Position numbers and translations under genes: made by a program
Notes under the pieces: model-generated
What the model was told of the DNA's origin: nothing
What the model saw: the letters and a program-made list of their open reading frames with translations, nothing else
Databases searched by the model: none
Assembly (NCBI RefSeq): GCF_016899935.1
Contig: NZ_JACJJK010000003.1
Location: forward strand, 186,001-250,000
Length of the DNA stretch: 64,000 nucleotides
Direction: 5' to 3'
From: Olsenella uli
GTDB lineage: Bacteria > Actinomycetota > Coriobacteriia > Coriobacteriales > Atopobiaceae
Shown here: in pieces, positions 1-64,000 of the stretch
Position numbering within the stretch: the stretch's first letter is position 1
How the letters are laid out: every line of letters begins with the position of its first letter

Positions 1-2
1 AG

Positions 3-293
3 GCGGAGGCCGAGAAGAACGCCGCCACCGACAGCTCCGATACCGATGTCGCCGAGGACGCCCCGGCGAAGCCGGCGTCCGACGGCGCGGACGACCCCCA
101 GCCCAAAAAGCCCTCAGCAGCCGACCTGTATGCGATGGGCCCCTCCTCGAAGTCTCGCAGCGCCGGCTCCGTCGGGGAGAGCCCCGTCGCGAGTCGCGAA
201 GCGAGCGACGAGCGCAGCGAGGAGCGCCGAGCGGACGGGGCTCTCCCCGACGGAGCCGGCGCGGACGCCGCCGCGAACGAGAAGGAGGCCTAA
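3..293 (+). CDS. C-terminal tail of a TatB/TatA-like Tat translocase subunit (5' partial)
   Basis: The frame enters the window without a start and stops at TAA three bases before tatC. The 96 visible residues are a disordered tail rich in Ala, Asp, Glu, Ser and Lys with no hydrophobic segment. A charged tail immediately ahead of tatC, with the tatC ribosome-binding site inside its last codons, is the usual arrangement for TatA or TatB; the membrane anchor and amphipathic helix would lie outside the window. The tail is interrupted by a long inverted repeat (160-262) that is translated in frame as a Ser/Arg/Glu-rich stretch. Identity rests on position and composition only. Confidence 0.6.
   Translation, partial: AEAEKNAATDSSDTDVAEDAPAKPASDGADDPQPKKPSAADLYAMGPSSKSRSAGSVGESPVASREASDERSEERRADGALPDGAGADAAANEKEA
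160..262. repeat. 29-bp perfect inverted repeat inside the tatB-like tail
   Basis: Bases 160-188 and 234-262 are exact reverse complements (29 bp), separated by a 45-base loop full of GCGAG/CGAGC words. The element lies wholly inside the reading frame of the tatB-like tail, where a disordered stretch can tolerate it. No T-run follows, so it is not an ordinary terminator. It looks like a palindromic element inserted into a coding region. Confidence 0.85.
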
Positions 294-296
294 CCC

Positions 297-1085
297 ATGC
301 CGATCGGTCCCGCACGTATGCCCATCATGGACCATCTGGGCGAGCTGCGCCGCCGCGTCACGATCATCGTGGTCTCCGTCGTCGTCTGCGCGCTCGTGGT
401 CTACTTCGCCACGCCGACCCTCATCGAGCTCATGATCGACCAGATCCGTGACGCCATGAACGGCGCGGAGCTCGTCGTCACCACCGTGCTCGGCGGCTTC
501 ACGATCCGCTTCAAGGTCGCGCTGTTCTTCTCGGTCATCATCTGCTGCCCGATCATCATCTGGGAGATCCTGGCCTTCTTCCTGCCGGCCCTCAAGCCCA
601 AGGAGCGCCGCTGGGTCGTGCCCACCGTGGCGGCGATGGTGCTGCTGTTCTTCCTGGGCATGGTCTTCTGCTTCTTCATCATCCAGCCCGCCGCCTTCGG
701 CTGGCTGCTCGAGCAGTCCCTGGAGATCGGCAACCTCCTGCCGGAGGCGAGCGACTACCTCGACATCTACATGCTGCTGGAGATCGGCTTCGGCCTGGCC
801 TTCCAGCTGCCGCTCGTGATCTTCTACCTGTCGATCCTGCACCTCGTGCCGTACAAGACGTTCCGCTCGCAGTGGCGCATCGTCTACGTGGCGTTCATGG
901 TGCTCTCGGCCGTCGTGACCCCCGACGCCTCGCCGGTCACGATGATCCTCATGTTCGCGGTCCTGATCTTCCTCTACGAGGCCGCGCTCGCCGTGGCCCG
1001 CTTCATCATCGTCGCGCGCGACGGCAAGCAGGCGCTCAAGTGGACCCGCGAGGACTACAGCAACCGCGACCTCGAGAAGCTCTAG
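297..1085 (+). CDS. tatC: Sec-independent protein translocase TatC
   Basis: TatC is the polytopic core of the twin-arginine pathway, which exports folded proteins; it binds the RR signal peptide together with TatB. The 262-residue product has the family's signature near its N-terminus (HLGELRRR, about residues 12-19), six hydrophobic segments, the FLPALKPKERR loop and a TPDASP motif before the last pair of helices. Start ATG at 297 is preceded by AAGGAGG at 282-288, inside the end of the upstream tat gene, so the two are co-translated. A plausible substrate in this window is the RR-signal protein at 39314. Length is normal for the family. Confidence 0.95.
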   Translation: MPIGPARMPIMDHLGELRRRVTIIVVSVVVCALVVYFATPTLIELMIDQIRDAMNGAELVVTTVLGGFTIRFKVALFFSVIICCPIIIWEILAFFLPALKPKERRWVVPTVAAMVLLFFLGMVFCFFIIQPAAFGWLLEQSLEIGNLLPEASDYLDIYMLLEIGFGLAFQLPLVIFYLSILHLVPYKTFRSQWRIVYVAFMVLSAVVTPDASPVTMILMFAVLIFLYEAALAVARFIIVARDGKQALKWTREDYSNRDLEKL

Positions 1086-1097
1086 GGCGGTGACGCA

Positions 1098-3590
1098 GTG
1101 AGGCTCATCGTCACCGAGAAGAACGACGCCGCGCAGCAGATCGCGCGCCTGCTCTCCACCTCCGGCAAGCCCAAGGCCGACAAGGTCTACAACACGCCGG
1201 TCTACCGCTTCGCCTGGGACGGGGAGGACTGCGTGACCATCGGCCTGCGCGGCCACATCCTCAAGGTGGACTTCCCCGTCCAGCTGACCTTTGATTCCGA
1301 GGCCGGCTGGCAAGGCCTCACCGCAGACGGCGAGCTGCTCCCGGCGGACGTGCCCGACGGCCTGGCACGCCCGCCCTACAAGTCCAAGCGCAAGCCCTAC
1401 CTGGCGGACGGCATCGACCTCAAGGGCTGGAAGATCGCGAGTCTGCCGTACCTGGTGTGGGCGCCCATCGAGAAGCTCCCCGCCGAGAAGGAGATCATCC
1501 GCGCCCTCAAGAACCTCGCCAAGAAGGCCGACTCGGTGATCATCGGCACGGACTTCGACCGCGAGGGCGAGCTCATCGGCTCGGACGCCCTGCGCCAGAT
1601 CCGCGAGGTCGCGCCTGCGGTGCCCGTCTCGCGCGCCCGCTACTCCGCGTTCACCCGCGCGGAGATCGACCACGCCTTCGCCAACCTCGTGGAGCTCGAC
1701 CAGGACCTCGCCGACGCCGGCGAGTCTCGTCAGTACATCGACCTCATCTGGGGCGCCGTCCTCACGCGCTACCTCACGGCGGCGCGCTGGAGCGGCCTCG
1801 GCAATGTGCGCTCGGCCGGCCGCGTGCAGACGCCGACGCTGGCGCTCGTCGTGGAGCGCGAGCGCGAGCGCCTGGCCTTCAAGCCCGAGGACTACTGGGT
1901 CATCCAGGGCCAGGCCGAGAAGGACGGCGACGCCGCGGGCCCCTTCCGCGTGACGCACGCCACCGCGCGCTTCTGGGACCAGGCGGCGGCGGAGACGGCG
2001 TTTTCCCACGTCACGGATGCCACGCAGGGCCGCGTCACGGCCGTGGAGCGCAAGAGCCGCACGCAGCGCCCGCCCGCGCCGTTCAACACCACGAGCCTGC
2101 AGGCCGCCGCGGCCGCCGAGGGCCTTTCCCCCGCGCGCACGATGCGCCTGGCCGAGAGCCTCTACATGGACGGCCTCATCTCCTACCCGCGCGTGGACAA
2201 CACGGTCTACCCCAAGTCGCTCGACCTGCGCGAGTGCGTCCGCATGCTCTCCACGGTGAGCGCCTACGGCTCCGTCTGCCACGAGCTTCTGAAGCAGGAC
2301 AAGCTCACGGCCACCCGGGGCAAGCAGGAGACCACCGACCACCCGCCGATCTACCCCACGGCGCCGGCCTCGCCGGACAAGCTGCAGCCCGCCGAGTGGA
2401 AGCTCTACAACCTCATCGCGCGGCGCTTCCTGGCCACGCTCATGGGCCCGGCCACGATCGAGGGCACCAAGGTCACGATCGACGTCGCCGGCGAGCCGTT
2501 CACGGTCTCCGGCAGCGTGCTCGTCTCGCCGGGCTTCCGCGTGGCCTACCCCTACGGCCTCAAGAAGGACGACCAGCTCCCCGCGCTCGCCGAGGGCGAC
2601 GTGGTCTCCGTCGGCGACATGGAGCTTCTCGCCAAGCAGACGGAGCCGCCGGCGCGCTACAGCCAGGGCAAGCTCATCCAGGAGATGGAGAAGCGCGGCC
2701 TCGGCACCAAGTCCACGCGCGCGAGCATCATCGACACGCTCTACGAGCGCAAGTACTTCAAGAACGACCCGGTGGAGCCGAGCCAGCTCGGCATGGCGAT
2801 CATCGACGCGCTCACCACCTACGCGCCGCGCATCACGAGCCCGGACATGACGGCCGAGCTCGAGGCCGACATGACCCACGTGGCCGAGGGGGCCGAGACG
2901 CAGGAGCAGGTCGTGACCCACTCGCGGGCGCTGCTCGCCGGCCTCATGGACGCGCTCGTGGAGCACACCGACGACCTCTCCGAGCAGATCGCCGACGCCG
3001 TCACTGCGGACGCCAAGATCGGCGTCTGCCCCAAGTGCGGCAAGGACCTCGTGGTCAAGAGCTCCGCCAAGACGCGCGGCAGCTTCGTGGGCTGCATGGG
3101 CTGGCCGGACTGCGACGTCACCTACCCGCTGCCCCAGGGCAAGATCTCCGCGCTCGAGGGCGAGGCGGCCGTGTGCCCGGAGTGCGGCGCGCCCCGCGTG
3201 AAGGTGCAGCCGTTCCGCAGCCGCGCGTACGAGACCTGCGTGAACCCGGCGTGCCCGACCAACCGCGAGCCGGACGTGGACGTGGGCGCGTGCCCCGCGT
3301 GCGCCGAGGCCGGGCGGTCCGGGCGCCTGATCGCGCACAAGTCCGAGAAGAGCGGCAAGCGTTTCATCCGCTGCACCAACTACGACGACTGCGGCACGAG
3401 CTACCCGCTGCCCGCGCGCGGCAAGCTCGAGGCCACGGGGGAGACCTGCCCGGACTGCGGCGCCCCGCTTGTGGTGGTGACCACGGCGCGCGGCCCCTGG
3501 AAGCTCTGTCCCAACATGGAGTGCCCCGGCCGCGAGAAGAAGGCCGCCGCTCCGCGTCGCGGCGGGCGTCGCGGGACGCGGAAGAAGTGA
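1098..3590 (+). CDS. topA: DNA topoisomerase I (type IA), archaeal-like TOPRIM, four zinc ribbons
   Basis: Relaxes negative supercoils by cutting one strand through a tyrosine-DNA link. The 830-residue product starts at GTG 1098, 12 bases after tatC. Visible are an N-terminal TOPRIM domain (LIVTEKNDAAQQIA; acidic pair D152/D154 in GTDFDREGEL), the catalytic tyrosine about residue 363 in SYPRVDN, the GLGTKSTRA motif, and four C-terminal Cys4 ribbons from about residue 644. The N-terminal LIVTEKNxAA resembles euryarchaeal TopA, whereas bacterial TopA normally begins with an IVESPAKAK motif. That suggests an old transfer or a divergent coriobacterial lineage; an alignment is needed to say which. 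Function is secure, ancestry is inference. Confidence 0.93.
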   Translation: MRLIVTEKNDAAQQIARLLSTSGKPKADKVYNTPVYRFAWDGEDCVTIGLRGHILKVDFPVQLTFDSEAGWQGLTADGELLPADVPDGLARPPYKSKRKPYLADGIDLKGWKIASLPYLVWAPIEKLPAEKEIIRALKNLAKKADSVIIGTDFDREGELIGSDALRQIREVAPAVPVSRARYSAFTRAEIDHAFANLVELDQDLADAGESRQYIDLIWGAVLTRYLTAARWSGLGNVRSAGRVQTPTLALVVERERERLAFKPEDYWVIQGQAEKDGDAAGPFRVTHATARFWDQAAAETAFSHVTDATQGRVTAVERKSRTQRPPAPFNTTSLQAAAAAEGLSPARTMRLAESLYMDGLISYPRVDNTVYPKSLDLRECVRMLSTVSAYGSVCHELLKQDKLTATRGKQETTDHPPIYPTAPASPDKLQPAEWKLYNLIARRFLATLMGPATIEGTKVTIDVAGEPFTVSGSVLVSPGFRVAYPYGLKKDDQLPALAEGDVVSVGDMELLAKQTEPPARYSQGKLIQEMEKRGLGTKSTRASIIDTLYERKYFKNDPVEPSQLGMAIIDALTTYAPRITSPDMTAELEADMTHVAEGAETQEQVVTHSRALLAGLMDALVEHTDDLSEQIADAVTADAKIGVCPKCGKDLVVKSSAKTRGSFVGCMGWPDCDVTYPLPQGKISALEGEAAVCPECGAPRVKVQPFRSRAYETCVNPACPTNREPDVDVGACPACAEAGRSGRLIAHKSEKSGKRFIRCTNYDDCGTSYPLPARGKLEATGETCPDCGAPLVVVTTARGPWKLCPNMECPGREKKAAAPRRGGRRGTRKK

Positions 3591-3599
3591 CGCCAGCTG

Positions 3600-3630
3600 G
3601 GGCCGGGACGCTCGTCCCGGCCCTGTTTTT
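3600..3630 (+). terminator. Rho-independent terminator after topA
   Basis: A 10-bp GC-rich stem (3600-3609 with 3614-3623, 4-base loop) is followed by TGTTTTT. It lies 10 bases after the topA stop codon. The T-run continues into a variant of the GAGAAGRAC word (reverse strand). Confidence 0.85.
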
Positions 3631-3685
3631 CTCGCCCCCCGTCCCGCCTTCGTCCCCCCTCGGGTTACCCCGTCCCTCCCTCGGG

Positions 3686-3811
3686 CTTATCTGGGCAAAC
3701 AAGTTGAATCATCCCGTTTCAGAGAGCTTATGTGGGTCTCTGCGAGCTGGGGTTCTTCTCGACACGGGTCTTATCTGGGTCGATTTGATTCAAGAAGTTT
3801 GCCCAGATAAG
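3686..3811. repeat. Long imperfect inverted repeat with internal CTTATSTGGG copies
   Basis: Bases 3686-3711 and 3786-3811 pair over 26 positions with three mismatches. The outer motif CTTATCTGGGCAAAC recurs inside as CTTATGTGGG (3727) and CTTATCTGGG (3770), giving three forward copies and one reverse copy. A GTTCTTCTC word sits between them at 3752. The element is AT-richer than its surroundings and fills the gap between topA and the GH2 gene. Confidence 0.8.
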
Positions 3812-3877
3812 ATGGGGGTGTGACGGGAGGGCGAGAAGGACGGGCTCGCCGTGCTGCCCGGAGCGGGAGGGAGCGAC

Positions 3878-5704
3878 ATGCTGGACCTGAGACGCGTGCT
3901 CGCGAGCAAGCCCAAGCCGCCGGCGGACGTGGAGCTCACGGAGCTCTGGACGCCGTGGGGCGAGCAGGTCATGGCGGGCGAGAAGGACGGCGCGCCCGTC
4001 TCCCACCCGCGCCCGCAGCTCGCGCGCGAGCGCTGGACGTCGCTGAACGGCCCCTGGGAGTGCGCATTCGTTCCCGCGCCGGACGCGGCGGGCGCCTGGC
4101 GCGGCGCGGAGCCGCCGGCGGACGGCTGGCGGCCCATCCGCGTGCCCTTCTCGCCCGAGGCACCGCTTTCCGGGGTGGGTCGCCAGCTCGGGCCGGACGA
4201 GCTGCTGTGGTATCGCCGGGAGCTCCCCGTGCCCGCACTCGCGCCCGGCGAGCGGCTGGTCCTGCACCTCGACGCCGTGGACTGGGCGTGCTCGGTGCTC
4301 GTGAACGGCGTCGCCGTGGCGGAGCACACGGGCGCCTACCTGCCCTTCTCGGCGGACGTCACGGACGCGCTGCGCCCGGGCGAGAAGAACGTGCTCACCG
4401 TCTGCGTGCATGACCCGTCGGACGCGGGGACCCAGCTGCGCGGCAAGCAGCGCCTCGCGCGCGGCGGCATCTGGTACACGGCGCAGTCCGGCATCTGGCG
4501 CGACGTCTGGTGCGAGGTCGTGCCGGCGTCGCACGTGGTCGACCTGCGGGCGGACTCCCGACCGGGCGAGGGGCGCGCGGTTCTTCTCGCCCGTGTGGAG
4601 GGGGCCGGCGAGCTCGTGGCGCGCCTCGTGGACGGCGGCGCGGAGGTGTCCCGTGCGAGCGCCTTCGTGCGGGGCGAGAAGGACGTGGAGCTGTTGCTTC
4701 CCGTGGACGAGCCGCGCCTCTGGAGTCCGGAGGATCCGCACCTCTACGGCCTGGAGGTCTCCTTTGGGGGCGACCGCGTGCGGAGCTACTGCGCGTTTCG
4801 CACGGTGGAGGTGCACCCGGACGAGCGCGGCGTGCCCCGCGTGTGCCTGAACGGGCGACCGGTCTTCCTGCGCGGCGTGCTCGAGCAGGGGTACTGGCCG
4901 GACGGCCTCATGACGCCGCCCGCCGAGGAGGCGCTCGAGCACGACGTGCGCGCGGCGCGCGAGCTGGGCTTCAACCTGCTGCGCCTCCACCTCAAGGTGG
5001 AGCAGCCGCGCCTCTACGCGCTCTGTGACCGGCTGGGGATGTTCGTCTGGCAGGACATGCCCTCCGGCGGCGGCGCGTACGGCGCGTGGCACACGAGCTA
5101 CCTGCCCACGCTCCTCCGGGCGAGCTGGACGCGCGTGCGCGACGAGGGGCCGCGCGCGTGGCGCCGCCTGGCGGCGGACGACGCGGCCTACCGCGACGAG
5201 TGGCGCGCGACCTGCGCGGGAACGGTGCGCCTGCTCGCGGGACACCCCTGCGTGATCGGGTGGACGCTCTTCAACGAGGGCTGGGGGCAGTTCGACGCAC
5301 GCGCCGCGTGCGAGGCCGTGCGCGCGCTCGACCCCACGCGCCCGGTCGACGCCGCGAGCGGATGGTACGACCAGGGCTGCGGCGACCTCCACAGCGTGCA
5401 CAACTACTTCCGCCCGCTCGAGGTCTGGCCCGACCACGCGCGGCCGGCCCGCGCGTTCGTCATCTCCGAGTTCGGCGGCGTGAGCTGGGCGGTCGCGGGA
5501 CACGTGAGCCTGGCCACGTCGTACGGCTACGAGGAGGCGGCCGGCGGCGCGGAGTTTGCCCGCGAGGTGCGCGCCCTTCTCGCCCGGGCGGACGCCCTTG
5601 AGGCCGAGGGCCTGGCCGGCTTCGTCTACACCCAGCTCAGCGACGTGGAGGAGGAGACCAACGGCCTCCTCACCTACGACCGCCGCGTCCGCAAACTCGC
5701 CTAA
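3878..5704 (+). CDS. Glycoside hydrolase family 2 (beta-galactosidase/glucuronidase-like)
   Basis: A 608-residue retaining glycosidase. The N-terminal half has the GH2 jelly-roll sugar-binding fold (WYRRELPVP, GIWYTAQSGIWRDVWCE), followed by an immunoglobulin-like domain and a TIM barrel. The acid/base Glu is about 467 in FNEGW and the nucleophile about Glu531 in ISEFGG. The length matches short bacterial GH2 proteins rather than LacZ (about 1000). There is no signal peptide, so it should be cytoplasmic. An upstream GTG at 3851 is in frame, but ATG 3878 has GGGAGGGAG in front of it. Exact substrate cannot be read from sequence. Its TAA stop is inside a palindrome (5697-5729). Confidence 0.88.
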   Translation: MLDLRRVLASKPKPPADVELTELWTPWGEQVMAGEKDGAPVSHPRPQLARERWTSLNGPWECAFVPAPDAAGAWRGAEPPADGWRPIRVPFSPEAPLSGVGRQLGPDELLWYRRELPVPALAPGERLVLHLDAVDWACSVLVNGVAVAEHTGAYLPFSADVTDALRPGEKNVLTVCVHDPSDAGTQLRGKQRLARGGIWYTAQSGIWRDVWCEVVPASHVVDLRADSRPGEGRAVLLARVEGAGELVARLVDGGAEVSRASAFVRGEKDVELLLPVDEPRLWSPEDPHLYGLEVSFGGDRVRSYCAFRTVEVHPDERGVPRVCLNGRPVFLRGVLEQGYWPDGLMTPPAEEALEHDVRAARELGFNLLRLHLKVEQPRLYALCDRLGMFVWQDMPSGGGAYGAWHTSYLPTLLRASWTRVRDEGPRAWRRLAADDAAYRDEWRATCAGTVRLLAGHPCVIGWTLFNEGWGQFDARAACEAVRALDPTRPVDAASGWYDQGCGDLHSVHNYFRPLEVWPDHARPARAFVISEFGGVSWAVAGHVSLATSYGYEEAAGGAEFAREVRALLARADALEAEGLAGFVYTQLSDVEEETNGLLTYDRRVRKLA

Positions 5705-5729
5705 AAGGGGTCAGACCCCTTTTAGGCGA
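5697..5729. repeat. GGGGTC/GACCCC palindrome carrying the GH2 stop codon
   Basis: Sixteen bases pair perfectly around a single central A (5713). The core is AAAAGGGGTC-A-GACCCCTTTT flanked by GCCT/AGGC. The TAA at 5702-5704 is the stop of the GH2 gene. Near-identical copies occur at 21761 and 31510. Such palindromes can double as terminators because the 3' arm ends in TTTT. Confidence 0.9.
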
Positions 5730-5787
5730 CGCACGGGGAGGCGGGACGCGCTACCATTGAGGGGTTACGGATCCGAAGGGAGGCGCG

Positions 5788-6402
5788 GTGCGCGGGGTCT
5801 TCATCACGCTCGAGGGGGCGGACGGCTGCGGCAAGTCCACGCAGGCGGCGCTGCTCGCCGACGCGCTCGCCGCGCGCGGACGCGAGGTCGTGCGCCTGCG
5901 CGAGCCCGGCGGCACCCCCATCTCCGAGAAGGTCCGCGCGCTGCTTCTGGACCCTGTCAACGCCGAGATGGTCCCGGAGTGCGAGCTTTTGCTCTACGAG
6001 GCCAGCCGCGCCCAGCTCACCCGCCAGATCATAGAGCCCGCCCTCGCGCGCGGCGCCGTGGTCCTGTGCGACCGCTACTACGACTCCACCTACGCCTACC
6101 AGGCTGGCGGCAGAGCCCTGCCGGAGGCGCTCGTGCGCCGCGCCAACGAGCTCGGCAGCTGCGGCGCGGTGCCGGACCGCACCGTCGTGCTCGACCTCGA
6201 CGCCGCGCTCGGCCACGCGCGCGCAACGGCCGGCGGCGCGGACCGCATGGAGGCCGAGGGCCTCGCCTTCCAGGAGCGCGTGCGCGCCGCGTACCTGCGC
6301 CTCGCGGCGGAGGAGCCCGACCGCGTGCGCGTGGTGGACGCCTCGGGCGAGAAGGACGAGGTCGCCGCGCGCGTGCTCGCCTCGATCGGGGACCTGCTGT
6401 GA
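5788..6402 (+). CDS. tmk: Thymidylate kinase
   Basis: Phosphorylates dTMP to dTDP for DNA synthesis. The 204-residue product has the P-loop GADGCGKST at about residues 10-18, the DRYYDSTYAYQ motif that binds dTMP, and the usual length. Start GTG 5788 has GAAGGGAGG upstream. The stop overlaps the start of holB by four bases (GTGA), an arrangement seen in many genomes where tmk and holB are paired. Confidence 0.96.
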   Translation: MRGVFITLEGADGCGKSTQAALLADALAARGREVVRLREPGGTPISEKVRALLLDPVNAEMVPECELLLYEASRAQLTRQIIEPALARGAVVLCDRYYDSTYAYQAGGRALPEALVRRANELGSCGAVPDRTVVLDLDAALGHARATAGGADRMEAEGLAFQERVRAAYLRLAAEEPDRVRVVDASGEKDEVAARVLASIGDLL

Positions 6403-7538
6403 GCGCGCCCGTCCCCGCCGCGCTCGGGGCCCTCTCCGACCAGCCGCGCGTCCGGGACTTCCTCGCCACGGCGCTCGCCGAGGGGAGGCTCTCCCACGCC
6501 TACCTCTTCCTGGGCCCGCCGGGCTCGGGCAAGCACGAGGCGGCCGAGGCGCTGGCCAAGTGCGTCGTCTGCCCGCACGGCGGAGACGGCACCTGCGACG
6601 AGTGCCGCCGCGTGGCGCACCGCACCCATCCCGACGTTCGCTGGCTCGCGCCCGGCAGCGCCGCCGGCTACCTCGTCTCCCAGATCCGCGAGCTCATCGA
6701 GGACGCGGGCCTCGCGCCCATCCGCGCCGCGTCCAAGGTCTACGTGCTCGAGCGGGCCGAGCTGCTGCGCGGCGGCGCGGCCAACGCGCTGCTCAAGACG
6801 CTCGAGGAGCCGCCCGCCAACACGCTGTTCGTCCTCTGCGCCCGCGTGGCGGACGCCATGCTCCCCACGATCGTCTCGCGCTGCCAGCAGGTCCCGTTCC
6901 GCGCCGCCTCCGCCGCGTCGGGCGTCCGCGCGATCATGCGCTCCTGCGCCACTACGCCCGAGGAGGCGCGCGTGGCCCTCGCTGTGGCCGGCTCTCCCGG
7001 CCGCGCGGTCGACTACCTGGCCTCGACGAGCCGCCGCGAGGTCCGCCGCCTCGTCGTGGACACCCTGGACGCCCTCGAGCGCGACGACTCCTGGGACGTG
7101 TTGACCGCCGCCCGCCAGATTGTCGCGGCCGTGGCCGTGCCGCTCGCCGATGTCAAGCAGGCCCAGGAGGACGCCCTGCGCGAGAGCCAGGACTTCCTCA
7201 CCGCCGGCGCCCTCAAGCAGGTGGCGGACGCCAACAAGCGCGAGCTCACGGCCCGGGAGCGTTCGGGTATGATGGAGGCGCTGGCCGCGGCCGAGTCCCT
7301 TCTGCGCGACGTGCTCCTGCGCCTGGAGGGGGCGGGCGAGGCCATCGTCAACGAGGACGCCGCCGCCGTGGTCGACCGGCTCGCCGCGCGCGCCACCACC
7401 ACCTCGGCCGTGCGCGCGCTCGACGCCGTGGCCCGCGCCGCCGACGACCTCGCCCATAACGTCTCACCCCAGCTGACCCTCGAGGTCATGCTCCTTTCCG
7501 TCAAGGAGGCCCTTGCATGCCCACCGTCATCCCGGTGA
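6399..7538 (+). CDS. holB: DNA polymerase III delta' subunit (clamp loader)
   Basis: AAA+ clamp-loader subunit of the replicative polymerase. The 379-residue product starts at a GTG that overlaps the tmk stop. It has the Walker A-like GPPGSGK at about residues 39-45, a Cys cluster (KCVVC...CDECRR) typical of the zinc module in delta' and gamma/tau, and the KTLEEPP and SRCQQ motifs that include the sensor region. The 3' end overlaps the next gene by 22 bases. The long tail past the AAA+ core is normal for actinobacterial delta'. Tight packing of tmk, holB and ricT suggests one operon. Confidence 0.92.
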   Translation: MSAPVPAALGALSDQPRVRDFLATALAEGRLSHAYLFLGPPGSGKHEAAEALAKCVVCPHGGDGTCDECRRVAHRTHPDVRWLAPGSAAGYLVSQIRELIEDAGLAPIRAASKVYVLERAELLRGGAANALLKTLEEPPANTLFVLCARVADAMLPTIVSRCQQVPFRAASAASGVRAIMRSCATTPEEARVALAVAGSPGRAVDYLASTSRREVRRLVVDTLDALERDDSWDVLTAARQIVAAVAVPLADVKQAQEDALRESQDFLTAGALKQVADANKRELTARERSGMMEALAAAESLLRDVLLRLEGAGEAIVNEDAAAVVDRLAARATTTSAVRALDAVARAADDLAHNVSPQLTLEVMLLSVKEALACPPSSR

Positions 7539-8968
7539 AGTTCGCCTACGCCGCGCGCGACCTCTGGTTCGACCCGGCCGGAACCGACGCCCAGGAGGGC
7601 GACCACGTCATCTGCGCCACCGAGCGCGGCCGTGAGATCGGCCTCGCCACCGCGGACGCGCGCGAGGTCACGCCCGAGGAGCTCTCGGCCACGATCGGCC
7701 ACGCCCAGCTGCGCGAGGTCGTGCGCGTCGCCACCGACGAGGACCTGGCGCACGCCGACGAGCTCGCCCGGCGCGGCGAGGAGTCCATGCCCGCGTTCCG
7801 CCGCCACGTGGCGGCGTCCGGCCTGGACATGAAGCCCGTGGGCGTGGAGTACCTCTTCGACGGCGAGAAAGCCGTCTGCTACTTCGCCGCCGAGGAGCGC
7901 GTGGACTTCCGCCAGCTCGTGCGCGACCTCTCCCGCGAGTTCCACGTGCGGATCGACATGCGCCAGATCGGTGTGCGCGAGGAGGCCGCCATCGTGGGCG
8001 GCTACGGCCACTGCGGCCAGGAGCTCTGCTGCCGCCGCTTCGCCACCGGCTTTGACCCGGTGTCCATCCGCATGGCCAAGGAGCAGGACCTCCCCCTCAA
8101 CTCCACCAAGATCTCCGGCGCGTGCGGACGGCTCATGTGCTGCCTGCGCTACGAGTTCGAGGCCTACCGCGACTTCAAGGGCCGCGCGCCCAAGAAGAAC
8201 GCCGTGATAGAGACCCCGCTCGGCAAGGCCAAGATCATCGAGTACGACACGCCCAAGGAGCAGCTCTGCCTGCGCCTGGAGAGCGGCAAGCAGATCCGCG
8301 TGGCGCTCGCCGACATGACGGCTTCCGAGGCCGCGCACAAGAAGAGCGAGGAGCTGGGCTGCCCGTGCCGCCCGGACACCGTGACGCGCGAGGTGCTGGA
8401 CAAGCTCGAGTCCCCGGACGTGCAGATGGCCCTCGCCGAGCTCGACCGCAAGAACGGCGTCGTCGCCGAGCCCGAGGTGGACGCCTCGGACCTCTTCGTG
8501 GAGCCCAAGCGCAAGCGCCGCCGCGCGTCTGCCGGCGCGCCGTCGGGCGAGAAGAACGCCCGGCCCGCCGGCCACTCGGCGCCCTCCGGCGAGGAGGCGC
8601 CCGCACGCCGGCGTCGCAAGCGCCGCCCCGGGGACGGCGGGGCCCCGGCCCAGCCCGCGACGGAGCCGCAGGCCCAGGGCGCGCCGCGTCGCCGCCGTCA
8701 CCACCAGGCCGCCGAGGGCGGGGAGGCGCCGCAGGGCCAGCAGGCCGCCAGGCGCACGCGCCGTCCGGGCGACAAGGGCGGCCAGGCCGCCGCAGGCGCC
8801 CAGCCGCGCGGGATGCAGCCGTCGCGCAAGAAGCGCCCGGCGCAGCAGGGCGGCGACGCGCCGCAGCAGACGGGCGCGGAGGGCGCGGGCAAGCCGCGTC
8901 GCAGGCGTCGTCGCGGCGGTCGCGGGCGCGGCGGCAGCGGCGAGGGCGGCGCGCCCGCCGGCGAGTAG
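7517..8968 (+). CDS. ricT: PSP1/RicT (YaaT)-like protein with a long Arg-rich tail
   Basis: In Bacillus, RicT forms an Fe-S complex with RicA and RicF that steers RNase Y maturation of mRNAs, and affects competence and biofilm; the gene usually follows holB, as here. The first ~310 of 483 residues match the family, with the Cys groups GHCGQELCCRR and GACGRLMCCLRYE. After about residue 330 comes a low-complexity tail of Arg, Ala, Gly, Pro and Gln ending in runs such as RRRRRRGGRGRGG; this is much longer than usual and could bind RNA. Start ATG 7517 has CAAGGAGG in front. Partner genes ricA/ricF are not in the window. Confidence 0.88.
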   Translation: MPTVIPVKFAYAARDLWFDPAGTDAQEGDHVICATERGREIGLATADAREVTPEELSATIGHAQLREVVRVATDEDLAHADELARRGEESMPAFRRHVAASGLDMKPVGVEYLFDGEKAVCYFAAEERVDFRQLVRDLSREFHVRIDMRQIGVREEAAIVGGYGHCGQELCCRRFATGFDPVSIRMAKEQDLPLNSTKISGACGRLMCCLRYEFEAYRDFKGRAPKKNAVIETPLGKAKIIEYDTPKEQLCLRLESGKQIRVALADMTASEAAHKKSEELGCPCRPDTVTREVLDKLESPDVQMALAELDRKNGVVAEPEVDASDLFVEPKRKRRRASAGAPSGEKNARPAGHSAPSGEEAPARRRRKRRPGDGGAPAQPATEPQAQGAPRRRRHHQAAEGGEAPQGQQAARRTRRPGDKGGQAAAGAQPRGMQPSRKKRPAQQGGDAPQQTGAEGAGKPRRRRRRGGRGRGGSGEGGAPAGE

Positions 8969-9001
8969 CGGCGGGAGGTCCTTCTCGCCCGCCCTGCCAT
9001 T

Positions 9002-9147
9002 AATCCCGACTTGCGCGCGGAAAAACGGTATCTCAACAGTGCGCAACCCGGGATTTCTGTCCGTTTGACCAGGAATCCCGACCTGCGCGACCAAGATCAC
9101 GGTTTTCGCGTCACGTAACTCGGGATTTCTGGAAATCCCGAGTTACG
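9002..9147. repeat. Repeated hairpin module with AATCCCGASTTRCG motif
   Basis: Three forward copies of AATCCCGA (9002, 9074, 9134) alternate with two reverse copies (CGGGATTTC at 9049 and 9121). The spacing forward-to-forward for the first pair and reverse-to-reverse are both exactly 72 bases, so a 72-base module is duplicated. The last reverse and forward copies form a perfect 16-bp hairpin (9114-9129 with 9132-9147). A GTCCTTCTC word (8978) lies just outside the left edge. Confidence 0.8.
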
Positions 9148-9177
9148 CCCCCGTTCAATGTCCAGGAAGGGACTCCC

Positions 9178-9600
9178 ATGTACGGACTCAAGACCGAGTG
9201 GCACTTCGACTCCGCGCACTTCCTGGCCGACTACCACGGCAAGTGCGAGAACCTTCACGGCCACCGCTGGCGCGTGGTGTGCTACCTGCGCACGGACGCG
9301 CTGGGCGCGGCCGGCACGGAGCGCGACATGGTGATGGACTTCGGCGCCTTCAAGTGCGCGGTCCGCGAGGTCTGCGACGGGCTGGACCACACGCTCCTCG
9401 TGGAGGAGGGCACGCTCGCACCGGCCACGGTGGCGGCGCTCGAGGGCGAGGGCTTCTCGCTCACCGTGCTGCCCTTCCGCACCACGGCGGAGAACCTCGC
9501 GCGCCACATCTGCGGCGAGCTGCGCGTACGCGGCCTGCCCTGCGCGCGGGTGGACGTCTACGAGACCCCGCTCAACTGCGCGACGTACCTCGCGGACTAG
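9178..9600 (+). CDS. queD: 6-carboxytetrahydropterin synthase (QueD/PTPS family)
   Basis: Makes 6-carboxy-5,6,7,8-tetrahydropterin from dihydroneopterin triphosphate for queuosine/7-deazaguanine synthesis. The 140 residues contain the zinc histidines (DSAHF and LHGHRW), the catalytic Cys in GKCENLHGH, the LDHT motif and the substrate-binding Glu in YETP. Start ATG 9178 has AGGAAGG upstream. No queC, queE or queF is next to it, so the pathway partners must lie elsewhere; a pterin-related role is the alternative. Confidence 0.9.
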   Translation: MYGLKTEWHFDSAHFLADYHGKCENLHGHRWRVVCYLRTDALGAAGTERDMVMDFGAFKCAVREVCDGLDHTLLVEEGTLAPATVAALEGEGFSLTVLPFRTTAENLARHICGELRVRGLPCARVDVYETPLNCATYLAD

Positions 9601-9666
9601 CGCCCGCCTCGCCCCCGCCGCCCGGACAAAACGCGCAACGCCGAGAATAACGTCGCCCCCCGTGGC

Positions 9667-9672
9667 TATACT
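9667..9672 (+). promoter_or_regulatory. -10 element (TATACT) for the GH5-like/rsmI pair
   Basis: TATACT, the -10 form seen before several genes here, lies 32 bases ahead of the ATG at 9704. A clear -35 is not visible; a GAGAAGRAC-like word (GAGAATAAC) lies about 24 bases upstream. Confidence 0.5.
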
Positions 9673-9703
9673 TGCGTTAGGTCGAGAGAGGCGGAGGTGC
9701 GCC

Positions 9704-10747
9704 ATGGCAAGCAACGCCCTGCACGGGGTCAACCTGACGGGCTGGCTGACGCTCGAGTCGTGGGTGACGCCGGAGCTCTTCGCGGAGGCCGGCGCGCTGG
9801 ACGAGGAGGCGCTCGCCACGACCCTCGGGCCGCGCCGCTACCGCGACTACGTGCGCAACCACCGCGCCACCTTCGTCGGGCGCGACGACTTCGCGCGCAT
9901 CGCCGCGCGCGGCTTCAACGCCGTGCGCCTGCCCGTCCCGTGGTACGTCTACGGCGACGACGGCCCCGAGCCCGGCCCCTACCTGGGGTGCATCGAGCTC
10001 GTCGACGCGGCGCTCGAGTGGGCGGAGGAGATCGGCCTGAACGTGATCTTCGCGCTGGCGATGAGCCCCGGCGCGCCCCACACGGATAACGGCGTCTCCC
10101 CGGACAACGCGGACTGCCACGTCTCGCGCGAGAAGATTCTCGACGTCGTCTTTGCGCTGGCCAAGCGCTACGCGCACCGCGCCGGGTTCTACGGCATCGA
10201 GCTCGCCGACGCGCCGGTCGTCCAGGTGCGCCGGGGCCTCGCGCTCACCGACGGCGTGCCCGTGCACCGTCTGCGCAACTACTACCGCGAGGCGTACGAG
10301 CTGGTGCGCAGCGCCGCCGGCGAGGACGTGGTGGTCATCATGCCGGACGGCGGCGTCACGGGCGGCTGGGGCCGCTTCATGGCGCAGCGCCACTACCGCA
10401 ACGTCTGGCTCGACTGCCAGCTTGACCGCCCGACCGCGCGCGTGGACGTCTCCGGACCGGCGGGCGTGCGGCGCCTCGTGAGCTCGCTCGAGCGGCGCCT
10501 GGGCGCGGCGCGGCGCGCGGACCTGCCGGTCATGGTGGGCAAGTGGTCGTCGTCGCTGCCCGTGGCCGACTCCCAGATGACGCCCGAGGGCCGCATCGCC
10601 CTCGAGCGCGTCTACACCTCCGAGCAGCTGCGCATCTACGAGAAGTGCCCCGCGTGGTTCTTCAACACCTGGAAGACCTCGGGCATGCTCGCCGCCTGGG
10701 ACGCGCGCGTCGCGCTCGCGACCTTCGAGCGCGGGATGATCGTCTGA
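9704..10747 (+). CDS. GH5-like (beta/alpha)8 glycosidase-fold protein, possibly inactive
   Basis: The 347-residue product has the start of an endoglucanase/exoglucanase family 5 fold: GVNLTGWLTLESWVTP, GFNAVRLPVPWY and a central DAALEWAEEIGLNVIF strand-helix. In active GH5 enzymes the acid/base lies in an NEP motif; here the matching place reads ELADAP, so the usual NEP is absent and I see no clear replacement. It may be a divergent or non-catalytic relative. Start ATG 9704 is set by GGAGGT at 9693-9698; the TTG/GTG further upstream lacks a site. The stop overlaps the rsmI ATG by one base. Confidence 0.7.
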   Translation: MASNALHGVNLTGWLTLESWVTPELFAEAGALDEEALATTLGPRRYRDYVRNHRATFVGRDDFARIAARGFNAVRLPVPWYVYGDDGPEPGPYLGCIELVDAALEWAEEIGLNVIFALAMSPGAPHTDNGVSPDNADCHVSREKILDVVFALAKRYAHRAGFYGIELADAPVVQVRRGLALTDGVPVHRLRNYYREAYELVRSAAGEDVVVIMPDGGVTGGWGRFMAQRHYRNVWLDCQLDRPTARVDVSGPAGVRRLVSSLERRLGAARRADLPVMVGKWSSSLPVADSQMTPEGRIALERVYTSEQLRIYEKCPAWFFNTWKTSGMLAAWDARVALATFERGMIV

Positions 10748-11613
10748 TGCCGGAGCCGCGCGCGGGGCTGCTGAGCGTCGTCGGCACCCCCATCGGCAAC
10801 CTCGAGGACGCCTCGCCGCGCGTGCGGCGGGTGCTTGGCGAGGCCGACGTGGTCCTCTGCGAGGACACCCGCGTGACGGGCCGGCTCATGAGCGCCTTCG
10901 GCCTGCATGTGCGCCTGGAGCGCTGCGACGAGAACGTCATGGCCGAGAAGGTCGAGGGCGTGCTCGCACGGCTCGCGGCGGGAGGTCGCGTGGCCTTCGT
11001 TTCCGACGCGGGCATGCCGGGCGTCTCCGACCCAGGCCAGCGGCTCGTGGACGCCGCGCTCGACGCCGGGATGCGCGTCGAGGTGGTGCCGGGGCCGAGC
11101 GCCGTGACCTGCGCGCTCGTGGCGTCGGGCCTGGCGAGCGAGCACTTCTTCTTCGAGGGGTTCCTGCCGCGCCGGCGCGGCGCCCAGCTCGCGCGCCTCG
11201 CGGAGCTCGCGGCCATCCCCGGCACGCTCGTGGTCTACGAGAGCCCCCGGCGCGTGGCCGAGACGCTCGCCAACGTGGCGGAGGTGTTCCCGGCACGGCG
11301 CGTCGCGCTCGCGCGCGAGCTCACGAAGCTCCACGAGGAGGTCGTGCGGGGCATGGCCCCCGAGCTCGCGGCGAGCGTCGCGGCGCGCGAGGAGGTGCGC
11401 GGCGAGTGCGTGGTCGTGATCGCGGCGCCGGGTGCCGAGGAGCTCGCGGCGCGCCGCGCGGAGGCCGCCGGCCCCGAGCGCACGCTCGAGGAGGAGATCG
11501 CCGCGGGACTGGCCGCCGGCGAGCCCAAGAGCGCCCTGGCCAAGCGGCTCGCGCGCGCGTTCGGCCTGCCCCGCGCGGAGGTCTACGACGCCGTGGTGAC
11601 GGCAGCGGGTTAG
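10747..11613 (+). CDS. rsmI: 16S rRNA (cytidine1402-2'-O)-methyltransferase
   Basis: Adds a 2'-O-methyl group to C1402 of 16S rRNA using SAM. The 288-residue product belongs to the tetrapyrrole-methylase fold: GTPIGNLEDASPR at the N-terminus, CEDTR, SDAGMPGVSDPG and VVPGPSAV are all present and in order. Start ATG overlaps the previous stop (TGATG), so translation is coupled. It stands just before metG, a frequent neighbour. Confidence 0.94.
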   Translation: MPEPRAGLLSVVGTPIGNLEDASPRVRRVLGEADVVLCEDTRVTGRLMSAFGLHVRLERCDENVMAEKVEGVLARLAAGGRVAFVSDAGMPGVSDPGQRLVDAALDAGMRVEVVPGPSAVTCALVASGLASEHFFFEGFLPRRRGAQLARLAELAAIPGTLVVYESPRRVAETLANVAEVFPARRVALARELTKLHEEVVRGMAPELAASVAAREEVRGECVVVIAAPGAEELAARRAEAAGPERTLEEEIAAGLAAGEPKSALAKRLARAFGLPRAEVYDAVVTAAG

Positions 11614-11643
11614 GGCTGCGCCGTCCTTCTCGCTCGCCCCGTG

Positions 11644-11720
11644 AATAACGCGCATGGTTTGCAATGTGCGTTATTTCATCCTGCGAATATAGGCAATCAA
11701 AACAAACCGTGCGCGTTGTT
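11644..11720. repeat. Covarying hairpin element, copy 1 (AATAACGCGC family)
   Basis: A forward copy AATAACGCGC (11644), a reverse copy GTGCGTTATT (11666, 22 bases on) and a second reverse copy at 11711 (45 bases further). The outer arms pair through ATGGTTT on the left and AAACCGT on the right. The sister element at 38042 keeps both spacings but pairs different bases. A GTCCTTCTC word (11623) flanks the left edge. Confidence 0.8.
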
Positions 11721-11758
11721 CGGGGCTGTATGGCTGAGCGGCCCCGTCCGGGAAAGTG

Positions 11759-11764
11759 TACAAT
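11759..11764 (+). promoter_or_regulatory. Possible -10 (TACAAT) for metG
   Basis: TACAAT lies 38 bases ahead of the metG ATG and directly after the hairpin element. No convincing -35 hexamer is seen. Confidence 0.4.
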
Positions 11765-11802
11765 CGACCCCGCATGCCAAGATCCGTCATGAGGAGTCGC
11801 AC

Positions 11803-13413
11803 ATGGCAGAGAAGCCGTCCTACTTCGTCACCACCCCCATCTACTACGTCAACGCCGCCCCGCACCTGGGCACCGCCTACTGCACCCTGCTCGCCGACGT
11901 CCAGGCGCGCTTCCGCCGCGCGGCCGGCTACGACGTCAAGTTCCTGACCGGCATGGACGAGCACGGCGAGAAGGTCGCCGAGGCCGCGGCCGAGCACGGC
12001 ATGACCCCGCAGGAGTGGTGCGACTCCCAGGCCCCGCTCTTCCAGGACCTCTGGCACGAGCTTGAGGTCTCCAACGACGACTTCATCCGCACCACCGAGC
12101 CGCGCCAGCACCACGCGGTCCAGTACCTGTGGGACCGCATGCTGGAGAGCGGCTACCTCTACAAGGGCTCCTACGACGGCTGGTACTGCGTGCCCGAGGA
12201 GACCTACTTCACGGAGACCCAGGTCGAGAAGGCGGACGAGGAGCGCGGCACGAAGGGCCAGCACCTCTGCCCGGACTGCGGCCGCCCGCTGGAGCGCGTC
12301 CAGGAGGAGTCCTACTTCTTCAAGCTCTCCGCGTTCCAGGACCGTCTGCTCAAGCTCTACGACGAGCACCCCGACTTCGTCCAGCCCGACTTCCGCATGA
12401 ACGAGGTCCGCAGCTTCGTGGAGGGCGGCCTCACGGACACCTCGGTCTCCCGCACGACCTTCGACTGGGGCATCAAGGTGCCCTTTGACGACAAGCACGT
12501 CACCTACGTGTGGTTTGACGCCCTCCTCAACTACATGACCGCCGTGGGCTACAGCCTGGACGACCCGGCCTCCCGCGCCGAGCTCGCGCGCCGCTGGCCC
12601 GCCCAGTGCCACCTCATCGGCAAGGACATCATCCGCTTCCACTGCATCCTCTGGCCCGCCATGCTCATGGCCATCGACGAGGCCCTGCCCGAGCACGTCT
12701 TCGTCCACGGCTTCCTCACGGTGCGCAACGCCGAGACGGGCAAGGCCGAGAAGATGTCCAAGTCCCGCGGCAACGCGATCGCCCCGCGCGACGTGATCGA
12801 CCTCTTGGGCGTGGAGGGCTACCGCTACTACTTCATGACCGACGTCATCCACGGCGAGGACTCCGCCATCAGCTTCGAGCGCATGGAGCAGGTCTACAAC
12901 GCCGACCTCGCCAACAGCTGGGGCAACCTGGTCTCCCGCGCGCTCAACATGAGCGCCAAGTACTTCGACGGCAGGACGCCGGAGACGCCCGAAGGCTGGG
13001 CCGAGAAGGACGGTGTGCTGCGCGGCGTGGCCGAGGGCATCTACGACGCTTATGCCTCCCGCATGGAGGTCTTTGACTACGTGGGCGCCAAGGACCAGGT
13101 GATGGAGCTCGTCCACGCGGCCAACCACTTCATCGAGGACTCCGCGCCCTGGGCCGTGGCCAAGGACCCGGAGCGCGCCGGCGAGCTCGCGGACATCATC
13201 CGCGCCCTGCTCGAGTCCATCCGCATCTGCGCGCACCTGCTCGCGCCGTTCATGCCCGAGACCTCGGCCGAGGTCCTGCGCCGCATGTCGCTCGAGGGCG
13301 AGGTGGCAACCGACGACCTGCGCGCGGCCTGCGCGTGGGGCGGCCTGGCCGGCGGGGTGCCCGTGACCAAGGGCGACGCGCTCTTCCCGCGCCTGGACGC
13401 CAAGAAGAAGTAG
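11803..13413 (+). CDS. metG: Methionyl-tRNA synthetase
   Basis: Charges tRNA-Met. The 536-residue product carries the class I signature HIGH as PHLGTAY (about residue 20), the KMSKS loop at about residue 317, and a zinc-like Cys pair (CPDCGRPLE, about residue 157). The C-terminal tRNA-binding extension found in longer MetG is absent, so this is the short monomer-type enzyme. The true start is ATG 11803 with GAGGAG upstream; the open frame extends further left only through the repeat. Followed closely by rsmA and tatD, a common cluster. Confidence 0.95.
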   Translation: MAEKPSYFVTTPIYYVNAAPHLGTAYCTLLADVQARFRRAAGYDVKFLTGMDEHGEKVAEAAAEHGMTPQEWCDSQAPLFQDLWHELEVSNDDFIRTTEPRQHHAVQYLWDRMLESGYLYKGSYDGWYCVPEETYFTETQVEKADEERGTKGQHLCPDCGRPLERVQEESYFFKLSAFQDRLLKLYDEHPDFVQPDFRMNEVRSFVEGGLTDTSVSRTTFDWGIKVPFDDKHVTYVWFDALLNYMTAVGYSLDDPASRAELARRWPAQCHLIGKDIIRFHCILWPAMLMAIDEALPEHVFVHGFLTVRNAETGKAEKMSKSRGNAIAPRDVIDLLGVEGYRYYFMTDVIHGEDSAISFERMEQVYNADLANSWGNLVSRALNMSAKYFDGRTPETPEGWAEKDGVLRGVAEGIYDAYASRMEVFDYVGAKDQVMELVHAANHFIEDSAPWAVAKDPERAGELADIIRALLESIRICAHLLAPFMPETSAEVLRRMSLEGEVATDDLRAACAWGGLAGGVPVTKGDALFPRLDAKKK

Positions 13414-13419
13414 GCCGGC

Positions 13420-14280
13420 GTGGGCGGCTCACCTCTCGCAAGTCCCGGCGCCACGCGCGCCCTGCTCGAGGCGTACGGCCTTGCGACCAAGCACAGCCTG
13501 GGCCAGAACTTCCTGGTCAACAATCACGTGATCGAGAAGATCATGGACCTGGCCGAGCTTGGCGAGAAGGACCGCGTGCTCGAGGTGGGCCCCGGCATCG
13601 GCACGCTCACGCTGGCGCTGCTCGCCGAGGCCGGGCGCGTGGTCTCCGTCGAGATGGACCGCGAGCTTGCGCCCGTGCTCTCCGCGCATGCCGCCGCGCA
13701 CCCGAACTTCTCGTACCTCATGGGAGATGCGCTGCGCGTGACGCCGGGCCAGATAGCGGAGACGGCGGGCGGAGACCCCGACGTCCTTGTCGCCAACCTG
13801 CCCTACAACGTGGCCGCCACGGTCATCCTGCGCTACCTGCAGGAGATGCCGAGCCTGCGCCGCCTGGTGGTGATGGTGCAGGCCGAGGTGGCCGACCGCA
13901 TCTGCGCCGCGCCGGGCAGCCGCATCTACGGCGCCTACACGGCCAAGCTCGCGCTTCTCGCCCGCGTGACCGGGCGCTTTGAGGTGGGGCCGGGCAACTT
14001 CATGCCGCCCCCGCATGTGGACTCCGCCGTCGTGCGGATCGACCGCGCGCCGCTCGTGGGCGCCGCGCGCGTGGCGGAGGTCTCCGCCGTGATCGACGCC
14101 GCGTTCGCGCAGCGTCGCAAGACCATCCGGAACTCCATGTCCGCCTCCGGCTTCTCGCGCGACGTCCTGGACGCCGCCTTCGCCGAGGCGGGCATCCAGC
14201 CGACCTGCCGTGCCGAGACCCTCGCGCCGGGCGACTTCGTGCGCCTTGCCGACGCGCTCGCGCGGGCCAAGACCCAGTAA
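13420..14280 (+). CDS. rsmA: 16S rRNA dimethyladenosine transferase (KsgA)
   Basis: Dimethylates A1518 and A1519 of 16S rRNA. The 286-residue product has LGQNFL near the N-terminus, the SAM site EVGPGIGTLT at about residue 56 and the catalytic NLPY motif. The GTG start at 13420 is six bases after the metG stop, and no better start exists before LGQNFL. The metG-rsmA-tatD order is conserved in many Gram-positive bacteria. Confidence 0.95.
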   Translation: MGGSPLASPGATRALLEAYGLATKHSLGQNFLVNNHVIEKIMDLAELGEKDRVLEVGPGIGTLTLALLAEAGRVVSVEMDRELAPVLSAHAAAHPNFSYLMGDALRVTPGQIAETAGGDPDVLVANLPYNVAATVILRYLQEMPSLRRLVVMVQAEVADRICAAPGSRIYGAYTAKLALLARVTGRFEVGPGNFMPPPHVDSAVVRIDRAPLVGAARVAEVSAVIDAAFAQRRKTIRNSMSASGFSRDVLDAAFAEAGIQPTCRAETLAPGDFVRLADALARAKTQ

Positions 14281-14289
14281 GGAGCAGCC

Positions 14290-15303
14290 ATGTCCGAAGA
14301 ACAGATCGCCCTCGATGACCTCATGCTCGCCGACGGCGAGCTCTTCCACGACCGCAAGGGGGCGGTCTGCGACTGGCCCCGCCCGCCCGCGCCGCTCGCG
14401 GACACCCACGGCCACCTCACGAGCTTCCGCGCCCACGACCCCGCAATGGCGCTCGTCCGCGCCGCGCTCGCCGGCGTGCGCCTGCTCGTCGTGCCGGTGG
14501 ACCCCGTGAGCGACATCCCGCGCAAGTGGGAGAGCGTGGGCTCGTTCACGTCCTGGCTCGAGGGGCAGATCGACCTCGCGCGCGTGTGCCTCGTCGAGGC
14601 GCGCGAGATGGGCCTCGAGCCGCCGGCCTTCGAGGGCTACGACGCGCCCGAGCTGCTCGACAACGTGCGCATCGTCGCCGGCGTGCACCCCTACGGCTCC
14701 GCCGAGGTGGATGACGCCGCGATCGAGCGCCTGCGCGAGCTGCTCGCGAGCCCGCGCGCCGTGGGCGTGGGCGAGTTCGGCCTGGACTACGGTCCCTACA
14801 ACAAGGTGGCGCCGGACGCGCAGGAGGCGGCGTTCCGCCGGCAGCTGCGCGTGGCGCACGAGCTGGGCCTGCCCGTGGAGCTGCACATCCGTGATGCCGC
14901 CGTGGACGTGCGCGCCAACGCGCACCGCCTGGCCGCCCGGGTCCTGCGCGAGGAGGGCGTGCCCGGGTCCGGCTGCGACCTGCACTGCTTCACCTCGGAC
15001 CTCAAGGTGATGGAGGACTTCACGCGCCTGGGCTGCCACGTGGCCTTTGGCGGCGCCGTGACCTTCACCCGCTCCGACGACATTCGCGAGGCGGCCACCT
15101 ACTGCCCCGAGCGCTACCTGCTCACGGAGACCGACAGCCCCTACATGGCGCCGGTGCCCCTGCGCGGCGAGGAGTGCGAGCCGGCGATGGTGGCCTACAC
15201 GGCCGCCCGCATCGCCGAGGTGCGCGAGGCAGCCGGCCGCAGCGGTCGCCAGTCCACCTACGACGCGCTCTGGAAGAACGCCTGCGCCTTCTTCGGGCTC
15301 TAG
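14290..15303 (+). CDS. tatD: TatD-family metal-dependent deoxyribonuclease
   Basis: Predicted metal-dependent 3'-5' nuclease of the amidohydrolase fold. Metal-ligand motifs appear in order: DTHGHL, GVHPYG, VGEFGLDYG, ELHIRD, DLHCF and TETDSPY. At 337 residues it is longer than the usual 255-265 because of an N-terminal extension of about 35 residues and an insert between the first two motifs. Start ATG 14290 has AAGGAG upstream. Its stop codon shares CTAG with the stop of the converging minus-strand gene. Confidence 0.9.
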   Translation: MSEEQIALDDLMLADGELFHDRKGAVCDWPRPPAPLADTHGHLTSFRAHDPAMALVRAALAGVRLLVVPVDPVSDIPRKWESVGSFTSWLEGQIDLARVCLVEAREMGLEPPAFEGYDAPELLDNVRIVAGVHPYGSAEVDDAAIERLRELLASPRAVGVGEFGLDYGPYNKVAPDAQEAAFRRQLRVAHELGLPVELHIRDAAVDVRANAHRLAARVLREEGVPGSGCDLHCFTSDLKVMEDFTRLGCHVAFGGAVTFTRSDDIREAATYCPERYLLTETDSPYMAPVPLRGEECEPAMVAYTAARIAEVREAAGRSGRQSTYDALWKNACAFFGL

Positions 15304-15845
15304 CGGCAGGTGATGCGGGCGTAGCGCGACGGGCGGACGTTGTTCTCGCCCGCGTGTTGTCCGGCGAGAAGGGCGATGAGGAGCCGGTCGAGCGCCTCCG
15401 AGACGCGCCGGCGCGCCCAGCCCATGCGCGGGTGGCGGGCCATCTGCGGCAGGAGTCTCGCGTCGCCCACGGCAAGGCCGCCCCGCCAGGCGAGGTCGCG
15501 CTCCTCGCAGCGCTCCTCGAGCGCCGCGAGGGCGGGCGCCGCGACCTGCGGGTCGCCGCTGACGGCCAGCAGCGCGTAGGCGCGCGCGCCGGCGGGGGCG
15601 TAGCTCAGGGGCAGCTCCTCCACGCGCGGCGCGGCGGGGCCCAGCGCGAGGGCGAGAAGGACCGTGTCGCAGCGGGCGACATCCGCCCCCGCGTCCGCGC
15701 GCACGAGCTCGGGCGGCTCCGTGCCCGCGAGCCGCGCGTAGACGGGCAGCGCCTCGGCGGCGTCCGCGAGCAGCGCCTTCGTCGCCGCGCCGTGGCTCGC
15801 GTCCACGAGCGCGACGCGCCCGGCCAGCGGTCCGGTCTCGTCCAC
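15300..15845 (-). CDS. Hypothetical protein, possibly flavodoxin-fold
   Basis: I do not recognise this 181-residue product with confidence. It is Ala/Leu/Arg-rich, without membrane segments. The strand-like pieces RVALVDASHG, DTVLLALALGP and AYALLAVSGDP, and the C-terminal NNVRPSRYARI, faintly recall NAD(P)H-dependent flavin oxidoreductases of the flavodoxin fold. The frame is open from ATG 15878, but GTG 15845 has a better site (GAAGGGAG) and is preferred. It converges with tatD, sharing the CTAG, and its upstream side is the 31-base mirrored array, so its promoter must lie in or beyond the array. Confidence 0.5.
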   Translation of the reverse strand: MDETGPLAGRVALVDASHGAATKALLADAAEALPVYARLAGTEPPELVRADAGADVARCDTVLLALALGPAAPRVEELPLSYAPAGARAYALLAVSGDPQVAAPALAALEERCEERDLAWRGGLAVGDARLLPQMARHPRMGWARRRVSEALDRLLIALLAGQHAGENNVRPSRYARITCR

Positions 15846-15900
15846 GGGGCTCCCTTCGTCCGTCCTGCGCGCCCCCATTGTGCGCCAAATCCCGCCCGCA

Positions 15901-16290
15901 CGTCCGCTCCGCGAATTGGCGGCCTCGTCCCAGCGCGCTCCGCGAATCGGCGACGTTGTCCCAGCACCTTCCGGGAATCGCCGGTCTTGTTGCGCCGGCT
16001 TCTAGGATTTGCTGCCCTTGTCCCGGCAACGTCTAAGAAATCCTGGCCTTGTCGCACGGCCTTCTAAGAATCGGCGCTCTTGTCGCGGTCTGCGCCGGTT
16101 CCTTGCGACAAGGACGCCAATTGTCGGAAGACTCCGGGTCAAGGGCGCCAATTACCGGAATGCACTGGGACAACGTCGACGATTCCTGGACCGTGCCGGG
16201 ACAAGGCTCCCGATTCTCGGAACGCCCCGGGACAACGTCGCCAAAACGCGGACGCCGCTGGAACAACCCCGCGCCTTTCTAGAAGGCGCT
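15901..16290. repeat. 12-unit mirrored array, exact 31-base period (copy 1)
   Basis: Six forward units with the TTGTC core beginning at 15925, 15956, 15987, 16018, 16049 and 16080, then six inverted units with GACAA-like cores at 16107, 16138, 16169, 16200, 16231 and 16262. Every step is exactly 31 bases and the central step is 27. A unit reads roughly CGNGACAANGNCGNCGATTC followed by CNNGAACGC. Units differ at many positions while spacing does not. It fills the gap between the minus-strand hypothetical gene and comF. No ORF is supported here. Confidence 0.9.
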
Positions 16291-16351
16291 TCTCGGTCCA
16301 GCGTGCTACAACGGTGCCCACTCCGCAGGAACGCGAGTGTGAGGGGCGCGC

Positions 16352-17089
16352 ATGGGCACGGGCATCGGCACAATCGCGCGCCGGGCGGCCGAGTCGCTGG
16401 CCGAGACCCTCTGGCCCACGCGCTGCGTCGGCTGCGACCAGCCCGGTGAGCTCCTCTGCGACGCCTGCCGCGCGGCGCTGCCGTGGGTGGAGCAGCGCCT
16501 GGCCTGCCCCAGCTGTGGCGCCCCGTACGGCTTTTTCACCTGCACGGAGTGCGACGGCGCCTGGGTCCCGCGCGCCACCGTGGCCGCCCTCGGCTTCCGC
16601 GGCACCCCCGCGCGCCTGGTCACCGCGCTCAAGGACGCCCACGAGCTGCGCCTCGCGCCGGTGCTCGCGGCCGCCATGGCCTGCGCGCTCGAGGAGGCCT
16701 CCGCCTGGCCCGCGCGCGACGGCGAGCCGCGCTTCTCGCCCGAGCGCACGGACGCCGTCTGCTTTGTCCCCGCGACGGCGGCCGCCTACGCGCGTCGCGG
16801 CTTCGACCACATGGAGCTCGTGGCCCGCGCCCTGGCCCGCGAGCTCTCCGTCCCGTTCGCCGACGTCCTCGTGCGCCCGACGGCCCGCGACCAGCGCGCG
16901 CTCGGGCGCGAGGAGCGCGCGGCCAACCTCTCCGGCACCATGCGCTCCCTCGACGACCTTCTCGGCATGCATCTCCTGCTCGTGGACGACGTCGCCACCA
17001 CGGGCGCCTCGCTCGCCGAGGGGACGCGCGCCCTCACGGAGCGCGGCGCGGCGTCCGTCACCGCCTGCGTGCTCGCCCGCGTGTGGTAG
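16352..17089 (+). CDS. comF: ComF-family phosphoribosyltransferase-like competence protein
   Basis: ComF proteins help pull single-stranded DNA into the cell during natural transformation. The 245-residue product has an N-terminal four-Cys zinc finger (CVGCDQPGELLCDAC), a second Cys cluster (CPSCGAPYGFFTCTEC), and a C-terminal type I phosphoribosyltransferase domain with the PRPP loop LLVDDVATTGAS at about residues 210-221. Start ATG 16352 has GAGGGG upstream. It lies next to a raiA-like RNA and hpf, a common order. Its presence makes an uptake-signal reading of the GAGAAGRAC word worth testing. Confidence 0.9.
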   Translation: MGTGIGTIARRAAESLAETLWPTRCVGCDQPGELLCDACRAALPWVEQRLACPSCGAPYGFFTCTECDGAWVPRATVAALGFRGTPARLVTALKDAHELRLAPVLAAAMACALEEASAWPARDGEPRFSPERTDAVCFVPATAAAYARRGFDHMELVARALARELSVPFADVLVRPTARDQRALGREERAANLSGTMRSLDDLLGMHLLLVDDVATTGASLAEGTRALTERGAASVTACVLARVW

Positions 17090-17159
17090 CGCGGCCGCCC
17101 CTTTTGCGCCCGTCGCCCGGCGTTTGCCCGTCTGCCGAGAAAAACGCAGGGTTCGCAGG

Positions 17160-17165
17160 TATACT
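17160..17165 (+). promoter_or_regulatory. -10 element (TATACT) of the raiA-like RNA
   Basis: TATACT ends five bases before the first base of the RNA's closing helix (17171), the spacing expected for a transcription start there. A GAGAAAAAC variant of the common word begins at 17137. The -35 region is poor. Confidence 0.6.
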
Positions 17166-17170
17166 GAAAG

Positions 17171-17432
17171 CGTCTCAACCCAGGTCTGTGGTTGCCGGCG
17201 GCACCCGCCGCCCCAGTCCATGCCAGACGAGGGCAAAGGGATCCACGTAAGCCCGGGCGCGCGCGTCCGTGCGAGCATGGCTCGTCCTAGAGGTAAGCCG
17301 CACCGCCCGTCATACGCATGAGGCATCCGGCCTCGCGGGCGAGAGGGGTTCAAGTGGCGGCGCCGCGGCGTCGGAAGCGAAGCCCCCGGTGCGCGAGTGT
17401 GGGGTCAAAGACCAGGTCAGCTGGGTGAGACG
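17171..17432 (+). ncRNA. Structured RNA, probable raiA-class RNA
   Basis: A 262-base gene-free stretch begins right after a TATACT element. Its two ends pair: CGTCTCAACCCAG (17171-17183) with CTGGGTGAGACG (17421-17432), one bulged base. This closes the whole molecule, as in a folded noncoding RNA. Internal GC-rich hairpins (for example GGCGG/CCGCC near 17197-17211) and the run GGCAAAGGGATCCACGTAAG at 17232-17251 look like conserved linkers. The raiA RNA class is known from Firmicutes and Actinobacteria near comF and raiA/hpf, which is the context here. The class assignment is from location and memory of the family, not a covariance search. Confidence 0.55.
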
Positions 17433-17461
17433 ACGAGGGCGACGAGGGAAGGGGTCGTAAC

Positions 17462-18460
17462 ATGACGCGTCAGCGCATCTGCGCGCTCGCTGTGGCGCTG
17501 CTGGCTGCCGGGGGGCTCGCGGGCTGCTCCGTGGGCCCGGTCGATCTGGACGATTTCATCGGCGTCCCCTCGGTCGGCGAGGCGCGCGAGGCCCGTCGCT
17601 CCGAGCTCGCCCCCGTGGTCGCGGACTCCTCGCTCAAGCAGGCGGGCACGCTCACGGTGGGCATCCCCACCGACCAGGCCGCTCCGCTCGCGATCACGAC
17701 CGCTGACGGGACCCAGACCGGCATCGACGTCGACACGGCCTACGCGCTCGCCGACGAGCTGGGCCTCTCGTCGGTCACGTTCGTGCCGGTCAGCGACGTC
17801 TCCTCCGCGCTTACGGACACCTGCGACGTCGTCATGGGCGTCGCGGCGGACGACGCGGGCGACGCCTCCGTGGTGGGTGGCTATGCCCAGACCGCCACGG
17901 GCCTCTTCACGCGCGGCGACGTCACGGCGCCGATCGACGCCTCCGACCTGGACGGGGCCACGGTCGGCCTCCAGGAGGGGTCCGTCTCGGCCGTCACCCT
18001 CGACGACTACGACCTGAGCGTCACGCGCACGCCCTTCACCAACCTCAACGAGGCCTTCGAGGCGCTCGAGGAGGGGACGGTCCAGTACGTGGTCTGCGAC
18101 GCCTACGCGGGCGCCTACCTCGCCGCCGCCTACTCCGACGTCTCGTTCGCCGGCATCCTCGACGAGCCCGAGTCCGTGGGCGTTGCCGTGAGCGGCACCG
18201 AGCTCCAGACTGCGGTGCAGTCCGCGCTCGAGACCGTCCAGGGCAACGGCGTCGCTGACATCGCCCGTGCGCGCTGGGTGGGGGGCCTTCCCGCCCTCAC
18301 GGCCGAGAGCAAGATCGTGGGGCTCACGGAGCGTCCCGAGGAGCCGGCGCCGGAGGAGGGCTCCGAGGAGGGCGCCGACGCGGGCACGGAGGCCGACGCG
18401 GGCGCGCAGGCCGACGCCGCGCCGGTGGACGCCCCGGAGACGGGGACGCCCGCCGAGTAG
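17462..18460 (+). CDS. Solute-binding family 3 lipoprotein (amino-acid type)
   Basis: Extracellular binding lipoprotein of an ABC uptake system. The N-terminus is a lipoprotein signal with lipobox LAGC (Cys about residue 22). Residues about 65-280 follow the family 3 pattern: GTLTVGIPTDQAAPLAI, GIDVDTAYALADELG, a GATVGLQEGS segment and a tail VADIARARW. The last ~40 residues are an acidic Ala/Glu/Asp tail. The 332-residue length exceeds the usual 250-280 because of the spacer and the tail. ATG 17462 has GAAGGGGT upstream. No permease or ATPase lies nearby, so the substrate is unknown; the gene may be expressed from the raiA-like RNA promoter. Confidence 0.8.
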   Translation: MTRQRICALAVALLAAGGLAGCSVGPVDLDDFIGVPSVGEAREARRSELAPVVADSSLKQAGTLTVGIPTDQAAPLAITTADGTQTGIDVDTAYALADELGLSSVTFVPVSDVSSALTDTCDVVMGVAADDAGDASVVGGYAQTATGLFTRGDVTAPIDASDLDGATVGLQEGSVSAVTLDDYDLSVTRTPFTNLNEAFEALEEGTVQYVVCDAYAGAYLAAAYSDVSFAGILDEPESVGVAVSGTELQTAVQSALETVQGNGVADIARARWVGGLPALTAESKIVGLTERPEEPAPEEGSEEGADAGTEADAGAQADAAPVDAPETGTPAE

Positions 18461-18582
18461 GTTCGTCCGCTCGGGCCGTCCCGCGCTGACGGGGCGCCGG
18501 AGTGGGTATGAGTGTCCTAGGGCCGGGGGTCGGGCCGCAGAGCCCAGGCGCCCCGGCGCGTCCCAACCGTAAGGAGGTTCGC

Positions 18583-19176
18583 ATGGTGGACATCAAGATC
18601 TCGGGCCGCAAGGTCGGCGTGTCTGACTCGCTGCGCGAGCACGTGGAGGAGAAGGTGGGCAACGCCCTCAGGGTGTTCGACATCAAGCCCATGACCTGCG
18701 ACGTGGTGCTCCGCGTCGACAAGAACCCCTCCAACCCCGAGCGCAAGGCCTGCGAGGTCACCGTCTTCGTGCGCGACAACGTCGTGCGCGTGGTGGCCAG
18801 CTCCGACGACATGTTCTCCGCCATCGACGAGGCGGCCGACAAGGTCACCCGCCAGCTCCGCAAGTACAAGACCCGCGTCATCGACCGACGCCAGCGCATG
18901 CAGCAGGCCAAGGCGGGCACCGTCACCCAGGAGGACCTCGCCGCCCTCATCGAGCCTGGCCCGGACGAGACCGAGGACGACCAGCTCGTGCGCGAGAAGT
19001 ACGTCGACCTCGTGCCCATGACCGAAGAGGAGGCGCTCGTCCAGACCGACCTTCTCGGCCACGACTTCTACGTCTTCACCAACGCCACGACCGGCCTCAC
19101 CAACGTCATCTACCACCGCAAGAACGGCGGGTACGGCATCATCAAGCCCAAGATCGAGGAAGAGAATGAGCAGTAG
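18583..19176 (+). CDS. hpf: Ribosome hibernation promoting factor, long form
   Basis: Binds the 30S subunit in resting cells and dimerises ribosomes into 100S particles. The 197-residue product has the YfiA/RaiA domain (residues about 1-105) and a C-terminal dimerisation domain (YVDLVPMTEEEA to GYGIIKP), so it is the long HPF. Start ATG 18583 is fixed by TAAGGAGG; the open frame upstream is not coding. The 3' end overlaps degV by 11 bases. Confidence 0.95.
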   Translation: MVDIKISGRKVGVSDSLREHVEEKVGNALRVFDIKPMTCDVVLRVDKNPSNPERKACEVTVFVRDNVVRVVASSDDMFSAIDEAADKVTRQLRKYKTRVIDRRQRMQQAKAGTVTQEDLAALIEPGPDETEDDQLVREKYVDLVPMTEEEALVQTDLLGHDFYVFTNATTGLTNVIYHRKNGGYGIIKPKIEEENEQ

Positions 19177-20221
19177 CCAGGAAGCCGAGAACAACATGAG
19201 CGTCGGCGCCCCCTCCGAGGCGGGCGCCGACAACGCCCAGGCGTCGCAGGAGGCTGCGCGCCTGGGCCGCGCCTATCACCGCAAGTCAAACGTCAGAATC
19301 ATCGTGGACTCCTGCGCGGACTTCGCGCCGGAGGTGGCCCGCGCCCTGGGCGTGGAGGTCGTGAACTTCACCTACGTCATGGGCGGCGAGGAGCACCCCG
19401 ACGACCTCTGGCAGACCATGTCCGCCAAGGAGTTCTACGACCGCATGCGCGCCGGCGAGGTGGCCACCACTTCGGCGGTGACGCCGGGCCACTACCTCGA
19501 GGTCTTCGAGCGCGCCGCCGAGGAGGGCACGCCGACGGTCTACCTGGCCTTCACGCGCGGCCTCTCCTCGAGCGTGGACGCGGCGCGCCAGGCGGCCGAC
19601 ATGGTGCGCGAGAGCCACCCGGGCTTCGAGATCCACGTCATCGACAACGTGTGCCCGTCTGCCGCCGCCGAGCTTCTCGCCATCGAGGCCGTGCGCCAGG
19701 CCGCAAACGGCCTCACCGCCGCCGAGCTCGCCGCCTGGGCGGAGGAGGCTCGCTACTACGTTCACGGCTACTTCACGCTGGAGTCCTTCGACGCGCTTGC
19801 GCGCGGCGGGCGCATCCCGCCGGCGGCCGCCACGGTGGGCGGCAAGCTCGACATCAAGCCCGAGCTCTCCTACGACACCAACGGCGCCCTCACGCTGCGC
19901 GGCATGTGCCGCGGCCGCAAGAAGGCCCTGCGCGCGATCATCGCCGACTTCAAGGCCAACTACCTCGGTGCCGAGGGCGGCGACGAGAAGCTCCCGATGG
20001 CCATCGTCTCCGCAGACGCCGAGAAGGACGCGCGCTGGCTCGCCGACCAGGTCCACCGCGAGCCCGGCTGTGAGGACGTGCCCATCATCTACAGCTCCGT
20101 CGGTCCCGTCATCGGCGCGCACGTGGGCCCCGGCATGGTGGCGCTGCTCTTCTGGGGCAAGGACCGCCGCGAGAACCTCTCGTTCACCGACAAGATCGCC
20201 CGCAAGGTCCGCGGGCAGTAG
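19166..20221 (+). CDS. DegV-family fatty-acid-binding protein
   Basis: DegV/FakB proteins hold a fatty acid for phosphorylation by a FakA kinase, or carry lipids. The 351-residue product has an N-terminal extension of about 45 residues, then RIIVDSCADFAPEVA, the TSAVTPGHYLEVFE substrate region, AFTRGLSSSVDAA and the late ARGGRIPPAA and GPVIGAHVGPG motifs. Start ATG 19166 has GAGGAAG upstream inside hpf. No fakA is visible in the window. Confidence 0.9.
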   Translation: MSSSQEAENNMSVGAPSEAGADNAQASQEAARLGRAYHRKSNVRIIVDSCADFAPEVARALGVEVVNFTYVMGGEEHPDDLWQTMSAKEFYDRMRAGEVATTSAVTPGHYLEVFERAAEEGTPTVYLAFTRGLSSSVDAARQAADMVRESHPGFEIHVIDNVCPSAAAELLAIEAVRQAANGLTAAELAAWAEEARYYVHGYFTLESFDALARGGRIPPAAATVGGKLDIKPELSYDTNGALTLRGMCRGRKKALRAIIADFKANYLGAEGGDEKLPMAIVSADAEKDARWLADQVHREPGCEDVPIIYSSVGPVIGAHVGPGMVALLFWGKDRRENLSFTDKIARKVRGQ

Positions 20222-20292
20222 CCTCACGGGCGGGCGCGGTGGCGGGACGCTCCCTGCCGCCGAGCCCGTCCCGCATGCAGAAAGGAATTGAC

Positions 20293-21342
20293 TTGCAGAT
20301 CAAGAACGTCGCCTTCATCGGCACCGGCATCATGGGCGCCCGCATCGCCGGCCACCTCATGGACGCGGGCTACGACCTCACGGTGCACAACCGCACGCGC
20401 GCCAAGGCCGAGGACCTTCTCGCCCGGGGCGCCCGTTGGGCGGACAGCCCCGCCGAGGCCGCTGCGGACGCCGACGTGGTCTTCACGATGGTCGGCTATC
20501 CCACCGACGTCGAGGACGTCTACCTGGCCACCGACGGCCTCATCCGCGCCGCCAAGAAGGGCGCCTGGCTCATCGACCTCACCACGAGCTCCCCGCAGCT
20601 CGCGCGTGACATCCACGACGCCGCCGAGGTCGAGGACAAGCACGCCTTCGACTGCCCGGTCACGGGCGGCGAGCAGGGCGCGATCGACGGCACCCTCACG
20701 CTCATCATCGGCGCGGCCGAGAAGGACGTGGCGCCGGTGCTCCCCCTGTTGGAGTCCTTCTCGTCCCGGCGGTTCTTCTTCGACCAGCCGGGCGGCGGTC
20801 AGACGGCCAAGCTCTGCAACCAGGTGAGCCTCGCCTCCTGCATGGTGGGCTACGCGGACGCGCTCGCGCTCGCGGAGCAGTCCGGCATCGACGCCGAGAA
20901 GGTCCTCGAGGTCATGGCGTCCGGCACGGGCGGCTCCGGCGCGTCCAAGACCCTGGCGCCCAAGTCGCTCGCGGGCGACTACAAGCCCGGGTTTCTCGCC
21001 GAGCACCTGCGCAAGGACATCGCGCTCGCCCTCCAGCGCTCCGAGGACCTCGACATCACGCTGCCGGGCGCCGAGACGGCCTTCACGCTCTTCGACATGC
21101 TCTGCCAGATCGGCGGCGCGCGCATGGGCACGCAGGCGCTGACCCTGCTCTACCAGGAGGAGGGCACCTGCGCGGCGGCCGGCCTCGACTGGTCGCTGCT
21201 CGAGCAGGGCGAGGAGGACGACGACCACGAGTGCTGCTGCGGGCATGACCACGGTGACGACGACCACGAGTGCTGCGGCGGCCACGGCCACCACCACGGC
21301 GAGCACGAGTGCCACTGCCACGACCACGAGGGGAACGCGTAG
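20293..21342 (+). CDS. Beta-hydroxyacid dehydrogenase with a His/Cys/Asp metal-binding tail
   Basis: NAD(P)-dependent beta-hydroxyacid dehydrogenase (3-hydroxyisobutyrate/tartronate semialdehyde reductase family). Visible: Rossmann motif GTGIMGARIAGHL at the start, DCPVTGGEQGA for substrate binding, and GGGQTAKLCNQ with the catalytic Lys. The family core ends about residue 305. After it comes a tail of about 40 residues made almost only of Asp, Glu, His, Cys and Gly (for example DHECCCGHDHG and GGHGHHHGEH), an obvious Zn/Ni/Cu-binding sequence. TTG 20293 is preferred because AAAGGA lies six bases upstream; ATG 20275 is the alternative. Substrate is not predictable. Confidence 0.85.
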   Translation: MQIKNVAFIGTGIMGARIAGHLMDAGYDLTVHNRTRAKAEDLLARGARWADSPAEAAADADVVFTMVGYPTDVEDVYLATDGLIRAAKKGAWLIDLTTSSPQLARDIHDAAEVEDKHAFDCPVTGGEQGAIDGTLTLIIGAAEKDVAPVLPLLESFSSRRFFFDQPGGGQTAKLCNQVSLASCMVGYADALALAEQSGIDAEKVLEVMASGTGGSGASKTLAPKSLAGDYKPGFLAEHLRKDIALALQRSEDLDITLPGAETAFTLFDMLCQIGGARMGTQALTLLYQEEGTCAAAGLDWSLLEQGEEDDDHECCCGHDHGDDDHECCGGHGHHHGEHECHCHDHEGNA

Positions 21343-21767
21343 TGTCTGGGGAGATCGCGGGGGCCGTCTTCGCCCTGATGTTCCTCCTCTTTGGCACGGT
21401 CACCGGCGTGGGCGTGGGCGAGCGGCTCGCCGGCCGCTGCGTCACCAAGCGCGAGTACGTCGTCGCCAACGTGGTGACGCTGCTTCTGGGCGCCGTCGCC
21501 TGCGCGATCGCGATGCTCACGCCGTTCCCGGTGCTCGTGGTGCTGGCGATCGGCCTCATCGGCGGCATCGTGGCCGGCCTCAAGATGGGCTTCGGCGAGT
21601 CCGTGGGCCCGTGGAAGGCACACGACCGCTACTTCCGCGTCAACAAGGACCAGCTCAGGCGCTCCGAGAACGGCAAGCGCGCCGAGGCCGCCCGCCGCGC
21701 CCGCCGCGACGGCACCCCCGAGCCCGAGCTGATCAGCGTCGCCGACGACAAGAAGAAAGATGCCTAA
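21342..21767 (+). CDS. Small membrane protein of unknown function
   Basis: A 141-residue protein starting at GTG 21342, overlapping the previous stop by one base. It has an N-terminal hydrophobic helix (about residues 5-22), two more (about 40-78), and a positively charged C-terminal half. I recognise no family. The TAA stop is inside the palindrome at 21761-21791. Coupled translation with the dehydrogenase suggests one operon, but no functional link is evident. Confidence 0.65.
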   Translation: MSGEIAGAVFALMFLLFGTVTGVGVGERLAGRCVTKREYVVANVVTLLLGAVACAIAMLTPFPVLVVLAIGLIGGIVAGLKMGFGESVGPWKAHDRYFRVNKDQLRRSENGKRAEAARRARRDGTPEPELISVADDKKKDA

Positions 21768-21791
21768 AAGGGGTCTGACCCCTTTTTGGCA
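21761..21791. repeat. GGGGTC/GACCCC palindrome with stop codon, copy 2
   Basis: Fifteen-base arms around a central T at 21776, with one mismatch (21765/21787). It carries the TAA stop (21765-21767) of the small membrane protein. Same core as the copies at 5697 and 31510. Confidence 0.88.
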
Positions 21792-21809
21792 CGTTTTGAG
21801 AGTGGGTAC

Positions 21810-22592
21810 ATGAACACGACCGACAACCCGCAGAGCTCCATCGCGGTGCTCATCGACTACGAGAACCTGGCCCTGGGGACGGGCCGCCGCAAGCGCAACG
21901 GCCACCAGGAGCCCGGGCCGCTTCCCGACGTCAAGCTCATCCTCGAGCGCCTCGTCGACAAGGGCCGCATCACGGCCAAGCGCGCATACTGCGACTGGCA
22001 GCGCTTCGAGACCGCCGTCACGCCCCTGCACGAGCTCGGCATCGAGCTCATCGAGATCCCGGACCGCGCCTACACCGGCAAGAACTCCGCCGACATCCGC
22101 CTCGCCGTGGACGCGATGGAGATCTGCCTCACCAAGGACCACATCGACACCTTCGCCATCCTCTCCGGCGACTCGGACTTCTCGCCGCTCGTCTCCAAGC
22201 TCAAGGAGTTTGGCAAGACGGTCATCGGCGTCGGCATGAAGGACGCCACGTCCAGCCTGCTCACCGAGGTCTGCGACGAGTTCATCTTCTACGAGGACAT
22301 CACGCGCGGCCCGGGCATCCCGGACTTCTCGTCCAAGGTGCCCAAGGACAAGCGGGACTGCTACCAACTGCTCTTCGAGACGATTGACGCCCTGCAGCGC
22401 GAGAGCGACTCCTTCATCCTGGCGTCGCGCCTCAAGGACACGATGAAGCGCAAGCGCCCGCAGTTCTCCGAGGGGAGCTACGGCTACCGCTCGTTCACGG
22501 CGCTCCTGCGCGAGGCGTCCAAGCTCGGCTTCATAGAGATTCACCAGGACCCCAAGAGCGGCACGGCCGTGGTCGACGGGTTCTGCGAGTAG
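21810..22592 (+). CDS. NYN-domain (PIN-like) ribonuclease with OST-HTH/LOTUS domain
   Basis: The 260-residue product has an N-terminal NYN domain with the acidic residues of a PIN-like nuclease: LIDYENLAL, KNSADIRLAVDAM and LSGDSDFSPL. It then has a C-terminal OST-HTH (LOTUS) domain of about 75 residues (from KDKRDCYQLLFETIDAL) that binds RNA in known relatives. This Limkain-like architecture points to RNA processing or decay. ATG 21810 (MNTTDN) is preferred over the upstream TTG because that would begin inside the palindrome. Confidence 0.88.
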   Translation: MNTTDNPQSSIAVLIDYENLALGTGRRKRNGHQEPGPLPDVKLILERLVDKGRITAKRAYCDWQRFETAVTPLHELGIELIEIPDRAYTGKNSADIRLAVDAMEICLTKDHIDTFAILSGDSDFSPLVSKLKEFGKTVIGVGMKDATSSLLTEVCDEFIFYEDITRGPGIPDFSSKVPKDKRDCYQLLFETIDALQRESDSFILASRLKDTMKRKRPQFSEGSYGYRSFTALLREASKLGFIEIHQDPKSGTAVVDGFCE

Positions 22593-22613
22593 GGAGAAAG
22601 GAACTGATCGGAC

Positions 22614-23177
22614 ATGGCAGTAACTGACGACGCTCAGGTGTCGGCCCTCGTCGAGGAGCTCTCGGGCGCGAGCCGCCGGAGGCGCCAGGAGGTGGCCCAC
22701 CAGCTCGCCATCGTCGCCAAGGCCCACCCCGACCTCATGGTCCCGCAGGTGGACGCCCTTGTCGACGCCCTCTATCGCCCCGAGGCGCAGACGCGCTGGG
22801 AGGTGCTCGACGCGCTCACGGCCATCGCCAGCGTGGACCCGGACGCCGTGACGGAGGCCTTCGACGGCGCCGAGGCGTCGCTCTTCGATGACGGCTCGGC
22901 GACGGTGCGCCTGGCGGCCTTCGTCTTCCTGTGCCGCTACGGGGCCAGCTCCCCGGAGCGCTCCGAGCGCGCGTGGTCGCTGCTCGACGAGGCCATCCAG
23001 TGCTACCACGGCGACGCCGAGTACCGCGACATGCTCGCCGCGCTTCTCGGCCTCGCGCGCGGGGACGCCTCCGAGGCGACCAAGCAGGCGCTCGCCGCGC
23101 GCGTGCGCTTTGACGCGGAGAGCGGCAGCGGCTACATCAAGACCTTCTCGGCAGAGATTCTTCAGGCGCTCGAGTAG
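22614..23177 (+). CDS. Hypothetical protein with HEAT-like helical repeats
   Basis: A soluble 187-residue, all-helical-looking protein. Stretches such as RRRQEVAHQLAIVAKAHPDLM, RWEVLDALTAIASVDPDAV and TVRLAAFVFLCRYGAS have the spacing of HEAT repeats, which usually act as protein-binding scaffolds. ATG 22614 is preceded by GAAAGGA. I do not know the exact family. It may be co-transcribed with the NYN gene, 21 bases upstream. Confidence 0.7.
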   Translation: MAVTDDAQVSALVEELSGASRRRRQEVAHQLAIVAKAHPDLMVPQVDALVDALYRPEAQTRWEVLDALTAIASVDPDAVTEAFDGAEASLFDDGSATVRLAAFVFLCRYGASSPERSERAWSLLDEAIQCYHGDAEYRDMLAALLGLARGDASEATKQALAARVRFDAESGSGYIKTFSAEILQALE

Positions 23178-23211
23178 GGCGCGGACTTCGACCACGTGAT
23201 GGGGGACGGAC

Positions 23212-24144
23212 ATGGAAAAGACCGATAGGGACGTCGAGAAGGACGTCGACAAGACCGACGAGAAGGGCGCCCGAAAGGGCGGCGAGAAGCACCTCGTGAA
23301 AGGCGCGCCCGCGCCCGGGCGGGGCCTGCCGACCCCGGCGTGGGTCGCCGTCACGGTGGCCGCGCTCGTGGTGGGCGTGCTCGCCGGCCACTTCCTGCTC
23401 GGCGGGCTGGGCACGATCTCGCTGGCGGGCCGCACGACCCTCTCGGCGGGCGAGCTCGACAGCACCATCGCCACCTACACCGTGGACGGCCGCACCGTGC
23501 CCGTGACGGCGCGCGAGGTCCTCGAGGAGTCGGCCGGCGGCGAGATCGCCGCCAACGAGGACGGCACCTACGACGTGCCCTCCGCGAGCGCCGTGCTCAC
23601 CTACGCCCAGAACCAGATCATCCTCGACGACGCCGAGTCCCGCGGCATCACGGCCTCCGACGACGAGATCGACGAGTTCGTGACGAGCTCCTTTGGCACC
23701 GACCTCGCGACGCTCGCCTCGAGCTGGGGGATCAGCGAGGACGCGGCGCGCGAGACGGTCGCCAACGCCGTCGTGATGCGCAAGCTCCAGGACGAGGTCG
23801 CCGGCACGACGCTCCCCGAGGCGCCCGCGCAGCCCGCCGAGCCCGCCGAGGGCGAGGAGGACACGCCCACGGCCGAGTACGCCCAGTACGTGATCGGCCT
23901 GCTCGGCGACGAGTGGGACGCCGAGGCCGACGACTGGGCCCGCACGGACGGCACCTACTACGCCACGCTCTCGGGCTACGACATCTCCGACGAGGGCGCC
24001 ACGTACGCGGCCGCCAGCGCCGCCTACAGCGTCGCGGCGAGCGCGTACCAGGAGGCCTACAACCAGGTTTCCGCCGAGCTCTCCGCCTACACGGACGGTC
24101 TGCTCTCCAACGCGACCATCCAGCTCGGCTCGCTCGCGGAGTAG
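23212..24144 (+). CDS. Membrane-anchored SurA/PrsA-like N-domain protein
   Basis: A 310-residue protein with a charged cytoplasmic start (about 40 residues with repeated D/E/K and GGEK), one membrane helix (about residues 43-66) and an outside portion. The outside part has a SurA_N-like helical region (VLTYAQNQIILDDAESRGITASDDEIDEFV), typical of PrsA/SurA/PpiD folding factors. No PPIase domain follows; instead there is a Pro/Glu linker and an Ala/Tyr-rich helical tail. It may be a chaperone without isomerase activity. ATG 23212 is set by GGGGGACGGAC, which is a weak site. Confidence 0.6.
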   Translation: MEKTDRDVEKDVDKTDEKGARKGGEKHLVKGAPAPGRGLPTPAWVAVTVAALVVGVLAGHFLLGGLGTISLAGRTTLSAGELDSTIATYTVDGRTVPVTAREVLEESAGGEIAANEDGTYDVPSASAVLTYAQNQIILDDAESRGITASDDEIDEFVTSSFGTDLATLASSWGISEDAARETVANAVVMRKLQDEVAGTTLPEAPAQPAEPAEGEEDTPTAEYAQYVIGLLGDEWDAEADDWARTDGTYYATLSGYDISDEGATYAAASAAYSVAASAYQEAYNQVSAELSAYTDGLLSNATIQLGSLAE

Positions 24145-24147
24145 GGC

Positions 24148-25338
24148 GTGCGCGTCGCGATCAGCGCATGTCTGCTCGGGGCCCCCGTCCGCTACGACGG
24201 GGGCTCCAAGCCGTGCGCGGAGGTGCGCGAGCTTGCGAGGAAGGTCGACGTCGTGCGCGTGTGCCCGGAGACGGCCTCGGGACTGCCCGTGCCGCGCCCG
24301 CCGGCCGAGCAGCGGGACGGGCGCGTCCTTCTCGCCGACGGGCGGGACGTGACCGAGGACTTTGCCCGGGGGGCGGAGGTCTCGCTCTCCGCCGTCCGCC
24401 GCCGGCCGGTCCCGCTGGCGGTGCTCAAGGCGAAGAGCCCCTCCTGCGGCGTCGGCCTCGTCTACGATGGGACCTATACCGGAAGGCTCGTTTCGGGCCA
24501 GGGCGTCTTCGCCGAGCGGCTCGAGAAGGAGGGGGTCTGCGTGGTCACCGAAGAAACCGTGCGCGCGTGCAAGCCGAGCGTGGAGCATCCCGTCGCCATC
24601 GTCCTGGGGAGCGGCCTCGGGCATCTGGGGAGCCTCGTGCGCCCGGTGCGCCGGATCGACTACCGCGACATCGAGGGCTTCCCGCTCTCCGCGCGCCCCG
24701 TGGCCGGCCACAGCTTCGAGGCCACGGTCGGCACGATCGACGACGTCCCCGTGGTGGTCTACCCCGGGCGCATCCACCTCTACCAGGGCTACTCCGCCGC
24801 CGAGGTGACCGCGCTCGTGCGCCACGCGCACCACCTGGGCTGCCGCGACATCATCTTCGCCTGCGCCACGGGCGCGGTGCCGGGCAACGCCGAAGTGGGC
24901 CTGGGCATCCTGACCGACCAGATCAACCTCACCGGGCGCAACCCGCTCGCCGAGTGGGAGGGCCTGCGCGACGTGGAGAGCCCGTTCGTGGACATGAACG
25001 AGGCCTTCTCGCCCTACCTGCGCACGCTCGCGCGCGGCGTGGCGGACGACCTGGGGATCCACGTGGACGAGGGAGTCTACGCAGGCGTGCTCGGCCCGTG
25101 CTTCGAGACGCCCGCCGAGGTGGCGGCCCTGCGCGCGCTCGGCGTCTCCTACGTGGGCATGTCCACGGTGAACGAGGTCATCATGGCCAAGGCGCTCGGG
25201 ATGCACGTGCTCGGGCTCACGCTCGCGGCCAACGAGTCCGGCGCGCCGGCGGTCTCTCACGAGACCGTGCTCGCGGCGGCGGGGGAGCGGGCCGAGGACT
25301 TCGAGCGTCTCGTCCGGGGCGTCCTGCGGCTGCTGTAG
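24148..25338 (+). CDS. Fusion of DUF523 and purine nucleoside phosphorylase
   Basis: Two unrelated domains in one 396-residue chain. Residues 1-138 are DUF523: start VAISACLLGAPVRYDGG, CPE, and KAKSPSCGVG with its Cys. Residues about 149-396 are a trimeric type II purine nucleoside phosphorylase: IVLGSGLG, GHSFEATVG, YPGRIHLYQGY, GPCFETPAE and the base-recognition part MSTVNE. The second domain splits inosine/guanosine with phosphate. DUF523 has unknown function; the fusion hints at purine or sulfur-purine salvage. It starts at GTG 24148, four bases after the preceding stop. There is no stop or frameshift at the join, so the fusion is real in this sequence. Confidence 0.88.
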   Translation: MRVAISACLLGAPVRYDGGSKPCAEVRELARKVDVVRVCPETASGLPVPRPPAEQRDGRVLLADGRDVTEDFARGAEVSLSAVRRRPVPLAVLKAKSPSCGVGLVYDGTYTGRLVSGQGVFAERLEKEGVCVVTEETVRACKPSVEHPVAIVLGSGLGHLGSLVRPVRRIDYRDIEGFPLSARPVAGHSFEATVGTIDDVPVVVYPGRIHLYQGYSAAEVTALVRHAHHLGCRDIIFACATGAVPGNAEVGLGILTDQINLTGRNPLAEWEGLRDVESPFVDMNEAFSPYLRTLARGVADDLGIHVDEGVYAGVLGPCFETPAEVAALRALGVSYVGMSTVNEVIMAKALGMHVLGLTLAANESGAPAVSHETVLAAAGERAEDFERLVRGVLRLL

Positions 25339-25360
25339 GGCGGGGCGGGTCGCGGGTCGT

Positions 25361-25652
25361 GGGTCGTCCCGGAATCCGGGGCCTTGTTCCGGTGGCGTCT
25401 TGGAATCGGGGCCCTTGTCCCGCGCGCGTCCCGGAATCCGGGAGGTTGCGCGCCGTGGGCGGCCAAACATGGTCCAGCCCCGGCGATTCTCGGACCGTTT
25501 TGCGCCAATCCCTGCGATTCCTAGAGTCGCGCGCGACAAGTTCAACGATTCCTAGAAGCGCTCGTGACAACCCCAGCGATTCTTAGAAGCGCTCGTGACA
25601 ACCCCCGTGTTTCCTAGAAGCACCCGCGACAACCCCGGCGATTCCCGGAAGC
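25361..25652. repeat. Mirrored array, exact 31-base period (copy 2)
   Basis: Three forward units (TTGT-like cores at 25384, 25415, 25446) are followed by six inverted units (25473, 25504, 25535, 25566, 25597, 25628). All steps are 31 bases, except the centre, which is 27 as in copy 1. The first inverted unit is decayed. The last four inverted units are clean: GACAA, then CGATTC, then CTAGAAGC. It lies between the fusion gene and the tRNA promoter, with a GAGAAAAAC word just to the right. Confidence 0.9.
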
Positions 25653-25695
25653 CGGGCCCCACTGCGCCCCGCTCGCCGGGCGAGAAAAACGAGGC

Positions 25696-25724
25696 TTGCG
25701 CGCCGCCCGTTCTTCTCGTATAGT
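25696..25724 (+). promoter_or_regulatory. Promoter of tRNA-Thr (TTGCGC-17-TATAGT)
   Basis: TTGCGC (25696-25701) and TATAGT (25719-25724) are 17 bases apart and end 14 bases before the tRNA. A GTTCTTCTC word lies between them at 25709-25717, inside the spacer. Confidence 0.75.
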
Positions 25725-25738
25725 AGTTAGCCGCTTAC

Positions 25739-25814
25739 GCCAGCTTAGCTCAGTTGGTAGAGCACCGCTCTCGTAAAGCGGGGGTCACCAGTTCGAGTCT
25801 GGTAGCTGGCTCCA
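25739..25814 (+). tRNA. tRNA-Thr, anticodon CGU, with encoded CCA
   Basis: The cloverleaf is complete. The acceptor GCCAGCT (25739-25745) pairs with AGCTGGC (25804-25810). The D arm is GCTCAGTTGGTAGAGC and the anticodon stem CCGCT/AGCGG has loop CTCGTAA, giving anticodon CGT at 25772-25774. The T arm is ACCAG-TTCGAGT-CTGGT. The discriminator is T25811 and CCA is encoded at 25812-25814. It reads ACG threonine codons. Confidence 0.96.
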
Positions 25815-25825
25815 GCGTAAGTGCA

Positions 25826-25857
25826 GGCCGTCGGGTTTCTCGCCCGGCGGCCTTTTT
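25826..25857 (+). terminator. Rho-independent terminator after tRNA-Thr
   Basis: GGCCGTCGGG pairs with the CCCGGCGGCC arm, with TTTCTCG in the loop, followed by TTTTT. The loop holds a variant of the reverse GAGAA word. Confidence 0.9.
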
Positions 25858-26058
25858 GCATAAGCGCGACAGGCTCAAACGAGCGGCTGATCTGAACCCG
25901 TTCCGTTTTGTAAGGGGATTGTAAGGGTCGGGCGAGCGCGCCGCCGCCGCAGCCCTTCTCGGCTCTGCGACCTTCAGGTTTACGCTATCCTTATCGGGCG
26001 TTTACAAAGCTGTGACAATTGGCCGCTCCCCGCGGTCGCGAAGGAAGCGAGTGCGCCC

Positions 26059-27108
26059 TTGATTAGCTTTGAGCAGTTCCTCGGCGTCCTGTCGAGCAAT
26101 CCCTTTCTGATCGTCGTCATGGCCCTCGTCATGGGCACCATCTTCGTCAACGGTGCCACCGACGCGGCCAACGCCATCGCCGAGCCCGTGGGCACCCGCT
26201 CCATCAACGTGGACTCGGCGATTCTCATGTCGGTCATCTGCAACTTCGTGGGCCTCGTGTTGATGTCGTTCATCTCCACCGCCGTCGCGGACACGATCTC
26301 CGGCATGGTGGACTTCGGCGGGGACACTCACGCCGCGCTCATCGCGCTCGCGGCCGCCACGGTAGGCATCGTGGCCTGGGGCGTGGGCGCCTGGCTCTTT
26401 GGCATCCCCACCTCGGAGAGCCACGCGCTGATCGCCGGCCTCACCGGCGCCGCGCTCGCGGTCTCCGGCGGCCTCGACGGCGTGAACGGCGCGGAGTGGA
26501 TCAAGGTCATCTACGGCCTCGTGCTCTCCACGGTGCTGGGCTTTCTCGCCGGCTGGGTCATCTCCAAGATCATCCCGATTGCCTGCAAGAACGCCGACCG
26601 CCGCACGGCCAACAACTTCTTCGGCCGCATGCAGGTGCTCGGCGCCGCCGGCGTGGCCCTCATGCACGGCGCGCAGGACGGCCAGAAGTTCATGTCCACC
26701 GCCATGCTCGCCATCGCGCTCTCGCTCGACATGACGGTGGGGGAGATGGGCGGCTTCCCGCTCTGGATCATGGTGCTCTGCGCCGCGGTCATGGCCATCG
26801 GCACGGCTGTCGGCGGCAAGAAGATCATCAAGAAGGTTGGCATGGAGATGGTGCGCCTGGACAAGTACCAGGGCTTTGCTGCCTCCGTGTCCGCCACGGC
26901 GAGCCTGCTCATCGCCACACTCACCGGCCTTCCCGTCTCCACCACCCACACCAAGACCGCCGCGATCATGGGCGCCGGCGCCGCCAAGGACCCCAAGTCC
27001 GTCAACTGGGGCGTCGCCAAGGAGATGGTCCTCACCTGGGTCTTCACGTTCCCGGGCTGCGGCGTCATCGGCTTCGTCCTCGCCAAGCTCTTCCTGGTCC
27101 TGTTCTAG
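26059..27108 (+). CDS. pit: Low-affinity inorganic phosphate transporter (PiT family)
   Basis: A 349-residue polytopic membrane symporter for phosphate with H+ or Na+. The duplicated PiT signatures are present: NGATDAANAIAEPVGTRSI near the N-terminus and GLPVSTTHTKTAAIMG near the C-terminus, with the PTSESHALIAG motif in the first half. Start is TTG 26059 behind AAGGAAG; the GTG eight bases earlier reads into a stop. About 200 bases upstream are gene-free and hold no clear regulatory box. It forms a pair with the DUF47 protein downstream. Confidence 0.93.
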   Translation: MISFEQFLGVLSSNPFLIVVMALVMGTIFVNGATDAANAIAEPVGTRSINVDSAILMSVICNFVGLVLMSFISTAVADTISGMVDFGGDTHAALIALAAATVGIVAWGVGAWLFGIPTSESHALIAGLTGAALAVSGGLDGVNGAEWIKVIYGLVLSTVLGFLAGWVISKIIPIACKNADRRTANNFFGRMQVLGAAGVALMHGAQDGQKFMSTAMLAIALSLDMTVGEMGGFPLWIMVLCAAVMAIGTAVGGKKIIKKVGMEMVRLDKYQGFAASVSATASLLIATLTGLPVSTTHTKTAAIMGAGAAKDPKSVNWGVAKEMVLTWVFTFPGCGVIGFVLAKLFLVLF

Positions 27109-27168
27109 GCCGTCCGTTCGCGCGACGGCCGCACGTCCTTCTCGCCCGCTCAAGACAAAGGAGTCCAC

Positions 27169-27795
27169 ATGCCCCGCATCAAGAAGGAAGACGAGTTCTA
27201 CACCATGCTCAAGGAGTTCGCGGCCCTCATCGTCGAGGCGGCGGACGAGTACCACAAGATCATCTGCGAGTTCCCAGAGTCCATGAGCTCCATCCCGCAG
27301 ATGAAGGTCTACGAGTCCACCTGTGACGAGCGCGTGAAGGCCATCATGGCCAAGCTCTACACCTCCTTCATCACCCCGATCGACCGCGAGGACATCTCCA
27401 GCCTGGCGCTGGCGATGGACGACGTCGTGGACTCCATGTACGGCGTGGCGGTGCGCCTCGACCTCTTCAACATCGGCGACCTGCGCATCGAGGCCAAGCA
27501 GATCTCCGAGCTCACGGTCCGCGCCGTCCACGAGATGCAGCAGATGATCAACCATCTCCCCGACTACAAGAAGGACCGCGTGGTGCTGGAGAAGGCCATC
27601 GAGATCGGCACGGTGGAGGACGAGGGCGACACCGTCTACCAGAAGGCGCTGCGCCGCCTCTTCTCCGACGAGGAGGACGCGAGCGGCAAGTACGCGGTCA
27701 CGTGGCTGCGCATCTTCGACCGCATGGAGCTCTGCCTGGACGCGTGCGACCGCGTCTCCGGCATCGTGCGCGACATCATCATGAAGGACGCGTAG
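27169..27795 (+). CDS. DUF47/PhoU-like accessory protein of Pit
   Basis: A 208-residue all-helical protein of the DUF47 family (related to PhoU), genetically linked to Pit transporters and thought to tune them. Features are a long acidic helix pattern, the EDISSLALAMDDVVDSM motif and the KALRRLFSDEED region. ATG 27169 has AAGGAG upstream. There is a GTCCTTCTC word in the 60-base gap after pit (27135), and another GAGAAGAAC just past its stop (27801). Confidence 0.88.
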   Translation: MPRIKKEDEFYTMLKEFAALIVEAADEYHKIICEFPESMSSIPQMKVYESTCDERVKAIMAKLYTSFITPIDREDISSLALAMDDVVDSMYGVAVRLDLFNIGDLRIEAKQISELTVRAVHEMQQMINHLPDYKKDRVVLEKAIEIGTVEDEGDTVYQKALRRLFSDEEDASGKYAVTWLRIFDRMELCLDACDRVSGIVRDIIMKDA

Positions 27796-27828
27796 AGGGC
27801 GAGAAGAACGTCCATCGCGCGGGTGTCA

Positions 27829-27914
27829 GCCCAAGGCGAGGACCCTCGACCTTCACGCAGGACTGCGCTTCGCGGAAGATCCTGCTTGGAAGGCCGGGGG
27901 TCCTCGCCTTGGGC
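27829..27914. repeat. 86-base near-perfect hairpin of unknown role
   Basis: Bases 27829-27845 pair perfectly with 27898-27914 (17 bp). Inside, CCTTC/GAAGG and GCAGGA/TCCTGC extend the stem, interrupted by small mismatches. No T-run follows, so it is not a plain terminator. It lies 34 bases after the DUF47 gene in a 320-base gap. Confidence 0.85.
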
Positions 27915-28010
27915 GGCCGACTCTGGGCGGTTTCTCTTGCCGAGAGGGTGGGGTTGGCGGCGGGCGGATAACGTGCAGAAATAAGCACAACTATCTATAT
28001 GGCCAGTTGA

Positions 28011-28044
28011 AAATAACGTACATGTCGAATTCTGTACGTTAATT
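28011..28044. promoter_or_regulatory. AT-rich inverted repeat ahead of the reductase (candidate operator)
   Basis: AAATAACGTACA and TGTACGTTAATT form 12-base arms with one mismatch around a 10-base AT-rich loop. The island 27975-28050 is far AT-richer than its surroundings and is about 30 bases upstream of the TATACT element, so a regulator-binding site is plausible. It recalls the CGTTATT words in the 11644/38042 elements. Confidence 0.45.
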
Positions 28045-28072
28045 CGTCGGGAGGCGGGCGACGTCGCGACGG

Positions 28073-28078
28073 TATACT
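28073..28078 (+). promoter_or_regulatory. -10 element (TATACT) of the aldo-keto reductase
   Basis: TATACT lies 40 bases before ATG 28118, after the AT-rich inverted repeat. No good -35 is seen. Confidence 0.5.
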
Positions 28079-28117
28079 CACTAGTGACGTAGCGTCGCTT
28101 GTTGAGAGGGGATACGC

Positions 28118-29257
28118 ATGCTGTATCGGGACTTCCGGGGGCTGAGCCTTTCTCGGCTGGGGTTCGGGGCAATGCGCCTGCCGTGCGTGGACGGCAGCGA
28201 CTCCGAGCCGGACCAGGCGGCCGTCGACCAGATGGTGGACTACGCGCTCGAGCAGGGCGTGAACTACTTCGACACCGCATGGGGCTACCACGGCGGGCAA
28301 TCGGAGGTCGTGCTCGGCCGCGCCCTCGCGCGCCACCCGCGAAACTCCTACTACCTGGCGGACAAGTTCCCGGGCTACGACCTGGCCAACATGGGCAAGG
28401 TCGAGGAGATCTTCGAGGAGCAGCTCCGCAAGACCGGCGCCGGCCACTTTGACTTCTACCTCTTCCACAACGTGTGCGAGAAGAACGTCGACGAGTACCT
28501 CAACCCCGCCCACGGCATCCTCGACTACCTGCTCGCGCAGAAGGCGGCCGGGCGCATCCGTCACCTGGGCTTCTCGGCGCACGGGGACCTCCCGTGCCTC
28601 ACGCGCTTCCTCGACGCGTACGGCGAGCACATGGAGTTCTGTCAGCTCCAGATCAACTACCTGGACTGGGAGTTCCAGAACGCGCGCGCCAAGGTGGAGC
28701 TGCTCGCCGAGCGCGGCATCCCCGTGTGGGTCATGGAGCCCGTGCGCGGCGGCAAGCTGGCGCGGCTCTCGCCCCGGAACGCGGCGATTCTCGCCGAGAC
28801 GCGCCCGGACGAGACGCCTGCGGCATGGGCGTTCCGCTTCGTGCAGGGCATCCCCGAGGTCGTGGTCACGCTCTCCGGCATGTCCGACTTCGAGCAGCTG
28901 CGCCAGAACGTGGCCACGTTCTCCGAGGAGCGCCCGCTCGGCGAGCAGGACCGTGCGGCCCTGGCTCGCGTGACGGCCAACCTGCTGGGCCGCCACACTG
29001 TGCCCTGCACGGCGTGCCGCTACTGCACGGACCACTGCCCGATGGGCCTGGACATCCCCAAGCTGCTCGAGCTCTACAACGAGGCGATGGTCACGGGCGG
29101 CGACGGCGGGTTCATCCCGGCCATGTACGTGGGCACGCTGCCCGAGGACAAGCGCCCGGGCGCCTGTATCGGCTGCGGGAGCTGCGCGGCGGTGTGCCCG
29201 CAGCAGATCGACATCCCCGGCACGCTGGCGGACTTCGCGGCGCGGCTCGCGGGGTAG
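28118..29257 (+). CDS. Aldo-keto reductase with C-terminal ferredoxin domain
   Basis: A 379-residue protein. Residues about 1-285 are an aldo-keto reductase barrel: RLGFGAMRLP, the catalytic Asp/Tyr region NYFDTAWGYHGGQSE, the Lys in LADKFPGY and GFSAHGDLP. A Cys-rich ferredoxin segment follows: CTACRYCTDHCPMG and CIGCGSCAAVCPQ, enough for two [4Fe-4S] clusters. This AKR-ferredoxin class is common in anaerobes. Substrate is unknown. ATG 28118 has GAGAGGGG upstream. Confidence 0.9.
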   Translation: MLYRDFRGLSLSRLGFGAMRLPCVDGSDSEPDQAAVDQMVDYALEQGVNYFDTAWGYHGGQSEVVLGRALARHPRNSYYLADKFPGYDLANMGKVEEIFEEQLRKTGAGHFDFYLFHNVCEKNVDEYLNPAHGILDYLLAQKAAGRIRHLGFSAHGDLPCLTRFLDAYGEHMEFCQLQINYLDWEFQNARAKVELLAERGIPVWVMEPVRGGKLARLSPRNAAILAETRPDETPAAWAFRFVQGIPEVVVTLSGMSDFEQLRQNVATFSEERPLGEQDRAALARVTANLLGRHTVPCTACRYCTDHCPMGLDIPKLLELYNEAMVTGGDGGFIPAMYVGTLPEDKRPGACIGCGSCAAVCPQQIDIPGTLADFAARLAG

Positions 29258-29279
29258 CGGGCGCGGCGCGCGGGAGCCC

Positions 29280-29981
29280 TCAGCGCTGCGGCGGGAGGGG
29301 AACCTCCACCGGCCCGCCCTCGCGCTGGGTCTTCCGCATGCCGCGCGCGTACGCCGCGCCGGAGCCGATGCTCGCCACCAGCGCCACCGGAAGCGGCACC
29401 ACTCCAAAATAGGCGATGAGCTGTAGGACCATGAGGGAGAAGACCATCCCCAGCAGCACGTGTGACTGGCCGACGGTCTTCTCGGCAAGGCGCGTGAGCC
29501 GCGTGCCGTTGCGGGCAGGATGCTCGCCGAGGTAGCGCAGCAGCTCGTAGTAGTTGGTGAGCCCGAGGCGCTTTCGGAGCCGCCAGGAGACAACGATGAG
29601 CACCAGCCAGGCTCCGATGACGGCGAACGTGAGGTAGCTCCAGAGCAGCGTGGAGAAGATGGGGTGCAGGTCCCAGCAGCTTCCGGCAAGCCCGAGCTCG
29701 AGGAAGAGCCAGCACAGCGTGTCCGCGAGGAAGAGGGCGGTCAGCTGGCGCGCGTCCGCGTCCGCCCGGCGCTTGATTTCCGGCACATCGTCGCCGACGA
29801 GGGCATCGATCGTGGTGCCAAACTCGTGCGCCATGACCTTGAGGCTCTCGATGTCGGGCAGGGTCTTGTTGCGCTCCCAGTTGCTGATGGTCTGCCGGCT
29901 CACGCGGCAGAGCTCGGCGAGCTCGTCCTGGCGCACGCCCGCCGCCTCGCGGTGCTCGCGTATGCGAGTCCCGACGTCCAT
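29280..29981 (-). CDS. Membrane-bound XRE-family regulator
   Basis: A 233-residue protein with an N-terminal HTH_3 domain (residues 5-60, VRQDELAELCRVSRQTISNWERNK), followed by a linker and four hydrophobic segments (about 88-105, 112-138, 182-200, 202-222). This one-component architecture may sense membrane or extracellular signals. The start at 29981 is preceded by AAGGAGG. It is convergent with the reductase and divergent from the HAD genes, so it could regulate either, which cannot be decided here. Confidence 0.8.
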   Translation of the reverse strand: MDVGTRIREHREAAGVRQDELAELCRVSRQTISNWERNKTLPDIESLKVMAHEFGTTIDALVGDDVPEIKRRADADARQLTALFLADTLCWLFLELGLAGSCWDLHPIFSTLLWSYLTFAVIGAWLVLIVVSWRLRKRLGLTNYYELLRYLGEHPARNGTRLTRLAEKTVGQSHVLLGMVFSLMVLQLIAYFGVVPLPVALVASIGSGAAYARGMRKTQREGGPVEVPLPPQR

Positions 29982-30170
29982 GACCCCTCCTTCGCCCGGG
30001 CCCTGCCCCCATCCTACCCGTCGCGGGCTCGGCCAAGGCGCGCACCTGCGTCAAAATGCTTTGACATCGGGGCCGCCGGCGCGTCCGGGGCGGCGCGCTC
30101 GCACCGGCGAGAAGAACGCGCGCTCTGATACACTGGCGGCGGTCCGCCCCACGCCAAGAAGGAGGCTCGC

Positions 30171-30812
30171 ATGGCACGTCCGGCGCGCATCGACGCCGTG
30201 CTCTTTGACTTTGACGGCACGCTCTGCAACACCGAGGTCGAGAACCTCCGTCTGGTGCAGGACGTGCTCCGCCAGATGGGCGCCGAGGTCCCGATGTCCG
30301 AGCTCGAGGTGCTCACGGGCGGGGAGGACCGCAGGACGGTCCCGCCGATTCTCGCGCGCTACGGCGTCGCCGGCACGATCGACGACTACGAGCACCTGCG
30401 GGACAACTGCTACCGCACCTACGCCGAGGCCGACCTCGCGCTGGAGCCCGGCGCGCTCGAGCTCCTGGACGACCTGCGCTCGCGTGGCGTGAAGGTGGGC
30501 CTGGTCTCGATGACGGTGGCGCGCTGCATCCTCACGGGCGTCGCCCGCCTGGGCATCCTGGACCGCTTCGACGCCATCGTGTGCGGGGACATGGTCGAGC
30601 GGCGCAAGCCGGCGCCCGACCCGTACCTGCGCGCGGCCGAGCTGCTCGGCGTGGAGCCGGGGGCGTGCGTGGCCGTGGAGGACTCGCCGACGGGCATCGG
30701 CTCGGCCAAGGCGGCCGGCTGCTACACGATCGCCTACACCGGCGGCGGCATCGTCCAGGACGTGAGCGCGGCCGACGAGGCGACTGGCTCGTTCGTGGGC
30801 CTCGCGCTGTAG
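30171..30812 (+). CDS. HAD-superfamily phosphatase (beta-phosphoglucomutase-like), copy 1
   Basis: A 213-residue HAD hydrolase: motif I DFDGTLCNTE, motif II GLVSMT, motif III Lys in RRKPAPDPY and motif IV VAVEDSPTGIGSAKAAG. The helical cap is subclass I, as in beta-phosphoglucomutase and PGP phosphatases. Close relative of the next gene. AAGGAGG precedes ATG 30171, and a GATACACT -10-like element lies at 30127-30134. Substrate unknown. Confidence 0.85.
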   Translation: MARPARIDAVLFDFDGTLCNTEVENLRLVQDVLRQMGAEVPMSELEVLTGGEDRRTVPPILARYGVAGTIDDYEHLRDNCYRTYAEADLALEPGALELLDDLRSRGVKVGLVSMTVARCILTGVARLGILDRFDAIVCGDMVERRKPAPDPYLRAAELLGVEPGACVAVEDSPTGIGSAKAAGCYTIAYTGGGIVQDVSAADEATGSFVGLAL

Positions 30813-30822
30813 CGGGACGGGC

Positions 30823-30856
30823 GAGAAGGACAGAGGGCAAGGACGCCGAGAAGGAC
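30823..30856 (+). repeat. Two GAGAAGGAC words between the HAD genes (example of the genome word)
   Basis: Exact copies at 30823-30831 and 30848-30856, 25 bases apart, same orientation. Exact GAGAAGRAC/GTYCTTCTC occurs about 50 times in the window by eye. Other intergenic copies: 3752, 3833, 8978, 11623, 25709, 27135, 27801, 30109, 32602, 32654, 36220, 38159, 45369, 51952, 53515, 55127, 62492. The flanks favour GGC before and G after. Confidence 0.8.
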
Positions 30857-30873
30857 GGCCCAGGGAGGGCGGC

Positions 30874-31518
30874 ATGGCACGACCGGAGCGCATCAGGGCG
30901 GCGCTGTTCGACTTTGACGGCACGCTCTGCGACACCGAGAGCAAGAACATGGAGCTCGCCCGCAGCATCCTGCTCGAGATGGGCGTCCCCGTGACCGACG
31001 AGGACATCGACGAGCTCGCGGGCGAGGACGACGCCGTCATCGTGCCGCGCTACTTCGAGAAGTACGGCGCGCCCTACACCTATGACGACTACGAGGCGCT
31101 TCGCAACGGGTGCTTCCGGACCTACGCGGAGGCCGACCTGGTCCTCGAGCCCGGCGCGCGCGAGCTCATGGAGGGCCTGCGGGCGCGCGGGGTCAAGGTG
31201 GGCCTGGTCTCGACCACGCCGGCGCGCGGCCCGCTCGTGGCGCTCGACCGGCTGAGGACCGTGCACCTCTTTGACGCGCTGGTCTTCGGCGACATGGTCG
31301 AGCGGCACAAGCCGGAGCCCGACCCCTACCTCTTCGCGTTGCGGCTTCTGGGGGTGGACCCCTCCGAGGCGGTCGTCTTCGAGGACTCGGCTGTGGGCAT
31401 CGCGGCCGCCCGCGCGGCGGGATGTCACGCCATCGGCTACGCCGGCTGCTCCGTCGTCCAGGACCTCTCCGCCGCCGACGAGGTCATCACCACCTACCTC
31501 GGCCTCGAGCTTGCCTAA
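30874..31518 (+). CDS. HAD-superfamily phosphatase, copy 2
   Basis: A 214-residue paralogue of the previous gene with the same start (MARPxRI) and motifs (DFDGTLCDTE, GLVSTT, KPEPDPY, VVFEDSAVGIAAARAAG). The pair is a tandem duplication that has diverged to roughly half identity by eye. The 61-base gap holds two GAGAAGGAC words (30823 and 30848). GGGAGGG precedes the ATG. The TAA stop lies in a palindrome that also ends the converging gene. Confidence 0.85.
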   Translation: MARPERIRAALFDFDGTLCDTESKNMELARSILLEMGVPVTDEDIDELAGEDDAVIVPRYFEKYGAPYTYDDYEALRNGCFRTYAEADLVLEPGARELMEGLRARGVKVGLVSTTPARGPLVALDRLRTVHLFDALVFGDMVERHKPEPDPYLFALRLLGVDPSEAVVFEDSAVGIAAARAAGCHAIGYAGCSVVQDLSAADEVITTYLGLELA

Positions 31519-31544
31519 AAGGGGTCAGGCCCCTTTTAGGCAAG
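31510..31544. repeat. Palindrome giving stop codons to both converging genes, copy 3
   Basis: Seventeen-base arms around A31527 with one G-T wobble. On the plus strand, TAA 31516-31518 ends the HAD gene; on the minus strand, TAA (31536-31538) ends the threonine aldolase gene. The core is the same AAAAGGGGTC...CCCCTTTT as at 5697 and 21761, so it probably also terminates transcription both ways. Confidence 0.9.
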
Positions 31545-32591
31545 TTTTGCGGCAAGGGCGAGCAGCTCGTCCACGTCCTTCTCGGCCGTGGCCCAGGAGC
31601 AGACGAAGCGCGCCACCACGTTGCCGTCCGGCAGCTCGTAGAAGGTCTCGCAGCCGCACGCGGCCTCGAAGGCGTCGCGCTGCGCCGGCGTCATGACAAA
31701 GAACTGCTGGTTGGAGGGTGCCTCGCCGTAGGGCGCAAAGCCGAGCTTGATAAGCCCCTCGCGCAGGCGGAACGCGCACGCGTTGGCGTTTCTCGCCAGG
31801 CGCCAGTAGAGGGCCTCGCCGCCGTCGGTCGCCGCCGCGAACGCGGCCTCGAACTGCACGCCCAGAAGGCGCCCCTTGGCGAGCAGCCCGCCGCGCTCCT
31901 TCTGCAGGAATGGGAAGGCCTCGCGCAGGCGCGGGTTGGCGATGACCATGGCCTCGCCGAAGAGCATGCCGTTCTTGGTGCCGCCGATGTAGAAGGCCCC
32001 GCAGCGTGCCGCGATGTGCTCGAGCGTGAGGCCGCCCGCCGCCGGCGAGGTCAGCGCCGAACCCAGGCGCGCGCCGTCGAGAAACACCGGCAGGCCCTTC
32101 TCGTCCGCCCAGTCGCAGATGGCGTCGAAGCGCGCGCGGTCCCACACGCCGCCGAGCTCGGTGGTGTCGGAGATGTAGACGCAGCCCGGGCGCGTCATGT
32201 GGCGGCCCGTCGAGGTCTGGAAGCGCCAGACGCGCTCGGCGGCCTCCGGCGTGAGGAAGCCGTCGGCGTCGTCCGTGGGCAGCACGGTGCGCCCGCACGC
32301 GGCCACGGCGCCGGTCTCGTGCACGTTGATGTGGGCGTCCTTCGTGCAGACGGCGCCCTCCCAGTCGCGCAAAAGGCCGGTCACGCCGATGACGTTTGCC
32401 GAGGTGCCGCCGATGCAGAACTCCACGTCCACGTCGTCGCGGCCGCACGCGGCGCGGATGAGCTCGCGGGCGCGCTCGCAGTGCGGGTCGCCCTCGGTGT
32501 AGCCGACGGTCTGCTCGTCGTTGGTGGCGGCGAGCGCGGCCAGGATCTCGGGCGCGGCGCCCTCGGAGTAGTCGTTGCGGAACATGCGCAT
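31536..32591 (-). CDS. ltaE: Low-specificity L-threonine aldolase (beta-eliminating lyase family)
   Basis: PLP enzyme that splits L-threonine/allo-threonine to glycine and acetaldehyde. The 351-residue product begins MRMFRNDYSEGA and has VGYTEGDPHCERA, the DGARLGSAL aspartate motif and the PLP lysine in GGTKNG. The frame is open to 32630, but the ATG at 32591 begins at the family's usual N-terminus. A GTTCTTCTC word is just upstream (32602). Confidence 0.88.
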   Translation of the reverse strand: MRMFRNDYSEGAAPEILAALAATNDEQTVGYTEGDPHCERARELIRAACGRDDVDVEFCIGGTSANVIGVTGLLRDWEGAVCTKDAHINVHETGAVAACGRTVLPTDDADGFLTPEAAERVWRFQTSTGRHMTRPGCVYISDTTELGGVWDRARFDAICDWADEKGLPVFLDGARLGSALTSPAAGGLTLEHIAARCGAFYIGGTKNGMLFGEAMVIANPRLREAFPFLQKERGGLLAKGRLLGVQFEAAFAAATDGGEALYWRLARNANACAFRLREGLIKLGFAPYGEAPSNQQFFVMTPAQRDAFEAACGCETFYELPDGNVVARFVCSWATAEKDVDELLALAAKLA

Positions 32592-32719
32592 GGTGTGCCC
32601 CGTTCTTCTCGATAGTCGTTGACGTCGCAATGTTACAACCTCCGCAACCGCACGTTCTTCTCGCCCTGAATGGGTTTATCGTTTCCGCAGCACATAAACC
32701 CGGCACGAGGGGACAGCAC

Positions 32720-33760
32720 ATGGAGAAGAAGGACATCGACTGGGGCAGCCTCGGCTTTGCCTACCAGCCCACCGACTACAGCTACGCCTGCAACTATCGC
32801 GACGGCGCCTGGGAGGAGGGCGGCCTCACGACCGACCACACCCTCACGCTCTCCGAGTGCGCGGGCATCTTCCACTACTGCCAGGAGGTCTTCGAGGGCC
32901 TCAAGGCCTACACCACCAAGGACGGCGACATCGTCTGCTTCCGCCCGGACCTCAACGCCTCCCGCATGGCCGACTCCGCGCGCCGCATCGTGATGCCGCC
33001 CTTCCCGGAGGACAAGTTCGTCGAGGCCGTCAAGATGGTCGTCAAGGCCAACGAGGCCTGGGTGCCGCCCTTCGGCTCGGGCGCCACGCTCTACGTGCGC
33101 CCGTTCATGGTGGCCACGGGCAACGTCATCGGCGTGAAGCCGGCTGACGAGTACCAGTTCCGCATCCTCGTGACGCCGGTGGGCCCGTACTACTCCGGCG
33201 GCGTCAAGCCGGTCGCCGTGAAGGTCCCCGAGTACGACCGCGCCGCCCCGCACGGCACCGGCGCCATCAAGGCCGGCCTCAACTACGCCATGAGCCTCTA
33301 CCCGAGCGTCCAGGCGCACGCCGAGGGCTTCGCGGACAACATGTTCCTCGACCCGCAGACCCACACCTACGTGGAGGAGTCCGGCGGCGCCAACTTCATG
33401 TTCGTGGACCGCGAGGGCACGATCGTGGTGCCGCAGTCCGCGACGGACTCCATCCTGCCGTCGATCACGCGCCGCAGCCTCGTGCAGGTGGCCCAGGAGA
33501 TGCTCGGCATGACCGTGGTGGAGCGCCCGGTCAAGTTCTCCGAGGTGGCCGAGGGCGCGTTCGTGGAGTGCGGCATGTGCGGCACGGCGGCCGTGATCTC
33601 CCCGGTTGGCAAGGTCGTGAACGGCGAGACCGAGGTCACCTTCGGCGAGGGCGGCATGGAGCACGTCGGTCCCGTCATGGCCAAGCTGCGCGAGACCCTG
33701 ACCGGCATCCAGGACGGCGAGATCGCCGGCCCCGAGGGCTGGGTCGTCAAGATCTGCTAG
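32720..33760 (+). CDS. ilvE: Branched-chain amino acid aminotransferase
   Basis: Transfers the amino group between glutamate and the keto acids of Leu, Ile and Val. The 346-residue product starts at ATG 32720 (GAGGGGA upstream; the longer frame from 32630 is not supported). It has the fold-type IV PLP lysine in TGAIKAGLNYA, CQEVFEGLKAY, RPDLNASRMADSARR and the EESGGANFMFV motif. It resembles the larger (eukaryote-like) BCAT group of about 340-360 residues. Confidence 0.93.
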   Translation: MEKKDIDWGSLGFAYQPTDYSYACNYRDGAWEEGGLTTDHTLTLSECAGIFHYCQEVFEGLKAYTTKDGDIVCFRPDLNASRMADSARRIVMPPFPEDKFVEAVKMVVKANEAWVPPFGSGATLYVRPFMVATGNVIGVKPADEYQFRILVTPVGPYYSGGVKPVAVKVPEYDRAAPHGTGAIKAGLNYAMSLYPSVQAHAEGFADNMFLDPQTHTYVEESGGANFMFVDREGTIVVPQSATDSILPSITRRSLVQVAQEMLGMTVVERPVKFSEVAEGAFVECGMCGTAAVISPVGKVVNGETEVTFGEGGMEHVGPVMAKLRETLTGIQDGEIAGPEGWVVKIC

Positions 33761-33781
33761 CCACGTACGCCAAAACCGCGC

Positions 33782-33821
33782 CGAGAAACCCGTCCCCCAT
33801 GACCGGTGGACGGGTTTCTCG
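33782..33821. terminator. Terminator-like stem made from an inverted pair of GAGAAACCC words
   Basis: CGAGAAACCCGTCC (33782-33795) pairs perfectly with 33808-33821 (14 bp, 12-base loop), just after ilvE. It lacks a T-run. The arms start with the GAGAA word, so an inverted word pair forms the hairpin. Confidence 0.7.
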
Positions 33822-33825
33822 TCAG

Positions 33826-33912
33826 ATAGCATACACTGAGCTGATTCGATATCACATACTGCCAGCTGAGATTCATTGAAGCTTTCAGAAACGGCTTGCC
33901 AGTGTATGCTAT
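33826..33912. repeat. Inverted repeat with ATAGCATACACTG arms
   Basis: ATAGCATACACTG (33826-33838) and its exact reverse complement (33900-33912) flank 61 AT-rich bases that include a third, imperfect copy (ATATCACATACTG at 33849). It lies between ilvE's terminator and the hisS promoter. Confidence 0.8.
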
Positions 33913-33966
33913 TTTCGGTCCGCGCGGCGTGACCGTCGCCGGCTGTGGTGTGCTTGCCACTCGCGG

Positions 33967-33972
33967 TATACT
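33967..33972 (+). promoter_or_regulatory. -10 element (TATACT) of hisS
   Basis: TATACT lies 38 bases before the hisS ATG. TTGCCA at 33897 is too far away and no good -35 is seen; the region TGTGCTTGCCACTCGCGG upstream may supply TTGCCA at 33954. Confidence 0.55.
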
Positions 33973-34010
33973 GAACGGCTGTAAAACCGCACGGCGAGAA
34001 GGGATGCCCG

Positions 34011-35327
34011 ATGGCTCAGAAGGTTCAGGGGACCGAGGACCTCTACGGCGGCTACATGCGCGCCTGGCAGCGCATGGTCGACGTGGCGCGCGAGCTCTTT
34101 GGCGCGTACGGCTTCGACCAGATCGAGACGCCGGCCATCGAGCAGGTGGACACCTTCGTGCACGGCATCGGCGAATCCACCGACGTGGTGCGCAAGGAGA
34201 TGTTCCGCGTCTTCTCCGGCGCGCTCCTGCCCGACGTGCTGGAGCGCGGGTCCGAGAGCCACCTCAAGCCGCGCCAGCGCATGGCCATGCGGCCCGAGGG
34301 CACGGCGGGCGTGGTGCGCGCCGTGGTGGAGAACAACCTCGTGCCGCAGGGGGCGGCGCCGGCCAAGCTCTGGTACGCGGAGGCGATGTTTCGCGGCGAG
34401 CGCCCGCAGAAGGGGCGCCTGCGCCAGTTCCACCAGGTGGGCGTCGAGTGGCTGGGCGCGAGCGACCCGGCCGCGGACGCCGAGTGCATCATCATGCTCA
34501 TGACCTACTTCGAGCGCCTGGGCTTTGCCCGCGAGAACCTGCGCCTGGTCATCAACTCGATGGGCGACGCCGCGTGCCGCCCCGCCTACCGCGACAAGGT
34601 CCGCGCGTTCATCCTGGACCACAAGGACGAGATGTGCGAGGACTGCCTCGAGCGCGCCCAGATCAACCCGCTGCGCGCCTTTGACTGCAAGAACGACCAC
34701 TGCCGCGAGGTCATGAGGGACGCGCCGCTCGCGCCGGACAACCTCTGCGAGGAGTGCGCCGCGCACTACGCCGCGGTCAAGCGCTATCTGGACGCGGCCG
34801 GCGTGGCCTACGTGGAGGACCCCACGCTGGTGCGCGGCCTGGACTACTACACGCGCACGGTCTTCGAGGTGGAGGCCGTGGGCTCGGGCGTGGGCGCCAT
34901 CGGCGGCGGCGGGCGCTACGACGGCCTGGTGGAGCTCGAGGGCGGCAAGCCCACGCCGGGCCTGGGCTTTGCGGTGGGCTTCGAGCGGATCGCGCTCGCG
35001 CTCGCGGCGGCGGGCGTGGAGATGGGCGGCGACGAGCCGACCTGCGTCTACGTGGCCTGCACGGGCGGCGAGGCGGAGCGCGCTGCGGCGTTCGATGCCT
35101 GCCTGGCGCTGCGCGCAGCGGGCGTGCGCACCGAGGCCGACTATCAGGGCCGCTCGCTCAAGTCCCAGTTCAAGCAGGCCGACAAGCTGCGCGCTCGCCT
35201 CTGCGTGGTCATCGGCGGCGACGAGGTGGCTGCCGGCGCCGCCACCCTGCGCGACATGGCCACGCACGAGCAGACGCAGGTTCCGATGGACCAGCTGGCG
35301 CAGGCGGTTCTCGCCCGCCTGGCGTAG
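34011..35327 (+). CDS. hisS: Histidyl-tRNA synthetase
   Basis: Charges tRNA-His. The 438-residue class II synthetase shows motif 2 (RPQKGRLRQFHQVGVE), the histidine-specific motifs VRGLDYYTRTVFE and GGGRYDGL, motif 3 (PGLGFAVGFERI) and a C-terminal anticodon-binding domain. ATG 34011 follows GAGAAGGGA. A Cys-rich insert (CEDCLERAQINPLRAFDCKNDHC) is the common zinc-like variant seen in many bacteria. aspS is not adjacent. Confidence 0.95.
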   Translation: MAQKVQGTEDLYGGYMRAWQRMVDVARELFGAYGFDQIETPAIEQVDTFVHGIGESTDVVRKEMFRVFSGALLPDVLERGSESHLKPRQRMAMRPEGTAGVVRAVVENNLVPQGAAPAKLWYAEAMFRGERPQKGRLRQFHQVGVEWLGASDPAADAECIIMLMTYFERLGFARENLRLVINSMGDAACRPAYRDKVRAFILDHKDEMCEDCLERAQINPLRAFDCKNDHCREVMRDAPLAPDNLCEECAAHYAAVKRYLDAAGVAYVEDPTLVRGLDYYTRTVFEVEAVGSGVGAIGGGGRYDGLVELEGGKPTPGLGFAVGFERIALALAAAGVEMGGDEPTCVYVACTGGEAERAAAFDACLALRAAGVRTEADYQGRSLKSQFKQADKLRARLCVVIGGDEVAAGAATLRDMATHEQTQVPMDQLAQAVLARLA

Positions 35328-35342
35328 CCGCTTTCGTCCCCG

Positions 35343-35462
35343 GCCGATACGCGACTTCCAACGTTTTGCCCGCATATTCCGTCGGAAATCGCATATTGCC
35401 TCACGACAGTACGCGACTTCCGACGGAACGGGCCGCTAAAACGTTGGAAGTCGCGTATCGGC
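35343..35462. repeat. 25-bp perfect inverted repeat with duplicated 62-base hairpin module
   Basis: Bases 35343-35367 and 35438-35462 are exact reverse complements. Forward CGACTTCC copies at 35352 and 35414 and reverse copies at 35384 and 35446 are each exactly 62 bases apart. A nested pair is TCCGTCGGAAATCGC with GCGACTTCCGACGGA. The array is thus F-R-F-R with two pairings possible. Confidence 0.88.
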
Positions 35463-35494
35463 AGCACTGGGACTGCGGGCAGGAGAGGGTTGGC

Positions 35495-36160
35495 GTGGAC
35501 GAAGGCGTGCCGATATACGAGGACGAGGTCCTTCTCGCCTGGGACAAGCCGGCGGGAATCATCGTGCACGGCGACGGCACGGGCGCGCGCACGCTCACGG
35601 ACGTCGTGGCGGCGCACCTGGCGGCGGCGGGCCGCACGGGAGCGCGCCCGCAGGCGGTGCAGCGCCTGGACCGTGAGACCACCGGCGTCGTGCTCTTCTC
35701 GCTTGACCGCGCAACGCAGCCGGCGCTGGACGCGCAGGTCGCGGGCCATGACATGGACAAGACCTACCTCGCGGTGGTGGCGGGGCGCGTCCCCTGGGCC
35801 AAGAAGACCGTGCTCCTGCCCGTCGGTCGGGACCGCCATGACGCGCGCCGCATGCGCGTCTGTCGCCCGGAGCAGGGCAGCCCCGCCGAGACCCGCGTCC
35901 GCCGCATCGCCGAGAAGAACGGGCGCACGCTGCTCATGGTCACGCTCGTGACCGGCCGGCGCCACCAGATCCGCGTGCACCTGGCCGCGCTCGGCCACCC
36001 GATCGTGGGCGACGCGCTCTACGGCGGGCCGCGTAGCCCGGCCGGACTCATGCTCCACGCCTGGCGCGAGGACGTCACGCACCCCGTGACCGGCGCGCGC
36101 CTGCGTCTGGAGACCGCCTGGCCCACCCGCCTCTGGCCGGAGCGCCCGCCCGCGCTCTGA
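35495..36160 (+). CDS. RluA-family pseudouridine synthase
   Basis: Converts uridine to pseudouridine in rRNA or tRNA. The 221-residue product has the catalytic Asp in QRLDRETTGVVLF, the GRRHQIRVHLAALGHPIVGDALYGG motif and a C-terminal LMLHAW strand. There is no S4 domain, and the length fits the short RluA/RluC-like group. GTG 35495 has AGGAGAGGG upstream. The exact target U cannot be predicted. Confidence 0.85.
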   Translation: MDEGVPIYEDEVLLAWDKPAGIIVHGDGTGARTLTDVVAAHLAAAGRTGARPQAVQRLDRETTGVVLFSLDRATQPALDAQVAGHDMDKTYLAVVAGRVPWAKKTVLLPVGRDRHDARRMRVCRPEQGSPAETRVRRIAEKNGRTLLMVTLVTGRRHQIRVHLAALGHPIVGDALYGGPRSPAGLMLHAWREDVTHPVTGARLRLETAWPTRLWPERPPAL

Positions 36161-36171
36161 GCGGCCCGGAG

Positions 36172-36318
36172 TGAGGTTGTGCGCACGCCGCGAGGTTATG
36201 CGCACGGCCGCGCGCCGAGGTTCTTCTCGGCACGCCCGTGACCGGCGGATAGAGACGATCAAACGACGCGCATAACCTCCCCGGCCGCGCATAACCTCGC
36301 AGATTGCGCACAACCTGC
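36172..36318. repeat. Mirrored array, 19-base period, 80-base centre (copy 1)
   Basis: Forward GGTT cores at 36175 and 36194 (motif GAGGTTATGCGCA), reverse AACC cores at 36274, 36293 and 36312: steps of exactly 19, and 80 from the last forward to the first reverse. A GAGGTTCTTCTCGG word lies at centre (36217-36230), starting GGTT 25 bases after the last forward core. The copy at 51853 has the same geometry. Confidence 0.88.
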
Positions 36319-36454
36319 CGCAGGCCGCAAATCGCGCGACGCCGAGGGGAACGCCGCCGCCACCCGCCCGTCCGCTGTGCGATACTGACTGGTTGAGAAC
36401 GCGCCTCTGAGGGGAGGCGCGACGCACGACGAGACACCCGGGAGAGGGGCAACC

Positions 36455-38017
36455 ATGGCCGATACCATGCGCGGCGTCTACACCAACCTGACCGAGATCC
36501 GCCGCAACGTGTTCTCCAGCGTGGCCAAGATCGCCTACGAGATGAAGGACGACGACGAGAAGACCACCCGCCGCAAGCTCCGTGACCTCCCGTACGAGAT
36601 CATCCCCGGCGACGTGGCCACCTACCGCGAGTCGGTCTTCCTGGAGCGCGCGATCGTGGAGCAGCGCATCCGCCTGGCCATGGGCCTGCCGCTGCAGGGC
36701 GTGGACAAGCGCGAGAGCCTCACCGACGGCCTCGCCGACGCCTGCGTGCCCGAGACCTACTACGAGCCGCCGCTGATCAACGTCATCAAGTTCGCGTGCA
36801 ACGCCTGCGCGGACAACACCTACCGCGTGACCGACGCCTGCCAGGGCTGCCTCGCGCACCCCTGCCGCGAGATTTGCCCCAAGGGCGCCATCTCGTTCAG
36901 GGACAAGAAGGCCTACATCGATCAGGAGAAGTGCATCCACTGCGGCATGTGCTTCAAGACCTGCCCCTACCACGCGATCCAGCACCAGGTGCGCCCCTGC
37001 GCGGACGCCTGCGGCATGCACGCCATCGGCTCCGACGAGCACGGCCGCGCCCAGATCGACTACGAGAAGTGCGTCTCCTGCGGCCAGTGCCTGATCAACT
37101 GCCCGTTCGGCGCCATCGCCGACAAGAGCCAGATCTTCCAGGTCATCCAGGCCATCAACCGCGGCGACGAGGTCATCGCCGAGGTGGCGCCGGCCTTCGT
37201 GGGTCAGTTCGGCGGCAAGGGCAACGTGGACAAGCTGCGCCAGGCCTTCACGATGCTCGGCTTCTCCGGCATGGAGGAGGTCGCGGTGGGCGCGGACCTC
37301 TGCACCGTCCAGGAGGCCGAGGACTTCATGGAGGAGGTGCCCGAGAAGATTCCGTTCATGGGCACCTCGTGCTGCCCGGCGTGGTCGGTCATGGCCAAGA
37401 CCGAGTTCCCGGACCACGCGGAGTGCATCTCGATGGCCCTCACGCCCATGACGCTCACGGCGCGCCTGCTACGCCAGCAGCACCCCAACGCCAAGATCGT
37501 CTTCGTGGGGCCGTGCTCGGCGAAGAAGCTCGAGGCCATGCGCAAGTCCGTGCGCTCCGAGGTGGATTTTGTGCTCACCTTCGAGGAGATGGCCGGCATG
37601 ATGAAGGGCCGCGGCATCGACGAGTACACCAAGCTCACGGGCGAGGGCAGCTCGGACTTCGAGGTGGCCTCCGCCGATGGGCGCGGGTTCGCGGTGGCGG
37701 GCGGCGTCGCGGGCGCCGTGGTCAACGCGATCAAGGTGATGGACCCCGAGCGCGAGGTCAACGTCGTCAACGCGGAGGGCCTGGAGAACTGCCGCAAGAT
37801 GATGAAGGACGCCGTCAAGGGCAAGTACCCCGGCTACCTGCTCGAGGGCATGGCCTGCCCGGGCGGCTGCGTGGCCGGCGCGGGCACGCTGCAGTCGATC
37901 AACAAGACGGCTGCGGCGGTCAAGCGCTACGCCAAGAAGTCGCCGCACGCCAACGCCACGGAGAACGCGTTCCGCGACCAGATTCCCTCGCTCGAGCGCG
38001 AGGAGGACGGCAAGTAG
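36455..38017 (+). CDS. Monomeric [FeFe]-hydrogenase, group B-like
   Basis: A 520-residue H-cluster enzyme that evolves, oxidises or senses H2. The N-terminal region has ferredoxin-type Cys motifs (CQGCLAHPCREICP, CIHCGMCFKTCP, CVSCGQCLINCP), and the C-terminal catalytic domain has L1 TSCCPAWS (about residue 304), L2 GPCSAKK (about 353) and L3 MACPGGCVAGAG (about 467). L2 begins GPC rather than the MPC of classical group A enzymes, which suggests group B. The maturases HydE/F/G are not here. ATG 36455 is behind GAGAGGGG, and GATACT (36381) is a likely -10. Confidence 0.92.
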   Translation: MADTMRGVYTNLTEIRRNVFSSVAKIAYEMKDDDEKTTRRKLRDLPYEIIPGDVATYRESVFLERAIVEQRIRLAMGLPLQGVDKRESLTDGLADACVPETYYEPPLINVIKFACNACADNTYRVTDACQGCLAHPCREICPKGAISFRDKKAYIDQEKCIHCGMCFKTCPYHAIQHQVRPCADACGMHAIGSDEHGRAQIDYEKCVSCGQCLINCPFGAIADKSQIFQVIQAINRGDEVIAEVAPAFVGQFGGKGNVDKLRQAFTMLGFSGMEEVAVGADLCTVQEAEDFMEEVPEKIPFMGTSCCPAWSVMAKTEFPDHAECISMALTPMTLTARLLRQQHPNAKIVFVGPCSAKKLEAMRKSVRSEVDFVLTFEEMAGMMKGRGIDEYTKLTGEGSSDFEVASADGRGFAVAGGVAGAVVNAIKVMDPEREVNVVNAEGLENCRKMMKDAVKGKYPGYLLEGMACPGGCVAGAGTLQSINKTAAAVKRYAKKSPHANATENAFRDQIPSLEREEDGK

Positions 38018-38041
38018 GCGCGCTTCTCGTCCGCCCGCTCG

Positions 38042-38118
38042 AATAACGCGCTAAATCGTACAAGTGCGTTATTCTGACCTGCGGACATAGAAAACGGTGC
38101 TTGATTTAGTGCATTAAT
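38042..38118. repeat. Covarying hairpin element, copy 2 (AATAACGCGC family)
   Basis: AATAACGCGC at 38042, GTGCGTTATT at 38064 (22 bases on) and GTGCATTAAT at 38109 (45 further), the same distances as copy 1 at 11644. The variable stem uses TAAATC/GATTTA in place of ATGGTTT/AAACCGT, so pairing is kept while sequence changes. A GAGAAGGAC word (38159) and a CTTCTCG word (38031) flank it. Confidence 0.82.
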
Positions 38119-38171
38119 CGGGGTGGGCGCGCTTGCTCCCACCCCGTCGTCACGACTCGAGAAGGACACCC

Positions 38172-39203
38172 ATGCTCAAGGTAGACCGCGCGATCCTGCA
38201 CGTCTTTGACTTCGACTCTGGCTCCACCTACCTCTCCGAACGCCCGCTCGACCTCACGGTCCGCGCGACGCGCTCCTACGTGCAGCGCCACCTGCGCAAG
38301 ATCTCCGCCAACGCGGAGAGCCGCCACGGCGAGTTCGCCCCGGACTCGGGCTTTGCCGCGGAGCTTACGCGCTACCTGGCCGGCGAGCGCGAGTTCGTGG
38401 AGTTCTCGACGGAGATCGCCCAGTGGTTCTGGGAGGAGCTGCGCCGCTCGGAGGACCTCGAGCAGTGCGACCTGCTCGTCGCGGACTTCACGGACACGGA
38501 CGGCGCGGACGAGAAGGACGTGGAGTTCGACGGCCCCGCCGGCCGCAGGTTCTTCTCGATCCTGCTGCTGCCGCGCCGCCAGGCGTTCGTGCACGAGGTC
38601 GGCGGCGGTGCCAACGACATCGCGCGGGTGGACGCCACGCTGCCCAACCCCTCCCAGAAGGTGGCGTCCTACGTGCTCGTGGACGCCGAGACCGGCGCGA
38701 TCGACTTTCACGACAAGGAGCGCGCCGTGGGCGGCGAGCGCGTGAGCGTCATCCCCGAGCGCTTCCTGCAGTGCACGAGCGAGGCCTCGAGCCACGAGGT
38801 CATCGACGAGGTCAACGTCATCGTGCGCGACGTGGCGGAGGAGTTCGGCCTGGAGCCGGCCGTGGAGGCCGCGCGCGTCAAGGCCGCCGTGGCGAGAAGC
38901 GCCGACGTGGAGGAGTCCTTCTCGCCCGCCGAGGTGGGCCGGACCGTTTTTGCCGAGCGCCCCGAGGTGCAGCAGCGCTTCGAGGAGCGCGTCCAGGAGG
39001 CCAGGCTCCCCGAGGAGGCGCCAGTGCGTCGCGGCGTGGCCAACCGCCTCACGCGCAGCCACAAGATCCGCACGGACACCGGGGTGGAGATCACCTTCCC
39101 CTCGGAGCTCGCGGAGCGCCCGGGCTACCTGGACTTCTCGACCGACGCCGAGGGACGCATCACGATCACGGTGGGCAACGTCGCGCACATCGAGAACCGC
39201 TGA
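38172..39203 (+). CDS. Nucleoid-associated protein (NdpA/YejK family)
   Basis: A 343-residue protein of the 37-kDa nucleoid-associated family. It has the KVDRAILHVFDFDSGSTYLSERPLDL start, a central VHEVGGGANDIARVDATLP region, VIPERFLQ and a C-terminal KIRTDTGVEITFPSELAERPGYLDF strand set. Role in DNA binding is known only loosely. ATG 38172 is supported by GAGAAGGA 10 bases upstream, which is itself a GAGAAGGAC word. The array at 38042 lies in its upstream region. Confidence 0.85.
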   Translation: MLKVDRAILHVFDFDSGSTYLSERPLDLTVRATRSYVQRHLRKISANAESRHGEFAPDSGFAAELTRYLAGEREFVEFSTEIAQWFWEELRRSEDLEQCDLLVADFTDTDGADEKDVEFDGPAGRRFFSILLLPRRQAFVHEVGGGANDIARVDATLPNPSQKVASYVLVDAETGAIDFHDKERAVGGERVSVIPERFLQCTSEASSHEVIDEVNVIVRDVAEEFGLEPAVEAARVKAAVARSADVEESFSPAEVGRTVFAERPEVQQRFEERVQEARLPEEAPVRRGVANRLTRSHKIRTDTGVEITFPSELAERPGYLDFSTDAEGRITITVGNVAHIENR

Positions 39204-39259
39204 GGCCGCCGCCCGGGGCGCGGGCTCATGTGTGTCTCGTGTCCGAGCGCGATTGTGGC

Positions 39260-39265
39260 TAGAAT
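39260..39265 (+). promoter_or_regulatory. -10 element (TAGAAT) of the coiled-coil exported protein
   Basis: TAGAAT lies 49 bases ahead of ATG 39314, just past the previous gene. The -35 is not evident. Confidence 0.4.
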
Positions 39266-39313
39266 GGTGCGATGAGTTTCGACAATGCCGCACATACGTA
39301 CCAAGGAGACTCC

Positions 39314-40447
39314 ATGCCCCGTACGCGCATCGCCCAGACCGACGCCGGCATCACGCCGCGCTGCGTCACGCGTCGCGACGCCCTCCGCCTGCTGATCGGC
39401 GCGGGCGTCTGCGCGACCGTGCTCCCCGGCGTGGCGCGCGCCCAGACCACCCAGGAGAAGCTCGACGCCGCCCAGCTGAGCTACGACGAGGCCCAGGCTG
39501 AGCTCGACCGGATCTCCTCGGAGTACGAGACGATCGCCTCGCAGCTCTCCGACACCACCGCGCAGATCGTCGACGTCTCCGACCAGATCGACGAGAAGCA
39601 GGACCAGATTGACGAGAAGCAGGGCCAGATCGAGGAGAAGCAGGAGATTCTGGGCCAGCGCATGAGCTCGAGCTACAAGGCGGGCCCGTCCTCGACGCTC
39701 GACCTGCTGCTCTCGTCGGCGACCTTCGACGAGCTCACGAGCAACATCTACTACCTCGACAAGATCACCGAGGCGGACAGCGAGATGATCGCCGAGGTCC
39801 GCGAGCTCAAGGCCCAGCTCGAGGACGAGCAGGCCGAGCTCGAGGCGCAGAAGGCCGACCTCGAGGACCTCCAGGCCCAGCAGCAGTCCCAGCTCGAGGA
39901 CGCCCGCGCCAAGCAGCAGGAGTCGCAGGAGCTCGTGGACAGCCTCTCCGCCGAGGTCCAGGACCTCATGGCCCAGCGCGACGCCGAGCTGCTCGCCGCC
40001 CAGCAGCTCGCCGAGCAGGTGCACGGCTCCGGGCCCAACACGGTGACGGACGAGCCGCTCGTCACCGGCAACGGGTCGCTCTCGGCGGTCATCAGCGCGT
40101 GCCACTCCACGCCGTCGCCGGGCACGGGCCTGTGCGCCGCGTGGGTCACCAACGTCTTCCAGAACGCCGGCGTGGGCTCGTTCTGGGGCAACGCCGACGA
40201 CATGTACTACAGCTGGTGCCACACCTCGCCGTCCAACATCCAGCCGGGCATGATCGTGGCCGTCAACAGCTCGCCCGCGAGCGCGGCCGGCCGCATCTAC
40301 GGCCACATCGGCATCTACGTCGGCGGCGGCACGGTCATGGACAACGTGGGCTACGTGCGCTCGACGAGCCTGTCCTACTGGACGAGCTACTACAGCGCCC
40401 TCGCCGTGCCCCTGTGCGGCTGGCTCGGCGGCATCGCGCTGTCGTAG
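39314..40447 (+). CDS. Exported coiled-coil protein with CHAP/NlpC-like Cys-His peptidase domain, Tat signal
   Basis: A 377-residue secreted protein. The N-terminus has a twin-arginine signal (RCVTRRDALRLLIGAGVCATVLPG, with the AxA-like cut near VARAQ). A long coiled coil (about residues 45-250; Gln/Glu/Lys-rich repeats such as DQIDEKQ) resembles the PcsB N-terminal domain. The C-terminal ~120 residues carry a Cys in GLCAAWV and a His in GHIGIYVGGG, the catalytic pair of CHAP/NlpC-type cell-wall hydrolases. It probably splits septal peptidoglycan. ATG 39314 has AAGGAG upstream. Tat export would rely on the tat genes at the window start. Confidence 0.82.
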   Translation: MPRTRIAQTDAGITPRCVTRRDALRLLIGAGVCATVLPGVARAQTTQEKLDAAQLSYDEAQAELDRISSEYETIASQLSDTTAQIVDVSDQIDEKQDQIDEKQGQIEEKQEILGQRMSSSYKAGPSSTLDLLLSSATFDELTSNIYYLDKITEADSEMIAEVRELKAQLEDEQAELEAQKADLEDLQAQQQSQLEDARAKQQESQELVDSLSAEVQDLMAQRDAELLAAQQLAEQVHGSGPNTVTDEPLVTGNGSLSAVISACHSTPSPGTGLCAAWVTNVFQNAGVGSFWGNADDMYYSWCHTSPSNIQPGMIVAVNSSPASAAGRIYGHIGIYVGGGTVMDNVGYVRSTSLSYWTSYYSALAVPLCGWLGGIALS

Positions 40448-40462
40448 GGGCGGGGGTCGGTC

Positions 40463-40703
40463 GGTCTTCTAGGAATCCCCGGTCTTGTTCCCGTGGCGTC
40501 CGAGAATCGCCGGGGTTGTCCCGGCGGCGCCGCACGGATTGGGTCAAGGTCGGCGATTCCAAGAGTTTGGGGCGACAAGAACGCCGATTTCCGGATCGAC
40601 CTGGGACAAGGTGCCCGGTTTCTAGAACGCCCCGCGACAAGGGCCTCGATTTCTAGACTGCCCCGGAACAAGCGCGCCAATTCCCGGATCAGCGTCACGA
40701 CAA
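40463..40703. repeat. Mirrored array, exact 31-base period (copy 3)
   Basis: Two forward units (TTGT cores at 40485, 40516), central step 27, then inverted units at 40543, 40574, 40605, 40636 and 40667, all 31 apart, plus a last one at 40699 that is one base late. Unit pattern as in copy 1 (GACAA...CGATTYC...GAACGC). It separates the Tat-exported protein from the converging ABC operon. Confidence 0.9.
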
Positions 40704-40706
40704 ACG

Positions 40707-40739
40707 GGGGCCGGAGGGTCAACGAACCCCTCCGGCCCC
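40707..40739. terminator. Stem-loop terminator shared by convergent genes
   Basis: GGGGCCGGAGGG (40707-40718) pairs with 40728-40739 (12 bp, 9-base loop). On the minus strand it ends the ABC operon and is followed by CCCGTTTGTC; on the plus strand it is T-poor. Confidence 0.65.
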
Positions 40740-40752
40740 TCTCGCGTCGCGT

Positions 40753-42558
40753 CTACGCCGCGTGGTCGAACTGGGAGTTGTAGAGCTCCGCGTAGAACCC
40801 GCCCTTGGCGAGAAGCTCCTCGTGGGTGCCCTTCTCCACGACGTCGCCGTCGCGCAGCACCAAGATCACGTCCGCGTTGCGAATGGTGCTCAGCCGGTGC
40901 GCGATCACGAAGCTCGTCCGCCCGCGCATGAGCTCGTCCATCGCGCGCTGGATGAGCTCCTCGGTGCGCGTGTCCACGTTCGAGGTGGCCTCGTCGAGGA
41001 TGAGCGCCGGGCGGTCGGCCAGCACGGCGCGCGCGATGGTCACGAGCTGCCGCTGGCCCTGGCTGAGGTTGGTGCCCTCTTCGTTGATCACGAAGTCGTA
41101 CCCGCCCGCCAGCGTGTGGATGAAGCGGTCGCAGCGCGCCGCGCGGGCCGCAGCCTCCACCTCCTCGTCGGTGGCGTCCGGCCGGCCGTAGCGGATGTTC
41201 TCGCGGATGGTGCCGCTGAAGAGCCACGTGTCCTGCAGCACCATCGCGAACTCCTGCCGGAGCTCCGCGCGGTCCCAGTCACGCACGTCGATGCCGTCCA
41301 CGCGCAGCGACCCCGCGTCCACGTCCCAGAAGCGCTGCAGCAGCTTGATGAGCGTCGTCTTGCCGGCGCCCGTGGGGCCCACGATGGCCACGGTCTTGCC
41401 GGGCTCGGCCACGCAGGAGAAGTCGTGGATGACGGTCTGTCCCGGCACGTAGCCAAAGCGCACGTGGTCGAACTCCACGCGGCCCTCGCGGCGCGCGGGC
41501 AGCTGTGGGGCTTCCGGCTCGGTCTCCTCCGGCGCCGCCAGGAACTCGAAGACGCGCTCGGTGGCCGCCGCCATGGACTGCATCGTGTTGGACACGTTGG
41601 CCAGCTGCTGGATCGGCTGGGTGAAGTTGCGGACGTACTGGATGAAGCTCTGGATGTCGCCGGGGCCGGCCTGTCCGGAGAGGCAGAGCCCCGCCCCCAC
41701 CACGACGACGCCTACGTAGCCCATGTTGCCCACGAGGCTCATGAGCGGCATCATCAGGCCGGAGAGGAACTGGCTGCGCCATGCGCTCGTGAACAGCCGG
41801 TCGTTCTCGCGCTCGAACTCCTCCACGGAGGCGTCGGCCCTATCAAAGACCTGGATCACGCCCTGGCCCGCAAAGTCCTCCTCCACGATGCCGTTCACCG
41901 TGCCCAGGACCTGTTGCTGCTCGCGGAAGTAGCGCTGCGAGAAGTGCACGACCACGCCCACGATGAGGATCGAGGCCGGCAGCGTGAGCACCGTCACGCC
42001 CGTGAGCGGCAGGCTGATCGAGAGCATCATCACGAGCACGCCCACGACCTGCGTGATCGAGGTGATGAGCTGCGTGATGGACTGGTTGAGCGACTGGCCG
42101 AGCGTGTCCACGTCGTTGGTGATGCGGGAGAGCACGTCGCCCTTGCTGTGCTCGTTGAAGTAGGCCATCGGGACCACCGCGATCTTCTCGGCGATCTCCT
42201 GGCGCATGCGGTAGCAGATCTTCTGCGTGACGCCGGTCATGAGCCAGCCCTGCACGAGGTTGCAGGCGGAGCTGGCCAGGTAGATGCCCAGAAGGCCCAG
42301 GAGCGTCGCGCCGATCCAGGCAAAGTCGACCGAGCCCGTGCCCTGCACGGTTGCCACGAGGCCCTCGTAGAGCTTGGTGGTCACGGTGCCCAGCACGCGC
42401 GGCCCCACGATGTTGAACACGACCGACCCCACGGCAAAGAGCAGGGCGAGAAGGACGGCGACCTTGTGCCGCCCCACGTAGCCCAGCAGCCTGACCATCG
42501 TGCCCCTGAAGTCCTTGGGCTTCTCGCCGCGTCCGCGGCCTCCTCTGACGGGCGGCAT
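40753..42558 (-). CDS. ABC exporter half-transporter with consensus ATP site
   Basis: A 601-residue fused permease-ATPase (six membrane helices, then a nucleotide-binding domain). Walker A is GPTGAGKTT, the signature is LSQGQRQL, Walker B is ALILDEATS with the catalytic Glu, and the H-loop is AHRLS, all consensus. With the 748-residue partner just upstream it most likely forms a heterodimeric multidrug or lipid exporter. Start at 42558 overlaps the partner's stop by one base (ATGA style), so translation is coupled. The substrate cannot be inferred. Confidence 0.92.
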   Translation of the reverse strand: MPPVRGGRGRGEKPKDFRGTMVRLLGYVGRHKVAVLLALLFAVGSVVFNIVGPRVLGTVTTKLYEGLVATVQGTGSVDFAWIGATLLGLLGIYLASSACNLVQGWLMTGVTQKICYRMRQEIAEKIAVVPMAYFNEHSKGDVLSRITNDVDTLGQSLNQSITQLITSITQVVGVLVMMLSISLPLTGVTVLTLPASILIVGVVVHFSQRYFREQQQVLGTVNGIVEEDFAGQGVIQVFDRADASVEEFERENDRLFTSAWRSQFLSGLMMPLMSLVGNMGYVGVVVVGAGLCLSGQAGPGDIQSFIQYVRNFTQPIQQLANVSNTMQSMAAATERVFEFLAAPEETEPEAPQLPARREGRVEFDHVRFGYVPGQTVIHDFSCVAEPGKTVAIVGPTGAGKTTLIKLLQRFWDVDAGSLRVDGIDVRDWDRAELRQEFAMVLQDTWLFSGTIRENIRYGRPDATDEEVEAAARAARCDRFIHTLAGGYDFVINEEGTNLSQGQRQLVTIARAVLADRPALILDEATSNVDTRTEELIQRAMDELMRGRTSFVIAHRLSTIRNADVILVLRDGDVVEKGTHEELLAKGGFYAELYNSQFDHAA

Positions 42559-44804
42559 CAGCGCTCGCCTCCCTTCGTGTCTTGTGCGTCTGCGGCCGTC
42601 GGCCGCGTGTCATCCAGCCCGAGCTCCTCGGCGGAGAGCTGGCTCTGGGCGATCTCCAGATACGCGGGGCAGGTGCGCAGCAGCTCCTCGTGGGTGCCGC
42701 GCCCCACCACGTGGCCCTCGTCCAGGACGAGGATCTCGTCGGCGTGCATGATCGTGGCGATGCGCTGGCCCACCACCACGACGGCGGCGTCGGTGACCGT
42801 GCGGGCGAGCTCGGCGCGCAGACGAGCGTCCGTGGCGTAGTCGAGCGCGGAGAACGAGTCGTCAAAGACCACGACCTCGGGGTGCTTGGCCAGGGCGCGC
42901 GCGATGGCGAGGCGCTGGCGCTGGCCGCCGGAGACGTTGGTGCCGCCCTGGGAGATGGGGGCGTCGTAGCCCTCGGGCCGTTCCTCGATGAACTCCTCGG
43001 CCTGGGCCACGCGGGCGGCCTCGCGCATGTCCTCGTCACTCACGCAGTCGCCGGCGAACTTGAGGTTCGTCTCCACGGTGCCGGAGAAGAGCATGCCCTG
43101 CTGCGGCACGTAGCCGATGCGCCGGCGCAGCTCCGAGAGGCTCCAGTCGCGCACGTCCACGCCGTCGAGCAGCACTGCGCCGCCCGTGACGTCGTAGAGA
43201 CGCGGGATGAGCTGCACGAGCGTGGACTTGCCCGAGCCCGTGGAGCCGATGATGCCCGTCATGTGCCCGGGGCGCGTGGTGAAGCTCACGCCCTGGATCA
43301 CGTCGTAGCGGGCGTCCGGGTACTGGAAGCTCACGTCGCGGAAGGTGAGCTCGCCGCGCGGCGCGCCCTCGGCGGGGAGCTTGGGGCGCGCGGGGTCGGT
43401 CACGGAGAGCGGGCACTCGCGGACCTCATCCACGCGCTCCACGGCCACCTCGGCGCGCGGCAGGATCACGGAGACCATCGTGAGAATCATGAACGCCATG
43501 ACGATCTGCATCGTGTAGGAGATGAAGGCCATCATGTCGCCCACCTGCATGACGCCGTCGGCCACGCCGTGGCTGCCAAACCACACGATGAGCACCGTCA
43601 CGCAGTTCATGACAAACATGAGCAGCGGCATCATGAAGCTCATCGCGCGGTTGGTGAAGAGCTGCGTGCCCATGAGCTCGCGGCTGGCCTGGTCAAAGCG
43701 CTCCAGCTCGTGGTCCTGCCGGCCAAAGGCGCGGATGGGCATGATGCCGTCCAGCATCTCGCGCGCCACCAGGTTCACGCGGTCCACGAGCCTCTGCATC
43801 ACCTTGAACTTGGGCATCGTGAGGCCCATGAGCACGCCCACCACGGCGCACACGGCGATCACGGCCACGCCGATGGTCCACTCGAGGTCCGTGGAGGTGG
43901 CGAGCACGCGCACCACGGCCACGGCCCCCATGATCGGGGCGAGAAGGACGAGGCGCATGAACATCGTCACGGCCATCTGGATCTGCTGGATGTCGTTCGT
44001 GCAGCGGGTGATCAGCGACGCCTGGCTGAACTTGTTGACCTCGGCGGGCGAGAAGCGCATGACCTTGGCGAAGGTCTCCCGGCGCAGGTCGCGCGCGATG
44101 GTGGCGGCGGTGTGGGAGGCCACCGCGCCCGTGAGGACCGTGGCCACGAGGCTGACGAGACACAGGCCGAACATCTCGAGCGCGGTGCGGCCGAGGTAGG
44201 CGTTCTGCACGTCGGCCGCGGCGATGCCCTGCGCCTCGTACTCGGCGCTCACGTAGGAGATGGAGCGCTGGGTGACGATGGTGCCGCCCATGGCGCCCAT
44301 CTGCTCGCCGAGGGCCTCGGCCGCCGCGGCGAGCTGGTCGCGCGAGACCACGCCGGCGTCCACGAGGCCGCACACGTCGTCGAGGGTGAGCGTGGTCCCG
44401 GCGGGAAGCGTCGCGTCGCCGCCAAGCGCGGAGGCGTCCACGCCCTGCTCGAGCGCGAGCGCGGCGACCTCCGGGAGCTCGAGGGCCCGGGCGAGCTTCG
44501 AGCCCTCGTCCTTCTCGGCGTCCGTGCCCTGGAACGCGCGCACGCCGGCGTCGTCTGCGGGGGCGTAGGCGGCCTCCACGAGCACCGCGTCGTCATCGGT
44601 CATGAAGAGCTCGAGGTCGGCGAGGGCGCTCGCGCGGATGGTGTCCGGCACGGGGCTCTCGACGCCGCCCTGCTGGATGCCCACGTCCACGATCTCCGAC
44701 ATGAGGGAGGGCAGCGTCAGGTCCGCGCTCGCGGAGACCACGAGCAGCGCCGCCACGGCGAGCAGCGCGAGGACGTGGTTCTTGAAGAGCCTGAGGATCC
44801 TCAT
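42558..44804 (-). CDS. ABC exporter half-transporter with degenerate ATP site and large outer loop
   Basis: A 748-residue ABC half-transporter. The first membrane helix is followed by about 150 residues of acidic, Ala-rich sequence (residues about 45-195) before the second, so a large extracellular domain is inserted in the TM1-TM2 loop. In the ATPase domain, Walker A GSTGSGKST and signature VSGGQRQR are normal, but the residue after Walker B is Asp (VVFDDSFS) and the H-loop reads GQRI, lacking the His. That is the mark of the degenerate site of heterodimeric exporters such as TM287/288. It is controlled by the MarR gene upstream, which overlaps its start by four bases. Confidence 0.92.
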   Translation of the reverse strand: MRILRLFKNHVLALLAVAALLVVSASADLTLPSLMSEIVDVGIQQGGVESPVPDTIRASALADLELFMTDDDAVLVEAAYAPADDAGVRAFQGTDAEKDEGSKLARALELPEVAALALEQGVDASALGGDATLPAGTTLTLDDVCGLVDAGVVSRDQLAAAAEALGEQMGAMGGTIVTQRSISYVSAEYEAQGIAAADVQNAYLGRTALEMFGLCLVSLVATVLTGAVASHTAATIARDLRRETFAKVMRFSPAEVNKFSQASLITRCTNDIQQIQMAVTMFMRLVLLAPIMGAVAVVRVLATSTDLEWTIGVAVIAVCAVVGVLMGLTMPKFKVMQRLVDRVNLVAREMLDGIMPIRAFGRQDHELERFDQASRELMGTQLFTNRAMSFMMPLLMFVMNCVTVLIVWFGSHGVADGVMQVGDMMAFISYTMQIVMAFMILTMVSVILPRAEVAVERVDEVRECPLSVTDPARPKLPAEGAPRGELTFRDVSFQYPDARYDVIQGVSFTTRPGHMTGIIGSTGSGKSTLVQLIPRLYDVTGGAVLLDGVDVRDWSLSELRRRIGYVPQQGMLFSGTVETNLKFAGDCVSDEDMREAARVAQAEEFIEERPEGYDAPISQGGTNVSGGQRQRLAIARALAKHPEVVVFDDSFSALDYATDARLRAELARTVTDAAVVVVGQRIATIMHADEILVLDEGHVVGRGTHEELLRTCPAYLEIAQSQLSAEELGLDDTRPTAADAQDTKGGER

Positions 44805-45256
44805 TCGACGACCTCCCTCGCGAGCGCCTCGACGAGGATGTCGCGCGAGCGGCGCGCGATGCGCACGAGCTCCGCCGCGTCGTCCGGGCCGAGGGCCTCC
44901 AGATAGCGAACCACGGTTCGCGTGCGGTTGTCGCGAATCTCGGCCGCGCGGGCGCGTCCCGCGTCGGTGAGCTCCACGGAGACGCTGCGGCGGTCGACGG
45001 CCGCGTGCGTGCGTGTGACGAGGCCCTTCTCCTCGAGGGACCGCAGGATGTTGGCCGTGCGTGCGCTGGACACGTGCGTGAGCGCGCCGAGCTGCGTGGG
45101 GGTGAGCGGGGTCTCGGCACGAGAGAGCGACATCAGCGTCGCGGTCTCGCCGCGCGTGGCGTTGAGCGCCTTCGGCCCGACCGCGCGCCCGATGGCCCCC
45201 AGCTCGGCGAGGAGGCCCTGGGCGAGCTCCTCATAGGTGGGCGTGTCGTCCATCAT
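44801..45256 (-). CDS. MarR-family transcriptional regulator
   Basis: A 151-residue winged-helix regulator: TQLGALTHVSSARTANILRSLEEKGLVTR is the helix-turn-helix, and DRRSVSVELTDAGRARA the wing. MarR proteins repress exporters and respond to small phenolic or lipid ligands. The last codons overlap the ABC gene, so the three genes form one operon and the regulator probably controls it. The start ATG (45256) is preceded by TTAGGAG; an AT-rich stretch at 45257-45300 could hold the operator, but I cannot define it. Confidence 0.9.
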   Translation of the reverse strand: MMDDTPTYEELAQGLLAELGAIGRAVGPKALNATRGETATLMSLSRAETPLTPTQLGALTHVSSARTANILRSLEEKGLVTRTHAAVDRRSVSVELTDAGRARAAEIRDNRTRTVVRYLEALGPDDAAELVRIARRSRDILVEALAREVVE

Positions 45257-45385
45257 TCTCCTAACATTAGAAGATACTTACGGTGTGAGGTAATACCCGG
45301 GGTCGCGAGGCCGCAGACGCCGGGCCCTTCTCGCCACGCGTTCTTCACAACGCTTGGGATTGCGCGCCGTCCTTCTCGCTAGTGT

Positions 45386-45414
45386 CTTGTCACCTGTCAA
45401 GCAGACTGTATACT
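45386..45414 (+). promoter_or_regulatory. nad operon promoter with candidate NiaR operator
   Basis: TTGTCA (45387-45392) and TATACT (45409-45414), spacer 16. The sequence CTTGTCACCTGTCAAG (45386-45401) is a partial palindrome (CTTG.CA..TG.CAAG) lying over the -35. NiaR is encoded at the end of the operon, and a dyad over its own promoter is what a repressor would use; not tested. Confidence 0.6.
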
Positions 45415-45443
45415 GACATGGTTTGCCGACGAGGGGAGCGGAC

Positions 45444-46373
45444 ATGCTGACAGAGGGGCTGCGCGCCGAGGTGGCGCGCCTCAAGGCGGAGCGCGACGCG
45501 GCGGTCCTGGCGCACTACTACGTCCCGCCCGAGGTCCAGGAGCTCGCCGACCACGTGGGCGACTCGTTTGCCCTGGCCAGGCTCGCCGCCACGCTGCCGT
45601 GCCGGACGCTCGTCTTTGCCGGCGTGCGCTTCATGGCCGAGAGCGCCAAGCTCCTCTCGCCGGACAAGACCGTCCTCATGCCGGACCCGGCGGCCGACTG
45701 CCCGATGGCCCACATGGTGCGCCATGAGACGGTCGTCGCCGCGCGGGCGCGCTACGGCGACGACCTGGCCGTCGCGTGCTACGTCAACTCGACGGCCGAG
45801 GCCAAGTCCTGGTCCGACGTCTGCGTGACCTCCTCCAACGCGGTGCGCATCGTGCGCGCGCTGCCGCAGAAGAACGTCCTCTTCATCCCGGACCGCCACC
45901 TCGGCTCCTACGTGGCGCGCCAGGTGGGCGAGAAGAACGTGCTCCTGAACGACGGCTGCTGCCCCATCCATCAGGCCATCTCCGCCGACGAGGTCCGCGC
46001 GCTCAAGGAGGCGTTCCCGGAGGCGCCGGTGCTCGCGCACCCCGAGTGCGGGCCCGAGGTGATGGCGCTCGCGGACGTCGCCGGCTCCACCTCGCAGATC
46101 ATCGAGGCGGCCGTGGCGGGCACCGCGCGCGACTACATCGTGCTCACCGTGGACGGCGTGCGCGGCGAGCTGGAGCGCCGCTGCGCCGGGACCGACAAGC
46201 GCTTCCACTTCCCGGCCACGCGCCCGGCCTGCCCGGACATGGACCGCATCACCGCCGAGCGGCTCGTCGCGTGCCTGCGCGAGGGCACCGGCGAGGTGGG
46301 CCTGCCGCCCGTCGAGGTGGCCGACGGCGCCCGCGCCGCGCTCACGCGCATGCTCGAGCTGGGGGCCCGCTGA
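45444..46373 (+). CDS. nadA: Quinolinate synthase A
   Basis: Condenses iminoaspartate with dihydroxyacetone phosphate to quinolinate with a [4Fe-4S] cluster. The 309-residue product has AVLAHYYVPPEVQELADHVGDS, the cluster-binding Cys in ACYVNST, GCCPIH and PACPDMDRI, and the HPECG motif. ATG 45444 has GAGGGGAG upstream. Its TGA overlaps the nadB ATG by one base. The operon order nadA-nadB-nadC-niaR is standard. Confidence 0.95.
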   Translation: MLTEGLRAEVARLKAERDAAVLAHYYVPPEVQELADHVGDSFALARLAATLPCRTLVFAGVRFMAESAKLLSPDKTVLMPDPAADCPMAHMVRHETVVAARARYGDDLAVACYVNSTAEAKSWSDVCVTSSNAVRIVRALPQKNVLFIPDRHLGSYVARQVGEKNVLLNDGCCPIHQAISADEVRALKEAFPEAPVLAHPECGPEVMALADVAGSTSQIIEAAVAGTARDYIVLTVDGVRGELERRCAGTDKRFHFPATRPACPDMDRITAERLVACLREGTGEVGLPPVEVADGARAALTRMLELGAR

Positions 46374-47716
46374 TGTCCCCGCGTCTGCAAATTGGGGACA
46401 GTCCCCAATTAACAGAAAACTTTGATGGGGTGATCGACTGCGACGTGGTCATCGTCGGCTGCGGCGTGGCGGGGCTCTACTGCGCGCTCAACCTGCCGGC
46501 GGCGCTCAGCGTGGTCCTGCTCTCCAAGGAGGAGGCGGACCACTGCGACTCCATGCTCGCCCAGGGCGGCATCTGCGTCCTGCACGACCCGGACGACTAC
46601 GAGTCCTTCTTCGAGGACACGCTGCGCGCCGGCCACTACGAGAACCGCCTGGAGAGCGTGGACCTCATGATCCGCGCGAGCCGCCCGATCATCGACGACC
46701 TGATCAAGCGCGGTGTGCGCTTCGCCCGCAGACCGGACGGCGAGCTGGACTACACGCGCGAGGGCGCGCACTCCCGTCCGCGCATCGTCTACCACGAGGA
46801 CGTGACCGGCAAGGAGATCACCACGCACCTGCTCGCCGACGTGCGCGGGCTGCCCCACGCGCGCATCCTCGAGCACACCTGCATGACGGACCTTCTGGAG
46901 GGCTTCGAGGGGGACGGGCGGCGCGTGTGCCGCGGCGTCGTGGCCACGGGGCCGGCGGGCGAGCGGCTCGAGATCCGCGCGGACGCCACCGTCCTCGCCA
47001 CGGGCGGGGTGGGCGGCCTCTACTCGCGCTCCACGAACTTCTCGTGCCTCACCGGGGACGGCTGCCGCGTGGCTGCCGAGCACGGGGTCCTGCTCGAGCA
47101 CATGGACTACGTGCAGGTCCACCCCACCTCGCTCTGGAGCGAGAGGCCCGGGCGCGCCTTCCTCATCTCCGAGTCCGCGCGCGGGGAGGGCGCCATCCTG
47201 CTGAACGACGCCGGCGAGCGCTTCTGCGACGAGCTGCAGCCGCGCGACGTGGTCTCCGCCGCCATCTTTGCCGAGATGCGTCGGACCGGCGCCGAGCACG
47301 TGTGGCTCTCCTTCGAGCGCGTGCCGCGCGAGGTCGTGGAGGGCCACTTCACGCACATCCTGGAGCGCTGCCTCGAGGAGGGCTACGATATCCGTGAGGA
47401 GCCGATTCCCGTGGTGCCCGCCCAGCACTACTTCATGGGCGGCATCCACGTGGACGCTGACTCCGAGACCACGCTGCCGCACCTCTTTGCCTGCGGCGAG
47501 ACCTGCTGCAACGGGGTGCACGGCAAGAACCGGCTGGCCTCCAACAGCCTGCTGGAGTCGCTCGTCTTCGCGCAGCGGGCGGCCGACAAGATCATGCGCG
47601 ACCGCTTTGTCGAGGACACGGCGACGCAGCTCGCCGCAGCCGCCCGGGCGCGCTCCCGCTTTGTGGCGGGTTCGCGCGACGTGACCGACGTGGCGCTGCT
47701 CACCGGTGCCGCGTGA
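46373..47716 (+). CDS. nadB: L-aspartate oxidase
   Basis: FAD enzyme that oxidises L-aspartate to iminoaspartate, passed to NadA. The 447-residue product has the FAD motif VVIVGCGVAGLYCALN, LAQGGIC, the ISESARGEGA active-site region and CGETCCNGVHGKNRLASNSLLE near the end. Length is somewhat below the usual 500-540 residues because the C-terminal helical domain is short. The first 12 codons contain a palindrome (46390-46410), so the N-terminus is odd, but the frame from ATG 46373 is clean. Confidence 0.92.
   Translation: MSPRLQIGDSPQLTENFDGVIDCDVVIVGCGVAGLYCALNLPAALSVVLLSKEEADHCDSMLAQGGICVLHDPDDYESFFEDTLRAGHYENRLESVDLMIRASRPIIDDLIKRGVRFARRPDGELDYTREGAHSRPRIVYHEDVTGKEITTHLLADVRGLPHARILEHTCMTDLLEGFEGDGRRVCRGVVATGPAGERLEIRADATVLATGGVGGLYSRSTNFSCLTGDGCRVAAEHGVLLEHMDYVQVHPTSLWSERPGRAFLISESARGEGAILLNDAGERFCDELQPRDVVSAAIFAEMRRTGAEHVWLSFERVPREVVEGHFTHILERCLEEGYDIREEPIPVVPAQHYFMGGIHVDADSETTLPHLFACGETCCNGVHGKNRLASNSLLESLVFAQRAADKIMRDRFVEDTATQLAAAARARSRFVAGSRDVTDVALLTGAA
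46390..46410. repeat. ATTGGGGAC palindrome inside the start of nadB
   Basis: Ten-base arms around A46400 (core GGGGAC-A-GTCCCC). It is translated as IGDSP within the first codons of nadB. The family is similar in shape to the GGGGTC palindromes and to the hairpin at 50224, and to repeats often seen near RAYT-type transposases, none of which is in this window. Confidence 0.88.
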
Positions 47717-47768
47717 GACGGGCGCGCTCGCGCGTCCGTCCCGCGGCCGTCGAGAGAGGAGATTCCCC

Positions 47769-48623
47769 ATGACCGACCCCATGATCCAGATGCAGATGGA
47801 CGACCACATCCGCGCGGCGCTGCGCGAGGACATGCCCTTCGGCGACGTCTCCACCGCCGCCGTGATGCCGGAGCCGCATCCCGGCCGCGTGCAGCTCATC
47901 GCCAAGGCCGACGGCGTGATCGCGGGCCTCTCGGTCTTCTCGCGCGTCTTTGCGCTGCTCGACCCGGCCACGCGCGTCACCGCCGACGTGGCGGACGGCG
48001 AGCGCGTGAGCGCCGGCCAGCACGTCGCCACCGTGGAGGGCGACGTCCGCGTTCTGCTGGAGGGGGAGCGCACGGCCCTCAACTACCTGCAGCGCATGAG
48101 CGGCATCGCCACCTACACGGCGGGCATCGTGGCGGCGCTCGCGGGTACCGGGACCACGCTCGTCTGCACGCGCAAGACCACGCCCGGCATGCGCCTCTTC
48201 GAGCGCGAGGCCGTGCGCCTGGGCGGCGGGAGCCTCCATCGCTTTGGCCTCTCGGACGGCGTGCTGCTCAAGGACAACCACATCGACGCCGCCGGCGGCG
48301 TGGCCGATGCGGTGGCCATGGCGCGCACGTCGGCGCCCTTCGTGGACAAGGTCGAGGTGGAGTGCGAGAGCTTGGACATGGTGCGCGAGGCCGTGGAGGC
48401 CGGGGCGGACATCATCATGCTGGACAATATGGCCCACGACGACATGGCCGCCGCCGTCGCCCTGATCGCCGGGCGCGCGCAGACCGAGGCCTCCGGCAAC
48501 GTGGGGGCCGCCAACGCGGGCCGCTACGCGGACCTGGGCGTGGACTTCGTCTCCTGCGGCGCGCTCACGCACTCCGCGCCGATCCTCGACCTCTCCCTCA
48601 AGCACCTGGAGGTTCTGGGGTGA
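47769..48623 (+). CDS. nadC: Nicotinate-nucleotide pyrophosphorylase (carboxylating)
   Basis: Converts quinolinate and PRPP to nicotinate mononucleotide and CO2. The 284-residue product has the EDMPFGDVSTA start, RTALNYLQRMSGIAT, CTRKTTPGMR, LLKDNHI and the EVECESLD motif with the catalytic acids. ATG 47769 is chosen by AGAGGAGA and family length. The 52-base gap from nadB contains no terminator. Confidence 0.95.
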   Translation: MTDPMIQMQMDDHIRAALREDMPFGDVSTAAVMPEPHPGRVQLIAKADGVIAGLSVFSRVFALLDPATRVTADVADGERVSAGQHVATVEGDVRVLLEGERTALNYLQRMSGIATYTAGIVAALAGTGTTLVCTRKTTPGMRLFEREAVRLGGGSLHRFGLSDGVLLKDNHIDAAGGVADAVAMARTSAPFVDKVEVECESLDMVREAVEAGADIIMLDNMAHDDMAAAVALIAGRAQTEASGNVGAANAGRYADLGVDFVSCGALTHSAPILDLSLKHLEVLG

Positions 48624-49174
48624 GCGGCGGGTCGGGGGAGGCCCGTCGCGAGAAGATCCTCGCGGCCCTGCGTGCGTCCGACCGCCCGCTCTCCGGCGGC
48701 GCGCTCGCCGCGCGGTGCGGCGTGAGCCGTCAGGTGGTGGTGACCGACGTCGCCCTCCTGCGCACGCGCGGGGAGAAGATCGTCTCCACCAACCGCGGCT
48801 ACGTCCTTCTCGCCCCGAGCGCGCCCGACCGACCGATGCGTCTCTTCAAGTGTCGTCACACGGCGGAGCAGACCGCCGACGAGCTCACCTGCGTGGTCGA
48901 CCTGGGCGGCTGCGTGGAGGACGTCTTCGTGAACCACCGCGTCTACGGCAAGGTCTCCTCCGAGCTGGGCATCGGGAGCCGACGTGACGTGGCGCGCTTC
49001 ATGGAAGAGCTCTCCTCCGGGGTGTCCGCGCCGCTTCTGGAGGTCACGAGCGGCTACCACTTCCATCACGTGAGCGCCCGGAGTGAGCGGGACCTCGACG
49101 AGATAGGGCTCGCCCTTGCCGAGCGTGGCTACCTCGCCGAGCCCACCGACTACGAGTCCGTCACCTTTGCGTGA
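48620..49174 (+). CDS. niaR: NiaR (YrxA-like) transcriptional repressor, 3H domain
   Basis: A 184-residue regulator: an N-terminal winged HTH_11 domain (LRASDRPLSGGALAARCGVSRQVVVTDVALLR) and a C-terminal 3H domain whose three His motifs appear as RHTAEQT, VNHRVYG and FHHVSA. NiaR binds nicotinic acid with metal and represses NAD synthesis genes. It starts with GTG 48620, overlapping the nadC stop by four bases, and so is the last gene of the operon it would regulate. Confidence 0.88.
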   Translation: MSGGSGEARREKILAALRASDRPLSGGALAARCGVSRQVVVTDVALLRTRGEKIVSTNRGYVLLAPSAPDRPMRLFKCRHTAEQTADELTCVVDLGGCVEDVFVNHRVYGKVSSELGIGSRRDVARFMEELSSGVSAPLLEVTSGYHFHHVSARSERDLDEIGLALAERGYLAEPTDYESVTFA

Positions 49175-49246
49175 TGCCGGCGCGTCCCGCCCTGCCCCAG
49201 GGGCGAGAGGGGCCGGGGCGCCTGCGGGCGCGTCCGTGCGTTTGGG

Positions 49247-49252
49247 TATACT
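49247..49252 (+). promoter_or_regulatory. -10 element (TATACT) before the membrane protein
   Basis: TATACT lies 38 bases before ATG 49290; TTTGGG directly precedes it. No -35 is convincing. Confidence 0.5.
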
Positions 49253-49289
49253 CCCTACGTTCAGATTCGTGTCAGGGAGGTGGCAGCGC

Positions 49290-50216
49290 ATGGAGGACCT
49301 GGAGCCTTCGATCCCGCGGACGCCCGCGCAGGCGGTGCTGCGCATGGTCTCGCTGCTCATGGGGGGCATCGGCGCCCTGGCGCTGGTCGGCGGGCTGCTC
49401 GTGCTCGTGCCGGGCGTCATCGGCGGCGCCGACTTCTGGGCGTCGGTCACCTTTGGCGTGATGATTCTCGTGGCCGCCGGCCTGCTCGTCCTGACGGCGA
49501 TCCTGGGGCTTGCGGCCTCCAACAACTCCGCGCGCGTGGGGCCGTACCGGTTCCTGTGCTACCTCGTGGGGCTCGCCGTGCTCGTGGCCATCGTGTGGGG
49601 CTGGGGCATGGGCACCTTCATCCTGTTCAATCCCATCGTCCTCACGACGACGATCGTCTACGTGCTGATCTGCTCGCGCCTGGCCGACAAGGTCAAGGAG
49701 GAGCACGACAAGGGCGTTTCCGGCGAGACGTTCCTGCGGTCGCGCCACCAGCGCGTGCTGCACCTGCTCTCCGAGCTCATCGTCCTGAAGGGCGTGCTCA
49801 CCATTGTGGTGGTCGCCGTGTTTGGCGCCGCCCTCGTCGTGTACGGGGAGGGCGAGCGCGCCGTCATCTCGGGCGTCCCCGTCACGGTCACGGGGACGCT
49901 CTACGCGCTGCTCGTCTTTGGCGGCGTCGCGGCGGGCGCGAGCGTGGGCGTGGGCGCGCTCGGCATCTGGGGCTCCAACCGCCCGCAGAAGGTCAGGCCG
50001 TTTCTGGTGGTGGCGGCGATCGCGCTGGCGCTCGACCTCGTGCAGGTCGTGGGACGCCTGTTGGAGCGCGGCGTCTTCGGCCTCTCGTTCGACCTGCTGC
50101 TCGACGTCGTCTTCATGGCCGCCTGCGTCTACCTCGCCGTGCGGATCGACCGACAGCCCACGCCCGAGGAGCTCGCCGCCGCTGCCGGCGTCGCCCTCGT
50201 CTCCGACCAGGAGTGA
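49290..50216 (+). CDS. Multi-pass membrane protein of unknown function
   Basis: A 308-residue protein with eight or so hydrophobic segments, a short charged N-terminus and a positively charged loop (SRLADKVKEEHDKGVSG) between them. I do not recognise the family; its features fit the many DUF membrane proteins of Actinobacteria. ATG 49290 has GGGAGGT upstream. It may be transcribed with the amylase gene, separated only by a small palindrome. Confidence 0.7.
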   Translation: MEDLEPSIPRTPAQAVLRMVSLLMGGIGALALVGGLLVLVPGVIGGADFWASVTFGVMILVAAGLLVLTAILGLAASNNSARVGPYRFLCYLVGLAVLVAIVWGWGMGTFILFNPIVLTTTIVYVLICSRLADKVKEEHDKGVSGETFLRSRHQRVLHLLSELIVLKGVLTIVVVAVFGAALVVYGEGERAVISGVPVTVTGTLYALLVFGGVAAGASVGVGALGIWGSNRPQKVRPFLVVAAIALALDLVQVVGRLLERGVFGLSFDLLLDVVFMAACVYLAVRIDRQPTPEELAAAAGVALVSDQE

Positions 50217-50223
50217 GACAAAG

Positions 50224-50243
50224 GGGACAGGTTCGCTTGTCCC
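50224..50243. repeat. GGGGACAG hairpin with TTCG loop
   Basis: GGGACAGG pairs with CTTGTCCC (one wobble) around TTCG, immediately upstream of the amylase ribosome site. It is a relative of the GGGGAC palindrome inside nadB. Confidence 0.75.
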
Positions 50244-50259
50244 ATCGGAAAGGAGCCGC

Positions 50260-51783
50260 ATGACCAACGGAACCATGCTCCAGGGCTTCTCCTGGTACCT
50301 GCCCGCCGACGGCTCGCACTGGCGCCGCATCGCCGAGCAGGCCGCCGACTTTGCCTACCAGGGCATCACCGCCGTCTGGCTGCCGCCCGCCTACAAGGCC
50401 GAGAAGGGCGCCGAGGACGTGGGCTACGGCGTCTATGACACCTATGACCTGGGCGAGTTTGACCAGAAGGGGACCGTGCGCACCAAGTACGGCACTCGCG
50501 CCGAGTACGAGGCCGCCGTGCGCGCGCTGCAGGCAAACGGCATCCAGGCGCTCGCGGACATCGTGCTCAACCAGCGCCTCGGCGCGGACGGCTGCGAGGA
50601 CGTGGTCGCGCGCGAGGTGCAGTCCAACAACCGCGAGCTTGTGCTCGGCGACGCGCGGACGATCTCCGCGTGGACGCGTTTCTCGTTCCCCGGGCGCGCG
50701 GGCGCCTACTCGGACTTCACCTGGGACTGGACGTGCTTTCACGGCGTGGACTGGGACGACCGTGCCAAGCGAAAGGCCATCTTCCTCTTTGACGGCAAGC
50801 ACTGGGACAGCGCTGTGGACCGCACGGAGAACGCCAACTACGACTACCTCATGGGCGCGGACGTGGACGTGAACGACCCGCGCGTCTTTGACGAGCTCGT
50901 GCGCTGGGGCTGCTGGTACGTGGACGCCTGCGGGCTGGACGGCTTCCGCCTGGACGCGCTCAAGCACATCGACCGAGGCTTCTACCTGCGCTGGCTCGAC
51001 GCCGTACGCAAGCACACGGGGCGTGAGCTCTTCTGTGTGGGTGAATACTGGGGCCGCACGGCTGACGAGCTCACGGCCTACCTGGGGGCCGAAAAGTGCC
51101 TGTCGCTCTTTGACGTCCCGCTGCACTACAACCTCTACGCCGCGTCGTGCTCCAACGGTGACGTTGATCTCTCCAAGATCTTCTCGGGCACGCTCGTGGA
51201 GCGCGACCCGGTGCACGCCGTGACCTTTGCCGAGAACCACGACACGCAGCCGGGCCAGGCGCTGCAGTCCTTCGTGCAGACGTGGTTCAAGCCCGCTGCC
51301 TATGCGCTGATCCTGCTGCGCGAGGCGGGCTACCCCTGCGTCTTCTACGGCGACCTCTACGGCATGCCCAACGACGGCAACATTCCAGCGGTGCGCGAGC
51401 TGCCGCTGCTCATGGAGATCCGTCGTCGCTTTGCCTACGGCGCGCAGCACGACTTCCTGGACGCGCCGGACGTGATCGGCTGGACGCGCGAGGGCGACGC
51501 CGAGCACGAGGGCAGCGGCGTGGCCGTGGTCCTCACCGACCGCGACGGCGGCGAGAAGCGCATGTTCGTGGGCGCGGGTCACGCCGGCGAGACCTGGGGC
51601 TGCGTCATCGGCGAGCAGGACGACGTCGTCGTGGACGCCGAGGGCTGGGCCGCCTTCCGCACGCTCGGCGGGCGCCTCTCGGTCTACCTGCCCGAGAGGA
51701 CGGCCGACGCGCTGGAGAACGACCGCCAGCTCCACCGCATCGCCCGCGAGATCGCCGAGGACACCGAGGAGATGCGCGCGTAG
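50260..51783 (+). CDS. Cytoplasmic alpha-amylase (GH13)
   Basis: Hydrolyses alpha-1,4-glucan or maltodextrins. The 507-residue product has no signal peptide. Catalytic residues are D232 (GFRLDALKH), E262 (CVGEYWG) and D328 (AENHDTQ), and VVLNQRLG covers the substrate region. It resembles the GH13_5 cytoplasmic AmyA group. ATG 50260 has AAAGGAG upstream. Confidence 0.93.
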   Translation: MTNGTMLQGFSWYLPADGSHWRRIAEQAADFAYQGITAVWLPPAYKAEKGAEDVGYGVYDTYDLGEFDQKGTVRTKYGTRAEYEAAVRALQANGIQALADIVLNQRLGADGCEDVVAREVQSNNRELVLGDARTISAWTRFSFPGRAGAYSDFTWDWTCFHGVDWDDRAKRKAIFLFDGKHWDSAVDRTENANYDYLMGADVDVNDPRVFDELVRWGCWYVDACGLDGFRLDALKHIDRGFYLRWLDAVRKHTGRELFCVGEYWGRTADELTAYLGAEKCLSLFDVPLHYNLYAASCSNGDVDLSKIFSGTLVERDPVHAVTFAENHDTQPGQALQSFVQTWFKPAAYALILLREAGYPCVFYGDLYGMPNDGNIPAVRELPLLMEIRRRFAYGAQHDFLDAPDVIGWTREGDAEHEGSGVAVVLTDRDGGEKRMFVGAGHAGETWGCVIGEQDDVVVDAEGWAAFRTLGGRLSVYLPERTADALENDRQLHRIAREIAEDTEEMRA

Positions 51784-51814
51784 CGCCCCAGTCCCGGAAT
51801 TGCGTAACGAGAAG

Positions 51815-51849
51815 GGCCGCGCGCTCCCGTCATCTGGGGGCGCGCGGCC
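51815..51849. terminator. Long GC stem-loop after the amylase gene
   Basis: GGCCGCGCGCTCCC (51815-51828) pairs with 51836-51849 (14 bp with one G-T, 7-base loop). No T-run follows; instead the 19-base array begins. A termination role is possible. Confidence 0.6.
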
Positions 51850-51852
51850 GTC

Positions 51853-52031
51853 GGTTATGCGCAACCGCGACGGTTATGCGCACTCGCGTCGGTTATGTAC
51901 AGGCTGTGGCGACACGGTTTTCTCGGCCAGAGCGTCTACCTGCGACTTTGCGAGAAGGACCGGTGCGCACAACCGTCACGATTGCGCATAACCGTCAGCG
52001 TTGCGCATAACCGTCAGCGTTGCGCATAACC
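51853..52031. repeat. Mirrored array, 19-base period, 80-base centre (copy 2)
   Basis: Forward GGTT cores at 51853, 51872, 51891 and reverse AACC cores at 51971, 51990, 52009, 52028: all steps 19, and 80 across the centre, exactly as in the array at 36172. The unit is about CGGTTATGCGCA. In the centre, GGTTTTCTCGGCC starts at 51916, 25 bases after the last forward core as in the other copy, and GAGAAGGAC is at 51952. Confidence 0.9.
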
Positions 52032-52049
52032 GTCAGTGTGGGGGGCTGC

Positions 52050-55072
<3,023 letters not shown>

Positions 55073-55079
55073 ACGGAAT

Positions 55080-55109
55080 CGCCCCCGAGCCTGAGGGGAC
55101 TCGGGGGCG
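55080..55109. terminator. Stem-loop after the intact GH1 gene
   Basis: CGCCCCCGAG (55080-55089) pairs with 55100-55109 (10 bp, 10-base loop). No T-run on either strand. Lies between converging genes. Confidence 0.6.
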
Positions 55110-55171
55110 AGGCTCGAGCGAGGCGCGTCCTTCTCGGGCGGCGACGCACTTCGGACGCGGGCGCGGGAGCC

Positions 55172-56044
55172 CTATGCCATGAGGGCCCTTCTCCCCAGCT
55201 CGACGCAGCCGAGCACACCCTGGTCGTCGTTCAGGCTCGGGGGCACGATGTAGGCGTCGATGTCCTCCAGCTCCGGGGCGGTGATGTATCCGCCGAGGTA
55301 GGCGAGGGTCTTCTTCCGGACGATGGGGAAGAGCTGCTCCTGGTGCATCACGCCGCCGCCGAGGATGATGCGGCGCGGCGAATAGCACAGCACGAGGTCG
55401 CAGCACATCTGCGCGAGGTAGTCTCCCTCCAGCTCCCAGACCTCCGGGCGACCGGCGAGCTCGGCGCCCTTGGCACCCCAGCGTCGCTCGATCGACGGGC
55501 CCGCCGCGAGTCCCTCGAGGCAGCTCTCGTGGCTCGGGCACACGCAGGGGCCCTCGTCGCCCGGGACGCGCCTCACGAGCATGTGTCCCGCCTCGGGATG
55601 GAGCATCCCGTGAAGCAGGCGCCCCCCGCACATGACGCCTGCGCCCACGCCGGTGCCGATGGTCACGTAGACGAGGTCCGAGATGCCCCGCGAGCTGCCG
55701 AACGTGGCCTCGCCGAGACAGGCGACGTTGACGTCGGTGTCGTAGCCGACGGGCACGCCAAGCGCGCGCACGAACGCATCGCGCAGGGGATAGCCGCGCC
55801 ACGCGACCTTGGGCGTCTCGAGAATCATGCCGAACGACGGGCTCTCCGGGTCAACGCAGGTCGGACCGAAGGCGCCGATGCCGAGAGCCTCGACGCCGCG
55901 CTCCAGGAACCAGCCCGCAAGCGTGGGAACGGTGTCCTCGGGTGCGAGCGTGGGAAACGACGCCCGCTCCAGCATCTCGCCCTGCTCCGTGGCGACGGCG
56001 CAGACCATCTTGGTCCCGCCCGCCTCGAGTGCCCCGATTCTCAT
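55172..56044 (-). CDS. ROK-family sugar kinase (fructokinase-like)
   Basis: A 290-residue ATP-dependent hexose kinase. It starts GALEAGGTKMVCAV (ATP loop); the zinc cluster GHMLVRRVPGDEGPCVCPSHESCLEGLAAGPSI contains His and three Cys, and the GTGVGAGV and GGGVMHQEQL motifs follow. This fits the fructokinase (YdhR/Mak) type of ROK protein. ATG 56044 has AGAAGGGGG upstream; the frame is open to 56218 without support. It probably phosphorylates glucose or fructose freed by the neighbouring glucosidases, which is inference. Confidence 0.88.
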   Translation of the reverse strand: MRIGALEAGGTKMVCAVATEQGEMLERASFPTLAPEDTVPTLAGWFLERGVEALGIGAFGPTCVDPESPSFGMILETPKVAWRGYPLRDAFVRALGVPVGYDTDVNVACLGEATFGSSRGISDLVYVTIGTGVGAGVMCGGRLLHGMLHPEAGHMLVRRVPGDEGPCVCPSHESCLEGLAAGPSIERRWGAKGAELAGRPEVWELEGDYLAQMCCDLVLCYSPRRIILGGGVMHQEQLFPIVRKKTLAYLGGYITAPELEDIDAYIVPPSLNDDQGVLGCVELGRRALMA

Positions 56045-56141
56045 GTGCGCCCCCTTCTGGCCCCGCGGACCTGTGTCCTCACGTGCCTTGTCTCGAAACC
56101 CTCTCGGGCTCTCACCGCGCCTGCCCCCTTCGGACCTTTCG

Positions 56142-56858
56142 TCACTTCGTGCTGATGCTCCTGAACTCATACCCATGCGGGCGGCGCGCGAACGAGTACT
56201 CGAACGGCGTGCCGTCATCGAGGTAGCCCCCCTGCTCGACCTCGAGCAGGGGGTCGCCCGGCTCGAGCCCCATCCACGCGCACTCGTCCTCGGTGGGAAG
56301 AACCGCGCGGATGGTGCGATGCGCGCTCGCGATCCTGAGCCCGAGGTCCTTCTCGATGTAGTGATAGATGGAGGTCTCGACGTTTTTGAGCCGGAGATTG
56401 GGGATCACGTCGATGGGCATGTAGGTGTACTCGATCGCCGTGGCCACGTCATCGGCAAAGCGTACGCGAATGACGTGGTAGACGAACTGGTCGGCCTCGA
56501 TGTCGAGCATGTGGGCCACGTCGGGCGAGGGCATTGCCACCGAGAAGTCCTTGACCTCGGTCCGCACGGCCTCGCCGCGGCGCTCGTGCTCTGCGGTGAA
56601 GCCCTCCATCTGGCGGCTCGTCTCGAAGGCGGCGTCATCCTTGAGCGGGGTCCGGACGTTCTTGACGAACGAGCCCGACCCGCGCCGCCGCGTGATGTAG
56701 CCACGGTCCTCCAGGATGTCGAGCGCCTTCTTGATGGTCACCTTGCTGACTTCGTAGCTTTGGCAGAGCGACTCTATGGAGGGCAGCTGTGAGTTTGGCA
56801 GGAAGGCGCCGGAGCGGATGTGCGCTATCAGGTCCTGTGCGACGAGCTCGTACTTCAT
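56142..56858 (-). CDS. GntR/HutC-family regulator with UTRA domain
   Basis: A 238-residue repressor. It has an N-terminal winged HTH (LPSIESLCQSYEVSKVTIKKALDILEDRGYITRRRG) and a C-terminal UTRA ligand domain (PNLRLKNVETSIYHYIEKDLGLRIASAHRT). UTRA proteins often sense a sugar phosphate. It is divergent from the GH1/PTS set and probably controls it through the AT-rich dyads at 56976-57017. Start 56858 is chosen by GAGAGG upstream. Confidence 0.88.
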   Translation of the reverse strand: MKYELVAQDLIAHIRSGAFLPNSQLPSIESLCQSYEVSKVTIKKALDILEDRGYITRRRGSGSFVKNVRTPLKDDAAFETSRQMEGFTAEHERRGEAVRTEVKDFSVAMPSPDVAHMLDIEADQFVYHVIRVRFADDVATAIEYTYMPIDVIPNLRLKNVETSIYHYIEKDLGLRIASAHRTIRAVLPTEDECAWMGLEPGDPLLEVEQGGYLDDGTPFEYSFARRPHGYEFRSISTK

Positions 56859-56975
56859 CGGGGAGCCGCCTCTCGTTCTCCCCAGCATAGCGCGGAGCAG
56901 GAAGGTGTGGGGGTAATTTTCATCCGTATCCACTCACCGATGAAAACATATCGCTCAAATTTTATACACAAGAAC

Positions 56976-57017
56976 GTCTTAAATAAGAATAAAACATGCC
57001 TAGTCTAAAAATAAGAC
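56976..57017. promoter_or_regulatory. AT-rich GTCT-N7-AGA dyads, candidate GntR operators
   Basis: Two 15-base sites, GTCTTAAATAAGAAT (56976-56990) and GTCTAAAAATAAGAC (57003-57017), start 27 bases apart in an AT-rich island between the divergent GntR and GH1/PTS genes. HutC-type regulators favour GTCT...AGAC dyads. Function is inferred from form and place. Confidence 0.5.
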
Positions 57018-57084
57018 ATGTCAGGTTTGTCACATGGCGAGCAGGGCGTGGGGGGAAGGAAAAGAAGAGAGAAGGGAGAGAGAG

Positions 57085-58500
57085 TTGGAGAAGCTCAAGC
57101 TGCCTGATGACTTCTTCTTCGGGGCTGCGATGTCCGGACCGCAGACCGAGGGAGAGTAGGCGTCGGGCGGGAAGCTCGAGAACCTCTGGGACACGTGGTC
57201 CAACGAGGATCTCGATGCCTTCCACAACAAGGTGGGGTCGTACGGGGGCAACGACTTCACCAGGCGTCACAACGAGGACTTCAAGATCCTCAAGGACCTA
57301 GGGCTCACGTCGTTCAGGACCTCCATCCAGTGGAGCCGTCTGCTCGACGAGAAGGGCCAGATCAACCCGGAGGGCGAGAAGTACTATCACGACCTCTTCG
57401 CCGACGCGCGGGCGGCGGGGCTCGAGTGCTTCGTGAACCTGTATCACTTCGACATGCCCACCTACCTCTTCCGTCGCGGCGGGTGGGAGAGCCGTGAGGT
57501 CGTCGAGGCCTATGCCCACTACGCGCGCGTCGCGTTTCGGACCTTCGGCAAGGAGATCCGCTACTGGTTCACGTTCAACGAGCCGATCGTGGAGCCGGAC
57601 AACCGCTACGAGGGCGGTGAGTGGTACCCGCAGCCCCACAGCTTCGAGCGCGCCCGCGCGGTCCAGTACAACATCTCGATCGCTCACTGCCTCGCCGTCC
57701 GCGAGTACCGCGCGGCCAAGGCCGAGGGCCTCATGCTGCCCGACTCGCGCATCGGCATGATCAGCTGCTTCACCCCGCCCTACACGCGCGAGGACCCGAG
57801 CCCGGCCGATCTCGAGGCCGTGCGCATCACTGACGGAATCCGCAACCGCTGGTGGCTCGACCTCGTGACCAAGGGGGAGCTGCCCGCCGACATCCTCGAG
57901 GACCTCAAGGGCCTCGGCGTCGAGCTGCCCGTCCGCCCCGAGGACAAGCTCATCCTCGCCGATGGCAAGGTCGACTGGCTGGGCTGCAACTACTACCACC
58001 CCGAGCGCGTCCAGGCGCCCTCGCGTGAGAGGGACGAGTACGGCAACCCGCTCTTCGCCGAGCCCTACGTCTGGCCCGATACCAAGATGAACGAGAGCCG
58101 CGGCTGGGAGATCTATCCCAAGGGCATCTACGACTTTGGCATGAATCTCAAGCGCGACTACCCTGAGCTCGAGTTCTTCATCTCCGAGAACGGCATCGGC
58201 ATCGAGAGGGAGTGGAACTTCCGCGATCCCGAGACCGGTGCCATCCAGGACGACTACCGCATCGAGTTCGTGCGCGAGCACCTTGCCTGGATTGCCCGCG
58301 CCATCGCCGACGGCGCGAAGATCGTCGGTTACCACTACTGGGCGGTCATCGACAACTGGTCGTGGGCCAACGCTTTCAAGAACCGCTACGGCTTCGTCGA
58401 GGTCGACCTCCAGGACGGCTACGCGCGCCGTCCCAAGAAGTCCGCATCCTGGCTCGCCGAGGTCGCGCGCACGCACGAATTCACCATTGAAGGGGAGTAA
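57085..58500 (+). pseudogene. 6-phospho-beta-glucosidase (GH1) interrupted by an in-frame TAG at codon 25
   Basis: From TTG 57085 (AAGGGAG upstream) the frame reads KLPDDFFFGAAMSGPQTEGE, then TAG (57157-57159), then ASGGKLENLWDTWSN and onwards without another stop to 58500. Everything else looks functional: acid/base Glu166 in TFNEPIVE, nucleophile Glu368 in ISENGIG, and a normal 471-codon length. In related enzymes this position is a variable residue after TEG. A TGG-to-TAG change would explain it, or read-through/suppression. If translated only after the stop, starts such as ATG 57232 would lack the N-terminal strand of the barrel. The following EIIC gene is four bases away, so this is the first gene of the PTS operon. 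Confidence 0.8.
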
Positions 58501-58504
58501 TCCC

Positions 58505-59689
58505 ATGGCAGAGAACACCAAGCTCCAGGCGTTTCTCGACAAGTTCGCTGCGGTCTCGGCGAAGGTCGGAAACCAGGTCCATCTACGGTCGCTGCGCGAT
58601 GCGTTTGCCACCATCACGCCGCTCTACATCCTTGCGGGCATCGCGGTTCTCGTGAACAACGTGCTCTTCGGCTACCTCTGGAGCGACACGGGATTCTTCC
58701 CGAACCCCGAGCTGCTCGCCAACGTCCAGACGTGGGGCAACGCGCTGACGCTCGGCACGCTCAACGTCTCGGCGCTGATCCTCGCGGGCCTCATCGGCTA
58801 CTGCCTGGCCACGAACAAGCGCTTCGAGAACCCGCTCGCCTGCGTGGTCGTGGGCATCTCCGCCTTCGTCGTCATGATGCCGCAGTCGATCACCGCGACC
58901 CTCGCCGCCACCTCGCCGCTGCTGACCGACGAGGTCACCACGGCGCAGGTCACCGGCGCGCTCTCGACCACCAACACCGGCACCAACGGCCTCTTCGGCG
59001 CGATCATCATCGGCCTGCTCGCGGTCACGCTGTTCATCAAGATCTCCGGCGTCGAGAAGCTCAAGGTCAACCTGGGCGAGGGCGTGCCGCCTGCGGTCGG
59101 CAACTCGTTCAACGTCATGATCCCGATGCTGCTGACACTCTCCATCTTCGGCCTGGTCGCCGCGCTTCTCGCGGTCTTTGCCAGCACCGACCTGCCGACC
59201 ATCATCTCCACGTTCATCGCGACCCCGCTCAAGAGCATCATGAACGCCGGCCCGTGGGCCTTCATCGTGATCTACACGCTGGCCAACCTGCTGTTCTGCG
59301 TCGGCATCCACCAGTCCACGATCTCCGGTGCCACCGTCGAGCCCATCCTCCCCGGCCTCTTCAACATCAACGAGCCGGTCATCTACGGGTACCCCATCGT
59401 GTTCAACCTCCCGCTCATGATCCCGTTCGTGATCATCCCCGACCTGTTCATCGGCCTCACCTACGGCCTGACCTGCGCCGGCTGGCTCTCGCCGTGCATC
59501 GCGCAGGCTCCGTGGACCACGCCCCCCATCCTCTCCGCGCTGCTCTCCACCGGCTTCGACTGGCGCGCGGCCGTGTGGCAGGTGCTCGAGATCGTCATCG
59601 GCATGGCCATCTACCTGCCGTTCATGAAGATCTCCGAGCGCGCCCAGGCGCTCCAGGGCTCCGAGGCCGCCGGCGAGCTCGCCGAGTAG
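58505..59689 (+). CDS. PTS EIIC, lactose/cellobiose family, with an apparent internal deletion
   Basis: Membrane channel that brings in and phosphorylates beta-glucosides. The 394-residue product has the family start (KFAAVSAKVGNQVHLRSLRDAF), ten or so hydrophobic helices, the sugar His in GIHQ (His269) and NEPVIYGYPIVFN (Glu290). In known EIIC (ChbC) the equivalent His and Glu are about 84 residues apart; here they are 21 apart, so about 60 residues including the usual GGSG-like loop are missing. The gene is in frame with no stop. It may be inactive or a shortened variant. ATG 58505 has AAGGGGAG upstream. Confidence 0.85.
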   Translation: MAENTKLQAFLDKFAAVSAKVGNQVHLRSLRDAFATITPLYILAGIAVLVNNVLFGYLWSDTGFFPNPELLANVQTWGNALTLGTLNVSALILAGLIGYCLATNKRFENPLACVVVGISAFVVMMPQSITATLAATSPLLTDEVTTAQVTGALSTTNTGTNGLFGAIIIGLLAVTLFIKISGVEKLKVNLGEGVPPAVGNSFNVMIPMLLTLSIFGLVAALLAVFASTDLPTIISTFIATPLKSIMNAGPWAFIVIYTLANLLFCVGIHQSTISGATVEPILPGLFNINEPVIYGYPIVFNLPLMIPFVIIPDLFIGLTYGLTCAGWLSPCIAQAPWTTPPILSALLSTGFDWRAAVWQVLEIVIGMAIYLPFMKISERAQALQGSEAAGELAE

Positions 59690-59742
59690 TCATGCGCCTA
59701 TCGTCGCGAACCTCGTACGCTTGAGACACCGATGGCACGACC

Positions 59743-59767
59743 GGGCGGCGGCCCCGCGCCGCCGCCC
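59743..59767. other. Intra-operon stem-loop between EIIC and EIIB
   Basis: GGGCGGCGGC (59743-59752) pairs perfectly with 59758-59767 around a 5-base loop, without a T-run, 35 bases before the EIIB start. It could protect or divide the mRNA. Confidence 0.6.
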
Positions 59768-59801
59768 ACCGTCACAGGAAGTTCCTAGAAAGGGGAACGT
59801 C

Positions 59802-60104
59802 ATGAAGAACATTCTGCTCGCCTGCAACGCCGGCATGTCCACGAGCCTGCTCGTGCAGAAGATGCAGGCAGAGGCCAAGGCCCAGGGGCTGGACGTCAAC
59901 ATCTCCGCAGGCCCGCTCAACAACGCCCTCGAGAAGATCGACACCGCCGACGTCCTGCTTCTCGGCCCGCAGATCTCCTACGCCAAGAAGGACGCCGAGG
60001 CCGCTGCGGGCTCCACGCCCGTGCTCGTGATTCCGATGGTCGACTACGGTCGCATGAACGCCAAGAAGATCCTGGCGGACGCTATGGCCGCCATCGAGGG
60101 GTAG
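59802..60104 (+). CDS. PTS EIIB, lactose/cellobiose family
   Basis: Cytoplasmic phosphocarrier of 100 residues; the phosphorylated Cys is residue 8 in LLACNAGMSTSLLV. It passes phosphate from EIIA to the sugar at EIIC. ATG 59802 is behind AAAGGGG. Normal length and intact motifs. Confidence 0.93.
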   Translation: MKNILLACNAGMSTSLLVQKMQAEAKAQGLDVNISAGPLNNALEKIDTADVLLLGPQISYAKKDAEAAAGSTPVLVIPMVDYGRMNAKKILADAMAAIEG

Positions 60105-60113
60105 GAGAGCGCC

Positions 60114-60488
60114 ATGGCAGAGGACGCGCAGCAGAACGCGCCGCAGGACGCGGCCCAGCAGGACGCCTCACTCGACATGGAGGAGGTCTGCTTCCAGATC
60201 ATCGCCAACGTGGGGTCCGCCAAGTCCCAGTACATCGAGGCCATCTCCAAGGCTCAGGTGGGCGACTTCGACGGTGCCCGCGCGATGATCGAGTCCGGCA
60301 GCAAGGACTTCCTGAACGGCCATAACGTGCACCTGCAGCTGCTCACCAACGACGCGGGCGGTCGGAGCGTCAAGTTCTCGATGCTCCTCATGCACGCGGA
60401 GGACCAGCTGATGGAGGCCGAGACCTTCCGCGTGGTGGCCGAGAACTTCATCAGCGTGTACGAGCGCATGGGCAAGCTGGAGCAGTAG
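60114..60488 (+). CDS. PTS EIIA, lactose/cellobiose family
   Basis: A 124-residue helical phosphocarrier; the phosphorylated His is residue 94 in LLMHAEDQLM. The N-terminus carries an extra Gln/Ala/Asp stretch of about 20 residues. The gene lies nine bases after EIIB and ends the operon before a strong stem-loop. ATG 60114 has GGAGAG upstream. Confidence 0.92.
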   Translation: MAEDAQQNAPQDAAQQDASLDMEEVCFQIIANVGSAKSQYIEAISKAQVGDFDGARAMIESGSKDFLNGHNVHLQLLTNDAGGRSVKFSMLLMHAEDQLMEAETFRVVAENFISVYERMGKLEQ

Positions 60489-60511
60489 CCCTCAGGGGCA
60501 GGTCCAAAGAC

Positions 60512-60551
60512 GCGGGGCGCGGCGCGGTTCACACATCGCGCCGCGCCCCGC
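60512..60551. terminator. Strong 15-bp stem after the PTS operon
   Basis: Bases 60512-60526 pair perfectly with 60537-60551 around a 10-base loop; no T-run. It stands between the converging EIIA and TrhA genes. Confidence 0.7.
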
Positions 60552-60576
60552 CTGCGTGGGGTGTGCGCCGCCCTCC

Positions 60577-61263
60577 TCACACCACGAACAGCAGCGCCGA
60601 GAGCGTGATGCAGACGCTGCCGGCCAGCGTGAACAGGTGGAAGACGAAGTGCAGGTAGGGCACCTTCTTGATGGCGTAGAAGACCGCGCCCACGGTGTAG
60701 CTGAGCCCGCCGGCCAGAAGCAGCCAGAACGCGGGCGGCGCCAGAAGCCCCCAGAGGTCGCCGATGCGAAAGACCACGAGCCAGCCCATGAGCACGTAGA
60801 CCACGGCGGTGAGCCAGGCGGGCTGGCGCTCGCGCAGCAGGCACTCGGCCACGATGCCCGCCACGGCCACCGCCCACACGGCCGCGCACAGCTCGAGGCC
60901 GCCGCGCCCGGCGAGCGTGACCAGTGAGAACGGCGCGTAGCTGCCGGCGATGAGCAGGTAGATGCCGCAGTGGTCCAGCACGCGGAACACCGCCTTGCCG
61001 CGCGGCGCGGCGATCGCGTGGTAGAGCGTGGAGAAGAGGTACTCCACGATGAGCGAGACGCCCATGATGATGGCCGCCGCCAGGCGCGCCCCGCCTCCGT
61101 GCGAGACCGCCACCACGATGAGCAGGACCAGCGCCGCGATGCCGAGAAGGACGCCCACCCCGTGGCTCACCGAGTTGGCGATCTCCTCGCCGAGCGAGTA
61201 GAGCCTTGTGCGCAGCGCGGGCCTCTCCGTGCTCGCGGTTCCGGCGTCGTTGGCATCCGCCAT
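60577..61263 (-). CDS. trhA: TrhA/hemolysin III family membrane protein
   Basis: A 228-residue PAQR-type protein with seven hydrophobic segments. Family motifs present: EEIANSVSHGVG, STLYHA, LDHCGIYLLIAGSYAPF and the late KKVPYLHFVFHLFT with two His. Called hemolysin III, it is more likely an energy/lipid-related membrane enzyme. ATG 61263 has AAGGGAGG upstream. Confidence 0.9.
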   Translation of the reverse strand: MADANDAGTASTERPALRTRLYSLGEEIANSVSHGVGVLLGIAALVLLIVVAVSHGGGARLAAAIIMGVSLIVEYLFSTLYHAIAAPRGKAVFRVLDHCGIYLLIAGSYAPFSLVTLAGRGGLELCAAVWAVAVAGIVAECLLRERQPAWLTAVVYVLMGWLVVFRIGDLWGLLAPPAFWLLLAGGLSYTVGAVFYAIKKVPYLHFVFHLFTLAGSVCITLSALLFVV

Positions 61264-61287
61264 GGGACCTCCCTTGTGGCCGCAGGG

Positions 61288-61293
61288 TATAAT
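61288..61293 (+). promoter_or_regulatory. -10 element (TATAAT) of the membrane-protein pair
   Basis: TATAAT at 61288-61293, 50 bases before GTG 61344, in the divergent gap with TrhA. Confidence 0.5.
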
Positions 61294-61343
61294 GACCGCC
61301 TGTCAGCTGAAGCATACCCGCTCGGCCCGCTGGGGAGGCAGCC

Positions 61344-61838
61344 GTGAAGAAATCGACGTTCATCGGAAACCTTGTGGCGTGGATCGTGGTCGCCGCCGCG
61401 TGCTGCGCGTTTCTCGCCTGGTGGCACCTGGGCAACGGCACGCCCAACATCTCGGACCCGATGGTCCAGCTCGGCGTGGTCCTGGCGTCGCCGCTTCTGC
61501 TCTACGCGATTGGCGCGCTGCTGGGCGTGGCGCTGATGTGGTTCAAGAAGATCCTCGTGGGGCGCCTCACCAAGCGCGCGTGCCGCGCGGTCGGCATCCT
61601 GGGGCTGGGAGTCCTGGTGCTGGCGGGCCTGCCGGCGCTCGTCCCCGCGACGGGGGAGGCGCTGCTGGGGCCGGCCTTCGTGGTGGTCTACGTCACGATG
61701 CTGGCGCCGCTGCTCATCGTCGCGATCGGCTTCGTCTACGCGATCGGCTGCGCGGGCGTCGACGCAAGCAAGCGCGGCCCCTTCGCCAAGTACCTGCCCG
61801 ACGACCACTTCGAGGACGAGCCGTCCGGTGGGGAGTGA
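61344..61838 (+). CDS. Small multi-pass membrane protein
   Basis: A 164-residue protein with about four hydrophobic segments and a charged tail ending PSGGE. Starts at GTG 61344 in front of KKSTFIGN. No family recognised. It is followed four bases later by another membrane protein, so the two probably form an operon. Confidence 0.65.
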   Translation: MKKSTFIGNLVAWIVVAAACCAFLAWWHLGNGTPNISDPMVQLGVVLASPLLLYAIGALLGVALMWFKKILVGRLTKRACRAVGILGLGVLVLAGLPALVPATGEALLGPAFVVVYVTMLAPLLIVAIGFVYAIGCAGVDASKRGPFAKYLPDDHFEDEPSGGE

Positions 61839-61841
61839 CCC

Positions 61842-62453
61842 ATGGAATACGTGATCGTCTACCTGCTCGTTAACATTGTCATCGGCGTCGTCGCGTGCCT
61901 CTTCGGTCGGCGGCTCTTCTTCGCGGTGCTCGGGCTGCTGGTGTTTCTCGGCGTCTTCAACATCGCGCTCGCGTCCACGAACGCCTCGGCGGCCTCGCTG
62001 GCGATCGCGGCGGTGCTCGGCGTGGTGGCCGCGCTGCTCTCCAAGTTCGCCTACCGGGCCGGCGTGTTCCTCGTGGGCTTTGCCGCCGGCGCGGCGCTCG
62101 GCTTTGTGGTGACGATCCTCGTGGGCGGGGAGGTCGCGGACTTCCTCGGCGTGATCGTGGTGGTGGCCGGCCTGCTCGTGGGCCTCGCGGCCGCCCGCTG
62201 GTCCGATATGGCCGTGCGCCTGAGCACCGCGTGGTCGGGCGCGTCGTTCGCGGTGCCCAACGTCCTCGCGGCGGCGCTCGCGTTTCCCGCGCTCGCCGGG
62301 CTGGCCGTTCCCGGCGACGCCGCGGCAACCTTCGACGCGCTCTCCGCCTACATCGCCGGTGACTTCTCTGCGGCCCACGGCGTGGCGATCTTTGTGGGGA
62401 CGCTTGCGCTCGCCGTGGTGGGCTCCGTGGTCCAGGCGCGCCAGAAGGGCTAG
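61842..62453 (+). CDS. Multi-pass membrane protein
   Basis: A 203-residue protein with six or so hydrophobic segments rich in Ala, Val, Leu and Gly, with few charged residues. No family assigned. ATG 61842 lies three bases after the previous stop. Its last codons are followed directly by a single unit of the 31-base array. Confidence 0.65.
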   Translation: MEYVIVYLLVNIVIGVVACLFGRRLFFAVLGLLVFLGVFNIALASTNASAASLAIAAVLGVVAALLSKFAYRAGVFLVGFAAGAALGFVVTILVGGEVADFLGVIVVVAGLLVGLAAARWSDMAVRLSTAWSGASFAVPNVLAAALAFPALAGLAVPGDAAATFDALSAYIAGDFSAAHGVAIFVGTLALAVVGSVVQARQKG

Positions 62454-62474
62454 GAATCGCCGGGGTTGTCGCGG
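62450..62474 (+). repeat. Solitary 31-base-array unit
   Basis: CTAGGAATCGCCGGGGTTGT followed by CGCGG is one forward unit of the family (compare 40489-40520). It overlaps the stop codon of the preceding gene, and a GTCCTTCTC word lies 18 bases to the right (62492). Confidence 0.75.
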
Positions 62475-62527
62475 ACGGCGTCCCACCCGACGTCCTTCTC
62501 GCCTTTGTCACGTGCGGGTAACGCGGC

Positions 62528-62556
62528 TTGCGCGGGCGCCGGGGCCCTGCTAACGT
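62528..62556 (+). promoter_or_regulatory. Promoter of the Met leader and met transporter (TTGCGC-17-TAACGT)
   Basis: TTGCGC (62528-62533), spacer 17, TAACGT (62551-62556). The transcript should start near 62563-62564, that is at the ATG of the leader peptide, which predicts a leaderless message. Confidence 0.5.
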
Positions 62557-62563
62557 AGCCACC

Positions 62564-62680
62564 ATGAAGAGCGCTGTCGCACATATCACGATGATGATGG
62601 TCATGGAGATGCCCAAGCCCGGGCACTCTGCCGTGCCGTGCGCGCGTCGCGCGGGCGGGGAGACCGGGCGCCTTCACTAG
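62564..62680 (+). CDS. Met-rich leader peptide of the methionine transporter
   Basis: A 38-codon frame, MKSAVAHITMMMVMEMPKPG then a Ser/Ala/Arg/Gly-rich remainder to TAG 62678-62680. Six of the first 16 residues are Met, with three in a row, directly upstream of metN/metI. This is the shape of a ribosome-attenuation leader that senses charged tRNA-Met. No ribosome site precedes it and the predicted transcription start is at or beside its ATG, so it would be read leaderless. The region after the stop can form a hairpin at 62693-62708. Attenuation is inferred. Confidence 0.55.
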   Translation: MKSAVAHITMMMVMEMPKPGHSAVPCARRAGGETGRLH

Positions 62681-62692
62681 GTCGTCTCCGGC

Positions 62693-62708
62693 GGGAGGCG
62701 GCCCTCCC
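62693..62708 (+). terminator. Possible attenuator hairpin after the leader peptide
   Basis: GGGAGG pairs with CCTCCC around CGGC, followed by TGTTC. A competing arm GGAGAC (62659-62664) with GTCTCC (62684-62689) overlaps the leader stop. A weak but suggestive attenuator layout. Confidence 0.35.
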
Positions 62709-62737
62709 TGTTCACGTCATCGAGCGGAGCCTCGCGC

Positions 62738-63479
<742 letters not shown>

Positions 63480-63487
<8 letters not shown>

Positions 63488-64000
63488 TTTCGTGAACGCC
63501 TTCATCGCCGAGTACGGCGAGCTGCTCGCCGAGGGCACCCTCTCCACCATCGTGATGGTGCTCGTGCCCACGGCCATCTCCTACGTGCTGGGCCTCACGC
63601 TCGGCGTGGTGCTCTATCTCACCGCGCCCGGCTCGCTGCGTCCGATGCCCGTGCTCAATGCCGTGCTCGGCTGGGTGGTCAACATCCTGCGCTCGTTCCC
63701 GTTCATCGTGCTCATGGTGTTCATCATCCCGTTCACCCGAACGGTCATGGGCACGGCGTCGGGTCTCGCGGGCATCATCCCGCCGCTCGTGCTGGCCACC
63801 ACCCCCTTCATTGCGCGCATGGTTGAGCAGTCGCTCGCCGAGGTCCCGCGCGAGAGCGTGGAGGCCGTCGAGGCCTGCGGCGCCAGCGTGCCGCGCATCG
63901 TGTTCTCGGCCCTGTTGCCCGAGGCGCTGCCCTCGATCGTGCGCGGCGTGGCCGTGGTGCTCATCGCCGTGCTCGGCTACACGGCCATGGCGGGCGCCAT
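63480..64000 (+). CDS. metI: Methionine ABC transporter permease (3' partial)
   Basis: Begins at ATG 63480 inside the end of metN and runs off the window. The 173 visible residues start MPDFVNAFIAEYGELLAEGTL, with several hydrophobic helices and the coupling motif VEACGASVPRIVFSALLPEALPSIV, typical of MetI-type permeases that contact the ATPase. The MetQ binding lipoprotein would be expected downstream. Confidence 0.9.

Follow-up and report, generated by a model that had tools for sequence, protein, structure and literature searches.

A fusion of 2-thiouracil desulfurase and purine nucleoside phosphorylase in Olsenella uli and its relatives

Described enzymes and the fused gene

The 2-thiouracil desulfurase TudS is an iron-sulfur enzyme, in which a [4Fe-4S] cluster with three cysteine ligands strips the sulfur from 4-thiouracil compounds to yield the corresponding uracil compounds. 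Its reported substrates are 4-thiouracil, 4-thiouridine, and 4-thio-UMP, the last being preferred (PMC10611767). Cys10, Cys43, Cys104, Glu45, Ser101, and Ser103 are described as the catalytic residues, and Arg17, Tyr18, Pro102, and Tyr110 hold the uracil, sugar, and phosphate of 4-thio-UMP in the reported docking models (PMC10611767). In a second architecture, RudS, TudS is joined to DUF1722, and the protein removes s4U from tRNA (PMC11417400). Since single-domain proteins and DUF1722 fusions are reported to make up 58.9% and 40.1% of the family sequences, respectively (PMC11417400), about 1% is left for all other architectures, presumably including the one described here, in which TudS is followed by a purine nucleoside phosphorylase (PNP) of the trimeric type, represented by PunA, XapA, and human PNP.

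We analyzed a stretch of 64,000 nucleotides from Olsenella uli (hereafter the window; the genes and domains located below lie on its plus strand). A single stop-free open reading frame at positions 24148–25338 encodes a protein of 396 amino acids, and its GTG start lies three bases past the stop codon of the preceding gene. Just upstream, at 23212–24144, is a gene for a 310-amino-acid protein without any Pfam match (working label SurA310). The first domain of the fusion protein, residues 3–136 (24154–24555), matched Pfam PF04463.17 (2-thiour_desulf; E 1.1e-40) over profile positions 1–140 of 141, with a score of 139.4 bits against the curated cut-off of 34.7. The second, residues 148–394 (24589–25329), matched PF01048.26 (PNP_UDP_1; E 2.1e-35) over the full profile, positions 1–233 of 233. 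The first-pass annotation had described one clean frame that joins a complete DUF523 to a complete PNP domain, and both the reading frame and the full-length Pfam matches bear this out. Its further statement that DUF523 has no known function was wrong, as this domain is TudS, with solved structures and biochemistry (PMC10611767), and the present Pfam name of PF04463, formerly DUF523, is 2-thiouracil desulfurase. TudS structures are available as 6z92 and four more PDB entries, with 6z92_A being the closest chain (E 1.6e-29). The PNP half scored 229 bits against the cut-off of 218 for the NCBIfam purine-nucleoside phosphorylase model NF006054, and cleared that of TIGR01697 only by a hair's breadth (197.4 versus 197.1). 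PF04463 and PF01048 were the only Pfam domains found in the protein, which thus has no C-terminal DUF1722 as in RudS.

Between the two domains, residues 137–147 (24556–24588) form a junction, in which the end of TudS runs into a C-x-P-S-x-E-H-P-V-A linker. An AlphaFold2 monomer model, built from 21 relatives, has a mean pLDDT of 87.8 and a pTM of 0.88, with residues 141–150 around the junction at a pLDDT of about 96. Structure comparison of the full-chain model by VIA-align essentially covers the PNP part, which has the trimeric-PNP fold; residues 145–396 superimposed on the PNP structure 4lna with Z 31.6 and rmsd 2.3 over 245 aligned residues, and Z ranged from 28.7 to 31.6 for residues 144–396 against the PNPs among the 50 matches listed. 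The TudS half was matched by sequence, to 6z92_A. Compared with stand-alone TudS (6z92, TudS_A; TudS_P), the window protein has the same domain near full length and the same key residue equivalents, but the 6z92 chain of 166 residues consists of TudS only, whereas here a PNP follows. RudS is similar in that TudS is combined with a second domain that could set the substrate or partner (PMC11417400), but that domain is DUF1722 instead of a PNP, and we found no reason to propose a tRNA substrate here. The likeness to trimeric PNPs extends to the fold, the active-site set, and the NF006054 score, whereas the fusion carries TudS in place of their own N-terminal extension.

Right after the fusion gene, at 25365–25652, we also observed two repeat runs with a 31-bp period. 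In the second run, the core GATTCCTAGAA comes after GACAACCCC, and a search of the genome allowing up to 3 mismatches yielded 13 occurrences of this GACAACCCC/GATTCCTAGAA pattern, versus none for the reversed control.

Both enzymes and the chemistry of TudS are known, and the TudS-PNP architecture is new as far as our literature search shows. The search found the fusion in no title or abstract opening, with subscription papers and supplements mostly outside its range. This architecture may be listed in domain databases. The word "phosphorylase" is absent from the papers on TudS (PMC10611767) and RudS (PMC11417400), and "TudS" and "purine nucleoside phosphorylase" both occur as terms in one paper, PMC13296781.

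Distribution, neighbourhood, and history of the fusion

We then examined the relatives of the window's genome, mainly in its own family (f1) and a second one (f3), which are probably Atopobiaceae and Coriobacteriaceae, respectively. Of 140 genomes from the window's family, 109 have a TudS match, as do 250 of 396 drawn from the class. TudS or PNP loci were fetched from 77 f1 and 35 f3 genomes, and TudS and PNP are joined in a single frame free of stops in 59 f1 genomes, including that of the window, and in 12 f3 genomes; since most loci were chosen for being best matches or odd cases, these counts are not frequencies. In one of the 12 (L095), the fused frame is cut by the contig end. In a sixtieth f1 genome (G044), the first half of TudS is out of frame and the second half in frame, and the PNP part of another genome (G025) is split over two frames. 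The first-pass annotation had named a frameshift joining two genes that are separate in related genomes as the finding that would refute the fusion. This check was run, and the claim withstood it, with the joined form in 59 of the 77 f1 genomes and the stand-alone PNPs looking derived. A frameshift or assembly artefact was also rejected, as 71 genomes show an uninterrupted junction. In 11 same-genus copies (55 pairs), the median pairwise dN/dS was 0.231 for TudS and 0.122 for PNP, and both halves are thus under purifying selection. The fusion of two known enzymes is genuine and clade-wide.

Outside these cases, the two halves occur separately. Fifty-eight f3 genomes have TudS, and 18 of them also match the PNP of the fusion, 12 fused and six apart. 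The fusion-type PNP was not found at E 0.001 in the other 40, so that TudS evidently persists without this PNP in most of the f3 sample. In 29 TudS loci from other families of the class (L034–L062), the flanks of up to 1.5 kb gave no match to it either. Among the best 80 matches in named contigs, representing 79 loci, 18 were fused, 60 had TudS but no PNP in the flanking sequence (up to 6 kb), and one, from Collinsella, had only the PNP. Sixteen of these 18 fused loci are titled Olsenella, Atopobium, Parafannyhessea, Collinsella, Atopobiaceae, or Coriobacteriaceae, and the remaining two "bacterium OL-1" and "uncultured actinobacterium". Among the matches listed, Olsenella, Atopobium, Parafannyhessea, and Atopobiaceae were closer, and Collinsella and Coriobacteriaceae more distant. 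None of 244 matching plasmid records spanned more than 80% of the query.

In a comparison of loci L093–L165, interrupted in places by locus ends or absent genes, the fusion is preceded in both families by genes for DegV, a 3-hydroxyisobutyrate-dehydrogenase-like protein, a HEAT-like protein, and the 310-amino-acid protein, often together with a NYN gene in f1. In the same neighbourhood, PNP stands alone in seven f3 and five f1 cases, plus four diverged f1 cases, and TudS stands alone in six f1 places. The 310-amino-acid gene usually adjoins the fusion as well as its split forms, lying upstream of the latter save for three (downstream in L114 and L120, and not found in L145). Two more stand-alone TudS (L112 and L144) have none of the neighbour genes of the fusion.

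All 12 non-diverged stand-alone PNPs retain the fusion linker C-x-P-[ST]-x-E-H-P-x-A, which is missing from the three canonical PNPs compared, and in several of them, such as L107 and L111, an apparent TudS end precedes it. In the PNP tree, stand-alone PNPs are nested among the fused ones in both families, with the deepest fork left open, and the fewest changes amount to six, of which three to four are forced by well-supported branches. From the retained linker and this nesting, the PNP-alone forms probably arose by loss of TudS. In a TudS tree of 143 columns, the six TudS-alone proteins from the same neighbourhood fall outside the fused clade, with fair support, namely 94/82 for that clade and 96/89 for the fused proteins plus five of the six. 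The TudS-alone forms may thus reflect either PNP loss or the state before the fusion, and the tree is neutral or against a simple loss. In a TudS-alone protein (L142), a stretch resembled a PNP remnant on inspection, but we rejected this candidate, as its profile score of roughly −0.3 bits was exceeded by several of 2000 shuffled sequences. In the six f3 genomes with PNP alone and TudS, the latter lies elsewhere in the genome and belongs to another TudS lineage; all 22 stand-alone f3 TudS among those listed have Lys at the place of Arg17. In three f3 genomes (G387, G195, and G284), about 5 kb separates a stand-alone TudS (L229, L235, and L232, respectively) from a match to ThiI, which makes s4U.

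The occurrence of each half alone in several lineages would also fit a fusion through which a single gene simply supplies two housekeeping enzymes that are unrelated, with no functional coupling. We regard this as unlikely, because the joined frame has been kept in two families, with a conserved and confidently modelled junction.

Active sites of the two halves and their predicted substrates

The TudS half was examined in an alignment of 37 stand-alone TudS with 72 fused rows, which come from 70 genomes, two of which are represented by duplicate entries. The window has the equivalents of all the catalytic residues, namely the three cysteines, the glutamate, and the two serines, as well as those contacting the substrate. 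Cys8 (24169–24171) aligns with the cluster ligand Cys10 of TudS_A (PMC10611767), Cys39-Pro-Glu41 (24262–24270) supplies the equivalents of the ligand Cys43 and the catalytic Glu45, and Ser97-Pro-Ser99-Cys100 (24436–24447) corresponds to Ser101, Pro102, Ser103, and Cys104. The equivalents of the three cysteines, Glu45, Ser101, Pro102, and Arg17 are invariant in all 72 fused rows, and the departures are Ser103 to Ala in four, Tyr18 to Phe in five, and Tyr110 to Phe in one. As the contact residues are frequent in the stand-alone TudS, too, they mark the family rather than the fusion. In a stand-alone TudS (L248, from G294), Trp replaces the first cluster cysteine.

The conserved ligands, catalytic residues, and contact residues would make a thio-pyrimidine a likelier substrate than a purine. 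The first-pass annotation had taken the fusion as a strong hint that DUF523 acts on purine nucleosides or their products; a role in nucleoside or nucleotide metabolism stands, but action on purines is unsupported, given the residues of thiouracil enzymes and the separate occurrence of the halves. The same evidence bears on a sequential thiopurine salvage, in which one half would desulfurate 6-thioguanosine, 6-thioinosine, or the thio-base and the other would split the nucleoside, resulting in detoxification. Two complete active-site sets in one chain and the 6-oxopurine residues retained in the PNP half speak for it. Nevertheless, we consider it improbable, because the pocket residues of the TudS half are those of enzymes with a known preference for 4-thio-UMP, and because 40 of the 58 TudS-bearing f3 genomes gave no match to this PNP and others have the PNP without an adjoining TudS.

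For the PNP half, residues were counted in 37 aligned fused rows with the numbering of human PNP, in which the roles of most of these active-site residues have been described (PMC10226123). The equivalents of Arg84, His86, Tyr88, and Phe159 are present in all 37 rows, those of Glu201, Ser220, and His257 in 36 each, Asn243 in 34, and Met219 in 32, while the Ser33 position is occupied by Ser (20) or Thr (17), and the Thr242 position by Ala (19), Thr (16), or Ser (2). At the Asn115 position, the fused rows have Cys (32), Gly (3), or Ala (2). Cys is also found there in all 12 stand-alone relatives, Asn in all six canonical PNPs of the class, and Asn (two) or Ser (one, Thermus) in three PDB references. 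The window protein itself has the equivalents of Ser33, His64, Arg84, His86, Tyr88, Phe159, Glu201, Met219, Ser220, Asn243, and His257, with Ala at the Thr242 position and Cys239 (24862–24864) at that of Asn115. In human PNP, Asn115 is described as lying within van der Waals distance of inhibitors but outside the hydrogen-bonding set (PMC10226123). A further difference from canonical trimeric PNPs, which mostly have GHAG-R, is the GH-x-[F/Y]-E motif in most fused rows. Judged by these alignments, the 6-oxopurine machinery of the trimeric PNPs is preserved in the fusion with one consistent change, at Asn115. As this residue is changed in every fused row and TIGR01697 was barely passed, the specificity of the PNP half may have shifted. 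The diverged PNP lineage (L118–L121, from G073, G062, G064, and G076) has lost the equivalent of His64, carries Gly where canonical PNPs have Asn115, and possibly represents a changed or dead enzyme.

Such a shift could have retargeted the PNP half to pyrimidine nucleosides, so that 4-thiouridine would be converted into uridine and then uracil in two steps. The window's genome has two PF01048 matches, the fusion and an MTA/SAH nucleosidase, so that the fusion carries the only purine nucleoside phosphorylase found there, and neither a uridine phosphorylase among these matches nor any match to the pyrimidine-nucleoside phosphorylase model TIGR02644 was detected. This, together with the change at Asn115 in all the fused rows and the frequent Ala at Thr242, would suit the retargeting, and a trimeric PNP that accepts cytidine, SmPNP2, is a reported precedent (PMC6128611). 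However, the Glu201 and Asn243 equivalents are retained in nearly all rows, the main change of SmPNP2, Ala118Leu, is not seen at the corresponding window position 240 (Ala 33, Ser 3, and Gly 1 in 37 rows), and the Thr242Ala variant of human PNP is cited as leaving the inosine kinetics similar (PMC6128611), which makes the retargeting very improbable.

A parallel role in nucleoside salvage and its meaning

It is reasonably probable that the fusion protein is a bifunctional enzyme of nucleoside and nucleotide salvage, with its halves working in parallel on different substrates. The fusion is intact, with its catalytic residues, architecture, and neighbourhood conserved, both halves are under purifying selection, and relatives have either half alone; the activity of both halves, their substrates, the trimer, and the parallel action are what we infer from these observations. 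The TudS half would hold a [4Fe-4S] cluster through Cys8, Cys39, and Cys100. The free iron of this cluster would bind the sulfur atom of the substrate (4-thiouridine, 4-thio-UMP, or 4-thiouracil), which would then be replaced by a water molecule that Glu41, Ser97, and Ser99 activate, to yield the uracil compound and sulfide. The PNP half, probably as a trimer, would phosphorolyze inosine- or guanosine-type nucleosides into the base and ribose-1-phosphate. Both activities would serve the recycling of RNA-derived or imported nucleosides, and would not be sequential. Neither half requires the other, since each occurs alone in relatives and 40 of the 58 TudS-bearing f3 genomes gave no match to such a PNP.

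The fusion is the only TudS match in the window's genome, as judged by the profile search. The genome also encodes a full ThiI above the TIGR00342 cut-off, and can thus probably make s4U. This provides no specific support, because ThiI is nearly universal in the class (381 of 396 genomes exceed the cut-off of PF02568). Upp is likewise present above its cut-off, and the entry of 4-thiouracil into RNA in Staphylococcus aureus is reported to require Upp (PMC12210855).

Some observations weigh against parallel salvage. Fusions kept over two families often join sequential or co-regulated steps, and parallel action offers no shared substrate to explain the joining here. In addition, one copy (L099, from G236) stays fused despite having lost the equivalents of Glu201, Asn243, and His257, with its TudS catalytic set intact. 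A shared substrate flow, in which a single polypeptide both desulfurates and cleaves a thionucleoside (a thiopurine or, given a retargeted PNP, 4-thiouridine), appears rather unlikely, and sequential action on thionucleosides is unsupported. If such a flow existed, gut Coriobacteriales would have an enzyme dedicated to thionucleoside detoxification.

The title of a Clostridioides difficile paper, cited in PMC12210855 and PMC7618682, ties TudS to gut competition, and this iron-sulfur enzyme has recently been linked to nucleotide quality control. Its conserved fusion to the only PNP found in the genome connects, in a testable manner, the clean-up of thio-nucleotides with the salvage of nucleosides in Olsenella and Collinsella relatives, and the relatives with either half alone offer a natural series for asking what the fusion does.

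Follow-up and report, generated by a model that had tools for sequence, protein, structure and literature searches.

The metNIQ locus and its leader

The window (the whole stretch of DNA analysed, 64,000 nucleotides) ends inside an operon which, judged from its predicted products, is that of the methionine importer MetNIQ. A promoter and a short reading frame precede the first gene:

62528..62556, + strand: predicted metN operon promoter, TTGCGC-17-TAACGT (TTGCGC 62528-62533, 17-nt spacer, TAACGT 62551-62556; then 7 nt to the ATG at 62564)
62564..62680, + strand: leader ORF, predicted to be leaderless, MKSAVAHITMMMVMEMPKPGHSAVPCARRAGGETGRLH and stop codon; recurs upstream of metN at about 100 loci, with an in-frame start in 79/79
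62591..62611, + strand: Met codons (putative sensor), at 62591, 62594, 62597, 62603 and 62609
62722..62729, + strand: ribosome binding region of metN, GAGCGGAG, read from the sequence and kept in the leader alignments
62738..63487, + strand: metN, methionine ABC transporter ATPase, short form (TIGR02314, 304.7 bits, below the cut-off of that full-length model; PF00005)
63480..64000, + strand, continuing past the window end: metI permease (NF008049, 143 bits; PF00528)

The start of metI overlaps the 3' end of metN, and a metQ-type NlpA lipoprotein gene (PF03180) comes after metI. The window MetN falls under the TIGR02314 cut-off because it is short, lacking what the model has at its C-terminus. 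The genome is of Atopobiaceae type, and the closest named metN records are those of Thermophilibacter and Olsenella. A gene for a PAQR/TrhA (hemolysin III family) membrane protein lies at 60577-61263 on the minus strand. An earlier note on this DNA had placed a Met-rich frame directly before metN, and this was borne out: the frame has six Met among its first 16 codons, and metN starts 57 nt after the leader stop codon. The sequence that the note had read as a promoter upstream of the leader ATG is likewise present; a strict sigma-70 scan of the window did not flag it.

Distribution of the leader

Orthologues of metN were collected from other genomes together with their upstream DNA, and a covariance model built from 25 leaders was searched over 399 genomes of the order, the matches being inspected. 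The third family, f2, which is probably Eggerthellaceae, was covered via its metN orthologues; a hand-written MetN-like probe (start from L113, rest generic) served only to retrieve metN loci. The leader was found at 104 loci (a few genomes are counted twice), corresponding to about 80 distinct leaders in three families of Coriobacteriales, and all of them directly precede a metN-type ORF. Examples are MFTVAAHIAMMMVMEMPSPGHFAMP... in Coriobacteriaceae, MNTYGLTQMARMMEMPKPGHLS... in the window's own family and MSSLFVHTMDMMMPKPGLVGLRADAQA, which ends at a stop codon, in f2. Since 20 other genomes of the same genus and two further families also have the leader upstream of metN, its occurrence is far beyond chance. 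In the window's own genome the model matches once only.

Within the genus, genomes with a clear orthologue of the window metN carry the leader, with the exception of G020, whose contig begins inside metN. Those without the leader lack a metN of the window type, with the exception of G026, which has a 57%-identical metN and no leader. When a phylum-wide sample was searched with the covariance model, no true match was obtained outside Coriobacteriales; the sole match there (G667) lies within a coding gene and was put down to chance. The matches L116, L118, L119 and L120 and a second match in L046 were also rejected as chance, as they lie in long coding frames or lack the leader.

Some metN genes of the order stand without the Met leader, namely those of Olsenella profusa (L177), Parafannyhessea umbonata (L187) and Atopobium deltae (L190). 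Inspection by eye of the P. umbonata locus disclosed, behind a promoter before metN, a leader-like ORF (MFLLVLPIGEPSGDYLLVA and stop codon) without internal Met, which we read as a natural loss of the Met cluster. The O. profusa genome (G035) combines a metN free of the leaderless peptide with a sub-threshold SAM-riboswitch match on another contig, and an exchange of regulatory systems is possible in this species. In f2, a more distant metN (55% identity, L137) is preceded by a different leaderless Met-rich ORF, MKTTLNINIFFMMPQMM and stop codon, followed by a hairpin, TAGGCCTTGGCCTA; this ORF is possibly an independent or a degenerate Met leader.

Predicted leaderless start

The leader ATG was picked without regard to frame, the sole criterion being how far it lay from a TAnnnT hexamer that has a −35-like box before it (L100 and L110 lay beyond the limits of the start-picking script and were placed by eye). 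Of the 79 distinct leaders, 74 had a gap of 7-8 nt between the −10 hexamer and the ATG and the others one of 6, 9 or 10 nt, and most had a TTGnnn-like box 16-18 nt from the −10 hexamer. By this geometry the transcript would therefore start at the AUG or 1-2 bases from it. The earlier claim of leaderless translation was kept as a prediction, the gap being 6-10 nt in 79/79 and the transcript start a prediction from promoter spacing. The ATG picked from the promoter was in frame with the Met cluster and the AUGCCC anchor in 79/79 distinct leaders, at a distance of 30-60 nt from the anchor that was a multiple of three every time.

Nearly all leaders of the three families have His, or sometimes Gln, as codon 7 (62582-62584 within 62564-62590); it is surrounded by the nucleotides around ACAUA, about 20 nt after the leader start. 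This conserved codon might perhaps serve leaderless initiation or a pause.

Conservation of the Met codons

The earlier note had proposed a comparison of the Met cluster among relatives, and the Met codons proved to be conserved in all three families. In 77 distinct peptides Met occupied codon 0 in 100%, codon −2 in 87%, codon −4 in 70%, codon −5 in 61% and codon −6 in 52%, the first figure arising partly because codon 0 (AUGCCC) is the alignment anchor. With start and anchor left out, 23.5% of the codons before the anchor were Met. The number of internal Met codons reaches seven per leader in Coriobacteriales; leaders of genus g54 keep the RNA blocks yet have only two, and some other distinct leaders keep the RNA with only two or three. 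The Met codons are, in these alignments, the conserved feature of the leader peptide. Besides the Met run, the most conserved parts are the RNA blocks around it, AUGCCCnnGCCCGGGCA, GAGACCGGGCGCC and CUCCGGCGGGAG.

Competing RNA helices downstream of the Met codons

The following segments and hairpins were delineated in the window:

62610..62614, + strand: segment a (UGCCC), partner of the GGGCA in b; compensatory UGCUC/GAGCA in L111 and UGCUU/AAGCA in L117
62617..62628, + strand: segment b (GCCCGGGCACUC), partner of a or c; compensatory pairs
62660..62672, + strand: segment c (GAGACCGGGCGCC), partner of b, alternatively pairs with downstream bases; GAGACCGGGCG invariant in alignment A1
62680..62703, + strand: hairpin A, GGUCGUCUCC(GGCG)GGAGGCGGCC, 10 bp; opens on the final base of the stop codon
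62693..62708, + strand: hairpin B, GGGAGG(CGGC)CCUCCC then UGUU, terminator-like; uses the 3' arm of A and excludes A

The helices a:b and b:c are mutually exclusive, as are hairpins A and B, and all are conserved. The hairpin that the earlier note had seen after the leader stop is hairpin A, with the consensus GGNNNNCUCC(GGCR)GGAGNNNNCC; f2 leaders carry another kind of downstream hairpin. The consensus structure obtained with RNAalifold consisted of b:c, with a variable tip, and hairpin A. The pairing probability of b:c was 0.985, compared with 0.63 when the downstream sequence was shuffled, and exceeded 0.9 in 93 of the 97 sequences. In the unfitted alignment A1, 94.1% of the cells were paired, with 31 double changes versus 8.7 in shuffles. 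Alignment A2, which was fitted to the covariance model so that its pair counts lean towards the structure, and which contains a few chance matches, gave 282 double-changed cells, where shuffles gave 62.6 and slid controls 25-56; here 10/10 pairs of hairpin A showed two-sided changes. In distant families b:c is kept with other letters (GCCUGGG/CUCAGGC, GCCCGAG/CUUGGGC and GCCCAAG/UUUGGGC). Segment c is retained even in L012-L015, whose stop codon comes before it, and is thus an RNA element. Free folding of the window leader by itself gave a modest z-score (−1.7); the case for an RNA switch is a comparative one. On this comparative basis, a putative and previously undescribed RNA switch with competing helices is well supported downstream of the Met codons.

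Two further pairings were set aside as general rules. That of the 5' arm of hairpin A with the metN ribosome binding region is lost with CUCC in L015, L027 and L097 (by eye), and a long-range c:d terminator was seen in the window, the partners of c varying by lineage so that no general claim is made for it.

The invariant block AUGCCCnnGCCCGGGCA and the conserved peptide motif MPxPG would speak for direct binding of methionine or SAM, by a riboswitch or an arrest peptide, the Met codons being secondary. However, the x codon of MPxPG varies (AAG, TCG, TTG, ACG, CAG) save in its third base, which belongs to segment b: the first two bases of the Lys codon of MPKPG are free (K/S/T/L/Q), and the third is fixed. 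In L111 and L117 the motif becomes MLKPE or MLKPK (Pro to Leu) with a compensating change in the RNA partner. Since x varies and these two leaders keep the pairing, the constraint acts on RNA pairs and not on the peptide. Moreover, the tip of the b:c helix is variable in both length and sequence, which an aptamer would not be, and none of the Rfam families, the SAM riboswitch (RF00162) and the T-box (RF00230) among them, matched the leader in the window or in six diverse relatives. We consider direct binding very unlikely. SAM-I riboswitches (RF00162) were found in 0 of 31 genomes of the window's genus and in none of the three Coriobacteriaceae genomes searched; they do occur in other families of Coriobacteriales. 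A weak partial T-box match (G000:C121:25136-25230, 31 bits, below cut-off) is the only one in the window's own genome, lies on another contig than the leader and recurs in genomes of the same genus.

The spacing of the RNA segments also bears on the frame. In the two families with an ACCGGGC-type c, the distance from b to c where the ORF spans c is 52, 55, 58, 61 or 70, in steps of three, with one exception (L096), and where the stop precedes c all three phases occur. The leader is a reading frame, predicted to be translated. A conserved ORF whose C-terminal GETGRLH is kept in many leaders might instead encode a small functional peptide, or be a spurious frame over conserved RNA. Yet the C-terminal half is lost where the stop shifts upstream and the RNA stays, the peptide has no match in Pfam or NCBIfam, and frame and Met codons are conserved beyond the needs of the RNA, all of which makes either possibility scarcely credible.

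Predicted effect of ribosome position

The effect of a ribosome was computed by masking the RNA under it and then calculating pairing probabilities, and the helix favoured by each position is a computed one. With the A site on the Met codon at 62603 (codon −2, the most conserved), P(b:c) was 0.99 and P(A) 0.98 in the window; for a ribosome that has reached the stop codon P(B) was 0.98, P(A) = 0 being built into the mask in this position. Without a ribosome, the a:b helix and hairpin A formed (0.99 each). Stalls on the three earlier Met codons led to mixtures, with P(b:c) of 0.45-0.71. A stall on the last Met puts the mask over b; neither b:c nor B then formed, and most of A was lost (P 0.16). 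For the 58 relatives whose stop lies at the base of A, a stall gave P(b:c) 0.98, P(A) 0.82 and P(B) 0.12, and a ribosome at the stop gave P(B) 0.75.

In the commonest arrangement the last base of the stop codon is the first base of hairpin A, which is the position that an attenuation model requires. In 13 of 71 sequences the stop is upstream of c; a ribosome terminating there would leave hairpin A intact, and these leaders do not fit the step from A to B.

In Coriobacteriaceae, hairpin B has a 6-bp GC stem (GGCGGG..CCCGCC) followed by a U-tract (in L047, UUCUUUUU). Hairpins with at least four U in eight positions were found in 23 of 71 sequences versus 2.1 expected from shuffles, and 20 of these 23 begin at most 4 nt from the start of the loop motif of A. 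The U-tract of hairpin B is poor in the window and its genus (UGUUCACG), a strict terminator scan of the window gave no match, and in some lineages no terminator-like hairpin with a U-tract was found. The same Met leader and stalling could have another readout, either Rho-dependent termination or control of metN translation via the ribosome binding region GAGCGGAG. The poor U-tract in the window's genus, the lack of U directly after hairpin A and the strong conservation of that binding region speak for such a readout, as does the precedent of the Streptomyces metL and mycobacterial Cys leaders, which are likewise without clear terminators. We nevertheless regard it as rather unlikely: the GC-rich, U-tailed hairpin B of Coriobacteriaceae overlaps hairpin A exactly, and in a non-systematic look at the folds no conserved helix involving the metN ribosome binding region was noticed. 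Transcription attenuation by hairpin B is the readout that we slightly favour.

Proposed mechanism

We propose that transcription starts at the leader AUG and that the ribosome loads straight onto it. When charged tRNA-Met is short, the ribosome would stall among the Met codons, above all at the position two codons ahead of AUGCCC; covering a and leaving b free, it would allow b:c and hairpin A to form, so that no terminator arises and transcription continues into metNIQ. With ample methionine, the ribosome would pass b and c, reach the stop at the base of A and mask the 5' arm of A. Hairpin B, which overlaps the 3' arm of A and carries a U-tract in Coriobacteriaceae, would then form and transcription would stop. 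Charged tRNA-Met as the signal, the ON/OFF direction and transcription termination as the readout are what we infer from this arrangement.

Altogether, the conserved Met codons, the conserved −10-to-ATG gap and the competing hairpins between which a stalled and a terminating ribosome would choose agree with the ribosome-mediated attenuation that the earlier note had suggested. That leaderless, Met-codon-dependent attenuation of this kind controls metNIQ is, in our view, probable, and the sensing part of the model very probably holds.

Methionine shortage should lower the charging of both initiator and elongator tRNA, and hence initiation too, a point against the model. Hairpin A still forms when the window is folded without a ribosome, however, and the switch could therefore be ON even when translation is lacking. 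We tentatively suggest, with more doubt than confidence, that a default-ON Met attenuator is ancestral to much of Coriobacteriales, being OFF only with a ribosome at the leader stop and ON when the ribosome is stalled or absent. Such a logic, if true, would solve the problem that Met shortage also starves initiation of fMet-tRNA. In this respect the E. coli trp attenuator differs from the proposed Met switch, as it is not ON without translation.

Comparison with known systems

Leader-peptide attenuation is well known for other amino acids and hardly for methionine; a deeply conserved Met attenuator would extend its amino-acid range. It would also provide a natural setting in which to study how cells tell a shortage of elongator tRNA-Met from one of initiator tRNA-Met, and would explain how the common gut genera Collinsella, Olsenella, Thermophilibacter and their relatives adjust methionine uptake without the SAM riboswitch, of which the 31 own-genus and three Coriobacteriaceae genomes searched gave no example. 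With attenuation of the trp/his/ilv/leu type, the leader shares codons of the regulated amino acid in a short ORF, exclusive helices and a deciding ribosome position; it differs in that the amino acid is methionine, the ORF is leaderless by promoter spacing and the stop lies at the base of the anti-terminator hairpin in most members. Its presumed mode of action and its class membership agree, since it has the testable features of attenuators except a universal terminator. Canestrari and others reportedly described, in 2020, leaderless polycysteine sORFs of mycobacteria. These too are short leaderless ORFs of Actinomycetota with a codon run of the regulated amino acid; there it is cysteine, and no conserved hairpins are reported (PMC1262725), whereas the Met leader has them. 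Other actinobacterial cases of attenuation are the Corynebacterium ilvBNC uORF (PMC10272879, PMC11857589) and trp in Streptomyces and Corynebacterium (PMC1262725).

Other bacteria control methionine uptake or synthesis by SAM-I riboswitches (RF00162) and T-boxes (RF00230). In Actinobacteria, a survey published in 2005 saw no RNA structure upstream of methionine genes (PMC1262725), and in the openly licensed literature the only methionine leader-peptide attenuator that we found is a proposed one, the leaderless metL leader before metNIQ of Streptomyces lividans TK24, whose termination was called 'unclear' (PMC8079986). The earlier note had set the window's leader apart from the SAM riboswitch and the T-box; this distinction stands, as neither matches at the leader, but the novelty it implied is softened by the prior proposal of metL (PMC8079986). 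Both leaders are actinobacterial and leaderless, contain Met codons and precede metNIQ. The metL peptide (MSTTSDRTPATEATTTPGARCMCRRMCAF and stop codon) has two internal Met and no MPKPG block and comes from one species (PMC8079986), whereas the Coriobacteriales leader can have as many as seven internal Met codons, is deeply conserved and comes with alternative helices that have been defined. The Coriobacteriales leader is thus far better supported than S. lividans metL, and has a new RNA architecture.
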